Shown piece by piece: positions 1-64,000 of a DNA stretch of 64,000 nucleotides. The notes under the pieces are model-generated. The model was not told the DNA's origin. It saw only the letters and a program-made list of their open reading frames with translations, and did no database searches. The stretch's first letter is position 1. Each line of letters starts with the position of its first letter. Location of the stretch: the NCBI GenBank assembly GCA_022483015.1, contig JAKVOB010000001.1:1946902-2010901 (forward strand). The letters are read 5' to 3'. A program made the position numbers and the translations under genes. The DNA is from Atopobiaceae bacterium (lineage in GTDB: Bacteria > Actinomycetota > Coriobacteriia > Coriobacteriales > Atopobiaceae).

Positions 1-571
1 GCCAGGGGCCGAAGGCCGTCCGGTCCGGTGCCGAGATGAAGGCGGCGAGCTCGAGGCCATAGCGCTTGACCTCACGCGACGACTCCATGAACCGCTCGAG
101 GCCCAGGCCGCTGAACCGCTGGGGATAGTAGTTGTGGCAGGCCATGAGCCGGTCGGTGTTGGGGTCGTGGCGCATGACCGCATCAAGGGTGCCGTCACAG
201 GTGCTCGCGTTGAGCTCGATCGAGAGACCCTGGGGGTTCCTGGTCATCTCGGCCACGGCCGCGGCGTCGAACGCCTCGTCGAGCCTGATGGCGTCGGCAT
301 GGACCTCCGAGAAGAACGACAGGTCCGAGTAGTCGATGCCAAGCTTCTCGAAGGTCGAGGGCGCGACGTCGAGGCAGACCTCCATGCCGTTCTCGTGCGC
401 GAGGTCATCGAGGGCGGTGAACTCGCTCATGACGCGCTCCTTGGGGGCGTTGGCCGAGAGCAGGCAGCTGAAGACGCGCGTGAACCCGTGCTGGGCGGCG
501 GCCTCGATATAGGCCGCGTCCTTCTCGGGCGTGGAGTTCTCAGGATAGATCGAGATGCCGAGCTTGTGCAT
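1..571 (-). CDS. mupG: MupG-family (DUF871) 6-phospho-N-acetylmuramidase, partial
   Basis: The N-terminal 190 residues of a TIM-barrel protein; the rest lies beyond the left edge. It opens MHKLGISIYPENSTPEKD and continues with GFTRVFSCLLSANAPKE, the DUF871/MupG signature. Family knowledge: MupG is a cytoplasmic enzyme that cleaves MurNAc-6-phosphate disaccharides during peptidoglycan recycling. The ATG is set by an AGGAGAGG ribosome site a few bases upstream. A recognisable promoter with a LacI-type palindrome over the start point sits about 115 bases upstream, so the gene is probably induced by a sugar. Whether the C-terminal cyclophilin-like domain is present cannot be seen. Full family members are about 360 residues. 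Confidence 0.85.
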   Translation of the reverse strand, partial: MHKLGISIYPENSTPEKDAAYIEAAAQHGFTRVFSCLLSANAPKERVMSEFTALDDLAHENGMEVCLDVAPSTFEKLGIDYSDLSFFSEVHADAIRLDEAFDAAAVAEMTRNPQGLSIELNASTCDGTLDAVMRHDPNTDRLMACHNYYPQRFSGLGLERFMESSREVKRYGLELAAFISAPDRTAFGPW

Positions 572-685
572 GAACCTCTCCTTTTGGGTCGGGTCGGTGG
601 TGATGCGAGGCGTCTGGCCTTGGGTCTGTCTCTGGCTCCTGCGTGAGGGCAGGCGGGCGATCCTGCAAGGTCTGCACTTCTAAAC

Positions 686-731
686 TGAATCGTTTCAAGT
701 GAATAGTACTCTGCAGACCTGCACCGCACAA
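686..731 (-). promoter_or_regulatory. mupG promoter with LacI-type operator
   Basis: On the minus strand a -35 TTGTGC (726-731), a 17-base spacer and a -10 TACTAT (703-708) lie upstream of mupG. The palindrome TGAATCGTTTCA (686-697) begins six bases past the -10, where a repressor would cover the start point. Its CG centre is typical of LacI-family operators. A perfect 9-base inverted repeat, AGGTCTGCA/TGCAGACCT (668-676 and 712-720), brackets it. A related palindrome lies upstream of the surface protein at 2959-2972. Confidence 0.55.
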
Positions 732-870
732 CTCGTCATTCTTTGAGATGGCATCACTCTTACAGCATTTACCAGGACTTTTACTTATCCAACGCAGTTT
801 GCTCATGTCAGATGCATCCACGAACGGTGCATCGGTGTAACTTGAACGGTAATTGAACTTATGCGGGCGA

Positions 871-915
871 TTCAAAAGCAGGACGCGCCCACAAGCTCTC
901 GCCTGCGGGCGCGTC
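871..915 (-). terminator. Rho-independent terminator of the surface-protein gene
   Basis: Nine-base stem GACGCGCCC/GGGCGCGTC (882-890 and 907-915) just past the stop codon at 936, followed on the minus strand by a short T run (874-877). Confidence 0.65.
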
Positions 916-935
916 ATGTGCGTGCGACCTCTCCC

Positions 936-2873
936 CTACCTTTCGCTGTTCGACCTGCGAGTGACCAGGCGAGCAAGGGTGACCAGGGCGATGCCGACGA
1001 TTGCGAGGAGGGACGCTGCCGCCGGGCCTTGGTCCCCTGTCTTAGGCAGGGCCGTCGTGGGGGTCGCAGGGGTCTTGGGAGATTCGGCTGCAGGGGTGGC
1101 CGTGGTCTCGGGAGCGGCGACCTCAGAGGTCTCGGGCGTATCTGCCACAGTGGTCACGGGAGTCTCGACCGCAGGGGTGGTCGAGGTCTCGGGCGTCGTG
1201 GCCTCAGGCGTCACGGGAGTCGTCGGAGCCTCGGGCGTGGTGACCTCAGGAGTCTCAGGGGTGGTCGGAGTCTCGGGCGTATCAGGGGTGGTAGGGGTCT
1301 CCCCGTCCCCGCCCTCAGGTGACGTCGGGGTCTCGGGAGTGTTCGGGGTATCCGGCGTAGTCGGGGTGTCAGGGGTCTCGGGAGTGTTCGGGGTATCCGG
1401 CGTGGTCGGGGTCTCGGGCGTGGCCGGGGTATCAGGAGTCTCGGGCGTGGTCGGGGTCTCGGGCGTGGCCGGGGTATCAGGAGTCTCGGGCGTGGTCGGG
1501 GTATCCGGCGTGGTCGGGGTATCCGGCGTGGTCGGCATCTCAGGCGTGGTCGGGGTATCAGGCGTCTCGGGTGTGGTGACCTCAGGAGTCTCGGGAGTGG
1601 TCGGCGTCGTCGGAGTCTCAGGCGTGGTCGGCGTCGTCGGGGTGTCAGGAGTCGTCGGAGTCTCAGGCGTGGTCGGGGTGGTCGGGGTGTCAGGAGTCGT
1701 CGGAGTCTCAGGAGTGGTCGGGGTGTCAGGAGTCTCGGGCGTGGTGACCTCAGGAGTCTCGGGAGTGGTCGGCGTCGTCGGAGTCTCAGGCGTGGTCGGC
1801 GTGGTCGGGGTCTCAGGGGTCGTCGGAGTCTCGGGCACAACGAGCTTCTTGCCCTTATAGGCCCACATATGTCCCTCGCCCCTTGACTCGACGGACTTGG
1901 CGACGACGCATCCGTTGTAGTCTCCGCAGACGATGCTCACGTGGGCATTCGGGGCAACGACATGGCCCGTGAACGAGTTGGAGGATGACGTGACCTCGGT
2001 CGCGTTCGGCAGCGCGAAGACGATGCCAGCCCCCGCACTCGACAGCTCCACGCCCGAGGGTGCCGTACCGTTCAGTGTGACGGCCGGGATGATGAACGAG
2101 GCGTTGCTGGAGTACAGGATCGCATCGTCGGCAGAGTCGCCCTGGACGTCCATGCTGGAGAAGGTGATTCCAGAGACGTCAAAAGAGTAGCCACTCTGGA
2201 CCACGAGGCTGCCGTTCGAGTAGGTGTAGTGGTCCTTGGCAAGGGTGGCGTCGGCAGATGCTTCGACCTTGATGATGTCGGCAGCCTGCCCGAGGGCCGC
2301 GGCCTGCGCCGTGAGGCTTGCCGTCTGCGAGTGGTCGATGAAGCTGTCGGTGTATTGCACCGCGTACGCATCGCTCCTCACCGCTCCGGTCGAATCGATG
2401 ATCCAGAAGCTCTTCGAGCTGTTGGCCGTCCCCGCATAGAAGGAGAGCTCGTCATTGTACATGTTGACGTTGCCGCCACCGATGTTGGCGACACCGCCGA
2501 TGTAGGATGCGACGCCATGGGGCGCACCAGCGATGTTCCCATAGCTCAAGCCGCCGAGGTAGCCCTTGAAGTCGTCACCGACGATGACAGGGCCCACGAC
2601 GTGCTGTCCCTCGTAGTTGCCGTCCGTAAAGACGTTGTATCGATTCAATATATAGCCAAGGCTATAGGTACCGTTATAGGTCGCGGTGATGTTCCCGTTC
2701 GCGTCCCTACCGTAGTAGGCCTCATACGTATCGGTGGTCTGCAAGCCGTCCGTGCTGGCCGCATATGCCTTGGGGGTCATGGCGCACACGAGCGCCAGCA
2801 CGAACGCCAGGACATAACACCAAGCTCGCGATACATGTAGGTTCTTCTCCGTGGCCCTAGCGTCTTTGCTCAT
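936..2873 (-). CDS. LPKTG-anchored surface protein with choice-of-anchor-A-like region and Pro/Thr-rich repeat stalk
   Basis: 645 residues if started at the ATG at 2873 (MSKDARATEK). The frame stays open further upstream, but that part reads into the repeat array. Order: a signal peptide with hydrophobic core ending at PKAYA (about residue 40); a Gly/Tyr-rich region of about 270 residues with NRYNVFTDGNYEG and VGPVIVGDDFKGY, as in choice-of-anchor-A domains; a stalk of about 200 residues of PETPTTP-type repeats; LPKTG; a hydrophobic segment; and a basic tail (RRSNSER). It should be exported and fixed to peptidoglycan by sortase, possibly as an adhesin. The ribosome site is weak. The stalk DNA is highly repetitive and prone to slippage, so repeat number may vary between isolates. 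The ligand is unknown. Confidence 0.85.
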   Translation of the reverse strand: MSKDARATEKNLHVSRAWCYVLAFVLALVCAMTPKAYAASTDGLQTTDTYEAYYGRDANGNITATYNGTYSLGYILNRYNVFTDGNYEGQHVVGPVIVGDDFKGYLGGLSYGNIAGAPHGVASYIGGVANIGGGNVNMYNDELSFYAGTANSSKSFWIIDSTGAVRSDAYAVQYTDSFIDHSQTASLTAQAAALGQAADIIKVEASADATLAKDHYTYSNGSLVVQSGYSFDVSGITFSSMDVQGDSADDAILYSSNASFIIPAVTLNGTAPSGVELSSAGAGIVFALPNATEVTSSSNSFTGHVVAPNAHVSIVCGDYNGCVVAKSVESRGEGHMWAYKGKKLVVPETPTTPETPTTPTTPETPTTPTTPETPEVTTPETPDTPTTPETPTTPDTPTTPTTPETPTTPDTPTTPTTPETPTTPTTPETPEVTTPETPDTPTTPEMPTTPDTPTTPDTPTTPETPDTPATPETPTTPETPDTPATPETPTTPDTPNTPETPDTPTTPDTPNTPETPTSPEGGDGETPTTPDTPETPTTPETPEVTTPEAPTTPVTPEATTPETSTTPAVETPVTTVADTPETSEVAAPETTATPAAESPKTPATPTTALPKTGDQGPAAASLLAIVGIALVTLARLVTRRSNSER

Positions 2874-2958
2874 GTCCGTCGCTTTCTGTCGTGGTGTGCT
2901 CCGCTGGGAAGATACTATACGTGGCGGAATCGCTCCCATATCGTTCCGTAGGCAATAT

Positions 2959-2972
2959 TTGAATCGGTTCAA
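2959..2972. promoter_or_regulatory. LacI-type palindrome upstream of the surface-protein gene
   Basis: TTGAATCGGTTCAA, a near-perfect palindrome with a CG centre, 86 bases upstream of the chosen start at 2873. It resembles TGAATCGTTTCA at the mupG promoter. A possible -10 (TATAGT, 2914-2919 on the minus strand) lies between it and the gene. The regulator is not encoded in this window. Confidence 0.4.
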
Positions 2973-3004
2973 GTATTCTTCATAATTACTTTCAGGGAAC
3001 ACCT

Positions 3005-3469
3005 GCGGGTTACCATCGCCAGGCAACGTACCTGCCGCCGCGCATTGCCTGCCCTGGGTGACCCTGGCAGGGCCCCGCCCCGCCAACGCGGGTTACCATC
3101 GCCAGGCAACACACCCGCAGCCTCGCGTTGCCTGCCCTGGGTGACCCTGGCAGGGCCCCGCCCCGCCAACGCGGGTCACCATCGCCAGGCAACACACCCG
3201 CAGCCTCGCGTTGCCTGCCCTGGGTGACCCTGGCATGGCCCCACCCTGGCAACGCGGGTCACCATCGCCAGGCAACACATCCGCAGCCGCGCATTGCCTG
3301 CCCTGGGTGACCCTGGCAGGGCCCCGCCCTGGCAACGCGGGTCACCATCGCCAGGCAACACATCCGCAGCCTCGCATTGCCTGCCCTGGGTGACCCTGGC
3401 AGGGCCCCGCCCCGCCAACGCGGGTTACCATCGCCAGGCAACACACCCGCAGCCTCGCGTTGCCTGCCC
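3005..3469. repeat. Tandem array of an 83-bp unit (five full copies and a partial sixth)
   Basis: Units begin GCGGGTTACCATCGCCAGG or a one-base variant at 3005, 3088, 3171, 3254, 3337 and 3420, an exact 83-base period with a few substitutions. The sixth copy decays after about 50 bases. Each unit holds inverted repeats (CAGGCAAC with GTTGCCTG, and GGGTGACC near CCAGGG), so each could form a hairpin. The array fills the gap between the divergent surface-protein and membrane-protein genes. Short open frames in it are by-products of the period and lack ribosome sites. Confidence 0.95.
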
Positions 3470-3591
3470 GAAGCGACCCGCTCCGGCCTACACCACCTGT
3501 GGCTTTACACCAGCGCGCCCTGCATCCAGATTTCGCACATATGCGATGGGTAGGTATCAAGATATCAACGTGACCATGAAGGGGTGTTGCT

Positions 3592-4242
3592 GTGCGTACT
3601 CTTGCGCATTCGTTTGACGTGGAGGCATTCGTAGCGAGACAGAAGAAGGGCTACTTTGCGCCGTTCACCTGGGCGTTCTGGCGAAGCCTCCTGGTGAGCT
3701 TCTGCGTCTTCTGCATCGTGGGGCATCTGCTCGAGTTCCCCTACTGCTGGTTCATGACCTCCATCGGCGTGTCCACGAGCGGCTACGCCCTCTGGACCGA
3801 CCCGTGGTTCCATCCCTACTGGGTGTACGGCATCGGAGCCGTGGTCATGACGCTCGCGCTCGAGCCCTTCAAGGACATGCTGTTCCGCCATCGCAAGACC
3901 ACCTGGGGCGCGCTCCTCGAGACCTTCGTCATCATGACCCTGCTGGCCATGGTCATGGAGCTCGTCATCGGCCTCATCGTGAACCAGCCCGATGCGGCCG
4001 GCGTCTACCCCTACTGGGACAACTCCCACCTGCCGCTCAACATCATGGGCCAGGCATGGCTCGTGAACGACGTCGTGATCGGCATGGTCGCGATGCTCTA
4101 CCTGTGGGTGTTCTATCCGCTCATCTGCGAGGCCCTGGCGCACCTCAAGCCCCTTCGCAGCAACGTCGCCTTCGCGAGCGTCATCATGGGCTTCACCGCG
4201 CTCTGCGTGACGTCCTATACCCTGCTTGCCCTGGCAGCCTAG
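3592..4242 (+). CDS. PF06541-type (putative ABC-transporter type IV) integral membrane protein
   Basis: 216 residues with a GTG start; AGGGG lies about eight bases upstream. After a soluble N-terminus of about 30 residues there are five or six hydrophobic segments (FWRSLLVSFCVFCIVGHLLEF, VYGIGAVVMTLAL, LLETFVIMTLLAMVMELVIG, VVIGMVAMLYLWVF, VIMGFTALCVTSYTLL). The pattern ..GHLLE..Y and WGALLET..LE..IG recalls PF06541, a poorly characterised membrane family named for similarity to transporter permeases. No ATPase gene adjoins it, and transport has not been shown for the family. A second, larger member lies at 53852-54778. A strong terminator follows. Confidence 0.65.
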   Translation: MRTLAHSFDVEAFVARQKKGYFAPFTWAFWRSLLVSFCVFCIVGHLLEFPYCWFMTSIGVSTSGYALWTDPWFHPYWVYGIGAVVMTLALEPFKDMLFRHRKTTWGALLETFVIMTLLAMVMELVIGLIVNQPDAAGVYPYWDNSHLPLNIMGQAWLVNDVVIGMVAMLYLWVFYPLICEALAHLKPLRSNVAFASVIMGFTALCVTSYTLLALAA

Positions 4243-4269
4243 CTGGCCACGCTGCCCCAGAGGTTCGGA

Positions 4270-4305
4270 CGCACCCCCGCCGCAGCCATCTGCATCGGGG
4301 GTGCG
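4270..4305 (+). terminator. Rho-independent terminator
   Basis: Perfect 10-base stem CGCACCCCCG (4270-4279) and CGGGGGTGCG (4296-4305), followed by TCGTTCTTCT. It lies 28 bases past the stop of the upstream gene and also faces the end of the esterase pseudogene on the other strand. Confidence 0.75.
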
Positions 4306-4321
4306 TCGTTCTTCTCGACGA

Positions 4322-5492
4322 TCACTGATGCGCCGAGAACCACGACAGGGTGATGCCCATGTAGCCCTGCGCGCCGATGTTGGTGCCACCCATGTCGAAG
4401 AGGTGGTTGGCATAGGCCACCTTCACGAGCTTGTTGTCCACGCCAGCCTCGGCGAGCCTTTCCTGCAGGGTGTAGCTCTGCGTGGGCGAGACGGCCGTGT
4501 CGTGGTCGCCCACCATGATGCAGGTCGCGGGCGAGTCGGAGCCCACGTAGTTGATCGGCGAGAGGGATGCGTACAGCTCGGGGTCCTCGTCTGGCGTGGT
4601 GCCCATGTAGTCGCCCACCATCTGGTGAGCGGCGTCGGTGAAGAGCGGATAGTCGTTGGTGTAGCAGGCCGCCATGTCCGTCACCGGGTACAGGACGCTC
4701 ACGGCGTCGACCTTGGGCAACGTGGTGCCACCCGCCTCCCGGTAGGTGCCGTCGCAGATCTTGTAGGCGAGGTCGAGGCCGAGGTTGCCGCCAGCGGAGT
4801 CACCGATGACATAGAAGCGGTCCGTGCTGCCGCCGTACGCGGCGACGTTGTCCTGGATCCAGGCGACGGCATAGGTGAGCTGCTGCTCGACCGTCGCGGC
4901 ACCATGGAACTCGGAGGACGACAGGTCGTACTCCGCAGAGACCGCCACATAGCCAGTCCTCGGCGAACTGCTCGAGGTACGCCTCGCCCTCCTTGCGCGA
5001 CCCACCGCTCCAGCCGCCACCATGGACGTAGAGCACCACCGGCTTGTCCGTGGCCCCATCGTCCACGCGGTAGACGTCCAGGAGGGAGTCATCGCTGATC
5101 GTGTCCTCGTAGCGCTCGGTGTCCATGGTCACATCAGAACGGTCGGCCTTGCCCTCATAACTCGCGAGCAGGCTGGCATCGCCGCCGGAGTCATTGATCG
5201 AGAAGAGCTCCGTCGCGGCGAAGTAGACGCCGCACGCGAGCGTCACCAAGGAGACGACCCACAGCGCACCGAAGAGACGGCCGCCATGGAAGTGCGCCAC
5301 GAGCACGCAGACCAGCGTCACGACCGCCACGAGGGGTACCCAGGCCTGCATGTTCCCGACCGTGAGCAGGTTGGCGAACGTCCCGATGCAGGGAAGCCCC
5401 TGCCACAGCGTGCCAAGGGCGAGCAGCGCGTCAACCACCACGAGGGTCACGGCCACGACGCTCAGGGCCACATAGGCCATCTTCTTCGCCAC
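4322..5492 (-). pseudogene. Membrane-anchored alpha/beta hydrolase (esterase), split by a one-base frameshift
   Basis: From a GTG at 5492, with AGGGGAG upstream, the frame encodes three or four transmembrane segments. A hydrolase domain follows with the oxyanion motif YVHGGGW and runs to YLEQFAED. One extra base near 4955 (GAGGAC-T-GGCTATGTG on the minus strand) moves the rest into another frame. That frame continues GYVAVSAEYDL, then GDSAGG (nucleophile elbow), VGDHD (acid) and YANHLFD (histidine), ending at 4322. Together they make an intact-looking esterase/acetyl-hydrolase of about 390 residues with a full catalytic triad. Either the gene is a recent pseudogene or the extra base is an assembly error. 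The substrate is unknown; family members deacylate small esters. Confidence 0.85.
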
Positions 5493-5663
5493 GTTATTCT
5501 CCCCTGCTCGGATTCGCGTACCAGTTGGATGTACCCGAAGGGGAGCCTGGGCACGCACAGAGATGCCGCCGAGCGCCCGATCGTCGCATCCCATGGTAGC
5601 GACCCGGGAGGCGGGGTACCTTCCAAGCAACGGAAGCGAGAGGAACGGTCCCAAGGGAGGCAT

Positions 5664-6185
5664 ATGGACTTCGTCAAGGCGACATCGGCAGACCTCACAA
5701 GCGTGAGGGTGCTCTATCGGGACGTCATCGACCAGACGCCCCAGCTGGACCAGCATGCGCGGTGGAAGCACGGCCTCTACCCGACTGACGCGCTGTTTGC
5801 CAGCTTCATCGAGGACGGGTCCATGTACCTGCTGGCAGACGGAGGCACGGTCGTGGCCGCGATGGCGATGAGCATGGGGCAGGAGGAGGACTACCACGAG
5901 GTGCCTTGGCAGGTCGACGCCGCAGACGACGAGGTCGCCGTCATACACCTCCTTGCCGTGAGGCCGAGCCGGCAGGGCCAGGGCCTCGCGAGCCGTATGA
6001 TCGACGAGGCCGTCCGCCTCGCGCAGGATGAGGGCAAGCGGGCCGTGCGCCTGGACGCCCTGGCCACCAACACGCCCGCGCAGCGGCTGTATGCCTCGAA
6101 AGGCTTCCAGCCCAGGGGGAGACAGAACCTCTACGCCGAGAACACCGGCTGGACGGACTTCCTCTTCTTCGAGCGCGCGACCTGA
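5664..6185 (+). CDS. GNAT-family N-acetyltransferase
   Basis: 173 residues starting at ATG 5664, with GGGAGG four bases before. The acetyl-CoA-binding core is clear: VIHLLAVRPSRQGQGLASRMI matches the beta4-alpha3 motif A (R-Q-G-Q-G-L/A). NTPAQRLYASKGFQ is the usual motif B. These enzymes move acetyl from acetyl-CoA to an amine; the acceptor cannot be told from sequence. It is transcribed away from the esterase pseudogene, with about 170 bases between them, and converges on ogt. Confidence 0.88.
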   Translation: MDFVKATSADLTSVRVLYRDVIDQTPQLDQHARWKHGLYPTDALFASFIEDGSMYLLADGGTVVAAMAMSMGQEEDYHEVPWQVDAADDEVAVIHLLAVRPSRQGQGLASRMIDEAVRLAQDEGKRAVRLDALATNTPAQRLYASKGFQPRGRQNLYAENTGWTDFLFFERAT

Positions 6186-6275
6186 CGACAGGGGCCGCAC
6201 CCACGGGGCGACGTATCGCCCGTCCGACGCTCGCGCGCCTCGACGCACCGACCGACCCGACCCGACCACGAGAGC

Positions 6276-6824
6276 CTACCTGCACACGCCCTCCAGGACG
6301 AGAAGGGCCTCCTTGCGCCCGAGGCCCGCGGCATATCCCACGAGGCTGCCGTCCGACCCGACCACCCTATGGCATGGCACGAAGACGAGCAGCGGGTTCC
6401 TCCCGACCGCGGCCCCGACGGCCCGCGCCGACGCACGCCGGCCGCGCGCCACGCCCAGACGGTCGGCAATGGCCCCATAGGTGGTCGTCCGGCCTCGGGG
6501 GATGCCGACGAGCTCGCACCAGACCGCCTGTTGGAAGGTGGTCCCATAAGGCGCGACCGGCGGCAGGGGACCAGGGTCGACACCTGCGAAATAACGCCCC
6601 AGCCACGCAACGGCCCCATCGAGGACGGGGACCTCGCCGCCCACCGCCTCACGGCAGGCCCCGACGTTCGCCCGGTCATGCGCCTGCCCGTCGAACCAGG
6701 ACCCGACGAGCGCGCCGCCCCGCTCGGCAAGCGTCATGGGTCCCAAGGGAGACTCGTGGCCGATGAGCGACGTGACCTCCCCGATGCTCGACCCAACCTC
6801 GTTCCTCTCGGCTGCCTTGGCCAT
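6276..6824 (-). CDS. ogt: Methylated-DNA--protein-cysteine S-methyltransferase
   Basis: 182 residues from the ATG at 6824 (MAKAAERN), chosen because GGAGG lies seven bases upstream; an earlier in-frame ATG lacks this. The active site PCHRVV (Cys near residue 151) and the helix-turn-helix YGAIADRLGVARGRRASARAVG, leading to the Asn of AVGRNPLL, are intact. The enzyme transfers an alkyl group from O6-alkylguanine in DNA to its own cysteine and is used once. It has no Ada-type N-terminal zinc domain, so it is the Ogt/MGMT type. It is a stand-alone gene converging with the acetyltransferase. Confidence 0.93.
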   Translation of the reverse strand: MAKAAERNEVGSSIGEVTSLIGHESPLGPMTLAERGGALVGSWFDGQAHDRANVGACREAVGGEVPVLDGAVAWLGRYFAGVDPGPLPPVAPYGTTFQQAVWCELVGIPRGRTTTYGAIADRLGVARGRRASARAVGAAVGRNPLLVFVPCHRVVGSDGSLVGYAAGLGRKEALLVLEGVCR

Positions 6825-7027
6825 GCATGCCCCTCCCTGCGCCGTCCTTCGCCGTCCGTTGGCATCCATGAAACCACATCCACCGACGAATGGCGCACGT
6901 GACCGAAAGGAGGGAGCAGCAGGCCCATGACCACCATACCCGGCGATATCATCTGACGCATCAGGTTCCTACGACATCGTCCCAGGGCGCATTCGCACAA
7001 GCTGCAAGGTCAACGTGAGGAGTCAGC

Positions 7028-7519
7028 ATGCCGGACAAGAAGAAGGGCCTCTTCAAGGAGTTCCGAGAGTTCCTGGACCAGGGCAACGTCATGGGGATGG
7101 CCGTCGGCATCATCATCGGCGGCGCGTTCACCGCACTCGTGACGGCGCTCATCACCGACGTCATCAACCCCATCATCACCATGGCGACCGGCGGCACCGG
7201 CTCGGCGTCAGGCCTCGCGATAGCCATCCCCGGCTCCGACCAGGTGATCGACTTCGGCGCGTTCATCTCGGCCATCATCAACTTCGTCCTCATCGCGTTC
7301 GTCGTCTTCATGCTCGTGCGCTCCTACAACAAGGCCAAGGCGGCAGCCGAGAAGGTCAGGAGCGGCTGGGGCGAGGAGCCGGCCGATGCCCCTGCGGCAC
7401 GCACGTGCCCCTACTGCGGCGAGGAGATCGTCGACGACGCCGTGCGCTGCCCCCACTGCACGTCGGTCCTGCCGAACGCCAGCGCGACTGACATCTCGGC
7501 CATGGGCGGCACGAGGTAG
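7028..7519 (+). CDS. mscL: Large-conductance mechanosensitive channel MscL with C-terminal zinc ribbon
   Basis: 163 residues. FKEFLEFL-like FREFLDQGNVMGMAVGIIIGGAFTALV is the pore-lining TM1; an extracellular loop follows, then TM2 (AFISAIINFVLIAFVVFMLV) ending in RSYNKAK. MscL is a homopentamer that opens under membrane tension and vents solutes on osmotic downshock. Unlike the usual family form (130-150 residues), the C-terminal bundle is followed by a zinc ribbon with two CxxC pairs (CPYC and CPHC, about residues 126-146). GGAG precedes the ATG by about six bases. It is a single-gene unit. Confidence 0.95.
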   Translation: MPDKKKGLFKEFREFLDQGNVMGMAVGIIIGGAFTALVTALITDVINPIITMATGGTGSASGLAIAIPGSDQVIDFGAFISAIINFVLIAFVVFMLVRSYNKAKAAAEKVRSGWGEEPADAPAARTCPYCGEEIVDDAVRCPHCTSVLPNASATDISAMGGTR

Positions 7520-7637
7520 CGGCAGCCGACAAGACCGCCGCACAACCATCCCCCAGCCACACTGGCCGAAACCTCGGATTAGCTGACCTGAGGCTCGGTA
7601 TGCTCTTGTTAGCACATGACCGCAGAGGAGGTGCGCC

Positions 7638-8768
7638 ATGTCGGTCACGGTACTCTATGCGGAAGTCTGCATCATCTGCATACTCTTCCTGCTGCTCATC
7701 GCCCTGAAGGCAAGGCGCTCTGCGTTCCCGCAGTCCCAGCGGCAGAGCTACCTCGCCGTCTGCTTCACGAACATGCTGCTCTTTGTCGTGGATGCCTGCT
7801 GGATCTTCGTGGACAGCGATGCCGCGCTCTCCTCCCCTGCCCTGAACTGGCTGTTGAACGGCTTATATTACATCCTCGGATGTCTCGTCAGCTACTTCTG
7901 GTTCTGCTACTCGGAGTCAGTCCAGCAGTCGAGGTTCGCACGCGACAGGCGCTGGCACCTCGTCGCATTCGCGCCCGCACTGATACTGATCGCGCTCACG
8001 TTCCTCACGTACTGGACCCATTGGCTCTTCTATGTCGATGCGGCCAACCAGTACCACCGCGGCCCTGCCTACCTCCTCCAGGTGGTCGTGACGTACGGGT
8101 ATGTCATCCTCACGGCGACCAAGGCGTACGTCCTCTCGAACAGGACGAACGACTATGCCAGGAGGATGGAGCTGAGGACCCTGTCGACCTTCGTAGTCCC
8201 CAGCGTCATCACCGGGGTCTTCCAGGTGCTCTTCCCGCGCTATCCCATCCTGTGCGTAGGCAACACGTTCGGCCTCCTTTACGTCTACCTGACCCTGCAG
8301 GCACAGCTCGTCTCCATCGACGCCCTCACCAGGCTCAACAACCGAAACCAACTGTTCCAGTACCTGTCGGTCAGACTCAGGCGCGACCAGGGCGACAAGC
8401 CGCTCTACCTGCTCATGATCGACGTGAACAAGTTCAAGGCGATCAACGACACCTACGGCCACATCGAAGGGGACAAGGCGCTCAGGCTGGTCGCCGATGC
8501 GCTCAGGAAGGCGTGCAGCCGCCGGGGCTTCTTCATCGCGCGTTACGGCGGGGACGAGTTCACCGTCATATGCGAGCTCGACAAGGACCAGTCCATCCTG
8601 GACGTCCACAAGAGAATCGATGCCGCCCTGGCCGAGGTCGAGACGCCCTACCCCCTCACCGTCAGCATCGGGTCCGCACGGTACACGAGCGACGTCACGT
8701 CGCGGCAGGACCTCATCGCGCGGGCCGACGAGGAGCTCTACAAGGCCAAGGCCGCGCTCGCACGTTAA
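7638..8768 (+). CDS. Membrane-bound GGDEF diguanylate cyclase
   Basis: 376 residues. About seven hydrophobic helices fill residues 1-215, forming a membrane sensor of unassigned type. A linker ending in SIDALTRLNNRNQ leads into a GGDEF domain whose active loop reads RYGGDEF, with IDVNKFKAINDTYGH upstream, so the catalytic signature is complete. It should make cyclic di-GMP from two GTP at the inner membrane face. No inhibitory-site RxxD was confirmed. GGAGG precedes the ATG by about eight bases. No EAL or PilZ gene lies in the window, so the target pathway is not visible. Confidence 0.9.
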   Translation: MSVTVLYAEVCIICILFLLLIALKARRSAFPQSQRQSYLAVCFTNMLLFVVDACWIFVDSDAALSSPALNWLLNGLYYILGCLVSYFWFCYSESVQQSRFARDRRWHLVAFAPALILIALTFLTYWTHWLFYVDAANQYHRGPAYLLQVVVTYGYVILTATKAYVLSNRTNDYARRMELRTLSTFVVPSVITGVFQVLFPRYPILCVGNTFGLLYVYLTLQAQLVSIDALTRLNNRNQLFQYLSVRLRRDQGDKPLYLLMIDVNKFKAINDTYGHIEGDKALRLVADALRKACSRRGFFIARYGGDEFTVICELDKDQSILDVHKRIDAALAEVETPYPLTVSIGSARYTSDVTSRQDLIARADEELYKAKAALAR

Positions 8769-8890
8769 CGGCTGTCGGGAAGACCTGACGGGACAGGCGA
8801 CCCGCCGTCCCGCATTCCCTTCTCGTCGCACGACAAGGCCCTGTCAGCCGCATGCGCCACCGCCGAGCGGGCCATGGTCGGACGGCGTGC

Positions 8891-11800
8891 CTACCCCCTC
8901 CTGCGGCGCAGGACGAGGGCACCCCCGAGAAGGGCTGCAGCGGAGAGGGCAATCGGGGCCGCAGGCAGCGTCTCGTCGGCCGTCTTGGGCACGACCTGCG
9001 AATCCGTCCCCTGGACGTCGTCCGCCTCGGTGGTCGACGCCTCGGGGGTCGTGGCATCAGGCGTGTCGGGGCTCGTGGGCGTCGTGGGCGTCGTGGGCGT
9101 GGTGGGCTCCGCATCGATCTGCGTCGCCCGAAGGATGAGGACGTCGTCGTCATAGGCGGAGCTCCCCATGACGTAGAGCCATCCACCCGACGAGGCGGCA
9201 CACGAGTAGAAGATCGGCTCGTAGGCCGCCCGCTTGCCGAAGTCGACGAAGCTTGTGGCGCCATCGGACAGGACGTAGGTGTCCGCGTCCGCGAACGTCG
9301 TGTCCGTGGAGTCCGCATAGGCAAGGACACCGCTGATGATGACGCCGGCCGATGTGGAGGCAATCCCATACGTGCCATGGATTATCTTGGTCGCGGACAA
9401 GGCATCCGCCATCACGCTCGGTAACGACGACGCCAGGTCGGTCGTGGTCCAAGAGCCGCCATCGTTCGTCACGCGCGCCATGCCGCTGGTGGTCCCGATG
9501 CCCACGCTCGAGAACGACTTCCCCTGACACACGTAGATGCTCGACCCATCAACCGCGATCTTGGGCATCAGGTCCTCTGTCGCCAGGCTGGCGACGGGCT
9601 CGACCTGCCCGGACGCGAGGTCGAGCGTGGCGACATCATCCTTCTGGAGCGGCACCACGGAGGTCCCGAAGGCCGCCATACCGGAATCTTCGAACCCAGA
9701 GGCCCCTCCCACAAGGACCAACTGCCCCGAGACGTCCGCGATCGATGCCATAGGGGGAACGTTGGTGGCATCGAGCGCCTGCCAGGTGTCAGAGGCGAGG
9801 TCATACGAATAGAGGTGCGAGACGAGCGTCTTGGCCGTCCAGTCCAGCACGGCGCCGCATGCGATGACCTGTCCGTCGTGCATGGTGACCGAGAGCGAGT
9901 TGAGGGTGTCGGGCAGGTCCGCACACTGCTTCCAGGTGCCAGCCGAGGCGTCATAGCGCCAGACGTGCCGATAGCTGCCTATCTCGTTCGACGTCCCCTG
10001 GTCAGACTGGTAGTACGCCTTGAACTGGTCCTGGGTGAAGACGAGGAGCCCCCCGTCGACACCGAGCATCTGGTTGTCCATGCTCGAGTCCGAGAGTTCC
10101 GAGGGCATCGCTATGTCGCGCTCGAAGAGCGGCTTGTCGCTCGCGGACGAGAGGTCCATGAGGAACGCCTTGGTGCAGGTACCGGCAGACGTCGTCACGC
10201 TGACAGGCAGTACCCCGGACGTGAGGCCGTCGGGGGCCTTCACCACGATCTCGCCGTCGGACCACGAGACCACCTCCGCAGCCTTCGAGGCGATCGTCAC
10301 GGAGCCGGAGGATGTGAAGTCCGAGCCCTCGATCTTGACCTCGGTGGGATCAGACCCGTCCACGACCGCGGCCGTCGATATGACCGGCAAGGTCTTCTGT
10401 GCCGTCACCGAGAGGTCGATCTGACCGCCCGACGTGCACATCCCCAGGAACCTACCGTCGTATTGGTTCACATGGGACTCGACCCAGGCCACACGGTCAC
10501 GCGCGAGCTGGGCGCGCAGCTCGACGGGAGCTGCGTTATCGAGTCCCTGGTCCTTCGCCGCCACGGCGGCCGCACCGCACACCATCGGGGCGGCCATCGA
10601 TGTTCCGGACAGATAGAGGTATGGCGTCATGCTCGTACCGAGCGAGCATCGGTCGAGATAGATCGAAGGCTCCGCGGCCGTCCCATCATCCATCACCAGG
10701 ACCTCTACCGTCATCGCCCCATCGGCGTCGCGGGCGATCGTCTGACCATCCGTCAGCAAGGTGCTGGTGTCAGCGTACAGGTTCAACCACTCCGATCCGC
10801 CAGCGAAGGAGGCCGCACCTTTGTACGTGCTCCAGTCAACGGTCCCATCAGCCGCCTTCACGGCGACTCGGACCAGGATCAAGCGCGCGGTCGTATCTCC
10901 CGCTGCGCGCTGAAGGACGTCGCATCCAAACACCACGGAGTCCTCATATCCGCCCATGGGGACCTTGAGATAGGTCGCTCGGCACGAAAGGCTCCCGTAG
11001 CCGGAACTGACGTCATCGGTGGTCTGGTCGTCGTAGGCAACGCACAGGGACTGCGCTCCCTCGGCATAGAGGTCCGTGCTCCTCTGGCCCACCTGATCTG
11101 TGGCCGCAAGGGTGGTGAGATCGAAGCTCTTATAGGCCTTGATCTGGTCAGTCGTGCCCTGCTCATAGGTGTCGCTCACGAGCGGGTTCCCATCGAGCGC
11201 GGAGACGTACGTGGCCGCGCCCCTCCCCGTGGCATCCTGGGAGGCAGTCGAGAGGATACCGACACCAGGTGCCATCACGTTGGTCGTCGACTGGCCGAAG
11301 TTGTACGCGTTCAGGCCGTTCTTGTTGGTGGCATCCACCACGATTGCGTAGGGATTGTCCTTCAGAGCGGAGCTCGGCCTGGGGTTATAGCTCGAGTCGG
11401 AGCCTTCGTTGCCCGAGGAGAACACGCTCACGACGCCCTTCTCGCCCAGCTGGGTGACGAGGAGGTCGAGCGTCTTGGTGATCTCCCGGTCTCCCCAGGA
11501 GTTGTTGACGGCGACCAGGTTGAGCCCGTTGTCGACGCACTCGGAGAGATACGCATACCCACGTGCCAGCGCGGCGAGGGTCAGCGCACCGTCAGAGTTA
11601 TAGACCTTCACGCCGCAGAGCTTGACGCCGTTCGCGACACCGCTCGTCCCATAGCCGTTCCACGCGGCAGCAATGGTGCCCGCGCAATGGGTGCCATGCC
11701 CGCCTTCGTCGGTGATGTCCTTGGGGTCACCAAAGCCGGACACGTCGATGCCGTGGGGACCGCCGTCGGAGTTGTAGGTCTCCATGTCATCGAGGACCAC

Positions 11801-12622
11801 GTCCTCGAGGTCCGGGTTCGCGCAGTCGATCCCCGAGTCCATGACCGCCACCACGCCTGCGGCATTCTCCTCGCCGGTGGCGCCCCAACCAGGCGAGTTG
11901 ATGTCGAAGCCCACGTAGGACCTGCCGTCATACATGGTCGACCCGTCGTTGTCCATGGCCCACTGGCACGACGTGCCGTCCGCCAACGAGGAGGCACTCG
12001 AGAACGGGAGCCCCGTGGAGGAGCTCGTCGCCAGCTCGCCCTGGAGGGAGAGCGTCGTGGAGCTAGCGGAGCTCGTGGCCGTCGTCGCGTCACCCGTAGC
12101 GGACGTGGAAGCCTGGACCACATAGTTGGGCTCGACCATGAGGATGCGCGGGTCATCCCAGAGGGCATCGAGCATCTGCTCGCAGGTCATGTCGGGGTTC
12201 GAGATGAGGATGACCGTCACGGTCTCGTCCTCCGCGGAGGCCGCCACCGACTCGTCGGTCGCGACGGCGTAGGTCGAGGCAGTGGTGTCGAGCAGGGACT
12301 CGGAGGAAGCATCGGAGGAGGATGCGAACCAGTCGTCGACCGAGGCATACCTGCCGTACACGGTCGCCACGACCTCGCCCTGCGTGTAGTCGCCCTCGGC
12401 CAGGAGGTCGGCGATCTGCGTGTCCTTGTCGGATGTGGTCGATGTGCTAGCCGTGGTCGAGTCGGACTGCGTCTGCGCGACCGAGGTCGAGGCATCCGTC
12501 TGCGAGGAGGTCGCGTCGGCGTGGGCGCTGACCGGGACCCCGGACAGCACCAGCACCACGGAGAGCGACGAGACGAGCGACGCGCGGAGCGAGGCGGGAC
12601 GCACGAGATGACGAGTAGGCAT
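8891..12622 (-). CDS. Secreted, wall-anchored S8 (subtilisin) serine protease with IPT/TIG and Kelch-like C-terminus
   Basis: 1243 residues. A signal peptide (to about residue 36) and a Ser/Thr-rich propeptide precede the catalytic domain, which carries Asp262 (VMDSGID), His309 (GGHGTHCAG), the oxyanion Asn of NNSWGD, and Ser675 (LSGTSMAAP). An insert of about 190 residues separates the APGVGI strand from the serine, as in large surface subtilases. An IPT/TIG-like domain follows (IEGSDFTSSGSVTI), then Kelch-like repeats (WRYDASAGTWKQCADLP; YSYDLASDTWQAL). The tail is VPKTADE, a hydrophobic span and RRRR, a sorting signal that departs from LPxTG. GGGGAC lies four bases before the ATG. Likely role: extracellular proteolysis at the cell surface. 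Confidence 0.9.
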   Translation of the reverse strand: MPTRHLVRPASLRASLVSSLSVVLVLSGVPVSAHADATSSQTDASTSVAQTQSDSTTASTSTTSDKDTQIADLLAEGDYTQGEVVATVYGRYASVDDWFASSSDASSESLLDTTASTYAVATDESVAASAEDETVTVILISNPDMTCEQMLDALWDDPRILMVEPNYVVQASTSATGDATTATSSASSTTLSLQGELATSSSTGLPFSSASSLADGTSCQWAMDNDGSTMYDGRSYVGFDINSPGWGATGEENAAGVVAVMDSGIDCANPDLEDVVLDDMETYNSDGGPHGIDVSGFGDPKDITDEGGHGTHCAGTIAAAWNGYGTSGVANGVKLCGVKVYNSDGALTLAALARGYAYLSECVDNGLNLVAVNNSWGDREITKTLDLLVTQLGEKGVVSVFSSGNEGSDSSYNPRPSSALKDNPYAIVVDATNKNGLNAYNFGQSTTNVMAPGVGILSTASQDATGRGAATYVSALDGNPLVSDTYEQGTTDQIKAYKSFDLTTLAATDQVGQRSTDLYAEGAQSLCVAYDDQTTDDVSSGYGSLSCRATYLKVPMGGYEDSVVFGCDVLQRAAGDTTARLILVRVAVKAADGTVDWSTYKGAASFAGGSEWLNLYADTSTLLTDGQTIARDADGAMTVEVLVMDDGTAAEPSIYLDRCSLGTSMTPYLYLSGTSMAAPMVCGAAAVAAKDQGLDNAAPVELRAQLARDRVAWVESHVNQYDGRFLGMCTSGGQIDLSVTAQKTLPVISTAAVVDGSDPTEVKIEGSDFTSSGSVTIASKAAEVVSWSDGEIVVKAPDGLTSGVLPVSVTTSAGTCTKAFLMDLSSASDKPLFERDIAMPSELSDSSMDNQMLGVDGGLLVFTQDQFKAYYQSDQGTSNEIGSYRHVWRYDASAGTWKQCADLPDTLNSLSVTMHDGQVIACGAVLDWTAKTLVSHLYSYDLASDTWQALDATNVPPMASIADVSGQLVLVGGASGFEDSGMAAFGTSVVPLQKDDVATLDLASGQVEPVASLATEDLMPKIAVDGSSIYVCQGKSFSSVGIGTTSGMARVTNDGGSWTTTDLASSLPSVMADALSATKIIHGTYGIASTSAGVIISGVLAYADSTDTTFADADTYVLSDGATSFVDFGKRAAYEPIFYSCAASSGGWLYVMGSSAYDDDVLILRATQIDAEPTTPTTPTTPTSPDTPDATTPEASTTEADDVQGTDSQVVPKTADETLPAAPIALSAAALLGGALVLRRRRG

Positions 12623-12822
12623 GATGTCCCCGTTCGTTCAGGTTAAAAGCATCCTTAGCAGCATATCAGTCGATCAGGGAAATACCCCCCGTTATCAGCG
12701 CCGCCAAAGACAGACGGCGCGAGAGCCCTCGCGAAAGGGCCCCAAAAGAGGATGGTGCCCGTGCCGCTAGTTGGAAGTCGAAGCCACCAGTCGCCCAGAC
12801 TTGGTGCGGAATCGAGGCAGAC

Positions 12823-14040
12823 ATGCTCTACTCCAGCTTTTGCATACGTGGGACCAAGCCTCCCTTCCGGGGCATCCTCAAGTACAAGGACGAGGACGGT
12901 GTCTGGAAGCAGACCTCCGTGACCCTCGAGGCGAGGGGCAAGGCCGCGGCGAGGCGCGAGCTGCTCGAGGCCCGCGACGAGCTCGAGGAGCGGACAACGA
13001 GGGAGCTCGGCCGCGCCAGGAGGCGTAACCAGAGCGTGGGCTCGTTCATGGACGAGTACGTGGACTCGCTGGAGGGGTCGCAAGCCATCGAGCGCTCCAC
13101 CGTGACGGCCTACCGCTCCATCACCGAGCACATCCGGGAGGGCATGGGCGACATCATGCTCCTCGACCTCAGGCACGACGACATCCAGCGGTGGGAGAAC
13201 GGCCTCAACGCGCGCGGGCTCAAGCCGGCCACCGTAAGGAAGGCGCACGTGCTCCTCAAGAGCGCGCTCAAGCAGGCGGTGATGCTCGAGCGGCTGGACA
13301 GGAACCCGGCCGAGGCCGTGCGGCCGCCCAAGCTCCCCGCCTACTCCCCCAACGCGCTCGACGACGCACAGCGGCGCAGACTCATGGCGTTCCTCGACCA
13401 GGGCGCACCCACCACCACGAACCTGGCCGTGAGGATGGCCCTCATGACCGGCCTGCGGGAGGGCGAGATCTGCGGCCTCAGGTGGTGCGACGTCGACCTC
13501 GAGGCACGCACACTCTGGGCGCGGCAGGCGATAGCCCGGGACCACGGACGCTTCTACGTGAAACCGCCCAAGACCGCGGGGAGCATGCGCGACATCCCTA
13601 TGCCCGCGGACCTTGTCGGCCTCCTCGACATCAGGCGCAGGACGATGCTGGAGGGCTGCGTCGAGGCGGGTGTGCAGCTCGACGGCGGCCTGGGCCAGCT
13701 CTACGTCCTCGGGGGCGTGGACGGGTCGTTCCTGCACCCGCACGAGGTCTGGCGCCAGTGGAAGGCGATAGCGTCGTGCCTCGAGCTCATGGGCACACAG
13801 GGGCGCGTCCCCACCTTCCACGACCTCAGGCACACCTTCGCCACCGCCGCCATCGCGGAGGGCGTCGACGTGAAGACCGTGAGCTCGATCCTGGGCCACA
13901 CCAACGCCGCCATGACGCTCAACGTCTACGCGAGCGCGGACCCCACCGCCAAGCGTGCCGCCGCCGAGACCATCGGCGAGGTCATGGGCAGGAGGCCCGA
14001 GCCGACCGGCGAGGTCGTGCGGTTCAGGGTGGCAAGGTGA
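12823..14040 (+). CDS. Tyrosine site-specific integrase (element 1)
   Basis: 405 residues. There is an N-terminal arm-binding domain (GTKPPFRGILKYKDEDG), a SAM-like core-binding domain (SFMDEYVDSLEGSQ...), and a catalytic domain with the first Arg in TGLREGEICGLRW, HDLRHTFATAA (HxxR), GHTNAAMT and the nucleophile Tyr in NVYASADP. It is similar throughout to the ICE integrase at 23409. It sits where the backbone gives way to defence genes and probably belongs to an older or decayed element. I could not find its att sites: no tRNA fragment is visible near 12.65-12.82 kb. The upstream 200 bases include TTGGTGCG near 12802, similar to the ICE arm sites. Confidence 0.9.
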   Translation: MLYSSFCIRGTKPPFRGILKYKDEDGVWKQTSVTLEARGKAAARRELLEARDELEERTTRELGRARRRNQSVGSFMDEYVDSLEGSQAIERSTVTAYRSITEHIREGMGDIMLLDLRHDDIQRWENGLNARGLKPATVRKAHVLLKSALKQAVMLERLDRNPAEAVRPPKLPAYSPNALDDAQRRRLMAFLDQGAPTTTNLAVRMALMTGLREGEICGLRWCDVDLEARTLWARQAIARDHGRFYVKPPKTAGSMRDIPMPADLVGLLDIRRRTMLEGCVEAGVQLDGGLGQLYVLGGVDGSFLHPHEVWRQWKAIASCLELMGTQGRVPTFHDLRHTFATAAIAEGVDVKTVSSILGHTNAAMTLNVYASADPTAKRAAAETIGEVMGRRPEPTGEVVRFRVAR

Positions 14041-14145
14041 CGGATAAGACTCCTAACAATCGCATGACAGCAGGACGTGCCAATCGCACCGAGCGAGTCA
14101 TGAGTTGCTATGTCAAAGCTAACATGTTTCCGTTATACTATTGGC

Positions 14146-14700
14146 ATGACGAAACTCGATGACATATACGAGGCGACAGCGGACACCAGGGGCATGATTA
14201 CCTCCCAGGAGGCACGCGAACTGGGCATCTCCAACAATGAGCTCGTGCAGTTCGCCCACCGAGGCAAGCTGACACGACTCGGGCAGGGCCTCTACCGCGT
14301 CGAGTGGTACTCCCCCACCGAGGAGGACCCTTATGCCGAAGCTGTCGCGCTCGCCGGGCCGGACGCGTTCCTCTGGGGCGAGTCCGTCCTGGGGCTCCTC
14401 AAGCTGGCCCCCACCAACCCCGCCTACATCCAGGTCGCCACCACGAGGCGCGTGCGGCGCACCCTCCCGCCCCACATCCGCCTCACGCACGTGGAGGAGG
14501 GTGCCCCCGTGACGAGCTACGTCGGGATCCCCTCCCAACCCGCGGCGGATGCCATCCGCTCCTGCATGGGCCACATGATGCCCGAACGCCTCGCCGAAGC
14601 GGTCGACGAGGCCAAGCGGCTTGGACACATCACACCGGCAGAGGCCGACGACCTCCTGAGCGACCTAGGTGCTGCATGCCAAGACATTGTTTTCATATGA
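14146..14700 (+). CDS. AbiEi-type antitoxin / winged-helix regulator, orphan
   Basis: 184 residues from ATG 14146; a longer form could start at 14110. The N-terminal winged helix (GMITSQEARELGISNNELVQFAHRGKLTRLGQGLYRV) is the classic AbiEi antitoxin domain. It is followed by a domain of the DAFLWGESVLGLL...RRVRRTLPPHIRL type. In complete type IV systems AbiEi represses the operon and opposes the nucleotidyltransferase AbiEii. Here no AbiEii follows, since the next gene is on the other strand. TATACT at 14134-14139 lies only seven bases before the ATG at 14146, so the mRNA may be leaderless. It could act as a free-standing regulator or be a leftover. Confidence 0.7.
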   Translation: MTKLDDIYEATADTRGMITSQEARELGISNNELVQFAHRGKLTRLGQGLYRVEWYSPTEEDPYAEAVALAGPDAFLWGESVLGLLKLAPTNPAYIQVATTRRVRRTLPPHIRLTHVEEGAPVTSYVGIPSQPAADAIRSCMGHMMPERLAEAVDEAKRLGHITPAEADDLLSDLGAACQDIVFI

Positions 14701-14799
14701 CATAGGCCACCTCGGGGCGCCTGCCAAGGGTAACGGGCTTGACCGAGGGGCATCGCAGAGGCGGCTCAACACTACTTTTGTCTGCGGACGCGTTGAGGC

Positions 14800-15474
14800 T
14801 TAGTCCTTGAGCAACTCCGTGAGTTCTCTCACAAGAATGTCAACTGTGGTACATGGGTCACAGGTTGATGGCTTGGACAATCTCCCTACTGTCCGGTACG
14901 CTTCGCGTTCCCTACAGGCATTTGCTATAGCGAACTCGAGGTTCCCGTACTCGCCGACCAGCGAGTAGAGCCCTTCCTGGGCCTTCTTATATCCTTCGGC
15001 GCAGATGCCACGACCCTTGAATATGGCATCCAACTTGTCGCACCAGCCATTCCTCGAAAGGGCTGAATCGCAGTAATCAAAATATAGATAGAGCCAGTGC
15101 TCGAAGGATTGGTTGCTCCAAGCCACTTGATACCCATCGGCTTCGGCTAGGCTGATTGCCTCGTCAAAATTGTCAAAGTCATCTTTGTCGAAAACCACCC
15201 AAATATGCTGGTAGTCCTTACCGGGTTCACTGGCGATTCTCTCGGCTTCATGGACGAGGGCAATCGTACCCCGACCCTTTCCTTCAACTTGGACATCGAG
15301 GGTTCCTCCAAGACCTTCCTTTACCGTATTGGCTAGCTCCTCGAAGTATATGGGCTCTGTCTTTGTCCCCTCGGTAACGATGAGGTAGGACTCGGGGCTA
15401 ACAGACTGAGTCCCCGCTTTGCGCCGGGGAACTTTTTTAGACCGCCGCTTCTTGAAGAGGTCATCGCTTCCCAT
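14800..15474 (-). CDS. RloB-family TOPRIM-like nuclease, AbiLii-like defence effector
   Basis: 224 residues. A basic start (KKRRSKKVPRR) leads to the RloB signature: LIVTEGTKTEPIYFEEL (TOPRIM-like Glu), WVVFDKDDFDNFDEAI (acidic DxD), and WSNQSFEHWLYLYFDY. By family knowledge RloB/AbiLii is the effector of two-gene abortive-infection systems (AbiL, related in plan to PARIS), paired with an ATPase that holds it in check until phage infection. It starts one base after the stop of the ATPase gene, so the two are co-translated. The DNA is less GC-rich than the backbone, which suggests transfer. Its exact nucleic-acid target is unknown. Confidence 0.85.
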   Translation of the reverse strand: MGSDDLFKKRRSKKVPRRKAGTQSVSPESYLIVTEGTKTEPIYFEELANTVKEGLGGTLDVQVEGKGRGTIALVHEAERIASEPGKDYQHIWVVFDKDDFDNFDEAISLAEADGYQVAWSNQSFEHWLYLYFDYCDSALSRNGWCDKLDAIFKGRGICAEGYKKAQEGLYSLVGEYGNLEFAIANACREREAYRTVGRLSKPSTCDPCTTVDILVRELTELLKD

Positions 15475-15475
15475 A

Positions 15476-16723
15476 TCATTCCTCCACTCCAGCGGCTCTG
15501 GTCAATAGAGGAATCCCAGAGAACACACCACTCAGGTACGAGGAGCCGAATGAGGCATCGTTTCTTACCTTGTATTCTGAGAGCGAGTGCATGCTTGAGA
15601 CGCCGCTCCCATCTTTGTCGACGAGCCAGATCTGGTCGCGACGCAGATATTTCCGATCGAGGAGAGTCACATCATGGGCAGTGAAGATGAGCTGACCCAC
15701 CGCATTATCCCCTTGAAACATCTTGAGGATATAGTGGAGCAGCAGCGGATGCAGCTCCGCATCAAGCTCATCGATGAGGAGTGCGACATCATGCTCAAGG
15801 ACAATCTTGAGATACCTGTAAAGGGCGATAAGTTTGAGTGTGCCGTCCGATTCGATACTAAGCCGCGCCGTATAATCAATCCCGTCAGGACCTTTATGGT
15901 GTGTGAGCACCTGGACATGGTCCTTGTGCCTGTCAACCGTGAACCCCGTGATGGCGACATCCACACCGTTAAGGAATTTCACAAGGCCCGCGCCTTGATC
16001 ACTCTCGAAGGAACGTGTGAAGTAGTCCATCGACAACTCATGCACCCATTCCTCGCACATGACTCCACCCACCGGAAGAACGCTGAGAACGCAGTCCGAG
16101 GCATGGGAGAATAGTTTGTTCGTGAGCGTGAGGCTGTCGAAGAAGGACAGAGCGAGAACATCGTCTGGAATCTCGCCAATGTACTTCCTACATTCTGACC
16201 GTACAGAATAGCCGAGGTTGATGGTGTTCATGTCCTTGGTGGAACGCTCGAGTACCGTCGACTGCCTTCCGGTTTCCTCGTTGGTAAAGTAAAGCCACTC
16301 GGAGGTGATTCTCTCGGCCGTGTAGGTGAAACCATAGCGATATTCACCATCAGGGCCAGAATAGGTGCCCTCGAACTCAGTCTCCTCATCCTGACCGTCG
16401 GAGGAGAACAGAAAGGGATGGTAGTTCTTCCTGAGGACATTGCCTCGTTCAGACAGGGGAAGATCCGGCTTGCCATCCCCCTCGGAGTTCTCCTGGTTTC
16501 TGAAGGACTCATCAACGATTCGGAAGAAACAACCGTAGGCCTTCACGAGTTGTGACTTGCCGGATGCGTTCGCGCCGAAGATGGCAGCCGTCTTGAGGAC
16601 TTGCTCGTTCCCTACAGTCCTGAGGTTTTGCTCATGCTCCTTATAGGAACGGACAGCACGCATGTCAAAAATGGTCTCGTCACGATAGGGGCCAAAGTTC
16701 TTGAACGAGAACGTTAACAGCAT
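15476..16723 (-). CDS. RloA-family AAA/ABC-type ATPase, AbiLi-like defence sensor
   Basis: 415 residues. LLTFSFKNFGPYRDETIF is the start of SMC/OLD-like ATPases. Walker A is GANASGKS, the long middle region is typical of AAA_15/AAA_21, Walker B is VALLIDELDAELHP, and the H-loop is IFTAHD. GGAGG lies seven bases before the ATG. It is the first gene of a two-gene operon with the RloB protein (one base between them), the AbiL/RloAB arrangement. By analogy it senses a phage trigger and releases the nuclease. It lacks a fused TOPRIM, so it is not a one-gene OLD nuclease. Confidence 0.87.
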   Translation of the reverse strand: MLLTFSFKNFGPYRDETIFDMRAVRSYKEHEQNLRTVGNEQVLKTAAIFGANASGKSQLVKAYGCFFRIVDESFRNQENSEGDGKPDLPLSERGNVLRKNYHPFLFSSDGQDEETEFEGTYSGPDGEYRYGFTYTAERITSEWLYFTNEETGRQSTVLERSTKDMNTINLGYSVRSECRKYIGEIPDDVLALSFFDSLTLTNKLFSHASDCVLSVLPVGGVMCEEWVHELSMDYFTRSFESDQGAGLVKFLNGVDVAITGFTVDRHKDHVQVLTHHKGPDGIDYTARLSIESDGTLKLIALYRYLKIVLEHDVALLIDELDAELHPLLLHYILKMFQGDNAVGQLIFTAHDVTLLDRKYLRRDQIWLVDKDGSGVSSMHSLSEYKVRNDASFGSSYLSGVFSGIPLLTRAAGVEE

Positions 16724-16834
16724 AATATACCTCCACCCGCGCTCTCATGCTACTTTTTGTGAGCTTATCACAGATTACAAGGTGTAGTCGATACCTTCTG
16801 AATCAAAGGACTGATTGTATGGAGAAAAACTGGC

Positions 16835-17454
16835 TTAAGTGTCATTCACTATTCTGTTCCGGCACAAGCAGCAGTACGTAAGGGCATCATCGATGTCCAC
16901 GGTGCTACGTGCTGGGACGTTGTTCACGCGTGACATTAGGGAAAGGTTCCAGCAAGTGCTGTACAACCTATCATGATTGAAGTAATCCACGAATGCCGGG
17001 AGACCCACGGGCCTCTCGGCATTCGTCACATATGGGCGACGTAGCCCTGCTCGCGGGAGAGCACCTGGCCCTTCCTCTTGACCTTGTCGCTTTGCGGGAG
17101 TTGTAGGACCTGGTGAACACGCTCCGCTCGTGCCAAGTGCATCGATGAAGGTCGAGGCCTCAAAGCTTGCTTCGATGTCGATCATAACTTCATGAGTGAC
17201 AATGCCCCAGGTGATGCGAATGCTGTACAGATTGCCACAAGTGCCTCGTGCTCGCGGCACACCATGTGCCAGGCCGCGAGATTTCATGCCTCCACCCAGC
17301 AGAAGGCACAACAGCCCATCGGAGTGAGCCGTGCGTTGGGATGTTGGGACATGGAAGGGCTCCCTCCGACTGCAAATCTAGACAATCCACAGCTTCGGGA
17401 AGCCCTCCAGTTTGTCACTCTCCATTCTGTAAACAATGTCCTGGCGTACGACAG
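16835..17454. other. Gene-poor stretch with degenerate fragments
   Basis: No credible intact gene. On the minus strand one frame contains AFVDYFNHDRLYSTCW, which faintly recalls the C-terminal YINYYN.R motif of IS3/IS150 transposases; the rest of that frame has no recognisable domain. Probably a decayed insertion element. Confidence 0.3.
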
Positions 17455-17664
17455 CTAGCCGACTGAAGAAGCAACTCTACGATGACAGTTTGGGCATCCG
17501 GACCCAGCGCTGCGCGAATCCACTCGAGCCGCCCACTCATGGCCGCAGATTGGGCATGTCCACCATACTTTCCGGTTTGAATGACCAGAAACATCGGACG
17601 GAGTCAGCGATCCATTCCTTTTGCTATTCCACTCCATTGCAAGAATGGGAAAAACATCGGAAAG
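17455..17664 (-). pseudogene. Zinc-ribbon (DUF4379-like) protein, 5' end lost to an IS insertion
   Basis: Open on the minus strand from the IS boundary to a stop at 17455. FPILAMEWNSKRNG, then GSLTPSDVSGHSNRKVWW, CPICGHEW and GCPNCHRR match one repeat unit of DUF4379 treble-clef/zinc-ribbon proteins, often seen beside restriction or defence genes. The frame runs straight into the left end of the IS3 copy at 17665 with no start codon of its own. No matching 5' half appears beyond the other IS end. Confidence 0.65.
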
Positions 17665-17694
17665 TGATGTGACCCGCCGATCTTGGACATGTTC

Positions 17695-18590
17695 CTAGGC
17701 CAGCCGCTGGTCGGCCAACCTGTATTCTACAGGGGCGAGACCTCCGAGTGGCCCCCTGATCCTGTCGGTGTTGTACCAGACTATCCAGGCATCGAGGTCC
17801 CTGGCGAACCTTTTGGGCTGTGTGTAGTCGGAGCCGTCGGAGAACTCCGTCTTGAGCCTGCCGAAGAAGCTCTCGGCCGGCGCGTTGTCGAGGCAGGTCG
17901 CCTTCCTCGACATCGACTGCGTGCGGCCCAGCGACGCCAGCCTGTCGCGCCATCGGGGTGTCTGGTACTGGAACCCCTGGTCGGTGTGTATCACGGCCCC
18001 GCTTTCCTGGAGCCTACCGGCGGCATCGGCGAGCATGCCGAGCGCGGACTCGACGTCGGGGCCGGGACCGATCCTCCAGGAGACGACCTCCCCGTTGTAG
18101 AGGTCGATGAGAGGCGAGAGGTAGACCCGCCTGTCACCGACGTTGAACTGGGTGATGTCGCTCACCAGCCTGCACATGGGCACCTCCTCCGTGAAGTGCC
18201 TCTCGAGGAGGTTCGGGGCCACCCTACCCACGGTGCCCCTGTACGAGTTGTACCTGCTCTTCCGCCTGCCCCTCGCCCGGAGTCCCTCTGCACGCATGAT
18301 CTTCGCCACGGTCTTGCGGTCGATCCGCAAGCCGTAGTCCCTCTCCTGCGCCAGCGTCACCCTCCGATAGCCATAGGCCCCGCGCGATTCCCCGAACACC
18401 GAGCGGACCAGCGGTCGGACGGCGGCATGGCGGTCGACCGCCGAGTGCGAGGCACGATAGTAGAAGGTCGACCTGGGAAGCCCTACGTAGGCAAGGAGCG
18501 CCCCGAGCGGGAAGTCACGCCTCAAGGCCCGGACAACCGCTACCTTCTCCGCGGTTGGTGCCGCTCCGACCTCAAGGCCTCTAGTTTTTT
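17695..18590 (-). CDS. IS3-family transposase OrfB (DDE integrase), copy 1
   Basis: Begins at the frameshift site; it is made as the C-terminal part of an OrfAB fusion by -1 slippage. The DDE triad is intact: LVSDITQFNV, VIHTDQGFQYQ and NAPAESFFGRLKTE. STFYYR and GAYGYRRVTLAQE form the HTH_21/N-terminal rve region. The tail WIVWYNTDRIRGPLGGLAPVEYR is standard for IS3. It catalyses excision as a circle and reinsertion. Confidence 0.9.
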
Positions 18591-19097
18591 TAGTATGGCA
18601 TTCTCCATGCGGAGGTACTCGAGCTCCTCCTCGGGGAACATGCCCTCCTGCTCGTCCCGGGCACTGACCTTGCGGTTGGTCCTGGGTGCCTTGCGCTCGT
18701 CCTCCATCGCGACACTGCCCCTGTACCTGTCGTCGTGCGACCACGCGTAGATGCTCTGCATTCTCAGGATACCGAACCTCTCGGCGACGGAGTTGGCGTC
18801 CTCGCCCGAGAGACAGGCCCTGACGGCGGAGGACTTGGTTGCCTCCGGGTAGCGCGAATAGGTCCTCTTCCTGGACTTGAGCATCGCCTTGCCACGGATG
18901 AGGTACTGCCTGTTCCAGTCCTTCACCGTGGACTCGGACACCCCACAGCGCAACGCCGTCTCCCGGATCGTGCAGCCCTCCTCCTCGTAGGTGAAGGCCT
19001 GCATGATCTCCTCGGGCGTATGGTGATGGTAGTGGTAGTGGTAGTGGTAGTGGTAGTGGATGACCCTCTCGTTGGTGGACATCGCGACTCCTTCCAA
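18540..19097 (-). CDS. IS3-family OrfA DNA-binding protein, copy 1
   Basis: 185 residues. An unusual His-Tyr run (five HY units) from a (GTGGTA)n microsatellite precedes a helix-turn-helix (GCTIRETALRCGVSESTVKDWNRQY) and a second one further on. A leucine-rich coil (EELEYLRMENAILKKLEAL) holds the codons of the slippery site. OrfA binds the IS ends and, unfused, represses transposition. The start at 19097 has GGAG nearby. Confidence 0.85.
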   Translation of the reverse strand: MEGVAMSTNERVIHYHYHYHYHYHHHTPEEIMQAFTYEEEGCTIRETALRCGVSESTVKDWNRQYLIRGKAMLKSRKRTYSRYPEATKSSAVRACLSGEDANSVAERFGILRMQSIYAWSHDDRYRGSVAMEDERKAPRTNRKVSARDEQEGMFPEEELEYLRMENAILKKLEALRSERHQPRRR

Positions 19098-19142
19098 GTC
19101 GTCTTGGTGTCCAAGGTTCGTGGGTCACATCATCCACCAGTG

Positions 19143-19165
19143 ATTCTTCGCCGATTCTTCGCAGG
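19143..19165 (+). repeat. 23-bp direct repeat, left copy, flanking the AbiH cassette
   Basis: ATTCTTCGCCGATTCTTCGC plus AGG. It matches 21650-21672 at 22 of 23 positions in the same orientation. It lies ten bases outside the right end of IS copy 1 and contains a near-duplicated 11-base half (ATTCTTCGCCG / ATTCTTCGCAG). Confidence 0.75.
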
Positions 19166-19249
19166 GCTCGATGTGAGTACCATCGGCTTGGCCTCTCCGA
19201 TCTCGCCCCACGCTTCGCATGCCGCCTGCAGGCATCGCTCGGCATTGCT

Positions 19250-20398
19250 CTATGCATGTCCGACTACCATACTGCTGACACCAGACAGAGCGGTACCGAA
19301 AGGGCCGCTCGTCGACTGGAAAAGTGTACCGAATTGCCTGAAGGTTATGCTGCTATTGCCAAGCAAGCTATTTGCAGCCTTCTTCAGGGTGAGACGATCT
19401 TTCTTGCAACGATAAGAAATCACCCATTTAGCCCGTGGACATCGTTTATCTATTTGTTCGAAATACTCTCCGTCAACCGACCCAAGCGAATGCCCAAGGA
19501 CATAAATTGTGCTCACATCACCAGGTATTACATTTATGAAGTCCACGAGTTTATTGACATCGATTGTCTTAACCATTGCATTGCCAATAGCCGATAGCGT
19601 TGATACCGCCACATCACTCGCATCCGATACTGTTGTACTTCCTTGAGCAATACTGTCTTGCTGCGCGGCATATCCAGAATAAGATGCGAATCCATCATTA
19701 GAGCCATAGGGCACTCTGCCATCAATTATGCTGTCATAGTTAGGTGCTACATCGATAACATTGCCTTCGATGACATGTTTGTCGTTGCCCCAAATGAGAG
19801 GCTCATTTAACTTGCCGTGTATATGAAGGATCTTCGATTCATCAATCTGATACACGTCTTCGAGCGTATTGGTGTAATTGAAAGTTATGAAGTAGCTCTC
19901 AGGGTTAATCGTTCCAATCGGTTTCGTCGATGAAAGCTTATCGTTGGCTGCTTCTACCATTTCCTCCATACACACATTGAGCATGGCATGGATGTCGGAT
20001 GGGCTATCCTCAAAGGGAATAAACTGAAACATGCTTTCTCGTGAAGGCACCGCACAATCTATCTCATCGTCCTTGTCGAATAGCTGCATGTCGATGTCTC
20101 TATCTTGAGTTGTATCTATACCATCATCACTTGCAACTTCTCTGAGCTCATCAAGCTTCCCATCTGCCGTATCACGAAGTCTCTTCTCTTCCTCATCTGA
20201 TATGAAGCCAACTCTTGACTCAAATTCCGACCAAAGTTTAGGCTGTGGCTTCCCACCGCAGCTAAAATACAGCTCGTTCAACTTGTCCCACAGTTCACTG
20301 CTACAAGTGTTTTTGACAATGATATTATAATCATTTTCGTAACTTGTTGGTAGATGGTGGGCTAAGTCGAATCCATTGCCAAGAATGTATAAATTCAT
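19250..20398 (-). CDS. abiH: AbiH-family abortive infection protein
   Basis: 382 residues. The start MNLYILGNGFDLAHHLPTSY is the hallmark of AbiH (PF14253), with YFITFNYTNTLEDVY and LHIHGKLNEPLIWGNDKH in the middle and IYVLGHSLGSVDGEYFE near the end. The pattern (GNGFD, FNYT, HG, GHSLG) is shared with SIR2-like folds, so an NAD- or nucleotide-acting effector is plausible but not shown. AbiH proteins block phage growth as single genes. GAAAGAG lies just before the ATG. The gene is clearly more AT-rich than its surroundings and sits between two IS3 copies and two 23-bp direct repeats, all signs of transfer. Confidence 0.82.
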   Translation of the reverse strand: MNLYILGNGFDLAHHLPTSYENDYNIIVKNTCSSELWDKLNELYFSCGGKPQPKLWSEFESRVGFISDEEEKRLRDTADGKLDELREVASDDGIDTTQDRDIDMQLFDKDDEIDCAVPSRESMFQFIPFEDSPSDIHAMLNVCMEEMVEAANDKLSSTKPIGTINPESYFITFNYTNTLEDVYQIDESKILHIHGKLNEPLIWGNDKHVIEGNVIDVAPNYDSIIDGRVPYGSNDGFASYSGYAAQQDSIAQGSTTVSDASDVAVSTLSAIGNAMVKTIDVNKLVDFINVIPGDVSTIYVLGHSLGSVDGEYFEQIDKRCPRAKWVISYRCKKDRLTLKKAANSLLGNSSITFRQFGTLFQSTSGPFGTALSGVSSMVVGHA

Positions 20399-21087
20399 TC
20401 TCTTTCAGATCCAAAGAAGAGTATGGACATTTTTATATATTATATCTGTAACAAGAAGAGATACGTGAAGCTCTTTGTTCCAGCCATTCAGCTCGATGCG
20501 GTTCTCATTGTTCCTACCCAGCAATGGTACCGAGCCTTACCGTTCGATAGGACACGATTCATGAAGGGGTCCGACACAGGTCGCGATGAGAGGGCGATGA
20601 CCCACGTGGGAGTCATCACTCCTGCGACGGCGCTTTCCTCGGCGAGAAGCCGACACTGTCGCACTCGTGGGTGAAGTCCGTCACGGGGACCTCGTCTCCC
20701 CTGCTCCCCCAGCACGCACCATGGGATGCGTCATCAGGATCGCTGGTCCACATCCGGCAGTTCCGGCAGGTGTGTCACGTTGGGAACACAGTAGTATTAT
20801 GCCTGGTAAACGGCTTGTTGTAAGGCGTTCTAAGGACCGATAATCTTCGATATAACCATTGCGGCATGGACTCAACCACCAAAAGGCCATGATTGTTGGT
20901 AGAGATTCAAGATCCACCTAATCATTTCCTTCAAACACATCTGTTGGTCATTCCGTGATTGTCAATTACATTGGTAATGGACTTGCAGGTTGAAAGGCAT
21001 TACATTTATCTAGCGACACAAGGATTTTCTTCTTGCCCACTATTCCTAATGTACGGATAGTCTAAACATGATGAGTGAATGACTTGG
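20399..21087. other. Gene-free interval between abiH and the small membrane protein
   Basis: About 690 bases. The ends are AT-rich and the middle (about 20500-20780) is more GC-rich, looking like a splice of two sources. I found no frame with a convincing ribosome site or domain, and no clear terminator. It may hold the promoter of abiH. Confidence 0.4.
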
Positions 21088-21528
21088 CTACTCTTTTGAT
21101 TTCATCATATGAGTGCTTTTATCTGCTTTTTCTGCTTTGTCCCAGGGTCTCGAGAGGATAAAGGAGAGGGCGCTCATAACAGTCATGAGAATTGTAAGGG
21201 AAAGTGTTCTGTCATTGCACAAAAGCGCATAGATAATTTCAGAAACGAGTACACCAAAAGAGACGGCCAATAGAACCGATAGCATAGCATCGCTCAACTT
21301 TTTGTTTGAACGAAGACTGTTGAGTGAACTGCCCAGACTAAAGAACGTAAGTCCTGAAGTAATCATAAACATAATATCAGGCAGCGTTGGCGGTTCTAAT
21401 CGGAATGAGGGACCGCCAGGAAGAACGGCGAGAGCAATTGTTCCAATCAGTACTAGCAAGAACAGATACACGTCTTTCTTACTCATCTTCGCAGAAGCTT
21501 CGTCGTTTCGTATTGTTGGGTTATTCAC
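21088..21528 (-). CDS. Small four-helix membrane protein of unknown function
   Basis: 146 residues. Four hydrophobic spans are evident (YLFLLVLIGTIALAVL; IMFMITSGLTFFSLGSSL; AMLSVLLAVSFGVLVSEIIYALL; LTILMTVMSALSFIL), with a hydrophilic N-terminus and a Lys-rich tail. I do not recognise a family. It shares the AT-rich composition and orientation of abiH and lies in the same cassette, so it may be a co-transferred defence or immunity partner. That is guesswork from position. An upstream alternative start is unlikely because the frame closes. Confidence 0.5.
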   Translation of the reverse strand: MNNPTIRNDEASAKMSKKDVYLFLLVLIGTIALAVLPGGPSFRLEPPTLPDIMFMITSGLTFFSLGSSLNSLRSNKKLSDAMLSVLLAVSFGVLVSEIIYALLCNDRTLSLTILMTVMSALSFILSRPWDKAEKADKSTHMMKSKE

Positions 21529-21649
21529 ATGGACTCCCTAAACTGCTTTAGGCTATAAAGGCTATTCATTAATGCTAATAGTCCTGTTTTGTAATGGATT
21601 ATCGGCAACTCTGTCGGAATTCCCGCTATGCTAGCTGGCAAGACAAGCA

Positions 21650-21672
21650 ATTCTTCGCCGATTCTACGCAGG
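21650..21672 (+). repeat. 23-bp direct repeat, right copy, flanking the AbiH cassette
   Basis: Differs from 19143-19165 by one base (T to A at the fifteenth position) and abuts the left end of IS copy 2 at 21673 exactly. Confidence 0.75.
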
Positions 21673-21702
21673 TGATGTGACCCGCCGATCTTGGACATGT
21701 TC

Positions 21703-22597
21703 CTAGGCCAGCCGCTGGTCGGCCAACCTGTATTCTACAGGGGCGAGACCTCCGAGTGGCCCCCTGATCCTGTCGGTGTTGTACCAGACTATCCAGGCAT
21801 CGAGGTCCCTGGCGAACCTTTTGGGCTGTGTGTAGTCGGAGCCGTCGGAGAACTCCGTCTTGAGCCTGCCGAAGAAGCTCTCGGCCGGCGCGTTGTCGAG
21901 GCAGGTCGCCTTCCTCGACATCGACTGCGTGCGGCCCAGCGACGCCAGCCTGTCGCGCCATCGGGGTGTCTGGTACTGGAACCCCTGGTCGGTGTGTATC
22001 ACGGTCCCGCTGCCCTGGAGCCTGTCCGCGGCATCGGCGAGCATGCCGAGCGCGGACTCGACGTCGGGGCTGGGACCGACCCTCCAGGAGATGACCTCCC
22101 CATTGTAGAGGTCGATGAGAGGCGAGAGGTAGACCCGCCTGTCACCGACGTTGAACTGGGTGATGTCGCTCACCAGCCTGCGCATGGGCACCTCCTCCGT
22201 GAAGTGCCTCTCGAGGAGGTTCGGGGCCACCCTACCCACGGTGCCCCTGTACGAGTTGTACCTGCTCTTCCGCCTGCCCCTCGCCCGGAGTCCCTCTGCA
22301 CGCATGATCTTCGCCACGGTCTTGCGGTCGATCCGCAAGCCGTAGTCCCTCTCCTGCGCCAGCGTCACCCTCCGATAGCCATAGGCCCCGCGCGATTCCC
22401 CGAACACCGAGCGGACCAGCGGTCGGACGGCGGCATGGCGGTCGGATGTCGGGTGCGAGACGCGATAGTAGAAGGTCGACCTGGGAAGCCCTACGTAGGC
22501 AAGGAGCGCCCCGAGCGGGAAGTCACGCCTCAAGGCCCGGACAACCGCTACCTTCTCCGCGGTTGGCGCCGCTCCGACCTCAAGGCCTCTAGTTTTT
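21703..22597 (-). CDS. IS3-family transposase OrfB, copy 2
   Basis: Nearly identical to copy 1, with a complete DDE set (SDITQF, HTDQGF, AESFFGRL). A short divergent patch (SHPTSDRHAAV instead of SHSAVDRHAAV) and several other substitutions suggest it is not a very recent duplicate. Because the slippery run upstream is mutated, the OrfAB fusion is probably not made, so this reading frame is likely silent. Confidence 0.8.
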
Positions 22598-23099
22598 ATA
22601 GTATGGCATTCTCCATGCGGAGGTACTCGAGCTCCTCCTCGGGGAACATGCCCTCCTGCTCGTCCCGGGCACTGACCTTGCGGTTGGTCCTGGGTGCCTT
22701 GCGCTCGTCCTCCATCGCGACACTGCCCCTGTACCTGTCGTCGTGCGACCACGCGTAGATGCTCTGCATTCTCAGGATACCGAACCTCTCGGCGACGGAG
22801 TTGGCGTCCTCGCCCGAGAGACAGGCCCTGACGGCGGAGGACTTGGTTGCCTCCGGGTAGCGCGAATAGGTCCTCTTCCTGGACTTGAGCATCGCCTTGC
22901 CACGGATGAGGTACTGCCTGTTCCAGTCCTTCACCGTGGACTCGGACACCCCACAGCGCAACGCCGTCTCCCGGATCGTGCAGCCCTCCTCCTCGTAGGT
23001 GAAGGCCTGCATGATCTCCTCGGGCGTATGGCGATGGTGATGGTAGTGGTAGTGGTAGTGGATGACCCTCTCGTTGGTGGACATCGCGACTCCTTCCAA
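22596..23099 (-). pseudogene. IS3-family OrfA, copy 2, truncated at the slippery site
   Basis: 167 residues, against 185 in copy 1. The frame stops at MENAIL because CTA-AAA became CTA-TAA at 22598. The helix-turn-helix is intact, so the protein might still act as a repressor of copy 1. The N-terminal repeat reads HYHYHYHHHRH, shorter than in copy 1. Confidence 0.8.
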
Positions 23100-23162
23100 G
23101 TCGTCTTGGTGTCCAAGGTTCGTGGGTCACATCACTTGGGAACCGATAGTTGGCGAGATACG

Positions 23163-23193
23163 AAAAGAGGCCAGCGGGCAAGCCGCTGACCTC
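23163..23193 (-). terminator. Displaced original tRNA-Val terminator
   Basis: Stem GAGGCCAGCGG (23167-23177) with CCGCTGACCTC (23183-23193), one mismatch, and a T run on the minus strand (A4 at 23163-23166). It lies just past the tRNA 3' fragment of attL, where the chromosomal tRNA terminator would have been before the ICE inserted. Confidence 0.7.
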
Positions 23194-23200
23194 GTCATTT

Positions 23201-23245
23201 TGGTGGGCGTTGCAAGATTTGAACTTGCGACCTCTTCCGTGTCAG
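23201..23245. other. attL of the ICE: 45-bp copy of the tRNA-Val 3' end
   Basis: TGGTGGGCGTTGCAAGATTT through CTTCCGTGTCAG is identical over 45 bases to 53632-53676, the 3' part of the intact tRNA-Val gene from the CCA end into the anticodon loop. Beyond it the sequences diverge. The fragment has no 5' half, so it is not a working tRNA. It marks the left end of an element of about 30.5 kb. Confidence 0.93.
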
Positions 23246-23358
23246 CGGGAACCAGACCATGACAAGCTTGCCATGCCCGCCACTCGCGCCAACAACGCCA
23301 GCGTATACGGCCAGCGGTGTTAATGTCCGCCATGTCAGGACAGGTCGGACGGCCAGGT

Positions 23359-23390
23359 TTGGTGCACGTGCACCACGGGGCCTTGGTGCA
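23359..23390. promoter_or_regulatory. Candidate left arm-type integrase/Xis binding sites
   Basis: TTGGTGCA at 23359-23366 and 23383-23390 (24 bases apart) with an inverted TGCACCA at 23369-23375 between them. The first and the inverted copy together form the perfect palindrome GGTGCACGTGCACC (23361-23374). The same octamer occurs at the right end of the element (53552-53583) with 12-base spacing. Confidence 0.6.
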
Positions 23391-23408
23391 TAAAAGTCTG
23401 GAGCGAGC

Positions 23409-24686
23409 ATGAAATACACGAACGCGTTCGTCAGGGGCACCACTCCCCCGTTCCGAGGGATCTTCAAGTACAAGGACGACAAGGGCAGCTGGAAGCAGGT
23501 GACCCGGCAGCTGGATGCCAAGTGCCTCCGGGAGGCCAAGAGGGAGCTCGCGACGGTGCGTGCCGAGCTCGAGGAGCGAGCGAGGGTCCTCGAGGAGGAG
23601 AAGGGGCTCGAGCTCGCAGGGCTCACCGTGGCCGAGTACATGGACCGCTACTTCGAGTCCCTGAGCGAGTCGCAGTCCGTGGAGAGGTCGACCCTCACGA
23701 CGTACCGCGCCATCGTCGACCACATCAAGCGAGACCTCGGGAGGATCAAGCTGGCCGAGCTCAGGGCCGACCAGATACAGAAGCTCGAGAACAAGCTCCT
23801 CAAGGGCGGGCTCGCACCGGCGTCGGTGCGCAAGATCCACGTGCTCCTCAAGTCCGCGCTGGGCAACGCCTACCGCATGGGCCTCATCGACCGCAACCCC
23901 GCGGACGTCGTGAGGCCGCCCAAGCTCCCCGCCGCCTCGCCCAACGCCCTGACCTCCACGCAGAGGGCACGCCTCATGCAGTTCCTCGACGAGGGTGCGG
24001 ACACCGCCTTCAACCTCGCCGTCGTCGTGGCAATCTACACCGGGATGCGCGAGGGCGAGATCTGCGGCCTCAGATGGGGCGACGTCGACCTCGAGGACAG
24101 GGTGCTGTGGGTCAGGAGGTCCATCGCCAGGGACGGCACCAGGTCCTACGTGAAGGAGCCCAAGACGCACGGGAGCAGGCGGGACGTCCCCATAGCCAGC
24201 TTCCTGGCAGGCAGGCTCGCCTGCCGTCACGAGGCCATGGCACGGGAGAGGGAGGTCGCAGGGGTCCCCGCGGACGAGGACGCGATGGCCCAGCTCTACG
24301 TCCTCGGCGGGATCGACGGGTCGTTCCTGCCGCCGCACGAGGTCTGGAGGCAGTGGAGGGCACTCGCACGCTCGATGGGCCTCGTGGGCACGCAGGGCCG
24401 CGTCCCCACCTTCCACGACCTCAGGCACACGTTCGCGACCTATGCCATAGCAGAGGGGGTGGACGTGAAGACCGTGAGCTCGATCCTCGGGCACTCCAAC
24501 GCCGCGATGACGCTCAACATCTACGCTAGCGCCGACCCGGAGTCCAAGCGCGCGGCGGCCGAGACCATCGACGAGGTGATGGGCAAGCGGCCGGAGCCCA
24601 GGCCGCGCACGCCGCTGGACCCGGACGACGACAAGGTCATAGCGTTTTCGGGAAAAGGGCTCATACGTAATACCGGAAGAGCATAG
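23409..24686 (+). CDS. ICE tyrosine integrase
   Basis: 425 residues, starting 164 bases inside attL and reading into the element. An AP2-like arm-binding N-terminus (TTPPFRGIFKYKDDKGSWKQV) is followed by a core-binding domain (VAEYMDRYFESLSESQ) and a catalytic domain with Arg in TGMREGEICGLRW, HDLRHTFATYA, GHSNAAMT and Tyr in NIYASADP, all needed residues present. It should cut and join attP/attB within the 45-base tRNA-Val core and, with the excisionase at 53030-53269, excise the ICE as a circle. It is close in sequence to the integrase at 12823. Confidence 0.93.
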   Translation: MKYTNAFVRGTTPPFRGIFKYKDDKGSWKQVTRQLDAKCLREAKRELATVRAELEERARVLEEEKGLELAGLTVAEYMDRYFESLSESQSVERSTLTTYRAIVDHIKRDLGRIKLAELRADQIQKLENKLLKGGLAPASVRKIHVLLKSALGNAYRMGLIDRNPADVVRPPKLPAASPNALTSTQRARLMQFLDEGADTAFNLAVVVAIYTGMREGEICGLRWGDVDLEDRVLWVRRSIARDGTRSYVKEPKTHGSRRDVPIASFLAGRLACRHEAMAREREVAGVPADEDAMAQLYVLGGIDGSFLPPHEVWRQWRALARSMGLVGTQGRVPTFHDLRHTFATYAIAEGVDVKTVSSILGHSNAAMTLNIYASADPESKRAAAETIDEVMGKRPEPRPRTPLDPDDDKVIAFSGKGLIRNTGRA

Positions 24687-24721
24687 TCACCAACTAGGTC
24701 AGCAGATAGCCGCGACCGGGC

Positions 24722-25069
24722 TCACGAGGATCCTCCCTCGCCATCCGACGAGTCGACCATCCTCCATTCGCGCGAACAATCGTCCCAGTTATATGTTCTG
24801 CCGTCATTCTCGCCACGTCCCCCACGCACACACTCAATGTCGGAAACGGACGTCTCGCCGGTCTCATCAGAGGCCTCGATGGTGAAGCTCAGCCAGGCAT
24901 CCTCTGCGGAGGTGGGTATGTCGACCTCGATCCTCCAAGCGCTCCCGCCAATCATTGCCACTTGCTGGATACGGTAGCTCTCACCATGCCAGTCACCTGA
25001 ATCGGGAATGGCTCTTCGCACGAACCAGTCGACCGTCTCGACAACGACATCTTGGTAGACCCACTCCAT
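24722..25069 (-). CDS. Hypothetical acidic protein
   Basis: 115 residues from ATG 25069, chosen for GGAGG seven bases upstream; a GTG 15 bases earlier is possible. It is Asp/Glu/Trp-rich (WLSFTIEASDETGETSV, NWDDCSREWRMVDSSDGEGG) with no membrane span or recognised domain. It faces the integrase tail-to-tail and is the first gene inside the ICE on this strand. Small acidic proteins in ICEs are sometimes anti-defence DNA mimics, but nothing specific supports that here. Confidence 0.55.
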   Translation of the reverse strand: MEWVYQDVVVETVDWFVRRAIPDSGDWHGESYRIQQVAMIGGSAWRIEVDIPTSAEDAWLSFTIEASDETGETSVSDIECVRGGRGENDGRTYNWDDCSREWRMVDSSDGEGGSS

Positions 25070-25194
25070 GGCAGTCGCCTCCACTGTTATCGGGCTATCG
25101 CCTCACATCGTACCTAAGGAATAACCATAAAACGAGGCGTTATGCCAGGGGATACGTGTGGACCGCCCGGCGTAAGCGAGACGATGGGCCCCAA

Positions 25195-25336
25195 GGGCGA
25201 GCTCGCTTCGCTCGCGACGTCTCGCCCCCTCGATTAAGACGCTAGCACGGGGAGCAAGCACCTCTTCCCGCTCCCCGACGGCATGACCTCCCCATGTGCG
25301 CCGCGCCACGCCCGCAAGGACGCGCTCATGGGGAGG
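25195..25336. other. Cluster of three inverted repeats in an intergenic region
   Basis: Three hairpins in a row: GGGCGAG/CTCGCCC (25195-25201, 25221-25227), GGGGAGC/GCTCCCC (25249-25255, 25272-25278), and CCTCCCCATG/CATGGGGAGG (25289-25298, 25327-25336). They fill most of the 314 gene-free bases between the acidic protein and the YraN-like gene. Candidate roles are origin of transfer, regulator binding, or RNA leader structure. Confidence 0.45.
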
Positions 25337-25398
25337 CCATGCCTTGCTTGCTCTCTTAACCGAGGGGGCAAAGGGCCCCCACGTCCTAGGGAGTCAAC

Positions 25399-25848
25399 AT
25401 GACCAGCAACGAGAGCACAAAGCAGCAGACAGCAGTTAACCAGGAAGAGCAGGAAGCCACGCCCGTGGACGAAATGACGCCAGCCGAGGTCGAGTCCGAG
25501 GGAGAGAAGCTCACCAGGCTCTACCTCAAGAGGCGCGGCTACATTGTCGACGACAACGGCTTCACGTGTGAGGAGGGCAGCGTGCCCGTCGTGGCGTCTG
25601 ACGACAGCGAGGGGGAGGTCGTCCTCGTTGACGTCAGGACGCACGTGCGCCTGGGCGAGGAGTCCTACATGCCGGAGCTCGCCGTCGACGCCGAGGGGCA
25701 GGAGTCATACCGCAGGCTCGCCATGCGGTACCTGTTCGCGCACCCAGAGTGCAAGAGGGCGCGCGTCGACGTCATATCCATCGCCATCGTAGGCGAGCGC
25801 TGCGCCCGCCTACGTCACCTCATCGGTGCCTACTCGTGGGAGGAATAA
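25399..25848 (+). CDS. YraN/UPF0102-like protein with altered active-site motif
   Basis: 149 residues; AGGGAG lies five bases before the ATG. After an acidic leader, ESEGEKLTRLYLKRRGYIVDDNGF matches the start of the YraN (restriction-endonuclease-like) fold. In the family the next strand reads GEIDLI and later EVK. Here it is GSVPVVASDD and VLVDVRTH, so the catalytic Asp and the E-x-K pair are changed. The fold may be kept without nuclease activity, perhaps binding Holliday-like DNA. It is transcribed alone between hairpin-rich intergenic regions. Confidence 0.6.
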   Translation: MTSNESTKQQTAVNQEEQEATPVDEMTPAEVESEGEKLTRLYLKRRGYIVDDNGFTCEEGSVPVVASDDSEGEVVLVDVRTHVRLGEESYMPELAVDAEGQESYRRLAMRYLFAHPECKRARVDVISIAIVGERCARLRHLIGAYSWEE

Positions 25849-25869
25849 ACCCTAGGACAAAGAACCAAC

Positions 25870-25913
25870 CGCCCACGGTGGCAAAGGTGCCGTCCACGGA
25901 GAACGTGGGCGGC
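25870..25913 (+). terminator. Hairpin after the YraN-like gene
   Basis: Perfect nine-base stem CCGCCCACG/CGTGGGCGG (25870-25878, 25905-25913) about 20 bases past the stop, followed by CACCCCCTTTTCC. The T run is short and delayed. Confidence 0.5.
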
Positions 25914-25959
25914 ACCCCCTTTTCCGCCGCCACGGCCGCAGCCAAGCCCTCCCGCGGCC

Positions 25960-26002
25960 GCTCCCCTCGCGCGCAGGAACACCTGACGCGCGCGAGGGGA
26001 GC
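25960..26002. terminator. 15-bp perfect GC hairpin between convergent genes
   Basis: GCTCCCCTCGCGCGC (25960-25974) and GCGCGCGAGGGGAGC (25988-26002) with a 13-base loop. It lies 18 bases beyond the stop of the leftward Abi-C gene and faces the YraN-like gene. There is no T run on either side, as at other operon ends in this ICE. Confidence 0.5.
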
Positions 26003-26019
26003 AGACCCCCTGGCACCAA

Positions 26020-26931
26020 TTAGTCTTCCTGTGCATGCTCTGCCACCGCCAAGATAAAACCTGCCAGAGTCTCCGCAGAGTTGACCACGAGGAGTGCATG
26101 ATAGTCCTTGATGAGAATCCGTCGACTTCCTAAACCATGGGAATCGCTGCATATGTTTCTCATTGACCCAACAGCCGACACGATCTTCTCGAGCCCCGAG
26201 ATGAGCTCATTGGTTCTCTTATCCATTTTCTTGTCCGCGTGCATGTCGTACAGGTCTTTGACCTGCTTATAGAGCGTTCCGATATCGCCCTTGTCTGAGG
26301 GGGTCCTCCCTTTGAGCTCTATCACGTGGCAGAATGTCTCTTCCAGAAGGGTGCGTGACTTTGTAACGGCGCTATCAAACCGGCCAGCTGCAACATCGGC
26401 CTGTGCTCGAGAAGAGAGTTCACGGATATAGTCGCTATTTACCTTGCTTAGCATCGGGGTAGCGACCGGTGAGGGGTTGTTCCGGTCCACCACGCAAAAA
26501 CCGTTGCCAACGTTGCGAAGCTCATGACCGCCATAGATGAGACGGCGATTTATCTCATCCACAGCTCTCTTGACAATGCACGCATGGGCAGGCTCGAGGT
26601 CCTCGGAAGGGACATGCGATAACTGATCTGCAAAGCCCTGTCCGTTGAAGAAGCAGCGCAGGAGGTTGGAGAATCTTCCAACCTTGATGGCATACCTCAT
26701 GAGCTCGTCCACGTATTCCCAACGGCTTGAGCCCCCGTATTCCATGGGAAGTCCGAACTTATTGGATAGGCTCACGATATCCAGACCAGATAGATACGGC
26801 ATCTTCAGGTCGTGGCCTCCTTCCTCGCCAAGAGATGTGTCTCCGTCAAGAATCGCGTAGACGTCCTTGCTAAGTAGGAGACGGTTAGGATCAGAGGGAC
26901 CTCCTCTTGTATCCGATTTACCTCCAGCCAT
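26020..26931 (-). CDS. Abi-C family abortive infection protein
   Basis: 303 residues from ATG 26931, chosen for GGAGGAG six bases upstream; an earlier in-frame start would overlap the helicase gene. The C-terminal half (DFDSAVTKSRTLLEETFCHVIELKG-like AAGRFDSAVTKSRTLLEETFCHV, then TLYKQVKDLYDMH and NICSDSHGLGS) matches the abortive infection C-terminal domain PF14355, helical and with a conserved SDxHG. The N-terminal half is unassigned. It is the last gene of a four-gene leftward operon with the split methyltransferase and helicase, 28 bases after the helicase stop. It may be the suicide arm of that system; the mechanism is unknown. Confidence 0.78.
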   Translation of the reverse strand: MAGGKSDTRGGPSDPNRLLLSKDVYAILDGDTSLGEEGGHDLKMPYLSGLDIVSLSNKFGLPMEYGGSSRWEYVDELMRYAIKVGRFSNLLRCFFNGQGFADQLSHVPSEDLEPAHACIVKRAVDEINRRLIYGGHELRNVGNGFCVVDRNNPSPVATPMLSKVNSDYIRELSSRAQADVAAGRFDSAVTKSRTLLEETFCHVIELKGRTPSDKGDIGTLYKQVKDLYDMHADKKMDKRTNELISGLEKIVSAVGSMRNICSDSHGLGSRRILIKDYHALLVVNSAETLAGFILAVAEHAQED

Positions 26932-26959
26932 CGACGACTCCTCCGTGGTAACGGCCTTC

Positions 26960-29900
26960 CTATCCCTCGAGCTTGTTCCCGAACGTCTCATCGACGAACT
27001 CCGCCAGCTTGCCCTCCGTAGCCAGCTTCGTCGAATCGGCCATGACGAAGTTCGTCTTGCAGCCCTTACCGATTTCGTTGTCGAAGCCGAGGATGAAGTG
27101 TGTGGCTATCTGATAGATGATCTCTGTCGGGGCGATACCATATACCTGCTTCTCAAGGATGTGCCTCAGTCGCTCGGCGTCATCGGGATACAGTTCCTGC
27201 ATCTTCTGACTGTTGTAGAGCCGCGTTATCACCTCGGTGATGTAAAGGCCCGACTTCATATACAAATCTGCAAAGGTATGGGATGGGTCGTCGAAGCAGC
27301 CGGGATTCTCCTCCTCGAACAAATCGACCATCTGCTTCACCACGTGCTTGGGCGTGTAAATCTGATTCGTCTTCTGTGGTGGAACGTAATCGAAGATGTC
27401 TTCCTTCTTCGAGTCATCGAAGTAGTTCGCGAGCTCGGTACGCAGGCGGATGAACTCCTTTACCGAGTCGTCAAACACCACGGGATCGAACAGATGACCG
27501 TCAAAGTGCTCGACCTCCCCGGTCTCCTCGCTCGTGAAGTCGCCGCCATCGCGGAGGAAACGGAACTGGTCAACCGAAATGCTAGTTACCTCCTGGAACA
27601 CGTCCGCCGGAATGACAGTGTCGAACGATGCGAGCGAGGTGTCCTGATTCCCATAGGCCATGAGGAACGAGGGGATGGTACGAGAGAAGCCGCGTAGGTG
27701 GTCTCGCACGCCCGTTTCAATGTCCTGCTTCTTCCTCTCCTTCTTTCCCGTCTCGACCTCGCGCACGATGTCCTCGCCAGCGCTCCTGACAAGCTCGTCG
27801 CGCGAGCTCTGGAGGGTGGTGACCAAATCCTGGTATGCCTTGACCTTGCGCTCGTCATGATCCTTGTTGATCGATTCCGATTCTTCGTCGGTTGCGGCCT
27901 GTGCAAGCGCCTCGCTACGCGACTGCTCGATCAGCCTCTTCTGAATCTTGTAGTCACCGACCTGCCTGTTCAGGGTCATCCCTGCGTCAGCCTTAACCTT
28001 TCGCTCAATCCTGTTCTTCTGGGCAGGCCTGAGTTCCTCGCCGTAATCCGACTTCGCGGCTTCGACGAGCGGTACGGAGACGTTGCTGACAAAGGCCTCC
28101 TCGAGCCTGTCGAGAAGTTCGGCGTCGTCGTCCGTGTCGACGTGGTCCTTGATGATTTCCTCGATATCCTGCTCCAGGTCCTCGGACACGTCGCCATAGA
28201 CCTTATCGCCAAAGAGGTCCGCTGCCTTCCCGATGACCTGCTCCTCCGGTATCTCCACCTCACCGTCGTCATTGATGCTCAGATCAGTGGCAGTGCCCCC
28301 GTTGATCCCCAGGTCCTTATCTGGCTCCTTGATGGGATGGAGCTGCCCGATGATGGCCAGCACCTCGGAGGGTGCGTGGAATACGTTGCTTATGTTCTGG
28401 AAGAGGAAGTCGCTCATGAAGCCACGCCTCACCACCTCACGCGAGCGGATCCTACGTGGTATGGAGAGCACCTTCTCCGCATCGAGCTCGACCATCTCAC
28501 CTTGATCGTCCTCCCCTATGACCGGGAAGAAGTTCAGCAGGGTGCGGATGTGCTCCTTGCGGGAGTCCATGTCGCCCTTGCCCGCACCGGTGTCCGAGCA
28601 AAGGTCATTGGCAAACTCCTCGAATATCGTGAGCGTACGCGCCGGATCGAAGTCGAAGACGTAGGCGTTCTCCTTGCGGAGGTACTTGCCATCCCTGCGG
28701 AACAGGCATGGGTTTTGTGCACGGAATGCCGCCTGCATGTACAGGGAGGGGCTCTTCATGTTGGACAGCATGAGCACGGCAGTCCACTCGGGAACGGTCA
28801 CGCCCGTGGTCAGTTGTCCGACTGAGAGGGTAATCGTCTTGTCGTTGTCGGCGATGGCCTTGCGCACCTTGTCGAACGACTGCTCCATGGCATCCTGGTC
28901 ATCAATGCGGCCATCGCCAGCCGCAAGGACGATCTCGTACTCGCCGAAGACCGGATGATTCTTGAGCTTCCTCGCCAGCGCCTTGGCGGAGTCCACGCGA
29001 TTGAGCATCCAGAGCGTGTGCTTGAGCTCGCCCCTGAGCTCGGGCGTGGAGAAGGGGTACTTCCTCTGCGTCGTGAGCGCGTCAAGGAACCTGTCGACGT
29101 CCTCGTTGTGCTCGAAGTGGCCATTGGCGCTCGTGGCGAAGAACTCGTTGAGGTCGAAGGCGTACTCCACCGTCTCCCCGTCGATCTCCTTGCCCCGTGC
29201 CACCTCGTCCGTGACGATGTCGGACATCTGGTAGGTGAAGAGGTTGAGCTGTGGCAGGTCGGCATAGGGGTTCGGCAGCTCGGGGTCGTCCCAGTCGCGC
29301 TTGGCCTTCTGCTCGTCGGCATACGACCAGTTGAAGATGGCGTCCTCGTCGAACTTCTCGTTCGCGATCGCCTTGAAGGGCGTACCTGAGAGGTGCAGGG
29401 TGAACTTCCTCTTGATGTGATCGAACGCGACGTCGGTCTTGTAGGTGTCCACGCCCTCGTGCGCCTCGTCGACGACCAGCACGTCCCATTCGAGCTCGGC
29501 CACCTCGTCGAGCTTGTCGTAGGTGCCTCCAAAGCGGATGGAGCCCTTGAGGTCCTGGAGGCTCACGAACTCGATGATCCTCTTAGAGGCGCCAGGTCTG
29601 TTGATATGTTCCAGGTACTCCTCGCGGGTCATGACAAAGGGTTTGTCCACAAGGGCACTGACGCTGCTGACGAAGGAGTACCCCGACTCGGTCCCGATGA
29701 ACTCGACATAGTCGTCGTACCAGGAGTTCGCGATGGCGGGCCTGTTGGTGACTATGAGCACCTTGACGGCGTCGAGCCTCTTGCAGAGGTCATACGCCGC
29801 GAGGGTCTTCCCAAAGCGGGGCTTGGCATTCCAGAGATACTCTCCCTCCTCATGGAGGCGGGCGTAGTCGGCGGTCTCCTCGACGGCCCTCCCCTGCTCG

Positions 29901-30298
29901 GAGCGAAGCGTGTACTCGCTCGCCTCCGGGGTCTCGAGCACGCCTCGGTTCCCCCGATACTCGTAGAAGCGCGAATGGGAGTCGTCCGGCGTGATCTCGA
30001 ACCACTCCGTGCCGGGCTTGTCCTCGTAATCGAGCTTGCGCAAGTAGCTGTGGAAGTCGGTGTCACGGAACGTGTCCCCGCTGCCGTCGTCGTAGACGGC
30101 GTTGCCACGCCACTCGAGCTCGTACACGACATCCGCCGTATGGGTCTGTTGAGCGATGCGGGTACCCACGTCCTGCTCGGTGTACCCGATCTTCGTCCAA
30201 CCGTCATGACGTGCGATCTCCGGAGTCGTATAGGCATATATCTCGGGAACGACACGACTCGAACTCTTGACCAGACCGGTGATGTCCTGTGCGCCCAT
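26960..30298 (-). CDS. GIY-YIG nuclease / SF2 helicase / N6-methyltransferase N-half fusion
   Basis: 1112 residues. Residues about 18-100 look like a T5orf172-type GIY-YIG domain (PEIYAYTTPEI, WTKIGYT, RIAQQ). The helicase core follows: WNAKPRFGKT (about 155-165), VVDEAH (275-280), LHLSGTPFK (302-309), and TTGVTVPEWTAVLML with YMQAAFRAQNP for motifs V-VI. The last 140 residues carry Eco57I-type methyltransferase motif X (IYTPKHVVKQMVDLF), a motif-I-like segment (FADLYMKSGLYITEVITRLY) and VYGIAPTEII, but no NPPY. NPPY lies in the gene just upstream, so the methyltransferase is split. Its ATG overlaps that gene's TGA. Likely a translocating restriction subunit. Confidence 0.82.
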   Translation of the reverse strand: MGAQDITGLVKSSSRVVPEIYAYTTPEIARHDGWTKIGYTEQDVGTRIAQQTHTADVVYELEWRGNAVYDDGSGDTFRDTDFHSYLRKLDYEDKPGTEWFEITPDDSHSRFYEYRGNRGVLETPEASEYTLRSEQGRAVEETADYARLHEEGEYLWNAKPRFGKTLAAYDLCKRLDAVKVLIVTNRPAIANSWYDDYVEFIGTESGYSFVSSVSALVDKPFVMTREEYLEHINRPGASKRIIEFVSLQDLKGSIRFGGTYDKLDEVAELEWDVLVVDEAHEGVDTYKTDVAFDHIKRKFTLHLSGTPFKAIANEKFDEDAIFNWSYADEQKAKRDWDDPELPNPYADLPQLNLFTYQMSDIVTDEVARGKEIDGETVEYAFDLNEFFATSANGHFEHNEDVDRFLDALTTQRKYPFSTPELRGELKHTLWMLNRVDSAKALARKLKNHPVFGEYEIVLAAGDGRIDDQDAMEQSFDKVRKAIADNDKTITLSVGQLTTGVTVPEWTAVLMLSNMKSPSLYMQAAFRAQNPCLFRRDGKYLRKENAYVFDFDPARTLTIFEEFANDLCSDTGAGKGDMDSRKEHIRTLLNFFPVIGEDDQGEMVELDAEKVLSIPRRIRSREVVRRGFMSDFLFQNISNVFHAPSEVLAIIGQLHPIKEPDKDLGINGGTATDLSINDDGEVEIPEEQVIGKAADLFGDKVYGDVSEDLEQDIEEIIKDHVDTDDDAELLDRLEEAFVSNVSVPLVEAAKSDYGEELRPAQKNRIERKVKADAGMTLNRQVGDYKIQKRLIEQSRSEALAQAATDEESESINKDHDERKVKAYQDLVTTLQSSRDELVRSAGEDIVREVETGKKERKKQDIETGVRDHLRGFSRTIPSFLMAYGNQDTSLASFDTVIPADVFQEVTSISVDQFRFLRDGGDFTSEETGEVEHFDGHLFDPVVFDDSVKEFIRLRTELANYFDDSKKEDIFDYVPPQKTNQIYTPKHVVKQMVDLFEEENPGCFDDPSHTFADLYMKSGLYITEVITRLYNSQKMQELYPDDAERLRHILEKQVYGIAPTEIIYQIATHFILGFDNEIGKGCKTNFVMADSTKLATEGKLAEFVDETFGNKLEG

Positions 30299-31338
30299 CA
30301 GGCCATCTCCTTCACGTGGGACTCGATGAAGGCGATTTCGTCATCATCCAGCCCATACTTCCTGTAGAGCTGCTGATCGATGTCAGAGATGGACTTTGAC
30401 CAATCGATGTCGGATGAGGAGGTGAAGTCCTGGAGAGGTATCGTTCTCCACACTTGAGCAGGACTATGCTGGGTCACTTTCCTGACGCCAAGCAAACACC
30501 GAAAGAACCTAGTCTTGTAGTATTTCCTAAGACTGTCAGCCTCTATTTCCGCTTTAAAAGGTCCAGCATTTAGAAAGGTGTCCGCCGAGCCCTCGCCGGG
30601 ATTGCCGACTATCGGCTCTGCTAGAGATTCACCATACACTCCAGAGTTGTTTGCCTCGGGAATGAACAGCTTATAGGCATCAAGGTACTCGTTGTCTTTA
30701 AGATATCGCCGCTCGATGTAGCGGTATTGCCTTCTACCGCCAAAGCGGCCGAGAAACTTGACAACATCAACTAGCGAATTCCTGTCCTTGGTGAATACGT
30801 TGGGCATCTTTTCCATAAAACTAGATGTTATTTTGGTTCTTGTCCCACTTTCGAGAATTGCCTGTACATTGAGATCATCTCTATACTCCGCAAAGAATGA
30901 CTCCGAAAACTTATAGAGACGTTGAGATCCAAAGATACTATCAAGCTTCCGCTCATGACCAACCCGCTTGTTCACCTTGCTAATAATTGAGTTTAACTCG
31001 GGATAAGCTGTAAACACTTCAATTGGACCGTAGCTTTCATTCGAGTTCCGAATCGTTACTGCTAGACCGCCCTTAATGTCGGTACCGGGAAACACTGCTG
31101 AAGAACTGGACTCATACATGAGTACCTTAAGGTGCTCGTCGCCAAGCATTCGTTCATTCCAAGACGTCAGAGTTTGTCCGGCATTAAAGAGAAACCTTCC
31201 TGGAGTGATGAGCTCAACAATGTCGCCAATTTGATACGCAGCGTCCATGAAGTCGTTGTATATAGGAGGTTTGCGACCGTTGCTATCATTCTCGCCTTGA
31301 TATGGCGGATTTCCGATAACCGCATAGAACTTCTTCAT
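30298..31338 (-). CDS. Eco57I-type adenine-N6 methyltransferase subunit (NPPY-bearing)
   Basis: 346 residues starting almost at the catalytic motif: MKKFYAVIGNPPYQGEN (NPPY at 10-13), then DIVELITPGRFLFNAGQTLTSWNERML and DIKGGLAVTIRNSNE, as in Eco57I/TaqI-type enzymes. The second half (QRLYKFSESFF, FGGRRQYRYIERRYL, then LYRKYGLDDDEIAFIESHV) resembles target-recognition and C-terminal regions. It lacks the SAM-binding motif I, which must come from a partner: the helicase C-terminus or the upstream subunit. It follows the upstream stop with a two-base gap and ends in an ATGA overlap with the helicase gene, so translation is coupled. The middle (about 30.5-31.3 kb) is visibly AT-richer than the helicase gene. 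Confidence 0.82.
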   Translation of the reverse strand: MKKFYAVIGNPPYQGENDSNGRKPPIYNDFMDAAYQIGDIVELITPGRFLFNAGQTLTSWNERMLGDEHLKVLMYESSSSAVFPGTDIKGGLAVTIRNSNESYGPIEVFTAYPELNSIISKVNKRVGHERKLDSIFGSQRLYKFSESFFAEYRDDLNVQAILESGTRTKITSSFMEKMPNVFTKDRNSLVDVVKFLGRFGGRRQYRYIERRYLKDNEYLDAYKLFIPEANNSGVYGESLAEPIVGNPGEGSADTFLNAGPFKAEIEADSLRKYYKTRFFRCLLGVRKVTQHSPAQVWRTIPLQDFTSSSDIDWSKSISDIDQQLYRKYGLDDDEIAFIESHVKEMA

Positions 31339-31340
31339 GG

Positions 31341-32312
31341 CTAGAACCCCTTACTCTTCAGCGACGCATAGGCCTGCGATTGGTTCTCCGTCCAGTCGTA
31401 AATCTGGCAGAGAGGAGCCCGCTCCTCAGGCTCCTCGTCAAGGTCAAAGAAGGACATCTGCTCGTAGTCTGCATCGTCCTGCATGGTCTCTGGTAGCTTG
31501 TCCGAGGGGACAGTTCCGGTCAACCCGTCCATCTGCCAGACGTTCCATGAGATGACCTCGGCAACGGCCATGGACTCGGCATCATCGAGACGTTTGCCCC
31601 ATTTTGTTTCCATGTACTCGGCGAGTGTTTCAAGGACATTGATCCGAGCAAGAAGCAGATTGTCTCCTTGGTACTCATAGCCATAGCTACTCTGCACCGC
31701 CCGCATCGCCCATGTCAGCCAGTCCTCATAGGTGTCAGTATTCTCGGCGACCACTCGCAGCTTCCGATCCAGAAAGCCGATGCGTCGCTTCACAGGCAAC
31801 ATATCACCAGTCACCGTGTCATAGCGTGAGCAGATGAACGGCGCCTCGCCGCAGGCGATCTCGAGCTTCGGACAATCCACGTAATCACGCCAGGTGCGCC
31901 CCTCTATCTTGCGGAACCGAATCTTTCCGCCAACCGGCTTCCATGAGGTGCCGTCTTGTGAGTTGAACACGTCAGGCCTGCCGAACCAGGCCTCGTCGAT
32001 GTCGTTGTTCATCTGGTTGCACAGCCACGAGGGCGTGAACACCTCGGCACGGCTCCTCGTGCGTCTCGACTGCCTCTCCTGCTCCTTGGCGATGCGTGGT
32101 TTGATGACACCAGAGTTGAGGCCAGAGATGGCATCCGTGGTTATCTCGTCCTGGGCCATGTAGCCTTCGCCGAGAGCCTCATATTCTGAGTCGGCCCAGA
32201 TGATGTTGTGGCCCGTCGTTCTATCCATCAATAGGGCCTCGAGCGCCATCAGCGGATAGGCCTGCTCGACGGCCTCAACAAACCCAACGTTATGTGCAGA
32301 AGGTTCGGCCAT
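31341..32312 (-). CDS. Methyltransferase-like restriction subunit M
   Basis: 323 residues, first gene of the leftward defence operon. RSRAEVFTPSWLCNQMNN (about 87-103) is a motif-X-like start. KLEIACGEAPFICSRYD (149-165) replaces motif I, and RIGFLDRKLRVVAENTD with YGYEYQGDNLLLARINVLETL follows; this is the pattern of proteins annotated restriction endonuclease subunit M. No NPPY/DPPY is present. It likely supplies SAM binding or structural support to the NPPY subunit downstream. It diverges from the mobC gene, so the 290 bases upstream (32313-32606) must hold promoters for both directions. Confidence 0.75.
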   Translation of the reverse strand: MAEPSAHNVGFVEAVEQAYPLMALEALLMDRTTGHNIIWADSEYEALGEGYMAQDEITTDAISGLNSGVIKPRIAKEQERQSRRTRSRAEVFTPSWLCNQMNNDIDEAWFGRPDVFNSQDGTSWKPVGGKIRFRKIEGRTWRDYVDCPKLEIACGEAPFICSRYDTVTGDMLPVKRRIGFLDRKLRVVAENTDTYEDWLTWAMRAVQSSYGYEYQGDNLLLARINVLETLAEYMETKWGKRLDDAESMAVAEVISWNVWQMDGLTGTVPSDKLPETMQDDADYEQMSFFDLDEEPEERAPLCQIYDWTENQSQAYASLKSKGF

Positions 32313-32606
32313 GTGCCAGCTCTCGTCTTCCCCTTCAAAATGAATAATCAGTCCTAAACCTCTTCAGGATACCGCCTATGCCGGACAAATATGCCCCATG
32401 GCATAATCTGCTCTTCACCGTGCAGCGAGTAGCCTATCCGGTACACACAAGTGTGCCGGATAGGTATGCGCTCGCCAGGCTCGCCAACGTCGCCTCGCTG
32501 CCCGCGGCATCCCCTCAGACTGTCGTCCGAGAGGGATCGCCTGCAGGCAACGGCGAGTTGCCCTCGCTGGAAAGCGATGCGGGGGAGGCCCCGCGCCCCT
32601 GGGGTG

Positions 32607-33035
32607 ATGCGAACGGTCGGGAACGAGACAAGGCCGAGACGCCTCTGGCTGCGTCTCTCGGTAGAAGAGGACGAGGCCCTGAAGACGGCCGCGAAGGCAT
32701 ACGGCGTCAACAAGACCGACCTCATACGGCTCTTCACCCACTACGTGCAGACGCCGTCCGCACACCTCCTGAGCGGAGCGCCGGTGGTCTTCGACTACGC
32801 GACGTCGCACCAGATCTCGTATGACCTCAACGCCATCGGGATCCTCTACAACCAGTCCCTCCGCGCCCTCAACACCGTCGCCAAGGCCATGCGCGAAGGG
32901 GAGGATGACCCATCCGAGGCGGTACGGGTGCTCGCCGCCGTCAACGACGACATGGGCTATGTGAGGGATTCCATCGCGTGCCTGAGGGAGGACGTCTCGA
33001 ACCTCTCCGACCGCCCTGAGTTCTTCATCTGGTGA
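32607..33035 (+). CDS. mobC: MobC-family relaxosome accessory protein
   Basis: 142 residues if started at ATG 32607 (MRTVGNETRPRR); the frame is open further upstream but that part looks non-coding. LWLRLSVEEDEALKTAAKAYGVNKTDLIRLFT is a ribbon-helix-helix-like DNA-binding start. YDLNAIGILYNQSLRALNTVAKAM is the conserved MobC (PF05713) core with its NQ..N..A pattern. It binds near oriT and helps the relaxase melt and nick DNA. Its stop overlaps the relaxase GTG, so the two are translated together. The origin of transfer probably lies upstream, between this gene and the defence operon. Confidence 0.8.
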   Translation: MRTVGNETRPRRLWLRLSVEEDEALKTAAKAYGVNKTDLIRLFTHYVQTPSAHLLSGAPVVFDYATSHQISYDLNAIGILYNQSLRALNTVAKAMREGEDDPSEAVRVLAAVNDDMGYVRDSIACLREDVSNLSDRPEFFIW

Positions 33036-34276
33036 GTGCCATGCCATACGTCAAGGCGATATCGGGACATACAGGACTTGGTGGTGCAAGACGCTACCTC
33101 GAGCATGACGGTCGTGCCCTTGCCAAGGACTTCATCGAGCTCGCGGCACCCGTGATCGACGACACCGAGACGGGACTCCCCTGCTACGGGGACTATCCCT
33201 GGGACGTCGTCATGGACAGAAGGCGTGCAGCCGAGGGGAACGACACCGCCTGGCGAGGCAGGAGGGCTCGTACCTACAAGCACTACATCGTCTCCCCCGA
33301 CCCCAAGGACAGGATCCCGCTCGACGCGCTGAGGAGGCTCACGACCCGCTGGGCGCGGGAGAGCTTCCCGGACTTCCAGGTCGCCATCGTCTACCACGAC
33401 GACAACGAGAGGCACATCGCGCACGCACACGTGATTGTCAACAATACCAACATCCGGACGGGGAGACGCCTGCAGGACCCCGACCCCGGTGCGTTGAACG
33501 GACGCCTCCAGGCCATCTCGAGGGAGATGGGGCTCGCCCACTTCGAGGGCAGGGTCGATGGCGGGCACCCGGACACCAGGCAAAGCAGCTCCAGGACCAA
33601 CTACCAGAGGGCGAACGTCGGCCACATGGAGAGGGACCTCGTCGCCAAGGGCGCGTACTCCTGGGTGGCCGACATCCGGGCCCGAGTCGACATCGCGAGG
33701 GGCATCGCACGGGATGCGGAGGACCTCAGGGACGTCCTCTCCACGATGGGCGTCACGGTCGAGGACACCAGGAACGGCGACTGGAAGTTCGCGATCTCCG
33801 ACCAGCCGTCCCGATGCGTCACTGGCACGCGACTCGGCACCGACTACCAGAGGTCGAACGTGACCCGCGAGCTTTCGAGCCCACGCAGGACGAAACTCCC
33901 CGAGGACTCCCGGGGGCGCATCGAGGAGATCGCCCGCGACGCCATGGAGGTACGGGACCTGGCCGAGCTCCGTCGCCTCGCCGAGGCCGTGGGCACGGCC
34001 CGGGAGAACCATGCGACATCCCTAGACCAGCTAGACGGCGGAGCGGCAAGGGCCAGGTCGAGGAACGACGAGGAGACCGTACGCAGGATCGCGCGGGTGC
34101 GCGGCTACGCGAGCAGGAACGGCATCCTCCCCGAGCATGACGACGGCTTTGGCAAGGCCCGAGGCGGAATCACCGATGGCACGAACGGCATCGCCCGCAG
34201 GCCAGGAGCGACGAGTGAGAAGGGCAACGCACCCGCACGGCAGCCACGGCGCGAGGAGAGGGGCCAGGAACGATGA
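33032..34276 (+). CDS. MobA/VirD2-type relaxase
   Basis: 414 residues. The N-terminal 200 residues form a relaxase domain: GLGGARRYLEHDGR near the start, TYKHYIVSPDPKD (about 81-93), and the metal-binding three-histidine motif HIAHAHVIVNNTN (128-140). Tyr6 or Tyr22 may be the nicking tyrosine. The rest is charged and helical with repeats of LGTDYQRSNV-like segments. It cuts one strand at oriT, stays bound to the 5' end, and is passed to VirD4 for export. It starts at a GTG overlapping mobC (an ATG nine bases on is possible) and ends in an ATGA overlap with the next gene. Confidence 0.88.
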   Translation: MSAMPYVKAISGHTGLGGARRYLEHDGRALAKDFIELAAPVIDDTETGLPCYGDYPWDVVMDRRRAAEGNDTAWRGRRARTYKHYIVSPDPKDRIPLDALRRLTTRWARESFPDFQVAIVYHDDNERHIAHAHVIVNNTNIRTGRRLQDPDPGALNGRLQAISREMGLAHFEGRVDGGHPDTRQSSSRTNYQRANVGHMERDLVAKGAYSWVADIRARVDIARGIARDAEDLRDVLSTMGVTVEDTRNGDWKFAISDQPSRCVTGTRLGTDYQRSNVTRELSSPRRTKLPEDSRGRIEEIARDAMEVRDLAELRRLAEAVGTARENHATSLDQLDGGAARARSRNDEETVRRIARVRGYASRNGILPEHDDGFGKARGGITDGTNGIARRPGATSEKGNAPARQPRREERGQER

Positions 34277-34782
34277 GGATCGACGTCTCCTACGATGACG
34301 GCAGGCTCGAGTCCCTCGACACCGACAGGTTCACGAGGCCCGAGCCCTTCGCCGCGAAGAGCATGCTCGCCGACTTCACCCTCGCGTTCCGCGAGGACGG
34401 CTCCATGGTCCTCTGCGCCGACTGCTATGACGTCCGGGACATGGAGACCGGTGCCACGGCAAGGAGGCGCAGGGGCTGGTCGTTCCTGCTCATCTCGCGC
34501 GAGGAGGCCCCGCTGGTGCTCTCCGTGGCCGTCGACGGGGTCACGAGGTGGCTCCGCATCGGCCCCGACCTCGCCGACGTGGAGCGCCTGCGAGAGCTTG
34601 GGGCGACATGGCACCCAGGCGGGGGCTCGCTCGCACAGCTCGCGACCTGGCTCCACGACCTCGCCTGCCAGGCGCACCCGGAGCTCCTGGGCACACGGGA
34701 CGGCGAGACGGAGCTCTGCTCCATGCTCGGCATGACGCGGGCGAGCTACGAATACCTGTCCGACCTCGTCGCTATCATCTGA
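34273..34782 (+). CDS. Hypothetical protein co-translated with the relaxase
   Basis: 169 residues; its ATG overlaps the relaxase stop. It is acidic with no membrane span. FTRPEPFAAKSMLADFTLAF, TLAFREDGSMVLCADCYDV and LLISREEAPLVLSVAVDGV suggest a beta-rich fold. I do not recognise a family. The position suggests a mobilisation accessory factor. Confidence 0.6.
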   Translation: MRIDVSYDDGRLESLDTDRFTRPEPFAAKSMLADFTLAFREDGSMVLCADCYDVRDMETGATARRRRGWSFLLISREEAPLVLSVAVDGVTRWLRIGPDLADVERLRELGATWHPGGGSLAQLATWLHDLACQAHPELLGTRDGETELCSMLGMTRASYEYLSDLVAII

Positions 34783-34812
34783 GCCGTCCTGGGGCCGGAG
34801 ACGGAGGAGACG

Positions 34813-34920
34813 ATGCGAAGGGTGTTGGGAGCTCTGGGAAGAGTGCTTCTCGGGGTGATCCTGGTCATGATGAGGCTCATGCGTTGGCTGTTCCGGATGG
34901 TGTTCCGCTTCGTGATGTGA
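34813..34920 (+). CDS. 35-residue Met/Arg-rich hydrophobic small protein
   Basis: ATG at 34813 with GGAGGAG five bases upstream, stop at 34920. The product starts MRRVLGALGRVLLG and ends RMVFRFVM. Six Met and seven Arg alternate with hydrophobic residues, giving a single amphipathic or membrane helix. It follows the mobilisation genes by 30 bases on the same strand. The ribosome site is among the best in the region, so translation is likely; function is unknown. Confidence 0.55.
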   Translation: MRRVLGALGRVLLGVILVMMRLMRWLFRMVFRFVM

Positions 34921-35051
34921 GCGAGCCCGAAACCGTGGGCACCTGGCCCAGCGAGAGTGCAACCGGCCTTCAGAGGGGCTCCTGTTGGCTAGTCTACCTG
35001 CAAGTTCTGGAAACGCCGCATCGACGTGGCAGGGATGCCGCGCGGTCGATG

Positions 35052-36176
35052 TCAAGGCTCAAGCGGCCCTGGCTCCCCCATGGCGCGGCACGGTCCCGCA
35101 TGGACGGGCCCGCCCGCAGCCCGCGCGGTCCCGGCGCGCTCGGAGAGCGACCTCACATCGGTTGGCACGGCCTGCCTGGCATCCAGGGCGATGGCCCTCG
35201 TGCGCTCCTCGAGCAGACCCTCCCTCCTATCCCCGACGTAGCTCGCGGCCTTGCTCGCGGCCGTCGCCGCCCTCGCGAGCGCCTCTGGGTCGTCCTTTAT
35301 CGCACCGAGCCAGCTCCTGAGGTAGGCGGCATGGTTCTCGAGGAACGTCTGCCCCATGTCGGCGTTGGCGAAGGCCCCCATGTCGAGCCCGGCGTCCGCT
35401 GCGGCGAACACGCTCCCCAGCTCGGCCACGAGCTCCTCGCGCGCATATCCCTCCCGCCCCCGCTCGACCTCACGGTCCACCTCACGTGCCGTCGAGTGGC
35501 ACATCTCGTGGAGCGCCGTCCTCGCGAAGCCGTCCATGGTCGTGAACTGCGCACGCCTCGGCAGGTAGATCCTGTCCTCGGAGGGGCGGTAGAAGGCCCT
35601 GTCCCCCGCGACCTCTGCCACGGGACACCGTGATGACGCTATGAACTCGTCGGCTATACGCTCGACCTCGGAAGACGCAGATGCATGGGCGCTCACGTCG
35701 AAGGGCCCTATCCCCACGATCTGCGATCCGTTGAACACGTGGTGTAGCCTGCCACTCAGGAACGCGCCGCCGAGGGCCTCCTCTGGGAGCCTGCCGTCCC
35801 GCACGAGCTGCTCGGCCCTCTGGAGCGTCACGACACGCGTCCCGCCGAAGCGCTTGGTCGGCACGTACCAGCTCCAGAACTCCACTGAGCCCGTGGCCTT
35901 GGCGCCACGCTCCACGTGCCACCTGGCGCCCCGTATCTGGTTGAACGTGCACCAGCGCGGATCCTCGAAGCCTCCGTGGTGCATCGCCGCAGCGAGGGAG
36001 ACCCTGTTGAGGCCGCGATAGGCCCTCCCGGTCGTGGGGTTCGTCGGCGACCAGCATCCCTTCCACTCGGCCGCCCACGCGAGCCCGTCCCTCTCCATGG
36101 CCTCCGCTATCTGCGAGACGACCTCCGCGCGGCCCCCCGCGATCGCGTCGTCCGCCCCTCCCCTGCCCTTCGCCAT
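35052..36176 (-). CDS. ArdC-like antirestriction protein with zincin metallopeptidase domain
   Basis: 374 residues. The N-terminal ArdC domain (single-stranded-DNA-binding; GLAWAAEWKGCWSPTNPTTGRAYRGLNRVSL and DPRWCTFNQIRGARWHVERGAKATG) occupies about residues 15-130. A zincin domain follows with the HExxH-type motif LHEMCHS near residue 238 and the distant Glu of EELVAELGSVF. In conjugative plasmids ArdC coats incoming DNA and blocks host restriction. It reads leftward, out of step with the mob genes. Its start is near GGAGGATGG. Its C-terminal 50 residues are Ala/Pro-rich and not conserved. Confidence 0.85.
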   Translation of the reverse strand: MAKGRGGADDAIAGGRAEVVSQIAEAMERDGLAWAAEWKGCWSPTNPTTGRAYRGLNRVSLAAAMHHGGFEDPRWCTFNQIRGARWHVERGAKATGSVEFWSWYVPTKRFGGTRVVTLQRAEQLVRDGRLPEEALGGAFLSGRLHHVFNGSQIVGIGPFDVSAHASASSEVERIADEFIASSRCPVAEVAGDRAFYRPSEDRIYLPRRAQFTTMDGFARTALHEMCHSTAREVDREVERGREGYAREELVAELGSVFAAADAGLDMGAFANADMGQTFLENHAAYLRSWLGAIKDDPEALARAATAASKAASYVGDRREGLLEERTRAIALDARQAVPTDVRSLSERAGTARAAGGPVHAGPCRAMGEPGPLEP

Positions 36177-36208
36177 GCCATCCTCCCTCGGTCGACCGCC
36201 CGATGAGC

Positions 36209-36240
36209 GGAGGGGGCGGGCGATTGTGCCCGCCCCCTCC
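36209..36240 (-). terminator. 13-bp perfect GC hairpin at the end of the transfer operon
   Basis: GGAGGGGGCGGGC (36209-36221) and GCCCGCCCCCTCC (36228-36240) with a six-base loop, five bases beyond the stop of the 40-residue membrane protein. No T run follows on either strand. Confidence 0.6.
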
Positions 36241-36245
36241 TGTCG

Positions 36246-36368
36246 TCACTCCCTGCCAGGGCCGTCCGCGATCGCGGCCGCCCTGCAGCATGCGTACGTG
36301 AAGAGCCATACGCAGGCCACGAACTGCCCGCCGAAGAACCAGGCGAGCGTGGCGTAGGGGTTACTCAT
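36246..36368 (-). CDS. 40-residue membrane protein at the end of the transfer operon
   Basis: ATG at 36368 overlaps the TAA of the VaFE surface protein (GATGAGTAA), so it is probably translated by re-initiation; GGAGGTGAGGGG lies just before. The product MSNPYATLAWFFGGQFVACV then WLFTYACCRAAAIADG has one hydrophobic span of about 20 residues. A strong hairpin follows at once. Unknown function. Confidence 0.5.
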   Translation of the reverse strand: MSNPYATLAWFFGGQFVACVWLFTYACCRAAAIADGPGRE

Positions 36369-39300
36369 CCCCCTCACCTCCCCTGTCGCGGGCCACGTGG
36401 CGTCGGAGGGCCCACGAGCCCGCGACGGCACCGGCCGCGCAGAGCGCCAGCACGGCGATCGGGACGAGTGGGAGCCCCTCGTCGCCGGTCTTGGGGAGGC
36501 CCTCCGTGGGTACGGCCGGCACGTCGACGATGCTCACGGTCTGTCCCTCGTCGGACAGGTCCGCATGCGTGGCCACCACGCGGCCCTCGTGCGTGACGGT
36601 CTCGAAGGCGACCACGTCGTGGCCGGCCAGGGACGTGCCGTCGAAGGTGAAGGTGACGTCCACGGTGCCCTCGGTGGCCTCCGGCGTGAACGTCGCCGAT
36701 GAGGTGACCTTCCCGCCGTCGGCGCCCGTCACGGCATCGCCCGTCCCCTTGTCCACGAGCGTCCCCGTGACCTCGTACTCGCGCCCGGGGACGAGCCCCG
36801 AGTACTCGACCGTGTCGACGATGGTGACCTCGGCGGAGGCCTCGGCCTCGTGGTCGCCGTCGGCCGCGTCGGTGGCCGTCGTGCCGATGGCTGGCACGCC
36901 CACGGTCTGCCCCTCGTCAGAGAGGTCCGCGTGCGTGGCCACGACCTTGCCGCCGCGGCTCAGCTCCTCGGTGCAGACGAGGGAGCGACCCTCCATGCCG
37001 GTCGCGTCCACCTCGAACCTGACCTCGCAGGTGCCCGACTCCCCGTCGGGAACGAGCTCCGTGATGCCGGTGGAGAGGACGTCGCCTGTCTCGGAGTCGA
37101 CCAGGGTGCCGGACACGACGTAGGCCTCGCCGGGCGTGACGCCCTCGTAGGAGACCACGTCGACGACCTCGCCACCCTCGGTGGCGTCGACGAGCTTGTC
37201 GCCGTCGGAGGCGTCTGTCGCGGTGGTCGACACCTTGGGGAACGTCACGCTCTGCCCCTCGTCTTCGATGTCGGCGTGGACCGCGTACGTGCGGCCCTCG
37301 TGCGTGAGCTCCTCGAAGGCGACCACCGTTCGGCCGGCCATGAGGCTCGGGTCGAACCTGAAGGTCACGGTCTCGCTGCCGGACGACGCCTCAGGCGTGA
37401 ACGTGGTGGTCGAGGTGACGGGCTCGCCGTCGGGACCCGTGACCTCCTCGCCGGTCCCCTTGTCCATGAGGGTGCCGGTGATCTGGTACTCCTTGCCTGG
37501 GACGAGGTTCTCGTAGGCCACGACGTCCTCGAGGGTGACGTCCCCGTCGGCGCAGGCGTCGTGGGCGCCGTCCTCGGCGTCCGTGGCCGTGGTTCCGACC
37601 TTCGGGATGTCCACGGTCTGCCAGTCGTCGTCGATGTCGGCGTGGGTGGCCACGACCTTCTCGTCGAGGGTCAGGCTCTCGAACGCGACGACCGAGCGGC
37701 CGGCGAGTGCCGACGTGTCGAGCTCGAAGGTGACGGTCGTCGTGCCCGTGGAGAGCCGCGGGGTGAACGTGGTGGTCGCCGTGACGGCGTCGCCGTCCGC
37801 GTCGGTCACGGCCTTGCCCGTGGAGCGGTCCATGAGGGTTCCCATGAGCTCGTACTCCCTGCCGGCCGTGAGGTTCTCGTACTCGACCGTGTCGGTGAGC
37901 GTGGCCGTGGCGTCGGCCTGGGCCATGTGCTCGCCGCCCTCCCCCGTGAGGGTGGTGGCGATGGCCGGGCCCTCCTGGTCGTCGACGGTGCCGCCGTTGA
38001 CGCACGTGGCGTCGCGGGTGACCGTGACGTCGAAGCTCACGAGGTCGAGCCCCTCGTTCGCCTCGCAGCGGAGCTCGGTCACGGAGTAGGTGTCGTAGGG
38101 CAGCGCCCCCTTGGAGTCGTCCGCCGCGGTGGCCTGCGAGGTGCTCCCCGAGAACCACACCCCCGCCGTGGCGGAGGTGGCGGCACCTGTGGTCGCGTCG
38201 TCGTTCGAGTTGGTGCCCGAGGTGTGGGCGTTCCAGGACGACGAGGTGTTGGCCTCGCCGTTGGCGTCGGTCACGACCACGTGGGCCTCGCCGGTGCTCT
38301 TGGACGTGATGAGGAACGGCACGCCGGCAAGGCGGGCCATGCTGCCCTCGCGGACCTTGACGAGCGACAGGTCGCCGCGCCTGACCTGCTCCGGGACCTT
38401 CGGCGCGACGTAGGCCGAGACGAGCTCGGCGGTGCCGGACGAGGTCACGTGCGCGACTTGCGTCCCGCCGGCGGCGAGGTAGCCCTCGGGTGCCGCCGTC
38501 TCGCGGACGGTGACGGTGCCCACGGGGACGCAGGCCCTGCCGGCCGTGTCGTGGTAGAGCGCGTCGCCCTTGGCGGACGAGAGGTCGGCCGTGCCGTCCG
38601 CCTCGGTGGTCACGGTCCAGGTGCGCGTCGCCTTGGCCGGGAGGCTCTCTGCGTCGTACTGGCCGTCGTAGTAGCTGACCTCGAAGGTGGCGCCGCCCAG
38701 CGTGCCGGCACCGAGCGCGGAGGCCTTGCCGGTCTCGGCGTCGAGCTTGGCGAGGACGGTCCCGAGGTCGTTCACCTGGGGCGCGTCCTCGGCGGCGACC
38801 TGGGTGACCTGGCCGCCGCTCACCTGGAACGATATGACGTCGCCCGAGAGCGCGTAGTTGCTCGCTGGCGTGGTCTCCTTCGCCCAGTAGCTCCCCTGGA
38901 CGAGCCCGGAGGCCGATCCCCTCCCGGCCGCGTCGGTCGTGATGGTCGCGACCGCCTTGGTGCATGCCGCGTCCGAGTAGACGGTGTAGACCGCACCAGC
39001 CAGCGAGTAGCTCCCGTTGGCGTCCGTCACCTCGTGGTTGGCCGAGGACTTGGTGAGCTCCACGCCGCCCTTGGCCTCGGAGGTGAGGAGCATGCGCTGG
39101 CTCGAGTCGTTGGCGTACCAGACCGTGCCGCACCCGAGGTTGGCCCCGCCGGAGGCCTCGTAGGCCTCGGCCTCCTGGCAGAACCGTATCCCCAGCTGCG
39201 CGAGGTCGAGCCTCTCCCCGGAGAGCCCCTGGGCCGTGAGGTCGTAGCCGCGGTGGTACCAGATCGCGATCTGCGTCACGGACCTCGCCTCGCCGGCGCT

Positions 39301-39708
39301 GAGCGTGCGGCCGCAGATCGTCGTCCCGTTGGGGTAGCCGTAGGCGACGAGGTAGCTGAGCACGGTGTCCGAGCCGCCCTCGCTCGTGTATGTGACCTCG
39401 GCGTTTGGCCCGTGCTTCTCGCCGTCCATGCAGTAGGCCACCCCGGAGTCGGACCCGTCGTCCGTCCTCTGGTAGCAGCCGAAGCTCGATGCCTCGTACG
39501 GCCCCACGTCTCCCCCGTGGTCGTTGTAGTAGGACGCCTGCTCCCCCTGCGCGAGCGCGGGCGTGGCCCCCGAGACGCCCAGGGTCTGCCCCACCAGGCA
39601 TGCGACGGCCGCCATGACGACGGCCACCCGTGCCGCGGTGCCGCCGCGCAACGCCCCTCTCACGTGCCTGCGGACGGCCTCGGCCGCCCCTCTTCCCTTT
39701 GATGACAT
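36361..39708 (-). CDS. VaFE-repeat LPKTG surface protein of the conjugative element
   Basis: 1115 residues from ATG 39708, with GGGAG three bases upstream; longer frames upstream lie in another gene. A signal peptide ends near ALAQG. A Cys-rich thioester-domain-like region follows (SYYNDHGGDVG, CYQRTD, CMDGEKHGPNAEVTYT), then Cna-B/SpaA-like domains (AVYTVYSDAACTK, YWAKETTPASNY, GGATFEVSYYDG) and four VaFE repeats ending HADxxDxxQTV with GTTATDAxDGxH. LPKTGDEGLPLVP, a hydrophobic span and RRHVARDRG close it. It is wall-anchored and probably helps donor-recipient contact. Thioester and isopeptide crosslinks are typical of the family but not proven here. Confidence 0.87.
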   Translation of the reverse strand: MSSKGRGAAEAVRRHVRGALRGGTAARVAVVMAAVACLVGQTLGVSGATPALAQGEQASYYNDHGGDVGPYEASSFGCYQRTDDGSDSGVAYCMDGEKHGPNAEVTYTSEGGSDTVLSYLVAYGYPNGTTICGRTLSAGEARSVTQIAIWYHRGYDLTAQGLSGERLDLAQLGIRFCQEAEAYEASGGANLGCGTVWYANDSSQRMLLTSEAKGGVELTKSSANHEVTDANGSYSLAGAVYTVYSDAACTKAVATITTDAAGRGSASGLVQGSYWAKETTPASNYALSGDVISFQVSGGQVTQVAAEDAPQVNDLGTVLAKLDAETGKASALGAGTLGGATFEVSYYDGQYDAESLPAKATRTWTVTTEADGTADLSSAKGDALYHDTAGRACVPVGTVTVRETAAPEGYLAAGGTQVAHVTSSGTAELVSAYVAPKVPEQVRRGDLSLVKVREGSMARLAGVPFLITSKSTGEAHVVVTDANGEANTSSSWNAHTSGTNSNDDATTGAATSATAGVWFSGSTSQATAADDSKGALPYDTYSVTELRCEANEGLDLVSFDVTVTRDATCVNGGTVDDQEGPAIATTLTGEGGEHMAQADATATLTDTVEYENLTAGREYELMGTLMDRSTGKAVTDADGDAVTATTTFTPRLSTGTTTVTFELDTSALAGRSVVAFESLTLDEKVVATHADIDDDWQTVDIPKVGTTATDAEDGAHDACADGDVTLEDVVAYENLVPGKEYQITGTLMDKGTGEEVTGPDGEPVTSTTTFTPEASSGSETVTFRFDPSLMAGRTVVAFEELTHEGRTYAVHADIEDEGQSVTFPKVSTTATDASDGDKLVDATEGGEVVDVVSYEGVTPGEAYVVSGTLVDSETGDVLSTGITELVPDGESGTCEVRFEVDATGMEGRSLVCTEELSRGGKVVATHADLSDEGQTVGVPAIGTTATDAADGDHEAEASAEVTIVDTVEYSGLVPGREYEVTGTLVDKGTGDAVTGADGGKVTSSATFTPEATEGTVDVTFTFDGTSLAGHDVVAFETVTHEGRVVATHADLSDEGQTVSIVDVPAVPTEGLPKTGDEGLPLVPIAVLALCAAGAVAGSWALRRHVARDRGGEGDE

Positions 39709-39713
39709 GCTCC

Positions 39714-40202
39714 CTACCTCTCCTGTGTCCCGGCGGGCACCTGCGTGCCCGCCATCACGTCGGATGCCGACCGTGCCTCCTGGGCCCTCTCGCCCAGCGT
39801 CCTGTCCGTCGCGTGCTCCCTGGCCCATGCGGCCCGCTCCTCCGCCATCGCCTGCCTGATGGCGGACGGCATGACCTTGACGGTCTCCCGCTCGTTCCTG
39901 CCGTTGCCGTCGGGCATGGGGTTGCCGTCTGCGTCGAGGACGTCGCGGCGGAGCCACACCTCCCGGTCAGCGAGCAGGGGCACGTCCCGGAAGTCCTCGC
40001 CCTTGTAGCGCGAGGGGTTCACGAACAGGGGGCTGAACTCCCAGCCGCCCATGTCCCTCCCGTCGATGACGGTGCCCGGTGGGACCGTCACCACGTTGAA
40101 CGTGCGCTCCTCGCCCGTGAGGGCGTCCGTGTAGCCGATGTGCTCCCTCACGAAGCTCCTGTGGAAGGTCAGGTAGACCTTCTCCCTCTCCCCTTCTGCC
40201 AC
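39714..40202 (-). CDS. Hypothetical transfer-operon protein
   Basis: 162 residues from GTG 40202, with GGGAG eight bases upstream. KVYLTFHRSFVREH opens it, then FNVVTVPPGTVIDGRDMGGW and FVNPSRYKGEDFRDVPLLADREVWL. It is soluble and charged. I know similar proteins only as unassigned genes of conjugative elements in Gram-positive gut bacteria. It lies between VirB6 and the adhesin, with five bases to the latter. The tail (ERAAWAREHATDRTLGERAQEA) is helical. Confidence 0.6.
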   Translation of the reverse strand: MAEGEREKVYLTFHRSFVREHIGYTDALTGEERTFNVVTVPPGTVIDGRDMGGWEFSPLFVNPSRYKGEDFRDVPLLADREVWLRRDVLDADGNPMPDGNGRNERETVKVMPSAIRQAMAEERAAWAREHATDRTLGERAQEARSASDVMAGTQVPAGTQER

Positions 40203-40258
40203 CTGTCTTGCTCCCTTCTTCTCCGGGGCCCCGGCGGGGCCCTTGTCGGCAGGTATGT

Positions 40259-41257
40259 CTAGCCGCCGAGCACGTCCCTGGCCCATGCCCCGCTCTTGAC
40301 GAGCGAGAGGATGAGCAGGATGCACATGGCGAGGTACTGCAGCGCGTAGCTGAGGCCGCCCACGACCGAGTCCACGGCCGTCCCGGTGCCGGCGCTCGCG
40401 GCGTTGAGGCCGCCGAGCACCACGGGGAACGAGATGAGCAGGACGACCACGATCAGGCCCGCGAGGCACACGGCGGCGAAGTGCTTGAGGTAGCCCACGC
40501 CCATCTGCCGGGTCTCCTCGAGCGAGATGAGCGAGAGCGGGATCGGGCTCAGGGCCGCCATGAGGTAGAGCTGGATCGCCCGCGCCCACGTGACCACGAG
40601 CGCGACCACGTAGGCGACGAGCACCACGAGCCAGCTCACCAGCGCGACCACGATCATCGCGAGGAGGGCCGCGACGTCGTCCTCGGTGGTGACGATGCTC
40701 ACCGCGTCGAGGTCCATGGCGCCACCCGCCCCGAACAGCGACGTCGTCCTGGTGATCGCGAGCCGCACGACCTCGTAGAGCGCGCCCATGAGGTCGAAGG
40801 AGTGCTGCACCAGGAAGAGGAACACTGCGAAGAACACGAGCAGGAACACGACCTCGCGCACCCCCGGCATGCTCGCGTTGCCGTCCATGCGCTGGGACAC
40901 GTGGATGAGCTGTATGGTGAAGACCAGTGACAGGACACCGCAGCCGATCGGCAGGACCGCCGTCTCCCACACGCCGCGGGCCATGTCGTAGAGCGTGGTG
41001 CCGCCGGCCGTGCCGAGCATCTGGTCGAAGGGCTTCGAGAGCACCCCGTCCACCCCGATCGACCCCAGCACGTCGGCCTGGGCCCCGAATATCCAGTTGC
41101 AGGTGTCGCGCAGGACCCCGCACATCCACGAGTTGATGTCGTCCGCGATCGACGCCCAGGCGGGGGTCGGCGCGAGGAGGCACACGAGGACGGCGAACGT
41201 GAGCGTCGCGGTGAGCGCGACCCTCAGGCGGGCCGCACGTGCGGTCATGGCCCCCAT
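40259..41257 (-). CDS. VirB6/TrbL-like polytopic conjugation protein
   Basis: 332 residues, starting three bases past the upstream stop. A signal-like first helix (VALTATLTFAVLVCLLA) precedes a periplasm-facing segment with CGVLRDTCNWIFG. Five or six further spans follow (TAVLPIGCGVLSLVFTIQL, EVVFLLVFFAVFLFLV, LAMIVVALVSWLVVLVAYVVAL, YLMAALSPIPLSLIS, LAGLIVVVLLISFPVV). The LSPIPLSLI...MG.GYLK segment is typical of the VirB6-like CD1112-type family in Gram-positive elements. It forms the inner-membrane channel of the type IV system. The G/A-rich end is consistent. Confidence 0.8.
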   Translation of the reverse strand: MGAMTARAARLRVALTATLTFAVLVCLLAPTPAWASIADDINSWMCGVLRDTCNWIFGAQADVLGSIGVDGVLSKPFDQMLGTAGGTTLYDMARGVWETAVLPIGCGVLSLVFTIQLIHVSQRMDGNASMPGVREVVFLLVFFAVFLFLVQHSFDLMGALYEVVRLAITRTTSLFGAGGAMDLDAVSIVTTEDDVAALLAMIVVALVSWLVVLVAYVVALVVTWARAIQLYLMAALSPIPLSLISLEETRQMGVGYLKHFAAVCLAGLIVVVLLISFPVVLGGLNAASAGTGTAVDSVVGGLSYALQYLAMCILLILSLVKSGAWARDVLGG

Positions 41258-41259
41258 GG

Positions 41260-41976
41260 CTAGCCTGCCACCGAGAACGTGCCGTCGGACCAGGTGACCG
41301 ACAGGATGGTCCTGCCCGGGTCGTCGCACGTGAGCGTCGCCGTCACGTCGCCTGCCTTCGTGTCGAGGTAGACCTCCCCGTCGAACGTGGCTTCGGTGGC
41401 CGCTAGCGCGTGGGCCGAGCACCAGGAGGCCACGGCGGCCTCGAGCCCGGGCCCGTCTCCCCCGACCAGGTCGAGGTACGCCTGGTCGACTCCCGTGACC
41501 GTCACCGTGCCGTCCCCCTCGGGGGCGGGGACCCAGGACCGGGACACCTGGAAGGCGTCCGAGAACGCGCGCATGCCGTCGCCCGACCCCGTGACGGTGA
41601 CGTCTGCGGTGACCCTGCTCCCGTCGGCCCTGAGCACGTCGAGCTCGCATCCGCCCGTGCCGTCCGAGACGACCTCGTAGGAGCACGTGTAGGTGTTGGT
41701 CCCGTCCGTCTCCACCAGCCTGCCGTCCGAGAGCGTCATGCGCCTGCCGGTGTCGTCCGGCGACATCCACTCGCGGGACGCCAGCCTCTCGGTCGCCGTG
41801 GGCGTCCCGGCGGTGGTGGCTGCGGCCGTTGTCTGGGCGGCCTCGCCCGTGGCCGCCTCGGTGGATGCCACCGCGTCCGCCCGCCCCGTGGCCGAGCACC
41901 TCGCGACGCTCGCGAGCACGAGGACCGCGACGGCACCTGCCGCCGCGGCGGCCATGACCTTGTTCTTCCGTTCCAT
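41260..41976 (-). CDS. Membrane-anchored extracytoplasmic transfer protein
   Basis: 238 residues; AAGGAGA lies five bases before the ATG. One N-terminal span (VMAAAAAGAVAVLVLASVARC) is followed by a Thr/Ala-rich linker and a folded domain (ERLASREWMSPDDTGRR, YTCSYEVVSDGTGGC, GDVTATLTCDDPGRTILSVTWSD). The Cys after the span lacks a good lipobox (Arg at -1), so it is more likely a single-span protein than a lipoprotein. By position it could stand in for the VirB8/TcpC component; sequence alone does not show that. Confidence 0.6.
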   Translation of the reverse strand: MERKNKVMAAAAAGAVAVLVLASVARCSATGRADAVASTEAATGEAAQTTAAATTAGTPTATERLASREWMSPDDTGRRMTLSDGRLVETDGTNTYTCSYEVVSDGTGGCELDVLRADGSRVTADVTVTGSGDGMRAFSDAFQVSRSWVPAPEGDGTVTVTGVDQAYLDLVGGDGPGLEAAVASWCSAHALAATEATFDGEVYLDTKAGDVTATLTCDDPGRTILSVTWSDGTFSVAG

Positions 41977-41990
41977 GTGGTCTCCTTCGT

Positions 41991-43655
41991 CTAGAACCTG
42001 ACGGCGCAGGTGAAGTAGCTGATCCCCTCGGCCACGCGCACGTGGTCGCCGGGCTTCGGCGCATGTATGTACGAGTTGCCCCCGAGGTAGATGGCGACGT
42101 GGCCGGGCTTCCAGAGGATGTCGCCGGCGCGTGCCTCCGAGAGCGGGACCGACGTCCCCGCGGCATGCTGGTCCTCGCTGTTCCTCGGTATCGAGATGCC
42201 GGCCTGCGCGTAGCACCACTGCGTGAGCCCCGAGCAGTCGAGCCCGACGTAGGGCGTCGTCCCTCCCCAGACGTACGGCGTGCCGAGCTGGGTCATGGCC
42301 GCCGCGACCACCGTGCCCCCGTCCGCGGACGTGGAGGAGGCGAGGTCGGCCACGGCCATCGCGTCGAAGCGCCTGAGCCCATAGGTGTCCATGACCGACT
42401 TGAGCGAGTCGACGTAGGAGGAGGACGTCGCGTAGCCGGCGTCCTTGAGCCCCTCCGCCATGAGGTCGGAGCTGTGCTCGGAGATCGCCTGCCGGATGAG
42501 CGCGTTGTCGGCGTACCGGCTGTTCTGCAGGAGCACCCGCGAGCGGAACCTGATGCAGTCCTCGTACGACGCGAAGCACGTGAAGGCGTCGGTGATGGTC
42601 ACCGACTGCCCGTCGTACTCCTCGCCCGTCTGCCAGGACTCCTTGCCGGTGACCTCCGGGCACGAGGCGAAGCTCGAGGCCCACTTGATGCCGAAGAGGT
42701 TGTTGTCCCGCGTGGCGAGCCCCGAGAGGTGGTCGCCCACCCCGGACTCGAGGATGATCTGGGCGATGGTGCAGCCCGCCGGGTGCCCGTACTCCTCCTG
42801 GCAGCGCAGGGCCTCCTCCACCATCGAGTAGGTGATGTAGGGAGGCAGTCCCGCGACCGACCGCTTGGACTCCTCGTTCTCCCAGAACCCGAAGACCGAT
42901 CCCAGGAGCTGGGAGACGACCACCGAGGCGAGCACGAACGCGAGGATGCCGGCGAGCACGCCGGCGACCGGGACGGCCGCTGCCGGTGCCGCCGCTGCGA
43001 CCGCGGTGCCGCCCGCCTTGGCCGCCGCGCCGGTGGCCGCTGCCTGCGCCTGTGAGGCGGCCGCGGCGCTCGCCGCCCTCCGCGACGCGATGGCGCGCGA
43101 CGCCCCCCGCGCGGTCGCCCCGTGCCTGCCGTGCCGCGCGCGGGTCGCGCGCAGGACGGAGGTGCGCGACCTCCCTCCCGCTCCCCTGGCGGCGCCGGCC
43201 CGCGTCTCGCCGGCGCGCGCCGCGGTGTCCCCGGTCCTGGGGACGTCGGCGCCCCCGGGACCGCCGGCACCCGTCCCCGCCTGCCCCTCGGCGCCCTTGC
43301 CGGCCGTGGCCTGCTCCCGCCCGTCCCTCCTCAGGGATGCGTCATGCCGGGCCCGCGCGGCCCTCGACGCCGTCCGCCCCGTCCCCTCGATGGCGTCCTC
43401 GGAGGCCTCGCGGCCGTCGTCGGAGTCGGGGTCGACGGCGGTCGCCCCGCCTGCGAGGTCGCGTGCGGTGCCGAGCGCCCTGGCGCCCCTGGCCGCAGCG
43501 GCGCCACGCCCGCCATGGGCATGTCGGGACATGGCGCCCGCGCGCTCGTCGGCGTCGCGGACGATGCCGGACGTGACCGCGTTTGTGCTCCCCTCGAACG
43601 CGACCTCCGATGACTTGGGCCGCGTGCGCGGTCCGTCCTCTGCCGCCCCGCTCAC
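41991..43655 (-). CDS. VirB1-like cell-wall hydrolase (glucosaminidase plus NlpC/P60)
   Basis: 554 residues, GTG start overlapping the VirB4 stop. A basic, Ala/Arg-rich leader of about 220 residues is followed by one membrane span (VAGVLAGILAFVLASVVVSQLL). Next comes a LYZ2/glucosaminidase-type domain (TIAQIILESGVGDHLSG, NNLFGIKW, RFRSRVLLQNSRYADNALI), then an NlpC/P60 peptidase with Cys in GLDCSGLTQWCY, His in GHVAIYLGG and a third polar residue near YIHAP. It opens the peptidoglycan for the conjugation channel. The two-enzyme layout is normal in Gram-positive type IV systems. The very long basic leader is unusual and may bind DNA or other subunits. Confidence 0.88.
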   Translation of the reverse strand: MSGAAEDGPRTRPKSSEVAFEGSTNAVTSGIVRDADERAGAMSRHAHGGRGAAAARGARALGTARDLAGGATAVDPDSDDGREASEDAIEGTGRTASRAARARHDASLRRDGREQATAGKGAEGQAGTGAGGPGGADVPRTGDTAARAGETRAGAARGAGGRSRTSVLRATRARHGRHGATARGASRAIASRRAASAAAASQAQAAATGAAAKAGGTAVAAAAPAAAVPVAGVLAGILAFVLASVVVSQLLGSVFGFWENEESKRSVAGLPPYITYSMVEEALRCQEEYGHPAGCTIAQIILESGVGDHLSGLATRDNNLFGIKWASSFASCPEVTGKESWQTGEEYDGQSVTITDAFTCFASYEDCIRFRSRVLLQNSRYADNALIRQAISEHSSDLMAEGLKDAGYATSSSYVDSLKSVMDTYGLRRFDAMAVADLASSTSADGGTVVAAAMTQLGTPYVWGGTTPYVGLDCSGLTQWCYAQAGISIPRNSEDQHAAGTSVPLSEARAGDILWKPGHVAIYLGGNSYIHAPKPGDHVRVAEGISYFTCAVRF

Positions 43656-46144
43656 CTCGCGCGCCTCCCCGCGGACGAGGCGGCGGCACGCTTGGCCTCG
43701 GCGACCTCGTCCGGCTTGGTGTTGAACAGGTCGTAGAGCGCGCCCTTGGGGAAGTCGTCCTTTATTGGGACGCGTGCCCCGCCGGCGACGAGCAGGCCCT
43801 CGCCCGGCTTAACGGACTCGTCGATGTAGCGCGACTCCTGCTCCGAGAGCCCGAGCAGGTCGACCCATGCCTTGCGGTCGAGGGGGCTCTGCTTGTGGAG
43901 CAGCACGAAGTCGGAGTTGAGGACCATGTTCCTGGCCTCCTCGTGCTCGAGCATGTAGACGGAGTTCTGGGTGATCCCGGTGCAGATGAGGTTGAACTTG
44001 CGGCCCTCCGCCCAGAACTTCGAGAAGTAGCTCACGATCGACGGGTGCTCGAAGAGCGACTGGACCTCGTCGATGTAGAGCCAGGTGGTGATGCCGCGCT
44101 CGAAGTTCGAGTACATGCGGTTGCGGACGCTCTCGAGGGCGGTGAGCATCCCGAAGACGCGCATGTTCTGCGAGAGGTCGCGGAAGTCCACGTTCGTGAC
44201 CCTGTCCTCGAACCCCACGTTGCTCTCGTGGTTGAAGAACGAGGTCGCGCCCCTCACGTAGCGCTCGTAGCGGAGGGCTATGTCGCGCGCCTCCCGCTCC
44301 GGCTGGGCGAGGAGCGTGTCGTAGAGGTCCTGGAGCGTCGGCGTGGCGGCGCGGGCGTCGCACGCCTCGTAGGCCTCCTCCACGCAGCGGCTGATGATCG
44401 ACTTGTCGGCCTCGGGGAGGCCCTGGCTGCCCTCGGCCATGGTCGCGCCCGACAGCGCCAGGAACGCGTCGATCTTGAACGCGCGCTGGGCGCTCGGGCT
44501 CTGCTCCGCGACGTCGGCGAGGTCGAAGGGGTTGAGGTGGGCGCCGGAGTCGGGGCCGAGCCTGATGCTGGTTCCCCCGTTCGGCACCACGACGGGCGAG
44601 TACTCGCCCGCCGGGTCGAATATGATCACCTGGTCCTCGGGGTAGGCGAGGATCGTGTTCTCTATCTCCCGCTTCACCGAGAAGCTCTTGCCGCTGCCGG
44701 GCTTGCCGGCGACGTAGCCCATGGGGCTCGCGAGCCTCTTCCGGTTGCAGATGACGAGGTTCGAGGACTCCTTGTTCTGGCCGTAGTAGCCGCCGCCCGC
44801 CTGGTTGACCTCCTGCGTGGCGAACGGCATCTGGATGGCGACCTGGGCCGTCGTCATCATGCGGCTCACCTCGACGTGGTTGTTCCCCAGCGGGAGGACC
44901 GAGTTGAGGCCCTCGCGCTGCCGGTAGTCGAGCGTGTCGAGGTCGATGGAGTTGGATCGCGCGGCGCGCATGATCTGCATGACCTGGTCGTCGAGCTCGG
45001 CCGGGGTGTCCGCGTAGGTGTGGACGAGCCCCGTGTACGAGAAGAGGCGCTGGTTCCTGTTCTGGAGGTGGTCGAGGAGGTCCTCGGCCTCGGCCTTCGA
45101 GTACTTGAGCTCGGACGGCAGGATCTCGAAGTCGTAGCCGCGCTTCACGGCGCTCATCTGCTCGTCGATGATCTCCTTGTCCATCCACGCGAGGCGCTGC
45201 TTCACGTAGGAGATCGCCCTCGCCTTGTCCATGCCCTGCACGTGCAGGACCACGGCGAGCGGGATGGGGAGGTCGATGAGCTCGGCGAGGCAGCGGTCCG
45301 AGAGCTCGCTGCCGAAGGAGCGGACCACGAGCGTCTGGCACCACTTGCCGTCCACCCTGAGGCAGGTGGGCGACCCGCCGGGCTTGGTCTCGATGCAGGC
45401 CGGGCATATGAGGTCCTTGGTCCTCAGGCCCGTCTCGGCGCCCACCATGCCCCAGTCGAAGTCGAGCCTCCGCCCGGGTCGGAGCAGGTCGTTCACGACG
45501 CGCAGCCGCGCCTCCCCGTCGAGGAGCCCGACGTCGCATCGGATGCGCTGGAGCGCCTGCGTGACGTCGCCGCGGACGCGCGCGAGCCTCGGCACGGCCG
45601 AGGCGGCGTCGGCCGCGCCCACCGAGAACGTGAGGTAGCGGTCACGCACGAGGTTGGAGACGCCCTCGCGCATCTTGTCGTTGAGGATCCGGTTGTACTC
45701 GGCGGCGAACCGCCCCGTGGTGGGGTCCGACCCGTCGAAGAAGATCCTGTTCCCGATCTCGTCGGCAGGTATCGGCGTGTTCACGACGGAGAGCTGGACC
45801 GAGCTGTCGGCCCCGAAGGAGTCGAACAGCTGGCACCACGCCGAGAAGACCGCCTCCTGGGCGTCCTTCCTGGCGGACTGGTAGCTGATGTCGGAGAACG
45901 ACACCGTCTGCGAGAAGAGCCCCTCCTCGACCTCGCAGATGCCGTCCCTGTACATCGCCTCGAACCCTATCGCGTTGTAGACGTCCCTGGCCGCGCGGCG
46001 GTGGCGGCGCCGCTCAGCGACGGAGGTGCTTAGCTCGCGCTCCTGCTCCCGCATCCTCCTGCCCATGGGCTTGCCTCCCGGCCGCGGCGTGCGCCCCTGG
46101 CCGTCCCCCTCGTCCGTCGTCCTGCCCCTCTTGGCTCGGCTCAT
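43652..46144 (-). CDS. virB4: VirB4-like conjugation ATPase
   Basis: 830 residues. The N-terminal half is the CagE/TrbE-type domain (GFEAMYRDGICEVEEGLFSQT). The ATPase half has Walker A GKPGSGKS (480-487), FDPAGEYSP, a Walker B with TTWLYIDEVQSLF, and GITQNSVYML. It powers pilus or channel assembly at the inner membrane. The start shown overlaps the 3' end of the PrgI gene by about 130 bases. In-frame ATGs at 46066 and 46054 would shorten the overlap. A CPAC..C motif pair (about 247-275) may bind metal. It ends in a GTGA overlap with the hydrolase gene. Confidence 0.92.
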   Translation of the reverse strand: MSRAKRGRTTDEGDGQGRTPRPGGKPMGRRMREQERELSTSVAERRRHRRAARDVYNAIGFEAMYRDGICEVEEGLFSQTVSFSDISYQSARKDAQEAVFSAWCQLFDSFGADSSVQLSVVNTPIPADEIGNRIFFDGSDPTTGRFAAEYNRILNDKMREGVSNLVRDRYLTFSVGAADAASAVPRLARVRGDVTQALQRIRCDVGLLDGEARLRVVNDLLRPGRRLDFDWGMVGAETGLRTKDLICPACIETKPGGSPTCLRVDGKWCQTLVVRSFGSELSDRCLAELIDLPIPLAVVLHVQGMDKARAISYVKQRLAWMDKEIIDEQMSAVKRGYDFEILPSELKYSKAEAEDLLDHLQNRNQRLFSYTGLVHTYADTPAELDDQVMQIMRAARSNSIDLDTLDYRQREGLNSVLPLGNNHVEVSRMMTTAQVAIQMPFATQEVNQAGGGYYGQNKESSNLVICNRKRLASPMGYVAGKPGSGKSFSVKREIENTILAYPEDQVIIFDPAGEYSPVVVPNGGTSIRLGPDSGAHLNPFDLADVAEQSPSAQRAFKIDAFLALSGATMAEGSQGLPEADKSIISRCVEEAYEACDARAATPTLQDLYDTLLAQPEREARDIALRYERYVRGATSFFNHESNVGFEDRVTNVDFRDLSQNMRVFGMLTALESVRNRMYSNFERGITTWLYIDEVQSLFEHPSIVSYFSKFWAEGRKFNLICTGITQNSVYMLEHEEARNMVLNSDFVLLHKQSPLDRKAWVDLLGLSEQESRYIDESVKPGEGLLVAGGARVPIKDDFPKGALYDLFNTKPDEVAEAKRAAASSAGRRAR

Positions 46145-46535
46145 GGAGCTCCGCCCCCTTCCTCCTCGACTTCCTCCGGTATCCCCTCGACTCCCTGGCG
46201 GCGAGCCCCTGCGGCGGCGCGGCCATCGAGCAGCTGCTCCTGTAGAGGAGCAGGCCGTCGCCGGTCGCGTGCTCCCACAGGAGCGGCACGAACCTCTCGG
46301 CCCTCATCCCGTGGGGGCGCCAGAACCCCATGAGCCAGAACGGCATCGAGGCCGCCATGACGGGCAGGCTCGCGTCGGCCGGCTCGACGCCGAGCAGCAC
46401 GTGGCACGCGGCCGCCGTCCCCACCGAGGTGGCGAGGCCGCCCGCGACGCAGCCGAGCGTCCTGAGGCTCAGCTTGCCTACGACCTTCTCCGTGTACTCG
46501 CCTATGTCCTTGTGGACCGCGACGGAAAGCGACAT
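46014..46535 (-). CDS. PrgI-family membrane protein
   Basis: 173 residues. The first 110 are PrgI-like: VAVHKDIGEYTEKVVGKLSLRTL, then two close spans (CVAGGLATSVGTAAACHVLL and LPVMAASMPFWLMGFW) and a short RPHGMRAERF motif. PrgI corresponds to VirB3 and always precedes VirB4. The rest is a Gln/Arg/Gly-rich tail with no conservation, read through the beginning of virB4 in another frame, so its true end may be earlier in relatives. Confidence 0.82.
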   Translation of the reverse strand: MSLSVAVHKDIGEYTEKVVGKLSLRTLGCVAGGLATSVGTAAACHVLLGVEPADASLPVMAASMPFWLMGFWRPHGMRAERFVPLLWEHATGDGLLLYRSSCSMAAPPQGLAARESRGYRRKSRRKGAELHEPSQEGQDDGRGGRPGAHAAAGRQAHGQEDAGAGARAKHLRR

Positions 46536-46544
46536 CGCCGCCCC

Positions 46545-46760
46545 CTAGGCCGGGAGCCACGAGGTGTCGAGCATCCCGAAGTAGACCGAGGCGGCGATGA
46601 TGATCGCCCCGCCCGCGATGGTCGAGATGGCGCTCGCTATCTGCGCGCCGCCCTGCTGCTCGCGTATGGCGAGGCCGAGCGACACGGCGCCCCAGACGAC
46701 GAGGAAGCCCCCGAGGAAGGAGACGCACCCCGAAACGAGGCTGATGATCTGTGAGAGCAT
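46545..46760 (-). CDS. Maff2/VirB2-like small membrane (pilin-like) protein
   Basis: 71 residues, two hydrophobic helices (ISLVSGCVSFLGGFLVVWGAVSL and AISTIAGGAIIIAASVYFGML) with a short polar loop (AIREQQGG). VWG..SL and the GGAI segment resemble Maff2-type mobile-element proteins, the VirB2 counterpart. GGAGG lies seven bases before the ATG. It is followed by PrgI after nine bases. It may form the channel or pilus subunit. Confidence 0.72.
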   Translation of the reverse strand: MLSQIISLVSGCVSFLGGFLVVWGAVSLGLAIREQQGGAQIASAISTIAGGAIIIAASVYFGMLDTSWLPA

Positions 46761-46825
46761 GTGGTGCCTCCATGACGTCGGCGCGGCGGTGCCGCGACCG
46801 TTCCCGTGCGCCGCGACGCCCGTCC

Positions 46826-46853
46826 GGGGGAGGCGCGGCGCTTCGCCTCCCCC
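46826..46853 (-). promoter_or_regulatory. Perfect 10-bp hairpin between virD4 and the pilin-like gene
   Basis: GGGGGAGGCG (46826-46835) and CGCCTCCCCC (46844-46853) with an eight-base loop, ten bases after the virD4 stop. It may partly terminate or stabilise the transcript so that downstream subunit genes are set at a different level. Confidence 0.5.
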
Positions 46854-46863
46854 GCGGGCTCCC

Positions 46864-48648
46864 CTATTTCATGGGGGCCACCCCCTCGCGGAGGCGCGGG
46901 TGCCTGGCCGGGTCGTACTTCCCGTCGACGACGGGGTCGGCCCCGGCGATGAGGACGATGGCGCGGCGGCGGTCGAGCTTCGCGACCTCGGCCGACTGGA
47001 TGAGGTCCCGCTCGGCGACGTTCCTGCTCTGGGTCGAGTTGGGGTTGGCCCCACGGCTCTCGCTCGTCCCGAGGAACGAGACGGTCTCCTTGCCGACCTG
47101 CTCCGAGACGCCACTGTTGGTCTCGGACGACTTGCCGCCGAGGAACAGCGTCGTGTCGCAGCAGTCGACGATCGTCTGGGCGTCGTCCCCGTAGCGGCTC
47201 TTTAGCTGGGCCGTTGACTGGAGGATCACCGAGACGCCGATGTTGCGCGAGCGCACGACCGCGACCGTCCGCTCGAAGTCGGGGAGCCGCCCGATGTTGG
47301 CGAACTCGTCGAGGACGAGGTGCACCGGCACGGGAAGGCTCCCGCCGTGCTCGCGGAGGGCCCGCTCGCAGAGCAGGTTGGTCGCCTGCCACACGAGGAG
47401 CGCCAGGACGAACGAGTAGGTGCCGTTGGTGTCGGACGACGTCGCGAAGATCGCGGTGCGTCGCCCCGCCTCGCCCATGCGGTCGAGCCCCATGTCGTCC
47501 CGCGAGAGGAGCTCCCTGAGCTCCGCGCTGTCAAGGGCGCTGAGCCGGGCGTTGCAGCTGATGATGATCGACTTCAGGGTCTTGCCGGCGGCCGCCTTGA
47601 AGGCGCGGTAGCGGGAGAGGGCGAAGTCCTGGTCGGGTGTGAGCGGCTCGGCCACCCGCACCCACCTGACCCTCGCGGCGCCGCCGCAGAAGGCCCGGCC
47701 GCCCGCCTCCTCGCCCCCCTCGTCGACGACGCATCTGCAGCCCGTCTCGACCTCGCGGAACAGGAGGTCGAGCGGGCTCTCGAACCCCTCGTCGGCCTCG
47801 CTCGCCTCGGCGAGCGACAGCAGCGTCATGAGGCCCGGGAGGTTCGCGTCCTCCCGCTGGCAGTGGTCCACGAGGTAGGTCACGAGCGCCGTGTAGAGCA
47901 GGCGCTCAGAGTTCTCCCAGAAGGGGTCGGCCGAGTCGTTCCTCGTACGCTTCGTGTTGGCGATGAGGCAGTCGACGAGCTCCAGCACGTCCTGCTGCGT
48001 CCTCACGTACGCGATGGGGTTGTAGTGGTCCGACCTCCGGAAGTCGACGGTGTCGACGCGACGGACCTCGTAGCCGAGGGGAACGAGCACCGGTCCCACA
48101 TCGTCGGCCAGGGTGCCCTTGGGGTCGGTGACGAGGTAGGAGGCGTTGGCCTGCAGCAGGTTCGGCAGGACGTAGCTCCTCGTCTTGCCGGAGCCCGAGC
48201 CACCGACGACGAGCACGTTGCGGTTGCGCTCATAGCGGGGGTCGTGGTCGGCACGCGCGAGCGCGAGCGACACGTGGCTGGTGAGGATGATGTTGGCGTA
48301 CGGGTCCGTGGGGTCGGCAAAGCGCGACGCCTCGTGCGGCGTGGCCCACCTGGCCGACCCGTGCTCCTCGCCCTGGCGGTAGTTCCCGGCCCGGACGAGC
48401 TGGTACGACCAAGCGACCCACACCCCGCAGCACGCGAGCGTCCCGACCGCCAGCGGCACGGGGTCCAGCGAGGGGACGGGGCCATTGGCGGCGAGGTATG
48501 ACGGGACCTGCGAGACGGCCGCCTCGAGGTTCGAGGCGGCCTGCCCCGGCATGGCCGAGAGCGTGGCGGCGTAGAGGTCTCCCGCGAGGAACGCCGCCGC
48601 GGAGGCGAGCGCGACCACGGGCGCGGGGAGGGCTCGGGTCCTGCTCAC
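46864..48648 (-). CDS. virD4: VirD4/TraG-type coupling protein
   Basis: 594 residues. Two N-terminal spans (PAPVVALASAAAFLAGDLYA; PLAVGTLACCGVWVAWSY), then HGSARWATPHEASRF, Walker A GGSGSGKT (149-156), DPKGTL, Walker B VHLVLDEFANIG, and QSTAQLKSRYG, all standard. It docks the relaxosome and pumps DNA through the channel. An insert of about 40 residues (EAGGRAFCGGAARVRWVRV region) lies before the second half. The start overlaps the stop of the upstream gene (ATGA). Confidence 0.93.
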   Translation of the reverse strand: MSRTRALPAPVVALASAAAFLAGDLYAATLSAMPGQAASNLEAAVSQVPSYLAANGPVPSLDPVPLAVGTLACCGVWVAWSYQLVRAGNYRQGEEHGSARWATPHEASRFADPTDPYANIILTSHVSLALARADHDPRYERNRNVLVVGGSGSGKTRSYVLPNLLQANASYLVTDPKGTLADDVGPVLVPLGYEVRRVDTVDFRRSDHYNPIAYVRTQQDVLELVDCLIANTKRTRNDSADPFWENSERLLYTALVTYLVDHCQREDANLPGLMTLLSLAEASEADEGFESPLDLLFREVETGCRCVVDEGGEEAGGRAFCGGAARVRWVRVAEPLTPDQDFALSRYRAFKAAAGKTLKSIIISCNARLSALDSAELRELLSRDDMGLDRMGEAGRRTAIFATSSDTNGTYSFVLALLVWQATNLLCERALREHGGSLPVPVHLVLDEFANIGRLPDFERTVAVVRSRNIGVSVILQSTAQLKSRYGDDAQTIVDCCDTTLFLGGKSSETNSGVSEQVGKETVSFLGTSESRGANPNSTQSRNVAERDLIQSAEVAKLDRRRAIVLIAGADPVVDGKYDPARHPRLREGVAPMK

Positions 48649-49238
48649 TTCGCCCTCGTCTCCTGCTTGTGGTGCCGCGGCTCGGGAGCGTGCTCAGGTG
48701 CCTTGGTCTCCTCCTGCGCCTTGGACGCTGCCCTGACGCGCGTGGCACGCTCTGACAGCGGCTCCTCGTCCCGACCAGCCTCCCGGTCGCATCGTGCCCG
48801 CGACCGTATCTCGGCGGCGGCGCGCTCGCCGGCCTTCCTGGCATCGCCCGCCAGCGTATCGAAGCTCGCGGAGACGCCAGGCGCGTCGGCCGTGCGGAAG
48901 ACGAGCCAGCTCCTGCCCTGCTCGTCGTCGTTGAAGTAGTGGAGGAGCCCGTCCGAGGACAGGCGCGCGTCGATCGCGGAGCGGACGGTCGGAAAGTCGT
49001 CGAGATCCTTGAACTCATGGAGGTCGAGCTTGGCGTACTCGGGAAGCGAGGCCTCGTGGCCCGCCGCCTCTGGCGTCATGTCCCGCGCGTGCTCGAGCGC
49101 GGCCGTCAGCCTGTCGACGGCCCTCTGCACCTGCTCCTGGGACGAGCCTGCCCCTGGGCGCCTGTTCGCGTAGAGGCCGATGCGCATGGTCCACTCGTAG
49201 AGCTGCTGCCCGGCATCGTCGCCGAAGTCCTCCGCCAT
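48645..49238 (-). CDS. PcfB/DUF3801-like partner of the coupling protein (tentative)
   Basis: 197 residues from ATG 49238, with GGAGGTG six bases upstream. A helical first part (DDAGQQLYEWTMRIGLYANRR, AVDRLTAALEHARDM) and an alpha-beta middle (KLDLHEFKDLDDFPTVRSAIDARL, SWLVFRTADAPGVSASFDTLAGD) recall DUF3801/PcfB proteins that precede VirD4 in Gram-positive elements, but the match is weak by eye. The tail is highly charged. It is first in the transfer operon and coupled to virD4 by an ATGA overlap. Confidence 0.5.
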   Translation of the reverse strand: MAEDFGDDAGQQLYEWTMRIGLYANRRPGAGSSQEQVQRAVDRLTAALEHARDMTPEAAGHEASLPEYAKLDLHEFKDLDDFPTVRSAIDARLSSDGLLHYFNDDEQGRSWLVFRTADAPGVSASFDTLAGDARKAGERAAAEIRSRARCDREAGRDEEPLSERATRVRAASKAQEETKAPEHAPEPRHHKQETRAK

Positions 49239-49258
49239 GCCGTCACCTCCCTGATGAC

Positions 49259-49338
49259 GGCGGGCCACCTCGACGTTGACGGGCCACCTTGCGGCCACTG
49301 TTTACCGAGTCGATGTTGGATGCCGAGCGTGGCCCGCC
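49259..49338. promoter_or_regulatory. Inverted repeat in the transfer-operon promoter region
   Basis: GGCGGGCCAC (49259-49268) and GTGGCCCGCC (49329-49338), perfect over ten bases with 60 between, plus an extra GGGCCACCT copy near 49281. It lies directly upstream of the leftward transfer operon. It may be an operator or leader structure; no clear -10/-35 pair was identified. Confidence 0.4.
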
Positions 49339-49514
49339 GCGACTGATTACACAGGAGACGGCTGGCGAGGTGGGCGGCGTTGTCCGTGCTGGCGAGGACG
49401 GGCGATAACCCTCCAAGAGCATGGGTAGGATGCTAGTAGGCATGCTTCACTACCATCTCGGTTGTCTAGGCCATAAGCACTGGAGGGAAGCTACGTTCGC
49501 GTCGGTCGGCAACG

Positions 49515-49856
49515 ATGGCCGCGCGAATCATCACGAGGTCGTTCGAGGACGAGTGCGGGGCACCCGCAGAAGGGCGGCAGACGATGGCTTTATCGCTGGT
49601 CGACGGGGGCCTTCCCTCGCGTATGACCTTCGCCCAGTGGCTCGGGGCCGAACCAGGGAGGGCAGGGTACTGCCCCAACTGTGGCGGTCTGCGCTCGGTC
49701 CGGGAGCCTCCCGTAGAGTATGACCCGACGTACTACGCCCATGTATGGTGCCCAGTCTGCGGCGGGACCTGGGCAGGCGGCTTCATGCTCCCCCGCGAGA
49801 CCTACGACCTCGAGACGGGCGAGGAGATCGACTGGAAGGCAAGAGGGGTGTACTAG
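49515..49856 (+). CDS. Hypothetical zinc-ribbon protein
   Basis: 113 residues. Two CxxC pairs (YCPNCGG and WCPVCGG, about 23 residues apart) form a small zinc ribbon; RETYDLETGEEIDWKARGVY ends it. The start is uncertain: ATG 49515 has no clear ribosome site, and ATG 49584 (MALSLVDGG) is also possible. It stands alone between the transfer operon and the duplicated dnaC fragment, reading the other way from both. Confidence 0.55.
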   Translation: MAARIITRSFEDECGAPAEGRQTMALSLVDGGLPSRMTFAQWLGAEPGRAGYCPNCGGLRSVREPPVEYDPTYYAHVWCPVCGGTWAGGFMLPRETYDLETGEEIDWKARGVY

Positions 49857-49882
49857 GGGCGACGCGAGATACGCTTCTTTCC

Positions 49883-50101
49883 TCAGAAGCCCTCGAGTCC
49901 CGACAGCACTTGCCCGGAGTCGTCCTTGTCGACCTTAGGAGGCCTCATCGGAAGACTGGTCTCCGCCCTCCTCCTGTCCCCGCCCAGAAGGGTCACGTCC
50001 ATGCACGTCTCCGAGAGCCTCGATACGATGGCCTCCGCCGTCTCGCGCTCGCCCTTCTGGGAGAGCCGCTGCCTGAGTCCCTCCATCGTGTACTGCGACG
50101 T
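49883..50101 (-). pseudogene. Duplicated 3' fragment of the dnaC-like gene
   Basis: Encodes the last 73 or so residues of the DnaC-like ATPase (SQYTMEGLRQRLSQKGE ... SGLEGF). Bases 49881-50101 match 51251-51471 at 217 of 221 positions in the same orientation. The upstream part of the frame is unrelated and there is no ATPase core, so it is not functional. It closes a duplication around two cargo genes. Confidence 0.85.
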
Positions 50102-50252
50102 CTGATGACGCGGCACCACGCCGCCGGCCTCGTCCCTTATGACACGACCATCCTGAGGCACGAGCGGGGCCATCCTCGACCATTCTTGCGCTCCTTGGGA
50201 GCGAAGGGCAACGGCGACACCTGGCAATGGCCCCGGTCGCCAACGATGCCCA

Positions 50253-50873
50253 TCAGCGACAATCGTCCTGCTTCCTAACGAGAATCGACGCCCTGTCGAG
50301 GTCGAGCATCCTCATGGTCGCCATGAGGACCAGCTCCTCGAGTGCCGACAGCGTGGCTGCCATGCAGGAGACCACGACCGGGACGTCCTGCCCAAGCCAG
50401 GGGATGAGCGCGATGGACACGAACAGGACCACGCCGCACGCCTTGTTCGCATAGGTATGGAGGAGGGAGGCCGTCCCGAAGCGCAGGCGGCAGGTGACGA
50501 TGCTGAAAAGCCTGACGACCGCGATCGCGATGACCCAGACGACCATCCAGACATGCCACTCCAACAGAGGCACGAGGACGATGAGCAGCACCAACGTGAA
50601 CACCGCGTCCGACAGGCTGTCGAGACGAGCGCCCATGCGGGATCCGTGGCGCCAGCGGCGGGCAAGCGCCCCGTCGAGCACGTCGCTCGCGCCGCACCAG
50701 AGGAAGGCCGCGAACCAGGGGGTGCCAAACGGGGCGAGCAGGAGGAGTGCCGGTGCCACGGCGATGCGGCTGATGGTGATGGCGTCGGGGAGGATGGCCC
50801 TCACCCTCGCAAGACAAGAAAGAGGGTCGGCCGTCTCTCTCGGCTGCGTCTTCAGCCGGTCGGTCCTGCGCAT
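50253..50873 (-). CDS. CDP-alcohol phosphatidyltransferase family protein
   Basis: 206 residues from ATG 50873, chosen for GGAGG seven bases upstream; the TfoX stop overlaps (TAGGATG). The family motif is complete: SDVLDGALARRWRHGSRMGARLDSLSD gives D-x2-D-G-x2-A-R-x8-G-x3-D-x3-D. Five or six spans surround it. Such enzymes join a CDP-activated lipid to an alcohol (glycerol-P, inositol, serine); which one is unclear. It is an odd cargo for an ICE, and with tfoX it sits between two 221-bp repeats. Confidence 0.85.
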   Translation of the reverse strand: MRRTDRLKTQPRETADPLSCLARVRAILPDAITISRIAVAPALLLLAPFGTPWFAAFLWCGASDVLDGALARRWRHGSRMGARLDSLSDAVFTLVLLIVLVPLLEWHVWMVVWVIAIAVVRLFSIVTCRLRFGTASLLHTYANKACGVVLFVSIALIPWLGQDVPVVVSCMAATLSALEELVLMATMRMLDLDRASILVRKQDDCR

Positions 50874-50874
50874 C

Positions 50875-51183
50875 CTACCGCCTCCGAGGTCGTGGGAGCT
50901 CGGGTAGCATGGCCTCAATGAGCGCGGAGAGGAGCTCGGGATCGTCGGGGTCGACCGCAAGCATGGGTCTGGCGCCCTCATAGGGCAACTGCTCGGCCGC
51001 GTCGCCCATCAGCCTTCTGGCCACAGGCGTAGGCTTGGCCAGGAGTCGGTCGTCATAGATGCCGCCGAACACCTTTCCGGAGGCATAGAGCACGTACTCC
51101 CCCATCATCCTGCGGAAGGAGACGTCAGGCACGCCGTCCAGCTGCCCCAGGACGTAGCGCAGGTACCCCTCCGAGCTCGCCAT
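50875..51183 (-). CDS. TfoX N-terminal domain protein
   Basis: 102 residues. VLGQLDGVPDVSFRRMMGEYVLYASGKVFGGIYDDRLLAKPT is the TfoX_N (PF04993) pattern. In Gammaproteobacteria TfoX/Sxy turns on competence genes, but stand-alone short versions in actinobacteria have no shown role. It is coupled to the phosphatidyltransferase downstream. It starts 70 bases before the dnaC stop. Confidence 0.85.
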   Translation of the reverse strand: MASSEGYLRYVLGQLDGVPDVSFRRMMGEYVLYASGKVFGGIYDDRLLAKPTPVARRLMGDAAEQLPYEGARPMLAVDPDDPELLSALIEAMLPELPRPRRR

Positions 51184-51250
51184 GAGCGCTCCTCGCGGTT
51201 CGCAACCATCCCATGGCGGACAGTATACGTGCTGCGACCTCTCGCTGAAG

Positions 51251-51471
51251 CCTCAGAAGCCCTCGAGTCCTGACAGCACTTGCCCGGAGTCCTCCTTGTC
51301 GACCTTCGGAGGCCTCATCGGAAGACTGGTCTCCACCCTCCTCCTGTCCCCGCCCAGAAGGGTCACGTCCATGCACGTCTCCGAGAGCCTCGATACGATG
51401 GCCTCCGCCGTCTCGCGCTCGCCCTTCTGGGAGAGCCGCTGCCTGAGTCCCTCCATCGTGTACTGCGACGT
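51251..51471. repeat. 221-bp direct repeat (parent copy, within dnaC)
   Basis: Covers the dnaC 3' end and two bases beyond. The second copy is 1370 bases away at 49881-50101 with four mismatches. The segment between holds pgsA-like and tfoX genes. This is what is left when a unit enters by homologous recombination or by a tandem duplication. Confidence 0.9.
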
Positions 51472-52155
51472 GATCACGGTCGGCAGCATCCGCTCATAGC
51501 GGGCGTTCACGAGCGTGAAGAGCATCGTGAGGGCCCACCGCGTGTTCGACTCCTTGCCCAGGTCGTCGAGGACCAGAATCCCGCAGGACAGGTAACGCTC
51601 CATCTCGCGCTTGCTCGAGGACCCGCTGTCGTAGGTCTCCTGTATGTTCGTGAAGATGTCCAGCGCGGACGAGAAGATCGCGTCGCACTTCTTCGCAATG
51701 AGGGCCTTGACGATACCGGCGGCGTTGTACGTCTTGCCGGTGCCCACCGGGCCGTGCACGTAGAGCCCCGTCGAAGTCTCGTCCTTCACGAACGAGTCGA
51801 CGTACGCCCTGCAGTAGCCGTCCGTGAGCGTGGCGTCGGCGAACTTCGCCGGGACGCCGGCCCTTGCGAGGAGGCGCGCCTTCTCGCCCTGCTCGGCCGT
51901 CTCCGCCGCGTCGGCGACCTCCTGGTCCTCGCGGCGCTCGCCCTGGCACCCGCACCTCGCGTGCGACACCCAGTAGACCTTGCCGGCGAAGACCGCCCCG
52001 AGCTGGTCGAGCGGTTTGCCGCAATGCGGGCAGGGAACCTTGTCAGGCTCCTGGTCGACGAGCCCCGCCGCCATTGCCTCCGACGGCGAGATCAGGCGCC
52101 CCTTGCCCCTCTCTTCTCCATCCACTCTATTCTCCTCTCTAATCTTGGGTGACAT
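51253..52155 (-). CDS. DnaC/IstB-type AAA+ helicase loader
   Basis: 300 residues. An N-terminal zinc finger (CPHCGKPL with CGCQGE) and a helical linker precede an AAA+ core: Walker A GPVGTGKT (about 136-143), Walker B ILVLDDLGKE, and TSQYTMEGLRQRL. It has no transposase partner, so it fits a DnaC-like loader bringing the host helicase to an element origin. Its ATG is inside the first of five iterons (52150-52162), so initiator binding there would also control this gene. It is separated from the HTH gene upstream only by the iterons. Confidence 0.85.
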   Translation of the reverse strand: MSPKIREENRVDGEERGKGRLISPSEAMAAGLVDQEPDKVPCPHCGKPLDQLGAVFAGKVYWVSHARCGCQGERREDQEVADAAETAEQGEKARLLARAGVPAKFADATLTDGYCRAYVDSFVKDETSTGLYVHGPVGTGKTYNAAGIVKALIAKKCDAIFSSALDIFTNIQETYDSGSSSKREMERYLSCGILVLDDLGKESNTRWALTMLFTLVNARYERMLPTVITSQYTMEGLRQRLSQKGERETAEAIVSRLSETCMDVTLLGGDRRRVETSLPMRPPKVDKEDSGQVLSGLEGF

Positions 52156-52250
52156 GGCGTCAGGGGTGGGGGTGACACGGTGTCACCCCTTTCGGCCATA
52201 GGGGGTGACACGGTGTCAGGGGGGTGACACGGTGTCATGACATCCTGTCA
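52150..52250. repeat. Five 13-bp palindromic iterons (candidate replication origin/operator)
   Basis: TGACACGGTGTCA and variants at 52150-52162, 52173-52185, 52206-52218, 52225-52237 and 52238-52250. Three are perfect copies; the first reads TGACATGGCGTCA and the last TGACATCCTGTCA. Each has six-base arms around one base, and G runs separate them. They lie between a replication-initiator-like HTH gene and a dnaC-type gene. Confidence 0.8.
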
Positions 52251-52580
52251 CCCCCACTGGCCTCCATGGAGAATCGCCGAGATCACTTCCCTGTTCACGC
52301 GATACTCCCTGGTGCTGCAGCCTGTCTGATGTCGCCTCATCCCAATGTCGTCGATGAGTCCGGACGTACATAGCCTTGCGAACGACCTTGCAACCTGCCG
52401 ACTGCTGATTCCGAGGAAGTCGGCACATCTCCCCCTGCTCTCGTAGTAGCTGCCGTCGGGGTCGGTGCAGAAGCTCAGCACCCTTGCGTAGACGAGGAGA
52501 TCCACTCCCCAGAGGCCAAGCTCGTGCGTCATGAAGCGGTAGATGGTCACGTACTCGTCGGGCCTCTCGCTAGCAGCCAT
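52248..52580 (-). CDS. Winged-helix DNA-binding protein, candidate replication initiator
   Basis: 110 residues. FMTHELGLWGVDLLVYARVLSFCTDPDG, then RGRCADFLGISSRQVARSFARLCTSGLIDD, is a helix-turn-helix with a wing as in RepA_N/DnaD-like initiators. It has no recombinase or ligand domain. It lies just before the iterons and dnaC, a standard plasmid replication arrangement, so it may bind the iterons. It overlaps the upstream MerR-like gene by 11 bases. Confidence 0.65.
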   Translation of the reverse strand: MAASERPDEYVTIYRFMTHELGLWGVDLLVYARVLSFCTDPDGSYYESRGRCADFLGISSRQVARSFARLCTSGLIDDIGMRRHQTGCSTREYRVNREVISAILHGGQWG

Positions 52581-52854
52581 CCCCGGCCCCCGGCCTCATG
52601 GCCCTCTGGTCCCTCCAGAGCACCGTGTGCCTGTCGAGCCATGCCACCAGGTCCTCGCGGTAGATGAATCCGTTCCTCCTCTGACCCTCGAAGCAGCGGA
52701 ACGGCATCGGGTCGTCGGCCTGGTCTGCGAGCTCCCTTATTCGCGTGACGTGGACGTGGAGCAGGCGCGACACCTCCTCGATGGTGTAGTACTCCTTGAT
52801 GTTCACGCCCCAGGAACCGAGCGTCGTGCATCCGTCCGCGCGCGTTTCAGCCAT
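52570..52854 (-). CDS. MerR/excisionase-like DNA-binding protein
   Basis: 94 residues. IKEYYTIEEVSRLLHVHVTRIRELAD is a winged helix-turn-helix of the AlpA/excisionase kind, followed by FIYREDLVAWLDRH, the usual wing. It is short and single-domain. It is the first gene of the replication module and overlaps the next gene. It could regulate the module or assist excision. Confidence 0.65.
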   Translation of the reverse strand: MAETRADGCTTLGSWGVNIKEYYTIEEVSRLLHVHVTRIRELADQADDPMPFRCFEGQRRNGFIYREDLVAWLDRHTVLWRDQRAMRPGAGDGC

Positions 52855-53029
52855 GACCGATCATCTCCAATCGGAGGGGTGGACGGCCGGCACGTAGGCG
52901 CAGCTAATCCCATGGGCCAGTGGATAGGGTGTCTCAGCCTCGTTTGCCAGCCATGGGTCCCTTGACGTTAACGCATGGCAAGGGCACTTATCCATGCCTC
53001 GCAGGGCACCGCGCCCTGGAGCGACCTCC

Positions 53030-53269
53030 TCATAACTCCCCATCGTCGCGGACCTCCTCGAGGCCGGCATAACGCATGAGGGCGGCACGGTTGACACGCC
53101 ACTGATAGCCGACCTTCACGCTCCTGATCTTGTTGAGGGCACAGAGCCTCGTTACCGTCCTGGAGGAGACGTTGAGGATGTCCGCCGCCTCCCGTACGTC
53201 AATGAGGTCAGGCCTACGCCCATAGAACGTCCCTCTGTCATGGTGTTGCCCCATATGGTTCGCTGTCAT
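53030..53269 (-). CDS. Excisionase-family DNA-binding protein
   Basis: 79 residues from ATG 53269 (a later ATG at 53254 is possible). DLIDVREAADILNVSSRTVTRLCALNKIRSVKVGYQWRVNRAALMRY is a complete HTH_17/Xis motif. Lying about 360 bases inside attR, it is the best candidate for the directionality factor that works with the integrase at the other end. The 176 bases after it hold no gene. Confidence 0.75.
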   Translation of the reverse strand: MTANHMGQHHDRGTFYGRRPDLIDVREAADILNVSSRTVTRLCALNKIRSVKVGYQWRVNRAALMRYAGLEEVRDDGEL

Positions 53270-53551
53270 GTCCGGTCCCACCTCATGTCGCTGTCGGTTC
53301 GATGCGAGAGGCAGATTAGGACGATGCGGAGGGTGCGAACGGGAAGACATGGGAGGGGACGTCTCTTAGGGTCTCATAGGGACGCGAGTCACGAAACGAC
53401 CATGACCGCAGCCGTGACGCAGATGGCATGCAATGTCCTGCATGGTTCCTACCGTCCCGAATGCCAAGGACGGCATAATCTGCGGGCAGAGACAGCCTCG
53501 TGCATAAGTTACAGCCGATTACCGTTCGCCGATTGGCCGTTTTCGGCTCAT

Positions 53552-53583
53552 TTGGTGCAAGCCGTGGTGCAGGCCTTGGTGCA
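53552..53583. promoter_or_regulatory. Candidate right arm-type integrase sites, 12-bp phased
   Basis: TTGGTGCA at 53552-53559, GTGGTGCA at 53564-53571 and TTGGTGCA at 53576-53583, starting exactly 12 bases apart. The same octamer occurs near attL (23359 and 23383). They lie 49 bases from the core. The rest of the interval 53270-53551 shows no gene. Confidence 0.6.
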
Positions 53584-53623
53584 GAAAAAAAGCAGGTCAG
53601 AGCTGTTAGGCATCTGACCTGCT
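53584..53623 (-). terminator. Rho-independent terminator of tRNA-Val, supplied by the ICE
   Basis: Perfect ten-base stem AGCAGGTCAG (53591-53600) with CTGACCTGCT (53614-53623), followed on the minus strand by T7 (A run at 53584-53590). It is inside the element and replaces the original terminator now at 23163-23193. Confidence 0.85.
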
Positions 53624-53631
53624 GTTTCATG

Positions 53632-53676
53632 TGGTGGGCGTTGCAAGATTTGAACTTGCGACCTCTTCCGTGTCAG
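53632..53676. other. attR of the ICE: 45-bp core within tRNA-Val
   Basis: Identical to attL at 23201-23245. The core runs from the CCA end to the anticodon loop, so the gene is rebuilt on integration and stays functional. Confidence 0.93.
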
Positions 53677-53706
53677 GGAAGCGCTCTCCCCCTGAGCTAA
53701 ACGCCC
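53632..53706 (-). tRNA. tRNA-Val (GAC)
   Basis: Acceptor GGGCGTT/AACGCCC with discriminator A and encoded CCA. Anticodon arm CTTCC-CTGACAC-GGAAG gives GAC. T arm GCAAG-TTCAAAT-CTTGC. It is the ICE integration site: the 5' part is chromosomal and the 3' 45 bases come from the element. Confidence 0.95.
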
Positions 53707-53738
53707 GAATATGTGGTGCCGCTCGCGCAGCGGAGTTG

Positions 53739-53768
53739 ATTGTACGCGAACACGGGGCCTTGGCGCAA
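53739..53768 (-). promoter_or_regulatory. tRNA-Val promoter
   Basis: TTGCGC (53763-53768), 18-base spacer and TACAAT (53739-53744) on the minus strand, 32 bases before the tRNA 5' end. Confidence 0.65.
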
Positions 53769-53851
53769 GGGTCGTGGCCGCCTTTTCGTGGTCTGCTCGC
53801 AATTGCTCGCACAAATGCCAGGCAGACCGCGAGGCCGATCAAAATTAGCCC

Positions 53852-54778
53852 CTACAGCCTCTCGCCTATCACGAGGTTCTGGAAGCGGTCCTCGATGAAC
53901 TGGTCCGAGAAGTGGTCGTCCACATAGACGTCGAAGGCGTTGGCCGGGGGGATCCCGGCGTCGCGTGCGCCCTTCCGCGCGAAGCACACCAGCGTGGCGA
54001 TGACGTCCACCGAGAGGAACACCGTGATGAGGATCACCACGACCATCTGCCCGCGGCGCGTGGGCTTGCCGATGATGAAGAGCAGCTCCGGCATGACGAG
54101 CTTGTACCAGACGAGGCCGATGACGCCCCACATGAGCAGGTAGCGCCAGGCCACCCACTCCGTGATGGAGTCGGGCAGGTACGCATACGTCCAAGACTCG
54201 GCATGGGCGAAGTAGCTCATCCCCATGCCGGCCACCTGTTCCAGGGCCCCTCCTACGCAGGCCGAGATGAGGAACACCTGGATGGGCTTGGACTTCCTGA
54301 AGTACCAGAGTATGAACGTGAGGGTGAGCCCGCCGAACCCGTAGAGCGGCGAGAAGGGCCCCCACACCAGTCCCACGCGCAGGTCGGTGCGGCCGTAGGT
54401 CACGTACATGAAGAACATCTCCACGAACAGCCCCACCACCGAGCAGACCACGAAGATGATGAGGAACTGGTAGAAGCCCGGATGCAAGTGCTCGAGGTAG
54501 TCCTCGCGCTCCTCGGCCCTGATATGGAGGACGGCACGACGCTGCTCGGCCGAGAGGCTCGGACGAGCCTTGGTGCGCATGCCGCCATGGGCGGCCGTCA
54601 TGCGGGAGCGGCCCATCTCGCGAGCCGTCTGCCGCACGTCCTCAGGCATGTGCTCGTTTCCCACGAGGCGGTCGAGGGTCCGCCTGCGGCCGAAGCGCAG
54701 TCCCAGCCTACGGACGAGTGCCGCGATGCCCACCAGGGCCAGCACGAGGGCGAACACGATGACAAGGACGGGAAGCAC
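53852..54778 (-). CDS. PF06541-type membrane protein (putative ABC-transporter type IV)
   Basis: 308 residues with a GTG start; AGGAG lies about eight bases upstream. A first span (VLVIVFALVLALVGIAALV) is followed by a basic cytoplasmic stretch of 100 residues, then about five spans (FYQFLIIFVVCSVVGLFVEMFFMYVTYG, LVWGPFSPLYGFGGLTLTFIL, VFLISACVGGALEQVAGMG, WRYLLMWGVIGLVW, VVVILITVFLSVDVIATLVCF). The VG.F.E...Y....WGPFSPLYGFGG motif is the clear PF06541 signature. Function is unproven. It is the first backbone gene right of the ICE and is likely monocistronic. Confidence 0.8.
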   Translation of the reverse strand: MLPVLVIVFALVLALVGIAALVRRLGLRFGRRRTLDRLVGNEHMPEDVRQTAREMGRSRMTAAHGGMRTKARPSLSAEQRRAVLHIRAEEREDYLEHLHPGFYQFLIIFVVCSVVGLFVEMFFMYVTYGRTDLRVGLVWGPFSPLYGFGGLTLTFILWYFRKSKPIQVFLISACVGGALEQVAGMGMSYFAHAESWTYAYLPDSITEWVAWRYLLMWGVIGLVWYKLVMPELLFIIGKPTRRGQMVVVILITVFLSVDVIATLVCFARKGARDAGIPPANAFDVYVDDHFSDQFIEDRFQNLVIGERL

Positions 54779-54860
54779 CTACGACACTCCTGACCTCGGC
54801 AACACGGGGGTGTGCCGACTGATACACGCCTGACATGTCCATACTAGCGAAAATCGACAC

Positions 54861-54889
54861 TTGCATGAGGCGAGCGGGTCGCGTATAGT
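54861..54889 (+). promoter_or_regulatory. Promoter of the tRNA-Gly/tRNA-Cys unit
   Basis: TTGCAT (54861-54866), 17-base spacer and TATAGT (54884-54889), with the tRNA-Gly 5' end 12 bases on. Confidence 0.75.
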
Positions 54890-54901
54890 AACTCCTCGCA
54901 C

Positions 54902-54977
54902 GCGGGCTTGGCGCAGTTGGTAGCGCGCCACCTTGCCAAGGTGGAGGTCGCGGGTTCGAATCCCGTAGCCCGCTCCA
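54902..54977 (+). tRNA. tRNA-Gly (GCC)
   Basis: Acceptor GCGGGCT/AGCCCGC, discriminator T, encoded CCA. Anticodon arm CCACC-TTGCCAA-GGTGG gives GCC. T arm GCGGG-TTCGAAT-CCCGT. Confidence 0.96.
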
Positions 54978-54985
54978 CGTGTTCT

Positions 54986-55016
54986 TTAAAGGGGTCGAGC
55001 GTGCTCGGCCCCTTAA
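54986..55016 (+). other. Hairpin between the two tRNA genes
   Basis: AAGGGGTCGAGC and GCTCGGCCCCTT pair with one mismatch around a GT loop. No T run follows, so it is more likely a processing signal than a terminator. Confidence 0.45.
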
Positions 55017-55021
55017 GCTAT

Positions 55022-55095
55022 GGCGACGTGGCCAAGTGGTAAGGCATGGGCCTGCAAAGCCCCCACCCCCAGTTCGAATCTGGGCGTCGCCTCCA
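55022..55095 (+). tRNA. tRNA-Cys (GCA)
   Basis: Acceptor GGCGACG/CGTCGCC, discriminator T, encoded CCA. Anticodon arm GGGC-CTGCAAA-GCCC gives GCA. T arm closes around TTCGAAT. Probably in one transcript with tRNA-Gly. Confidence 0.95.
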
Positions 55096-55106
55096 TGCTC
55101 AGGACG

Positions 55107-55144
55107 CAGGGCGGTCATCCTCGGATGGCCGCCCTGCTCGTTTT
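55107..55144 (+). terminator. Rho-independent terminator of the tRNA pair
   Basis: CAGGGCGG/CCGCCCTG (55107-55114, 55129-55136) with inner CATCC/GGATG pairing, followed by CTCGTTTT. Confidence 0.8.
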
Positions 55145-55163
55145 GGAGCCTATCCCCTCCCAC

Positions 55164-55904
55164 TCACACAGAGGGTGCCATGGGGTCGAGCAGCTTGACG
55201 AGACGGACCACGGTGCCCTCCCCCGTCGACTTGGTGCCTATCGTGACGGAGTCCGCGAGCATCCTCATGAGCTTGATCCCACGCCCGCGCTCGAGGCTCT
55301 GCTCGGGCTCCTCGTCCTGCGCGAGCTCGAAGCCCTCGCCGCAATCCGAGACCTCCACGACCACGCGGTCGGGATAAGCCAGGACCACCAGAAGGACGCC
55401 TTCGGCACAGGTGTGGTCGATGGCGTTGCCGAGCGCCTCGCCGCCGGCAAGCGTCATGTCGAAGACGGCATCCTTGCCGAGGGGCAGCCGCGAGAGGAGC
55501 TCGGAGAGTCGGTCGCGCGCCCGGCCGAGCTGCATGGGATTCACGGGAATGACCCGGCGCCAGAGCGGCCTCACGGACGGGTCGAGCACCGGCACGGAAC
55601 GCACATGCCCCCTGCGCAGGACGGGAACGAAGTCCACGAGGCAGGTGACCACGAGGGTGTGATAGACGTCGTCACCCACGCCGCTCAGGCTCAGGAGCCC
55701 TCCCTGGGCACGCATGTCGCGGGCGAGCGTGAAGACCAGCGCCACCCCCATGGAGTCGATGTAGGATACGTCAGCCATGTTGAGGATGACGCGGCGGCAG
55801 CCGACCTCCACGGCCGCCTCGAGCCGCTCCTTGAGGCGCGGGACCGTCGTGACGTCGAGGTCGCCCTCCACGGGGACCAGCAGTATGTCAGACATAGGTT
55901 GCAT
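55164..55904 (-). CDS. STAS-HATPase fusion: anti-sigma antagonist joined to anti-sigma kinase
   Basis: 246 residues; a start nine bases later (MSDILLVPV) is equally possible. Residues about 4-100 form a STAS domain (VEGDLDVTTVPRLKERL, VSYIDSMGVALVF; the Ser of DSMG is the usual phosphosite). About 135-240 form an HATPase_c of the RsbW/SpoIIAB kind (N box GGEALGNAIDH, G1 VVEVSDCGEGFEL, G2 RGRGIKLMRML). Normally these are two proteins: the kinase phosphorylates the antagonist and holds a sigma factor. Fusion in one chain is unusual. The phosphatase gene lies upstream on the same strand, so the two likely act together. Confidence 0.85.
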   Translation of the reverse strand: MQPMSDILLVPVEGDLDVTTVPRLKERLEAAVEVGCRRVILNMADVSYIDSMGVALVFTLARDMRAQGGLLSLSGVGDDVYHTLVVTCLVDFVPVLRRGHVRSVPVLDPSVRPLWRRVIPVNPMQLGRARDRLSELLSRLPLGKDAVFDMTLAGGEALGNAIDHTCAEGVLLVVLAYPDRVVVEVSDCGEGFELAQDEEPEQSLERGRGIKLMRMLADSVTIGTKSTGEGTVVRLVKLLDPMAPSV

Positions 55905-56084
55905 GCCCTAGTTTTTCCCAAAGATGCGAAGGGCTAACGCCGCGGTCGGGCCAGATGCCCATGAGAGGCACGGACCTCACGCCCGCCGATGTCCGCCCTC
56001 GTGGCGTCACGGCCTTGTGAGCCGCGTGGCGCCGATGGGCGAGCCCACGGCAGAACCAGGCCCCCGAGGCCGGGAGAGCGGCTC

Positions 56085-58283
56085 TCAGTCGCTCACAGGA
56101 CCAAGCTCGTCGAAGCGGAGCGACATCATCGCCACGTCATCGTCCAGGTGACGGTCGGTGAAGGTGTCGAGCGTCTGGAGTAGGCGGTCGAGAAGCCCAT
56201 CCGTCCCTCTCTGCGTCTCGCGCATGAGCGCCTCAGAGAGGCCGTCCTCACCGAAGAAGTCACCCTTGGGCCCCCTGGCCTCGGTGACGCCGTCGGTATA
56301 GAGCAGGAGCAGGTCGCCGCGCTCCAGCGAGATGACGCCGTCGCGATAGGTCATCTCGCGGAAGGCGCCCACCACGCCCGACTGGACGTCGAGCGTCTGC
56401 AGCTCGTGGGTCGAGGCGCGGAGCAACATGGCGGGGGGATGCCCTGCCGAGCAGTACGTGAGCGTCGCGGCCTCGAGGTCCACGAGGCCCACGAAGAGCG
56501 TCGCGAACGTCTCGAGTCGGGAGAAGCCGAGCAGGAAGTCGTTGAGGGAGCGCACCATGTGGGCCGGCGGCAGGCCCTCCCAGGCATAGGCGCCCAGCGC
56601 CGTCTTCACGGCCGCAGAGACGCTCGCCGCCTCCACACCCTTGCCCGACACGTCGCCGAGGATGACGCAGGCCCTCCGGTCGGGAAGGCGGATGAGGTCG
56701 TAGAAGTCACCACCCACAAACGCGGCCGCCGTCGCCGACGAGTAGAGGGCGCGCGCCATGACGCCGTCGACCTTCTGGAGCTCGTTGCGCATGCCGGACT
56801 GCAGCGCCTGCGAGATGCGCGTGTCCTGGGTGCGGGCCTCGGCACCGGCCACGGCCTGGCGGATGTCATCGGCGACGCGGTGGAGGAAGTCGAGGTCCAC
56901 GTCCTCGAACGGCTCCGAGCCCGACTCCCTGAGCAGCAGCACGCACCGGCGCGTGCCCGAGATGCGCCCCATGTCGAGGAGGGCGCCCAGGCACGGGGCA
57001 TCCTGGCGCGCGAGCCAGCATGACAGGTCGGAGCCCGCCGATATGGCAAGGACCGCCACCCCGTCCTCAGAGAAGCCCTCCTCCAGGGCATCGAGGTCGA
57101 ACGGGAGCTCGACGCTGTCCCTGCCAGGGAGGTCGACCATGGCCGTCCGTTGCGCCTCGTTGACGCGGACCACCGCGAGCACGGCCGAGAGCTCCTCGCA
57201 GAGCCGGTCGAAGGCGTCCGTGATGGCCCCTTCGTCCAGGCCGGCACTGCCCACGAACGTCTCTCGGAGCTCCCCGGCCAGGGTGTCGAGCCGCGCGGCA
57301 CGGCGGGACCGGAGTTGCGAGAAGGCCGCCATGAGCTCGACGGAGAGATACTGCGCGACGGCATCGAGGAGACGCCCGTCCTCCTTGTGCATGGCGCGCC
57401 CGTCGGACCAGCCCACCTCGATGATGGCGATCACATGCCCGCCGAACCACACCGGCACGCAGAGGAAGCCCCTGAAGGGTGGGAGGAGGTTGGCCGAGAT
57501 GCGGTGGACCTCGTGCGTCTCGTCGTCGATGACCTCGCGACGCGTGACGTGCCCGCCCCGGAGCTCCTTGGTGGTGGGGGGCGCCAGGCGGAGCCTGAGC
57601 GTATGGCCCACGCGGGTGGCGAGGGTCTCGACCGTCTCGCCATAGGCCATGAACTGGGGCACACGCTTGTCCGCCAGCGAGTCGGTGATGCCGCGGAGGC
57701 GGAACCCGTCCTGCTCGGCGAGGTAGATGATGGCCCCCTCCGCCTCCATGGTGTCGCGGAGCTCCTCGAGGACGCGCCCGAAGAGGTGGCCGACGTCGCG
57801 CGAGTCGAGCGTGCCGAGGACGATCCGCAGGGTGCCGGCGAGGCGGTGGTTCGCCTGCGAGAGCTCGTCGACCAGGCGGGTGTTCTCGCGCTCGACGCGA
57901 TTCTCGGGATCGAGCTCGTCCATGACCAGGAGGTAGGTCTCGCCAGGGCCCGACACGCGGTCGCACCGGACCATGACGGGGCAGCCTCGGCCGCCCGGCC
58001 GCTTGAGGCGGCAGCGGCTCGCGAGCCCGTCGCGCGAGAAGGGCCAGCCGGAGGCGTCGTCCTGGCCGGTACCGGACTCGAGGAGGTCTGACACCACCGA
58101 ACCCTCGATGTCCTTGCAGGGGCTCCCCACGAGACGGGCGGCCTCGCCGTTGGCGAGCAGGATCAGCCCGTCGCCGTCGAGGAACAGGATGCAGTCGCAG
58201 GTGAGGTCGAGAAGCGCCGCGAGCGCCCCAGAGACGGTGCGCTCGCCGATGCGACCGACGCGCTTGGAGCCAGCAGCTGCCAC
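56085..58283 (-). CDS. PAS-GAF-PP2C (SpoIIE/RsbU-type) serine phosphatase
   Basis: 732 residues from GTG 58283, chosen because GGAGGGG lies four bases upstream and the longer frame runs into the tRNA-Leu terminator. A PAS domain (CDCILFLDGDGLILLANGEAARLVG) is followed by a coil, a GAF domain (about residues 165-315) with VCVPVWFGGHVIAIIEVGW-type FLCVPVWFGG, a second GAF-like part, and a SpoIIE PP2C with metal-binding Asp in FVGGDFYDL and ILGDVSGKGVEA, YTDGVTEA, and DDDVAMM near the end. It should dephosphorylate the STAS antagonist, linking a small-molecule signal to a stress sigma factor. That sigma factor is not in this window. Confidence 0.9.
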   Translation of the reverse strand: MAAAGSKRVGRIGERTVSGALAALLDLTCDCILFLDGDGLILLANGEAARLVGSPCKDIEGSVVSDLLESGTGQDDASGWPFSRDGLASRCRLKRPGGRGCPVMVRCDRVSGPGETYLLVMDELDPENRVERENTRLVDELSQANHRLAGTLRIVLGTLDSRDVGHLFGRVLEELRDTMEAEGAIIYLAEQDGFRLRGITDSLADKRVPQFMAYGETVETLATRVGHTLRLRLAPPTTKELRGGHVTRREVIDDETHEVHRISANLLPPFRGFLCVPVWFGGHVIAIIEVGWSDGRAMHKEDGRLLDAVAQYLSVELMAAFSQLRSRRAARLDTLAGELRETFVGSAGLDEGAITDAFDRLCEELSAVLAVVRVNEAQRTAMVDLPGRDSVELPFDLDALEEGFSEDGVAVLAISAGSDLSCWLARQDAPCLGALLDMGRISGTRRCVLLLRESGSEPFEDVDLDFLHRVADDIRQAVAGAEARTQDTRISQALQSGMRNELQKVDGVMARALYSSATAAAFVGGDFYDLIRLPDRRACVILGDVSGKGVEAASVSAAVKTALGAYAWEGLPPAHMVRSLNDFLLGFSRLETFATLFVGLVDLEAATLTYCSAGHPPAMLLRASTHELQTLDVQSGVVGAFREMTYRDGVISLERGDLLLLYTDGVTEARGPKGDFFGEDGLSEALMRETQRGTDGLLDRLLQTLDTFTDRHLDDDVAMMSLRFDELGPVSD

Positions 58284-58338
58284 GACGCCCCCTCCGCGAG
58301 GGCCGGCGGCAGGAGATGACACACGGCCCCTAGATACG

Positions 58339-58360
58339 AAAACGGCCCCGAAGGGCCGTT
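58339..58360 (-). terminator. tRNA-Leu terminator
   Basis: AACGGCCC/GGGCCGTT stem (58341-58348, 58353-58360) with a TTTTCG tail on the minus strand. It separates the tRNA from the phosphatase gene. Confidence 0.85.
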
Positions 58361-58369
58361 GCGCTTGCA

Positions 58370-58460
58370 TGGTGTCGGAGGCGGGACTTGAACCCGCACG
58401 ACCTTTTAGTCAGTCACTAGCACCTCAAGCTAGCGCGTCTGCCAATTCCGCCACTCCGAC
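58370..58460 (-). tRNA. tRNA-Leu (GAG)
   Basis: Class II tRNA with a long variable arm. Acceptor GTCGGAG/CTCCGAC, discriminator A, CCA encoded. Anticodon arm CTAGC-TTGAGGT-GCTAG gives GAG. T arm GCGGG-TTCAAGT-CCCGC. Confidence 0.96.
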
Positions 58461-58480
58461 ATGCGTTTGAAGCAAGGAGA

Positions 58481-58508
58481 ATCGTACCACAACGTGTGCG
58501 CCTGCCAA
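58481..58508 (-). promoter_or_regulatory. tRNA-Leu promoter
   Basis: TTGGCA (58503-58508), 16-base spacer and TACGAT (58481-58486) on the minus strand, 20 bases before the tRNA 5' end. Confidence 0.6.
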
Positions 58509-58595
58509 GTGGCGAGGGGATTTTTCTTGGCAGCCCCGCGGAAAGGGCCACGGGCAGCCCGCCACCAGCAGGCATAGCCCCAGCGTACGAGGCTG

Positions 58596-60737
58596 CTATC
58601 CCAGGATCGTCCCCGCCACGAGGTACACCACGAAGGCCACGACCCAGGCCACCACGATCTGGAACACCACCGAGAAGGCCGTCCAGCGCCCGGAGCCGCT
58701 CTCGCGGCGGATGGTGGCGATGGTGGCGATGCAGGGGACGTAGAGCAGGCAGAAGACCATGAGCGACAGCGCGTTGGCCGCACCGAAGCCGATGCCTGCG
58801 AGCTGGGTGGCAAGCGCGGCCGAGCCCGCGCCCCCCGTGGCCCCGAAGAGGACGAACATGCTCGAGACCACGACCTCCTTGGCGGAGATGCCGGCGATGA
58901 GCGCCAGCGCGATGCGCCAGTCCCCCAAGCCGAGCGGTGCCAGCAGCGGCGAGACCCAATGGCCCAGGAAGGCACCGAAGCTCAGGGCGACGTCGTCGCC
59001 CACGGCCCCCTGCGGCCCGAAGTTGAGCAGCGCCCACATCACGACCGAGGCCACGAAGATCACGGTGCCGGCGCGCGACAGGTAGTCCTTGACCTTCTCC
59101 CAGACGTAGATCCAGACCGTATGGGCGTCAGGCATCTTGTACTCGGGGAGCTCGATGAGGAGCATGTCATCGGCCTCGGTCTCGTGGTCATGGGCATGGA
59201 GCACCAGAAGCACCAGCAAGGCCACGACGATACCCACCACGTACATGGAGTAGGCCGCGACGCTCGCCCATATTCCCGAGAAGAACATGCCCGCGAAGAG
59301 GATGTAGATGGGGAGGCGGGCGGAGCAGCTCATGAACGGCGTCACGAGCATGACGCGCTTGCGGTCGCGGGGGTTCTCGAGCGCACGCGACGCCATGATG
59401 GCAGGAACCGAGCAGCCGAAGCCCACGATCATCGGGATGAACGCACGACCGGAGAGGCCGAGGCGCCCCATGATGCCGTCCATGACGTAGGCCACGCGAC
59501 TCATGTAACCCGAGTCCTCAAGGAAGGCCAGCGCCAGGAAGAGGATGAAGATGTTCGGAAGGAAGGTGAGGACCGTGCCGACGCCGTTGATGACGCCGTC
59601 CACGACGAGGCTCTGGATGGCATCGCTCGCTCCGGCAGCGGCGAGGCCCGTCCCCACCAGACCCTCGAACCACACGAGGCCGTCCTCGAGGAGCCCCTTC
59701 ACGGCATCGCCCACCACGAACGTCAGCGCGAAGACGAGAGCCATGATGAGCAGGAAGATCGGGATGGATGCGAAGCGGTTGGTGAGCACGCGGTCGACGG
59801 CGTCGGTCGAGGCAGCACGTACGTCTCGGTTGAAGACGACCTCGTCCACCACCTCCGAGATGAAGTCATACCTCTCGCGGATGAACTCGTTCTCGTAGCT
59901 CCGGTCGATCACCTGCGGGAGGTCGACCGGGTAACGCTTCGTCATGGCCTCGTCGGCCTCGAGGAGCTTGATGGCATGGTAGCGGGGGTTCACGACGTCC
60001 GGATAGGCCGAGGCGAAGGCGTCCTCCACATCATCGATGCGGTGCTCGAGCTCATCGGAGTAGACCATCGCGTAGTGCTCGTGCTTGGAGGAGAGGTCGT
60101 GGGGCACGGAGTGCGTGTGGATGATGGGGTCCGGCTGCGTCATGCCCTTGTGGTGCACCGCCGCGTGCATGAGCGGGCCCAGGCCCTCCCGCTTGCGGGC
60201 ACAGATCGGCACCACGGGCATGCCGAGCATCTCGGGGAGGCGGTGGGTGTCGATCTCCATGCCGCGCTTGCGCACCACGTCCATCATGTTGAGCGCGATG
60301 ACGACAGGCTTGCCCAGCTCGAGGAGCTGGATGGTGAGGTAGAGGTTGTGCTCGAGCGCCGAGGCGTCGACCACGTCGATGATGACGTCCACGTCATCGG
60401 AGAGGACGTAGTCCCGTGCGACCTGCTCCTCCATGGTGTAGCTCGTGAGCGAGTAGGTGCCGGGAAGGTCTACCAGCGTGATCTCGTGACCCTGGAAGGT
60501 GGTGTGTCCCTCCTTGCGCTCGACCGTCACGCCCGGCCAGTTGGCCACCTTGAGGTTGGCACCGGTGAAGGCATTGAAGAGGGTGGTCTTGCCGCAGTTG
60601 GGGTTGCCCACGAAGGCGACCGTGAGGTCACGGGCAGGGACCGGCTCGGCGACGGGAGGATTGAGGTCATGCCCCCCCATGGAGTCGTGGTGCGGTCGGA
60701 GCTCGGGGGCGCCGCCGTCGGAGAGGACCTTACTCAT
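58596..60737 (-). CDS. feoB: Ferrous iron transporter FeoB
   Basis: 713 residues. G domain: G1 GNPNCGKT (44-51), G2 with NWPGVT, G3 DLPGTYSL, G4 NMMD, followed by a helical GDI region. Two Gate domains (FGCSVPAIMASRALENPRDR and ISAKEVVVSSMFVLFG) lie within eight or so membrane spans. It brings Fe2+ across the membrane with GTP hydrolysis. A Gly/His-rich 35-residue extension precedes the G domain. Its start overlaps the feoA stop. A DtxR/Fur-like palindrome upstream of feoA suggests iron repression. No FeoC follows. Confidence 0.96.
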   Translation of the reverse strand: MSKVLSDGGAPELRPHHDSMGGHDLNPPVAEPVPARDLTVAFVGNPNCGKTTLFNAFTGANLKVANWPGVTVERKEGHTTFQGHEITLVDLPGTYSLTSYTMEEQVARDYVLSDDVDVIIDVVDASALEHNLYLTIQLLELGKPVVIALNMMDVVRKRGMEIDTHRLPEMLGMPVVPICARKREGLGPLMHAAVHHKGMTQPDPIIHTHSVPHDLSSKHEHYAMVYSDELEHRIDDVEDAFASAYPDVVNPRYHAIKLLEADEAMTKRYPVDLPQVIDRSYENEFIRERYDFISEVVDEVVFNRDVRAASTDAVDRVLTNRFASIPIFLLIMALVFALTFVVGDAVKGLLEDGLVWFEGLVGTGLAAAGASDAIQSLVVDGVINGVGTVLTFLPNIFILFLALAFLEDSGYMSRVAYVMDGIMGRLGLSGRAFIPMIVGFGCSVPAIMASRALENPRDRKRVMLVTPFMSCSARLPIYILFAGMFFSGIWASVAAYSMYVVGIVVALLVLLVLHAHDHETEADDMLLIELPEYKMPDAHTVWIYVWEKVKDYLSRAGTVIFVASVVMWALLNFGPQGAVGDDVALSFGAFLGHWVSPLLAPLGLGDWRIALALIAGISAKEVVVSSMFVLFGATGGAGSAALATQLAGIGFGAANALSLMVFCLLYVPCIATIATIRRESGSGRWTAFSVVFQIVVAWVVAFVVYLVAGTILG

Positions 60738-60999
60738 GGGCGCCTCCCACCGAGCAGGTGCGCTCCACGTGGATGCCCGACGAGACCCCGCGCCCGAGGG
60801 CGAAGCGCGTCTCTCGGAGACGGATGATGATGGTTCCCCTGCTCTTGTTGTTGAGGACCTCCACGGTGGTCCCCGGCGTCATGCCGAGAGCCTCGAGCCT
60901 GTGCTCTGTCGCTGTTGGAAGGTCGAGGTAGGACACCTCATAACTCGTACCGATGACACCCTCGTCAAGGGTGGTCGAGACCTCGTTGGACTTGATGAT
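60730..60999 (-). CDS. feoA: Ferrous iron transport protein FeoA (5' end disturbed)
   Basis: An SH3-like FeoA: TTLDEGVIGTSYEVSYLDLP, then EHRLEALGMTPGTTVEVLNN and GRGVSSGIHV. The full domain needs the frame from about 60999, but the only in-frame normal start is a GTG at 60936 that would cut off a third of it. An ATG at 61006 just after AGGGG is in another frame, which stops after 14 codons. Removing one G near 61001 would join them as MSIIKSNE. Either there is a one-base insertion (mutation or assembly error), or translation starts at an ATC at 60999. FeoA helps FeoB; the stop overlaps feoB. Confidence 0.75.
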   Translation of the reverse strand: MIKSNEVSTTLDEGVIGTSYEVSYLDLPTATEHRLEALGMTPGTTVEVLNNKSRGTIIIRLRETRFALGRGVSSGIHVERTCSVGGAHE

Positions 61000-61032
61000 C
61001 GCTCATCCCCTGTGGTCGCTCCGGGCAGATAA

Positions 61033-61050
61033 AGTTTACTTAGGTAAACT
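61033..61050. promoter_or_regulatory. Palindromic operator upstream of feoAB
   Basis: AGTTTACTTAGGTAAACT: seven-base arms AGTTTAC/GTAAACT around TTAG, 27 bases before the putative feoA start region. It resembles DtxR-family (IdeR/SirR) metal boxes. Repression by iron is inferred. Confidence 0.65.
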
Positions 61051-61141
61051 CTCTGGGAGAAACTATACCACAAGACCATGGGAGGGGCGCAGGCATGGGC
61101 ATGGGCACATGCCCTTCCGCCGCCAGAGGCGCCTTGGCATG

Positions 61142-61224
61142 CGTCAACCCCGTGTTCCTTTGCGAACATCCCGCAGCGCCGTACTTTGGCGCGAGGACGT
61201 GAGCGAGGGAACACGGGGTTGACG
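61142..61224. other. Long inverted repeat between oppF and feoA
   Basis: Perfect 17-base arms CGTCAACCCCGTGTTCC (61142-61158) and GGAACACGGGGTTGACG (61208-61224) with a 49-base middle that contains an inner stem GCGCC/GGCGC. It begins ten bases past the oppF stop. No T run follows, so it may be a terminator without U tract, a structured RNA, or a small mobile repeat. Confidence 0.6.
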
Positions 61225-61234
61225 AAAGACGCAC

Positions 61235-62257
61235 CTACAGCTCTATTGAGCTCTGCTTGATCGGGAACGGGGCCGAGAAGTGGCAGGCGCAGTAATGGCC
61301 TGGCTCGACCTCCTTGAGCTCGGGGCGCTCCTTGGAGCAGATCTCCTTGGCGATTGGGCACCTCGTGTGGAAGCGGCAGCCGGTCGGTGGCTCTATGGGT
61401 GAGGGCGGGTCGCCATGGAGGATGATCCGCTTGCGCGAACGCTGCAGGTCAGGGTCAGGCACGGGCACGGCCGAGAGGAGCGACTGCGTATAGGGATGCT
61501 GAGGCGCCGCATACAGCGTCTTCCAGTCGGAGACCTCCATGAGGTTTCCGAGGTACATGACGGCCACGCGGTCCGAGATGTGCTGGACCACGGAGAGGTC
61601 GTGGGCGATGAAGAGATAGGCCGTGCCGTACTGCTCCTGGAGCCCGGAGAGCAGGTTCAGGACCTGCGCCTGGATGGAGACGTCGAGTGCCGAGACAGGC
61701 TCGTCGCAGATGATGAGCTTGGGCTTCAGGGCGAAGGCGCGCGCGATACCGACGCGCTGACGCTGGCCACCACTGAACTCGTGGGGATAGCGGTTGATGT
61801 GCTCGGGGTTCAGGCCCACCTCGTCGAGAAGGGCGCGGACGGTGTCCATGCGCTCCTCGTTGGAACCTCCCTCGCCGTGGATGACCAGGGGCTCCGAGAC
61901 GATCTCACCGATGGTCATGCGCGGGTTGAGGCTCGCGTACGGGTCCTGGAAGATGTACTGCATGTCGTGCCGCATGTGCTTGAGTTCCTTCTTCTTCATG
62001 TCGGCGACGTTCTCGCCGTTGAAGAAGACCTTGCCTCCCGAGGGATTGGTGAGGCGCATGATGCAGCGGCCGGTGGTCGACTTGCCACAGCCGGACTCGC
62101 CCACGAGGCCGAAGGTCTCGCCGGGGAAGATGTCGAACGAGATGTCATCGACGGCCGAGACCTTCTTGGAGATGCGGCTCGCGAACACGCCGGAGTCCAC
62201 AGGGAACGCCTTGGAGAGGTGCTGCACGGAGAGCAGCGGCTTCTTCTCGTCTGCCAT
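61235..62257 (-). CDS. oppF: Oligopeptide ABC transporter ATP-binding protein OppF
   Basis: 340 residues. Walker A GESGCGKS, Q loop YIFQDPYASLNPRM, signature EFSGGQRQRVGIARA, Walker B LIICDEPVSALD, H loop FIAHDLS, and the Opp-type C-terminal cysteine cluster (CRFHTRCPIAKEIC, CACH) that may hold an iron-sulphur site. It pairs with OppD to power peptide uptake through OppBC. The ATG overlaps the ancestral end of oppD (TGATG), typical of coupling. It is the last gene of the operon. Confidence 0.94.
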   Translation of the reverse strand: MADEKKPLLSVQHLSKAFPVDSGVFASRISKKVSAVDDISFDIFPGETFGLVGESGCGKSTTGRCIMRLTNPSGGKVFFNGENVADMKKKELKHMRHDMQYIFQDPYASLNPRMTIGEIVSEPLVIHGEGGSNEERMDTVRALLDEVGLNPEHINRYPHEFSGGQRQRVGIARAFALKPKLIICDEPVSALDVSIQAQVLNLLSGLQEQYGTAYLFIAHDLSVVQHISDRVAVMYLGNLMEVSDWKTLYAAPQHPYTQSLLSAVPVPDPDLQRSRKRIILHGDPPSPIEPPTGCRFHTRCPIAKEICSKERPELKEVEPGHYCACHFSAPFPIKQSSIEL

Positions 62258-62287
62258 CAGCGCTCACCCCCATTCTTGGTCGCGTCG

Positions 62288-63418
62288 TCAGTCGCCGAGG
62301 AAGCAGGTGCCTCGGACGAGCTCTGTGCCTTCGTCTTGGTACGGGAGTTGGCCGGTGCGTTCTTGGCCACGAAGTCGGCATCCATCGAGTAGTGGCACCT
62401 GGAATAGTGGCCCTGTCTCGGTGGTATAGGTCTCAGGACGCTCCGAGCGGCACTTGTCCGTGGCATACGGGCACCTCGGGCTGAAGGAGCAACCGGCGGG
62501 AACGTTCACGAGCGAAGGCGGGTTGCCCTTGATGGGTGTCAGGGGGACCTTCTCGTTCGCGAGAGGCTTGGGGATCGAGCGGACCAGGCCCCAGGTATAG
62601 GGATGCATCGGGTTGTAGAAGATGTCATCGGCCGAGCCGAACTCCACGGGGCGGCCCGCATACATGACCATGATCTTGTCGGCGACGTCGGCCACCACGC
62701 CGAGGTCGTGCGTGATCATGACGATGGCGTTGCCGTTCTTCTCCTGCATCTCCTGCATGAGCTCGATGATCTGGGCCTGGATGGTGACGTCCAGGGCCGT
62801 GGTCGGCTCGTCGGCGATGAGGATGTCCGGGTCACAGGCAAGGGCCATGGCGATCATGACGCGCTGACGCATTCCGCCAGAGAACTGGTGAGGGTAATCC
62901 TTCACGCGTTGCTCCGGGTTGGGGATGCCGACCATGTCGAGCAGCTCGACGGCGCGGGCCAAGGCCTCCTTCTTGGAGTACCCACGATGCAGGCGCAGAC
63001 CCTCGCCAAGCTGACGCCCGATGGTATAGACGGGGTTCAGCGAGGTCATGGGGTCCTGGAAGACCATGGCAATGTCGTTGCCACGGATGTCCTGCATCTG
63101 CTTGTCGGTCATCTCGAGCAACGAGTGGCCACGATAGCGGATGTCGCCGCCCTCGACCCTTCCCGGCGGCATGTCGATGAGGCCCATGATGGTCATGGCC
63201 GTGACCGACTTGCCGCTTCCGGACTCCCCCACCACACCGAGGGTCTCGCCGCGGTCGAGGGTGTACGAGACGCCATCGACGGCCTTGACGACGCCGTCCT
63301 GGGTGTGGAAGTACATCTTGAGGTCATCAAGCTCGAGCAGATGGCATCCCTCGGGGACCGGCTGGTCCTTGAGATCGACGTGCTGCTCGTTGCTGTTGTT
63401 CTTCTTCGTCATGATCAC
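62288..63418 (-). CDS. oppD: Oligopeptide ABC transporter ATP-binding protein OppD, 3' end frameshifted
   Basis: 376 residues as read. Walker [47 protein letters not shown] and MITHDLG are intact. After CPYATDKC and [10 protein letters not shown] the frame continues [10 protein letters not shown], unlike OppD. One base over it reads [13 protein letters not shown] and runs to a stop at 62257 that overlaps the oppF ATG exactly. One extra G near 62411-62413 explains this. The ATPase core is unharmed, so the protein may still work, but the last Cys of the cluster is lost. It may start at the GTG or at the ATG at 63412. The stop of oppC overlaps its start. Confidence 0.88.
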
Positions 63419-64000
63419 GCGTCCTTCATCTTGACGTCGAGGGCATCGCGCAGACCGTCACCCAGCAGGGTGAACGCAAGCACCGTGGAGATGATGGCAA
63501 GGCCGGGCATGAGCATCAGCCAAGGCTGCGTCTGCAGGTATTGCTGGCCATCCTGAATCATGATGCCCCAGGAGGGCGTAGGCGGCGTGACGCCCATGCC
63601 CAGGTAGGACAGCGCCGACTCGGTGAGGATGGCGCCGCCGACGTTCATCGTGGCATAGACCACGATGGAGGCGACGGAGTTGGGGAAGATGTGGCGCACG
63701 ATGATGCGCGCGTCGGAGGCACCCATGGAGCGGGCGGCGTCCACGTAGTCGTTCTCCTTGACCGAGAGGATCGCGCTCCTGAAGACTCGCGCGATGCTCG
63801 GCCAGCCCAGGACGCCGATGGCTATGAAGACGTTCTGTATGCCCGACCCTATCACGGCGAGCATGACGATGACGAACAGCGTGTACGGGAACGCCAGGAA
63901 GATGTCGGCAAGGCGCATGATGATGGTGTCCCAGATGCCGCCGTAGTAGGCAGCGAGGGCACCCATGACGAGGCCGATCACCGTGGAGATCGCCGTGGCG
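63415..64000 (-). CDS. oppC: Oligopeptide ABC transporter permease OppC, partial
   Basis: The C-terminal 194 residues; the 5' part is past the right edge. VIGLVMGALAAYYGGIWDTIIMRLADIFLAFPYTLFVIVML and the EAA-loop segment YVDAARSMGASDARIIVRHIFPNSVASIVVY are typical BPD_transp_1 permease. ALSYLGMGVTPPTPSWGIMIQDGQ is the OppC/DppC C-terminal mark. With OppB it forms the peptide channel. It overlaps oppD by four bases (GTGA). oppA and oppB are expected further right. Confidence 0.92.
   Translation of the reverse strand, partial: ATAISTVIGLVMGALAAYYGGIWDTIIMRLADIFLAFPYTLFVIVMLAVIGSGIQNVFIAIGVLGWPSIARVFRSAILSVKENDYVDAARSMGASDARIIVRHIFPNSVASIVVYATMNVGGAILTESALSYLGMGVTPPTPSWGIMIQDGQQYLQTQPWLMLMPGLAIISTVLAFTLLGDGLRDALDVKMKDA

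Follow-up and report, generated by a model that had tools for sequence, protein, structure and literature searches.

Type ISP restriction-modification (RM) enzymes, represented by LlaGI and LlaBIII, are single polypeptides composed of a nuclease, an SF2 helicase, a helical coupler, a gamma-class N6-adenine methyltransferase and a target-recognition domain, in this order. They translocate along DNA in one direction, driven by ATP, and cleave upon collision. The nuclease at their N-terminus is of the Mrr type, and the catalytic residues of LlaGI are N1018 and Y1021 (PMC4872093). In Type I RM systems, the motor-nuclease, the methyltransferase and the exchangeable specificity reside on separate subunits (HsdR, HsdM, and HsdS), and specificities are swapped from strain to strain. 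Type IIG enzymes are ATP-independent chains without a helicase. AbiJ proteins act in abortive infection by cleaving RNA. HEPN proteins, AbiJ among them, are frequently encoded next to RM operons, where a guard role resembling that of PrrC has been proposed for them (Anantharaman et al. 2013, PMC3710099).

The window, i.e. the whole stretch of 64,000 nucleotides analysed here, contains four minus-strand ORFs, referred to as genes 1–4 (Table 1). Genes 1 and 2 are spaced by 2 nt, genes 2 and 3 overlap by 1 nt (TGATG), and 28 nt separate gene 3 from gene 4 if the latter starts with the ATG at 26931, which is preceded by GGAGG; an alternative start lies at 26991. Scanning for promoters and terminators gave scores no better than those of shuffled sequence. 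The preliminary description had listed these four leftward genes and their spacing, the NPPY motif on a chain other than those bearing the motif X and I segments (gene 1 and the end of gene 3), a GIY-YIG-like domain joined to the helicase, and a terminal Abi-C protein. All of these features are present, and the segments with motifs X and I are kept in relatives. A methyltransferase divided over several chains is supported, as is its coupling to a GIY-YIG/helicase protein within an operon-like array. We consider that genes 1–3 probably constitute a Type ISP-like RM system driven by ATP, in which a GIY-YIG nuclease is combined with a split methyltransferase and a swappable gene 2, and that gene 4 is cargo.

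Table 1. Features of the RM locus and of the adjoining AbiJ-type gene, in window coordinates.
Feature	Position	Strand	Evidence
Gene 1, 323 aa; gamma-class N6-adenine methyltransferase, AdoMet-binding first half only, with motifs X, I, II, III but not IV	31341..32312	-	PADLOC, conservation, fusions
Gene 2, 346 aa; methyltransferase second half (motif IV NPPY onwards) and target-recognition domain, exchangeable cassette	30298..31338	-	Pfam Eco57I, block identities, exchange
Catalytic motif IV NPPY, gene 2 residues 10–13	31300..31311	-	Read off the sequence
Gene 2 variable segment, about residues 113–205, putative target-recognition core	30724..31002	-	Block identities
Gene 3, 1112 aa; GIY-YIG, SF2 helicase, helical coupler, methyltransferase first half	26960..30298	-	Pfam ResIII and T5orf172; AlphaFold model
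GIY-YIG (T5orf172) nuclease domain, gene 3 residues 20–106	29981..30241	-	Pfam; invariant R47 and E98
SF2 helicase-like ATPase, gene 3 residues 129–561 (Walker A PRFGKT, DEAH)	28616..29914	-	Pfam ResIII, LlaGI 5ffj fold match, family alignment
Long helical coupler-like segment, gene 3 residues 665–930	27509..28306	-	All-helical in model; position as in Type ISP coupler
Second methyltransferase first half, gene 3 residues 935–1112 (QIYTP motif X; FADLYMKSG motif I)	26963..27496	-	Conservation, dN/dS
Gene 4, AbiJ-type, with Abi_C/HEPN domain at the C-terminus; accessory cargo outside the core	26020..26931	-	Pfam Abi_C, PADLOC AbiJ

Pfam assigned Eco57I to gene 2 (7.2e-14), ResIII (4e-13) and T5orf172 GIY-YIG (6e-4, barely over the curated cut-off) to gene 3, and Abi_C to gene 4 (1.4e-16), with no match for gene 1. 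Among PADLOC profiles, MTase_II matched gene 1 (8.9e-102) and gene 2 (1e-37), REase_MTase_IIG matched genes 2 and 3, and AbiJ matched gene 4 (8.7e-67, residues 38–319). Neither a separate HsdS nor a complete HsdM was found among the Pfam and NCBIfam assignments of the four window proteins.

The affinity to Type ISP enzymes was reached by fold comparison alone; searches of PDB sequences with gene 3 and with gene 3 and methyltransferase profiles gave nothing useful. Foldseek placed Type ISP LlaBIII (4xqk, E 1.5e-12) at the top of the matches to the gene 3 model. According to VIA-align, gene 3 residues 128–1111 superpose on LlaBIII 175–1012; for a relative with genes 1 and 2 fused, the corresponding LlaBIII segment is 773–1577. 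The helicase of gene 3 also matches that of LlaGI (5ffj; Z 17.6, rmsd 2.7, 188 residues), while the fused gene 1-gene 2 model matches CamA, MmeI, BrxX and LlaBIII. Confidence of the models is moderate (mean pLDDT 74.7 and 66.3), and fold matches are strongest across the helicase alone. Like Type ISP enzymes, gene 3 continues from its SF2 helicase-like ATPase into a helical coupler, and the gamma-class methyltransferase and target-recognition domain are present as well, though divided between chains. Unlike them, the system is built of three chains instead of one polypeptide, and a GIY-YIG domain, with R47 and E98 invariant across 18 relatives, takes the place of the Mrr nuclease, the LlaBIII alignment starting at residue 175. 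Two further differences are the cut in the methyltransferase, located ahead of motif IV, and the extra first half represented by gene 1. Resemblance of gene 3 to LlaBIII extends from the helicase to just ahead of the catalytic NPPY and, given the positions of the LlaGI catalytic residues, the cut falls directly ahead of this motif.

Gene 2 begins 9 residues ahead of NPPY, and its separation from the first halves appears to be real and functional, because relatives fuse it either to gene 1 or to gene 3. Fused gene 1-gene 2 chains occur in 11 intact relative loci. Gene 3-gene 2 fusions were detected in at least three (L004, L040, L081), and these still retain a separate gene 1. In L041, L043, and L044, a gene 3-type first half and gene 2 form a stand-alone methyltransferase with a canonical DPxCKxG. 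In relatives whose upstream DNA is complete, the first half is encoded twice and the NPPY half once. Gene 1 is a second copy of the methyltransferase first half, with AEVFTP and LE(I)(T)CGEAPF conserved across the family. When profiles of gene 1 and of the C-terminal part of gene 3 were compared, the alignment was confined to motif X (26 columns, probability 60%). The two halves are therefore regarded as equivalent on account of their motif order, the fusions and the alignment to LlaBIII rather than of close homology. Gene 1 and every domain of gene 3 are under purifying selection, including the C-terminal first half of gene 3 (dN/dS 0.03–0.19). Gene 3 is intact next to a broken gene 2 in L036, L049, and L057, as expected if cutting by gene 3 requires gene 2.

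Sequence comparison of close relatives characterizes gene 2 as an exchangeable cassette. In the pair L045/L046, genes 1 and 3 are 98–99% identical and the gene 2 proteins only 52%; the same pattern was observed in L047/L071 and L068/L069. Divergence is concentrated in gene 2 residues 121–200, which share 10–28% identity with most relatives, compared to about 40–95% in the flanks. Over 78 pairs, identity of gene 1 correlates with that of gene 3 (r 0.90), and identity of the gene 2 variable domain correlates with that of gene 3 at only 0.28. Six operons examined for phase variation of gene 2 lacked long homopolymers as well as short tandem repeats. Nor did 18 genomes or records contain an intact second gene 2 of this family that could serve as a silent cassette, weaker partial matches occurring in G086 alone. 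The exchange therefore seems to take place between strains.

Taken as a mechanism, gene 2 would supply catalysis and target recognition, and an AdoMet-binding first half would come from gene 1 as well as from the end of gene 3. Host sites would most likely be methylated by genes 1 and 2 together. Gene 3 may borrow the same gene 2 subunit and thereby locate unmethylated sites, and would then translocate by its SF2 motor and cut by its GIY-YIG domain. Since target recognition sits on its own gene, a swap of gene 2 would alter methylation and restriction specificity together. That gene 2 is shared in turn, as host methylase with gene 1 and as restriction enzyme with the motor protein of gene 3, is put forward tentatively. 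The alternative is a fixed ternary complex, in which gene 2 pairs with gene 1 only and gene 3 ends in a non-catalytic pseudo-methyltransferase that does no more than dock the motor on the methylase; this, too, is a possibility that we regard with some reserve. It agrees with the loci that carry genes 1 and 2 on one chain: there, gene 3 would face a competitor already tethered to gene 2, a situation that favours a fixed complex over sharing. Motif I also fits, being atypical in gene 3 (DLYMKSG), so that this first half may not bind AdoMet, in comparison with CGEAPF in gene 1 and the canonical motif of short gene 1 homologues. The opposite is indicated by chains that join gene 2 to the first half of gene 3, and by the stand-alone methyltransferases assembled from the same two parts.

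Under the Type ISP-like reading, the exchangeable subunit resembles Type I specificity subunits in being separate, but differs from them in also bearing the catalytic NPPY. An ordinary Type II or IIG system without an ATP-driven long-range step is unlikely. It would follow PADLOC, which files the pieces as separate Type II/IIG enzymes: profiles PDLC03390 and PDLC03375 (MTase_II) and PDLC03626 (REase_MTase_IIG), of 327, 348, and 1359 positions, match gene 1, gene 2, and genes 2/3, respectively, so the pieces are already catalogued. Type IIG enzymes, however, lack a helicase, and gene 3 has an intact SF2 motor (PRFGKT, DEAH), kept in relatives, together with the coupler and a best fold match to Type ISP. 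A literature search disclosed no GIY-YIG/helicase/methyltransferase RM and no account of the methyltransferase halves, the two fusions or gene 2 exchange; restricted to open-access sources, it is weak evidence.

The preliminary description had also proposed that the four genes form one dedicated system, with AbiJ serving the RM machinery as its suicide arm. This is now highly improbable, despite the position of gene 4 on the same strand close behind gene 3 and the published guard model for RM-linked HEPN proteins. Gene 4 carries an Abi_C domain, matches the full length of the AbiJ profile, and contains the HEPN Rx4-6H motif, its SDSHG lying within RxxxxxxH (RNICSDSH). Among the 44 genomes or records that contain the RM system, the window is the sole case in which Abi_C adjoins it; 41 of the other 43 have no Abi_C match anywhere, and the remaining two carry it on a different contig or at a distance of about 113 kb. 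A search of 139 further genomes from the family with a threshold of E<=1e-8 recovered no relative of gene 4. The contig scan with gene 3 revealed only 4 loci, and more were obtained from whole-genome searches and viral contigs; no relatives of P0004 were found in viral contigs. Downstream of genes 1–3, relatives carry varied defence genes in the same slot, mostly GmrSD, but also PHP/AAA, kinase, SIR2+HerA, Fic, Mrr-type and DUF4357 genes. On the grounds of the Abi_C search and this neighbour survey, the four-gene system was dropped. What recurs is the operon of genes 1–3, the core of the RM system; gene 4 stands apart as an AbiJ-type HEPN protein and an occasional passenger in the cargo slot. 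As a predicted RNase, it could possibly act as a second-line suicide module. Its pairing with RM genes is not new, since the general linkage was published in 2013 (PMC3710099); unlike that general linkage, association with the present RM family was seen once. The finding as first given is more ordinary.

Debris of a mutation-broken single-chain enzyme is scarcely credible, since, apart from true frameshifts in L036, L039, and L057, several lineages (L045, L046, L058, L075, L005) share the identical clean split, in which the stop codon of one gene often overlaps the start codon of the next, and each piece is under purifying selection.

In RM systems, methylation and restriction specificity must shift together, or the host dies. 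The solution indicated here differs from HsdS in that the methyltransferase is apparently cut at the junction of cofactor binding and catalysis, which places catalysis and target recognition on one swappable gene. If gene 2 is indeed shared, exchanging this one gene would redirect methylation and restriction simultaneously. The changing, GmrSD (Type IV)-rich slot suggests that the core RM system travels with interchangeable second-line defences. If confirmed, this organization would explain why annotation pipelines scatter these genes across Type II and IIG, and would offer a modular scaffold for studying specificity change.

The preliminary description had reported four minus-strand ORFs separated by 2 nt, a 1-nt overlap and 28 nt, together with named motifs, and all of these are present in the window. 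Pfam and PADLOC searches assign gene 1 to MTase_II, gene 2 to Eco57I/MTase_II, gene 3 to ResIII, T5orf172 and IIG, and gene 4 to Abi_C/AbiJ. Relatives of gene 3 were gathered from plasmids, phages, genome contigs, whole genomes and viral contigs, and the neighbourhoods of these loci (L numbers) were read. Genes 1 and 2 form one chain of ~660-720 aa in 11 intact loci (see table). The gene 3 C-terminus is fused to gene 2 in L004, L040 and L081, where a gene 1-like gene is also present separately; gene order is 1-3-2 in L003, L060 and L074; and the free methyltransferase of L041, L043 and L044 is a gene 3-type first half joined to gene 2. All these arrangements pair a single NPPY half with two first halves of the AdoMet-binding type, marked by motifs X and I, the exceptions being L042, with damaged upstream genes, and loci cut by contig ends.

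Most likely, gene 2 recognises the site and, with a first half, methylates it; at an unmethylated site, gene 3 would translocate, driven by ATP, before its GIY-YIG domain cuts. Sharing of gene 2 between genes 1 and 3 most simply accounts for the two first halves that go with each second half and for both fusion types, but is at best an even proposition. Its main rival, in which a pseudo-methyltransferase forms part of a fixed ternary complex, is possible if rather doubtful. In all pairs with estimable dS, gene 1 and each gene 3 domain have dN/dS values under 0.31; those of the C-terminal methyltransferase half of gene 3 are 0.03-0.19. Gene 2 is broken beside an intact gene 3 in L036, L049 and L057, which would follow if gene 3 depends on gene 2 for DNA recognition. 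The operons of L036, L039 and L049 are near-identical, with gene 2 disrupted in different ways.

Gene 2 is an exchangeable cassette. Its two ends are conserved and the stretch between them is variable, with 10-28% identity to most relatives at about residues 121-200. The target-recognition part, of which this stretch is the putative core, has a gene to itself here. Between L045 and L046, genes 1 and 3 are 98.2% and 98.6% identical as against 52.5% for gene 2, and only within gene 2 does DNA identity drop, from 99% to 44-52%; the same step is found in the pairs L047/L071 and L068/L069. Over 78 pairs, gene 3 identities correlate with those of gene 1 at r 0.90 and with those of the gene 2 variable domain at r 0.28. 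A second intact gene 2 copy was not found in 18 genomes or records.

The AlphaFold models rest on small alignments. For gene 3 (mean pLDDT 74.7) the top Foldseek match is the Type ISP enzyme LlaBIII; VIA-align places residues 128-1111 on LlaBIII 175-1012 with Z 16.3 but rmsd 17.6, so this match is read domain by domain. The first ATPase lobe aligns to LlaGI with Z 17.6 and rmsd 2.7 over 188 residues. The fused gene 1-2 chain of L071 (pLDDT 66.3) resembles gamma-class adenine methyltransferases with recognition domains (CamA, Z 14.7; MmeI, 14.2; BrxX, 13.3; LlaBIII, 12.1 over 773-1577). Since the catalytic Asn and Tyr of LlaGI are N1018 and Y1021 (PMC4872093), the LlaBIII alignment indicates that gene 3 ends just short of NPPY; gene 2 starts 9 residues ahead of it. 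The RM core most likely works like Type ISP, yet it is not filed there, because Type ISP is a single chain with an Mrr nuclease, whereas this core has separate chains and GIY-YIG instead of Mrr.

Gene 4 encodes a HEPN protein of the AbiJ type (motif RNICSDSH). HEPN-RM linkage in general is already known (PMC3710099). The four genes had been proposed as one combined defence system, which is not supported: only in the window does Abi_C adjoin the RM genes. It is not adjacent in 43 other genomes or records, two of which carry it elsewhere, either on a separate contig or at a distance of about 113 kb. The same downstream slot has other occupants in relatives, including, in many of them, GmrSD-type (Type IV) genes directly 3' of the RM system, often with gaps of 0-25 nt. 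Two genes of L036 (437 and 403 aa) start 3 nt after gene 3 and recur in L039 and L049; neither matched Pfam or PADLOC.

Features of the operon and related loci
Feature	Locus	Coordinates
Gene 1	window	31341-32312
Gene 2	window	30298-31338
Gene 3	window	26960-30298
Gene 4	window	26020-26931
Integrative mobile element	window	21703-46144
Fused gene 1-2	L006, L007, L009, L037, L047, L048, L051, L059, L066, L067, L071	
1-nt deletion, C run encoding NPPY	L036 (same site in L039)	7003
Base change to stop, gene 2	L049	near equivalent of L036:7663
437- and 403-aa genes	L036	11427-13938
IS256 element	L001	4672-5856
Small GIY-YIG protein	L045	5339-6001
Small GIY-YIG protein	L046	5132-5794
Small GIY-YIG protein	L043	10968-11651
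Slot: GmrSD (L069-type by N-terminal sequence)	L058, L059, L068-L070, L072, L075, L076, L081; L082 (N-terminal domain only)	
Slot: PHP/AAA (L037 by N-terminal sequence)	L048, L037	
Slot: protein kinase	L046	
Slot: SIR2 + HerA	L078	
Slot: Fic	L041	
Slot: Mrr-type PDC-S02 protein	L080	
Slot: DUF4357	L067, L044	
Slot: unknown genes	L036, L047, L079	

A small GIY-YIG protein, in L045 the PADLOC candidate PDC-S57, overlaps the gene 1 start or lies inside the operon in three loci, and is possibly a further accessory of the RM family. On a Bifidobacterium longum plasmid (L001), an IS256 element lies between gene 1 and a gene 2 without a clear NPPY start.

The operon of the window lies within an integrative mobile element with genes for a tyrosine integrase, a relaxase, an ArdC antirestriction protein, a VirB4/TraC-like ATPase, a thioester/SpaA/TQ adhesin and an IS3-type transposase, which fits cargo status. 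A whole-genome search with gene 3 located the RM system in 13 of 140 genomes searched within the window's own family, and its named hosts include Bifidobacterium, Treponema, Enterococcus, Lactiplantibacillus and Kallipyga. Its distribution is patchy yet widespread.
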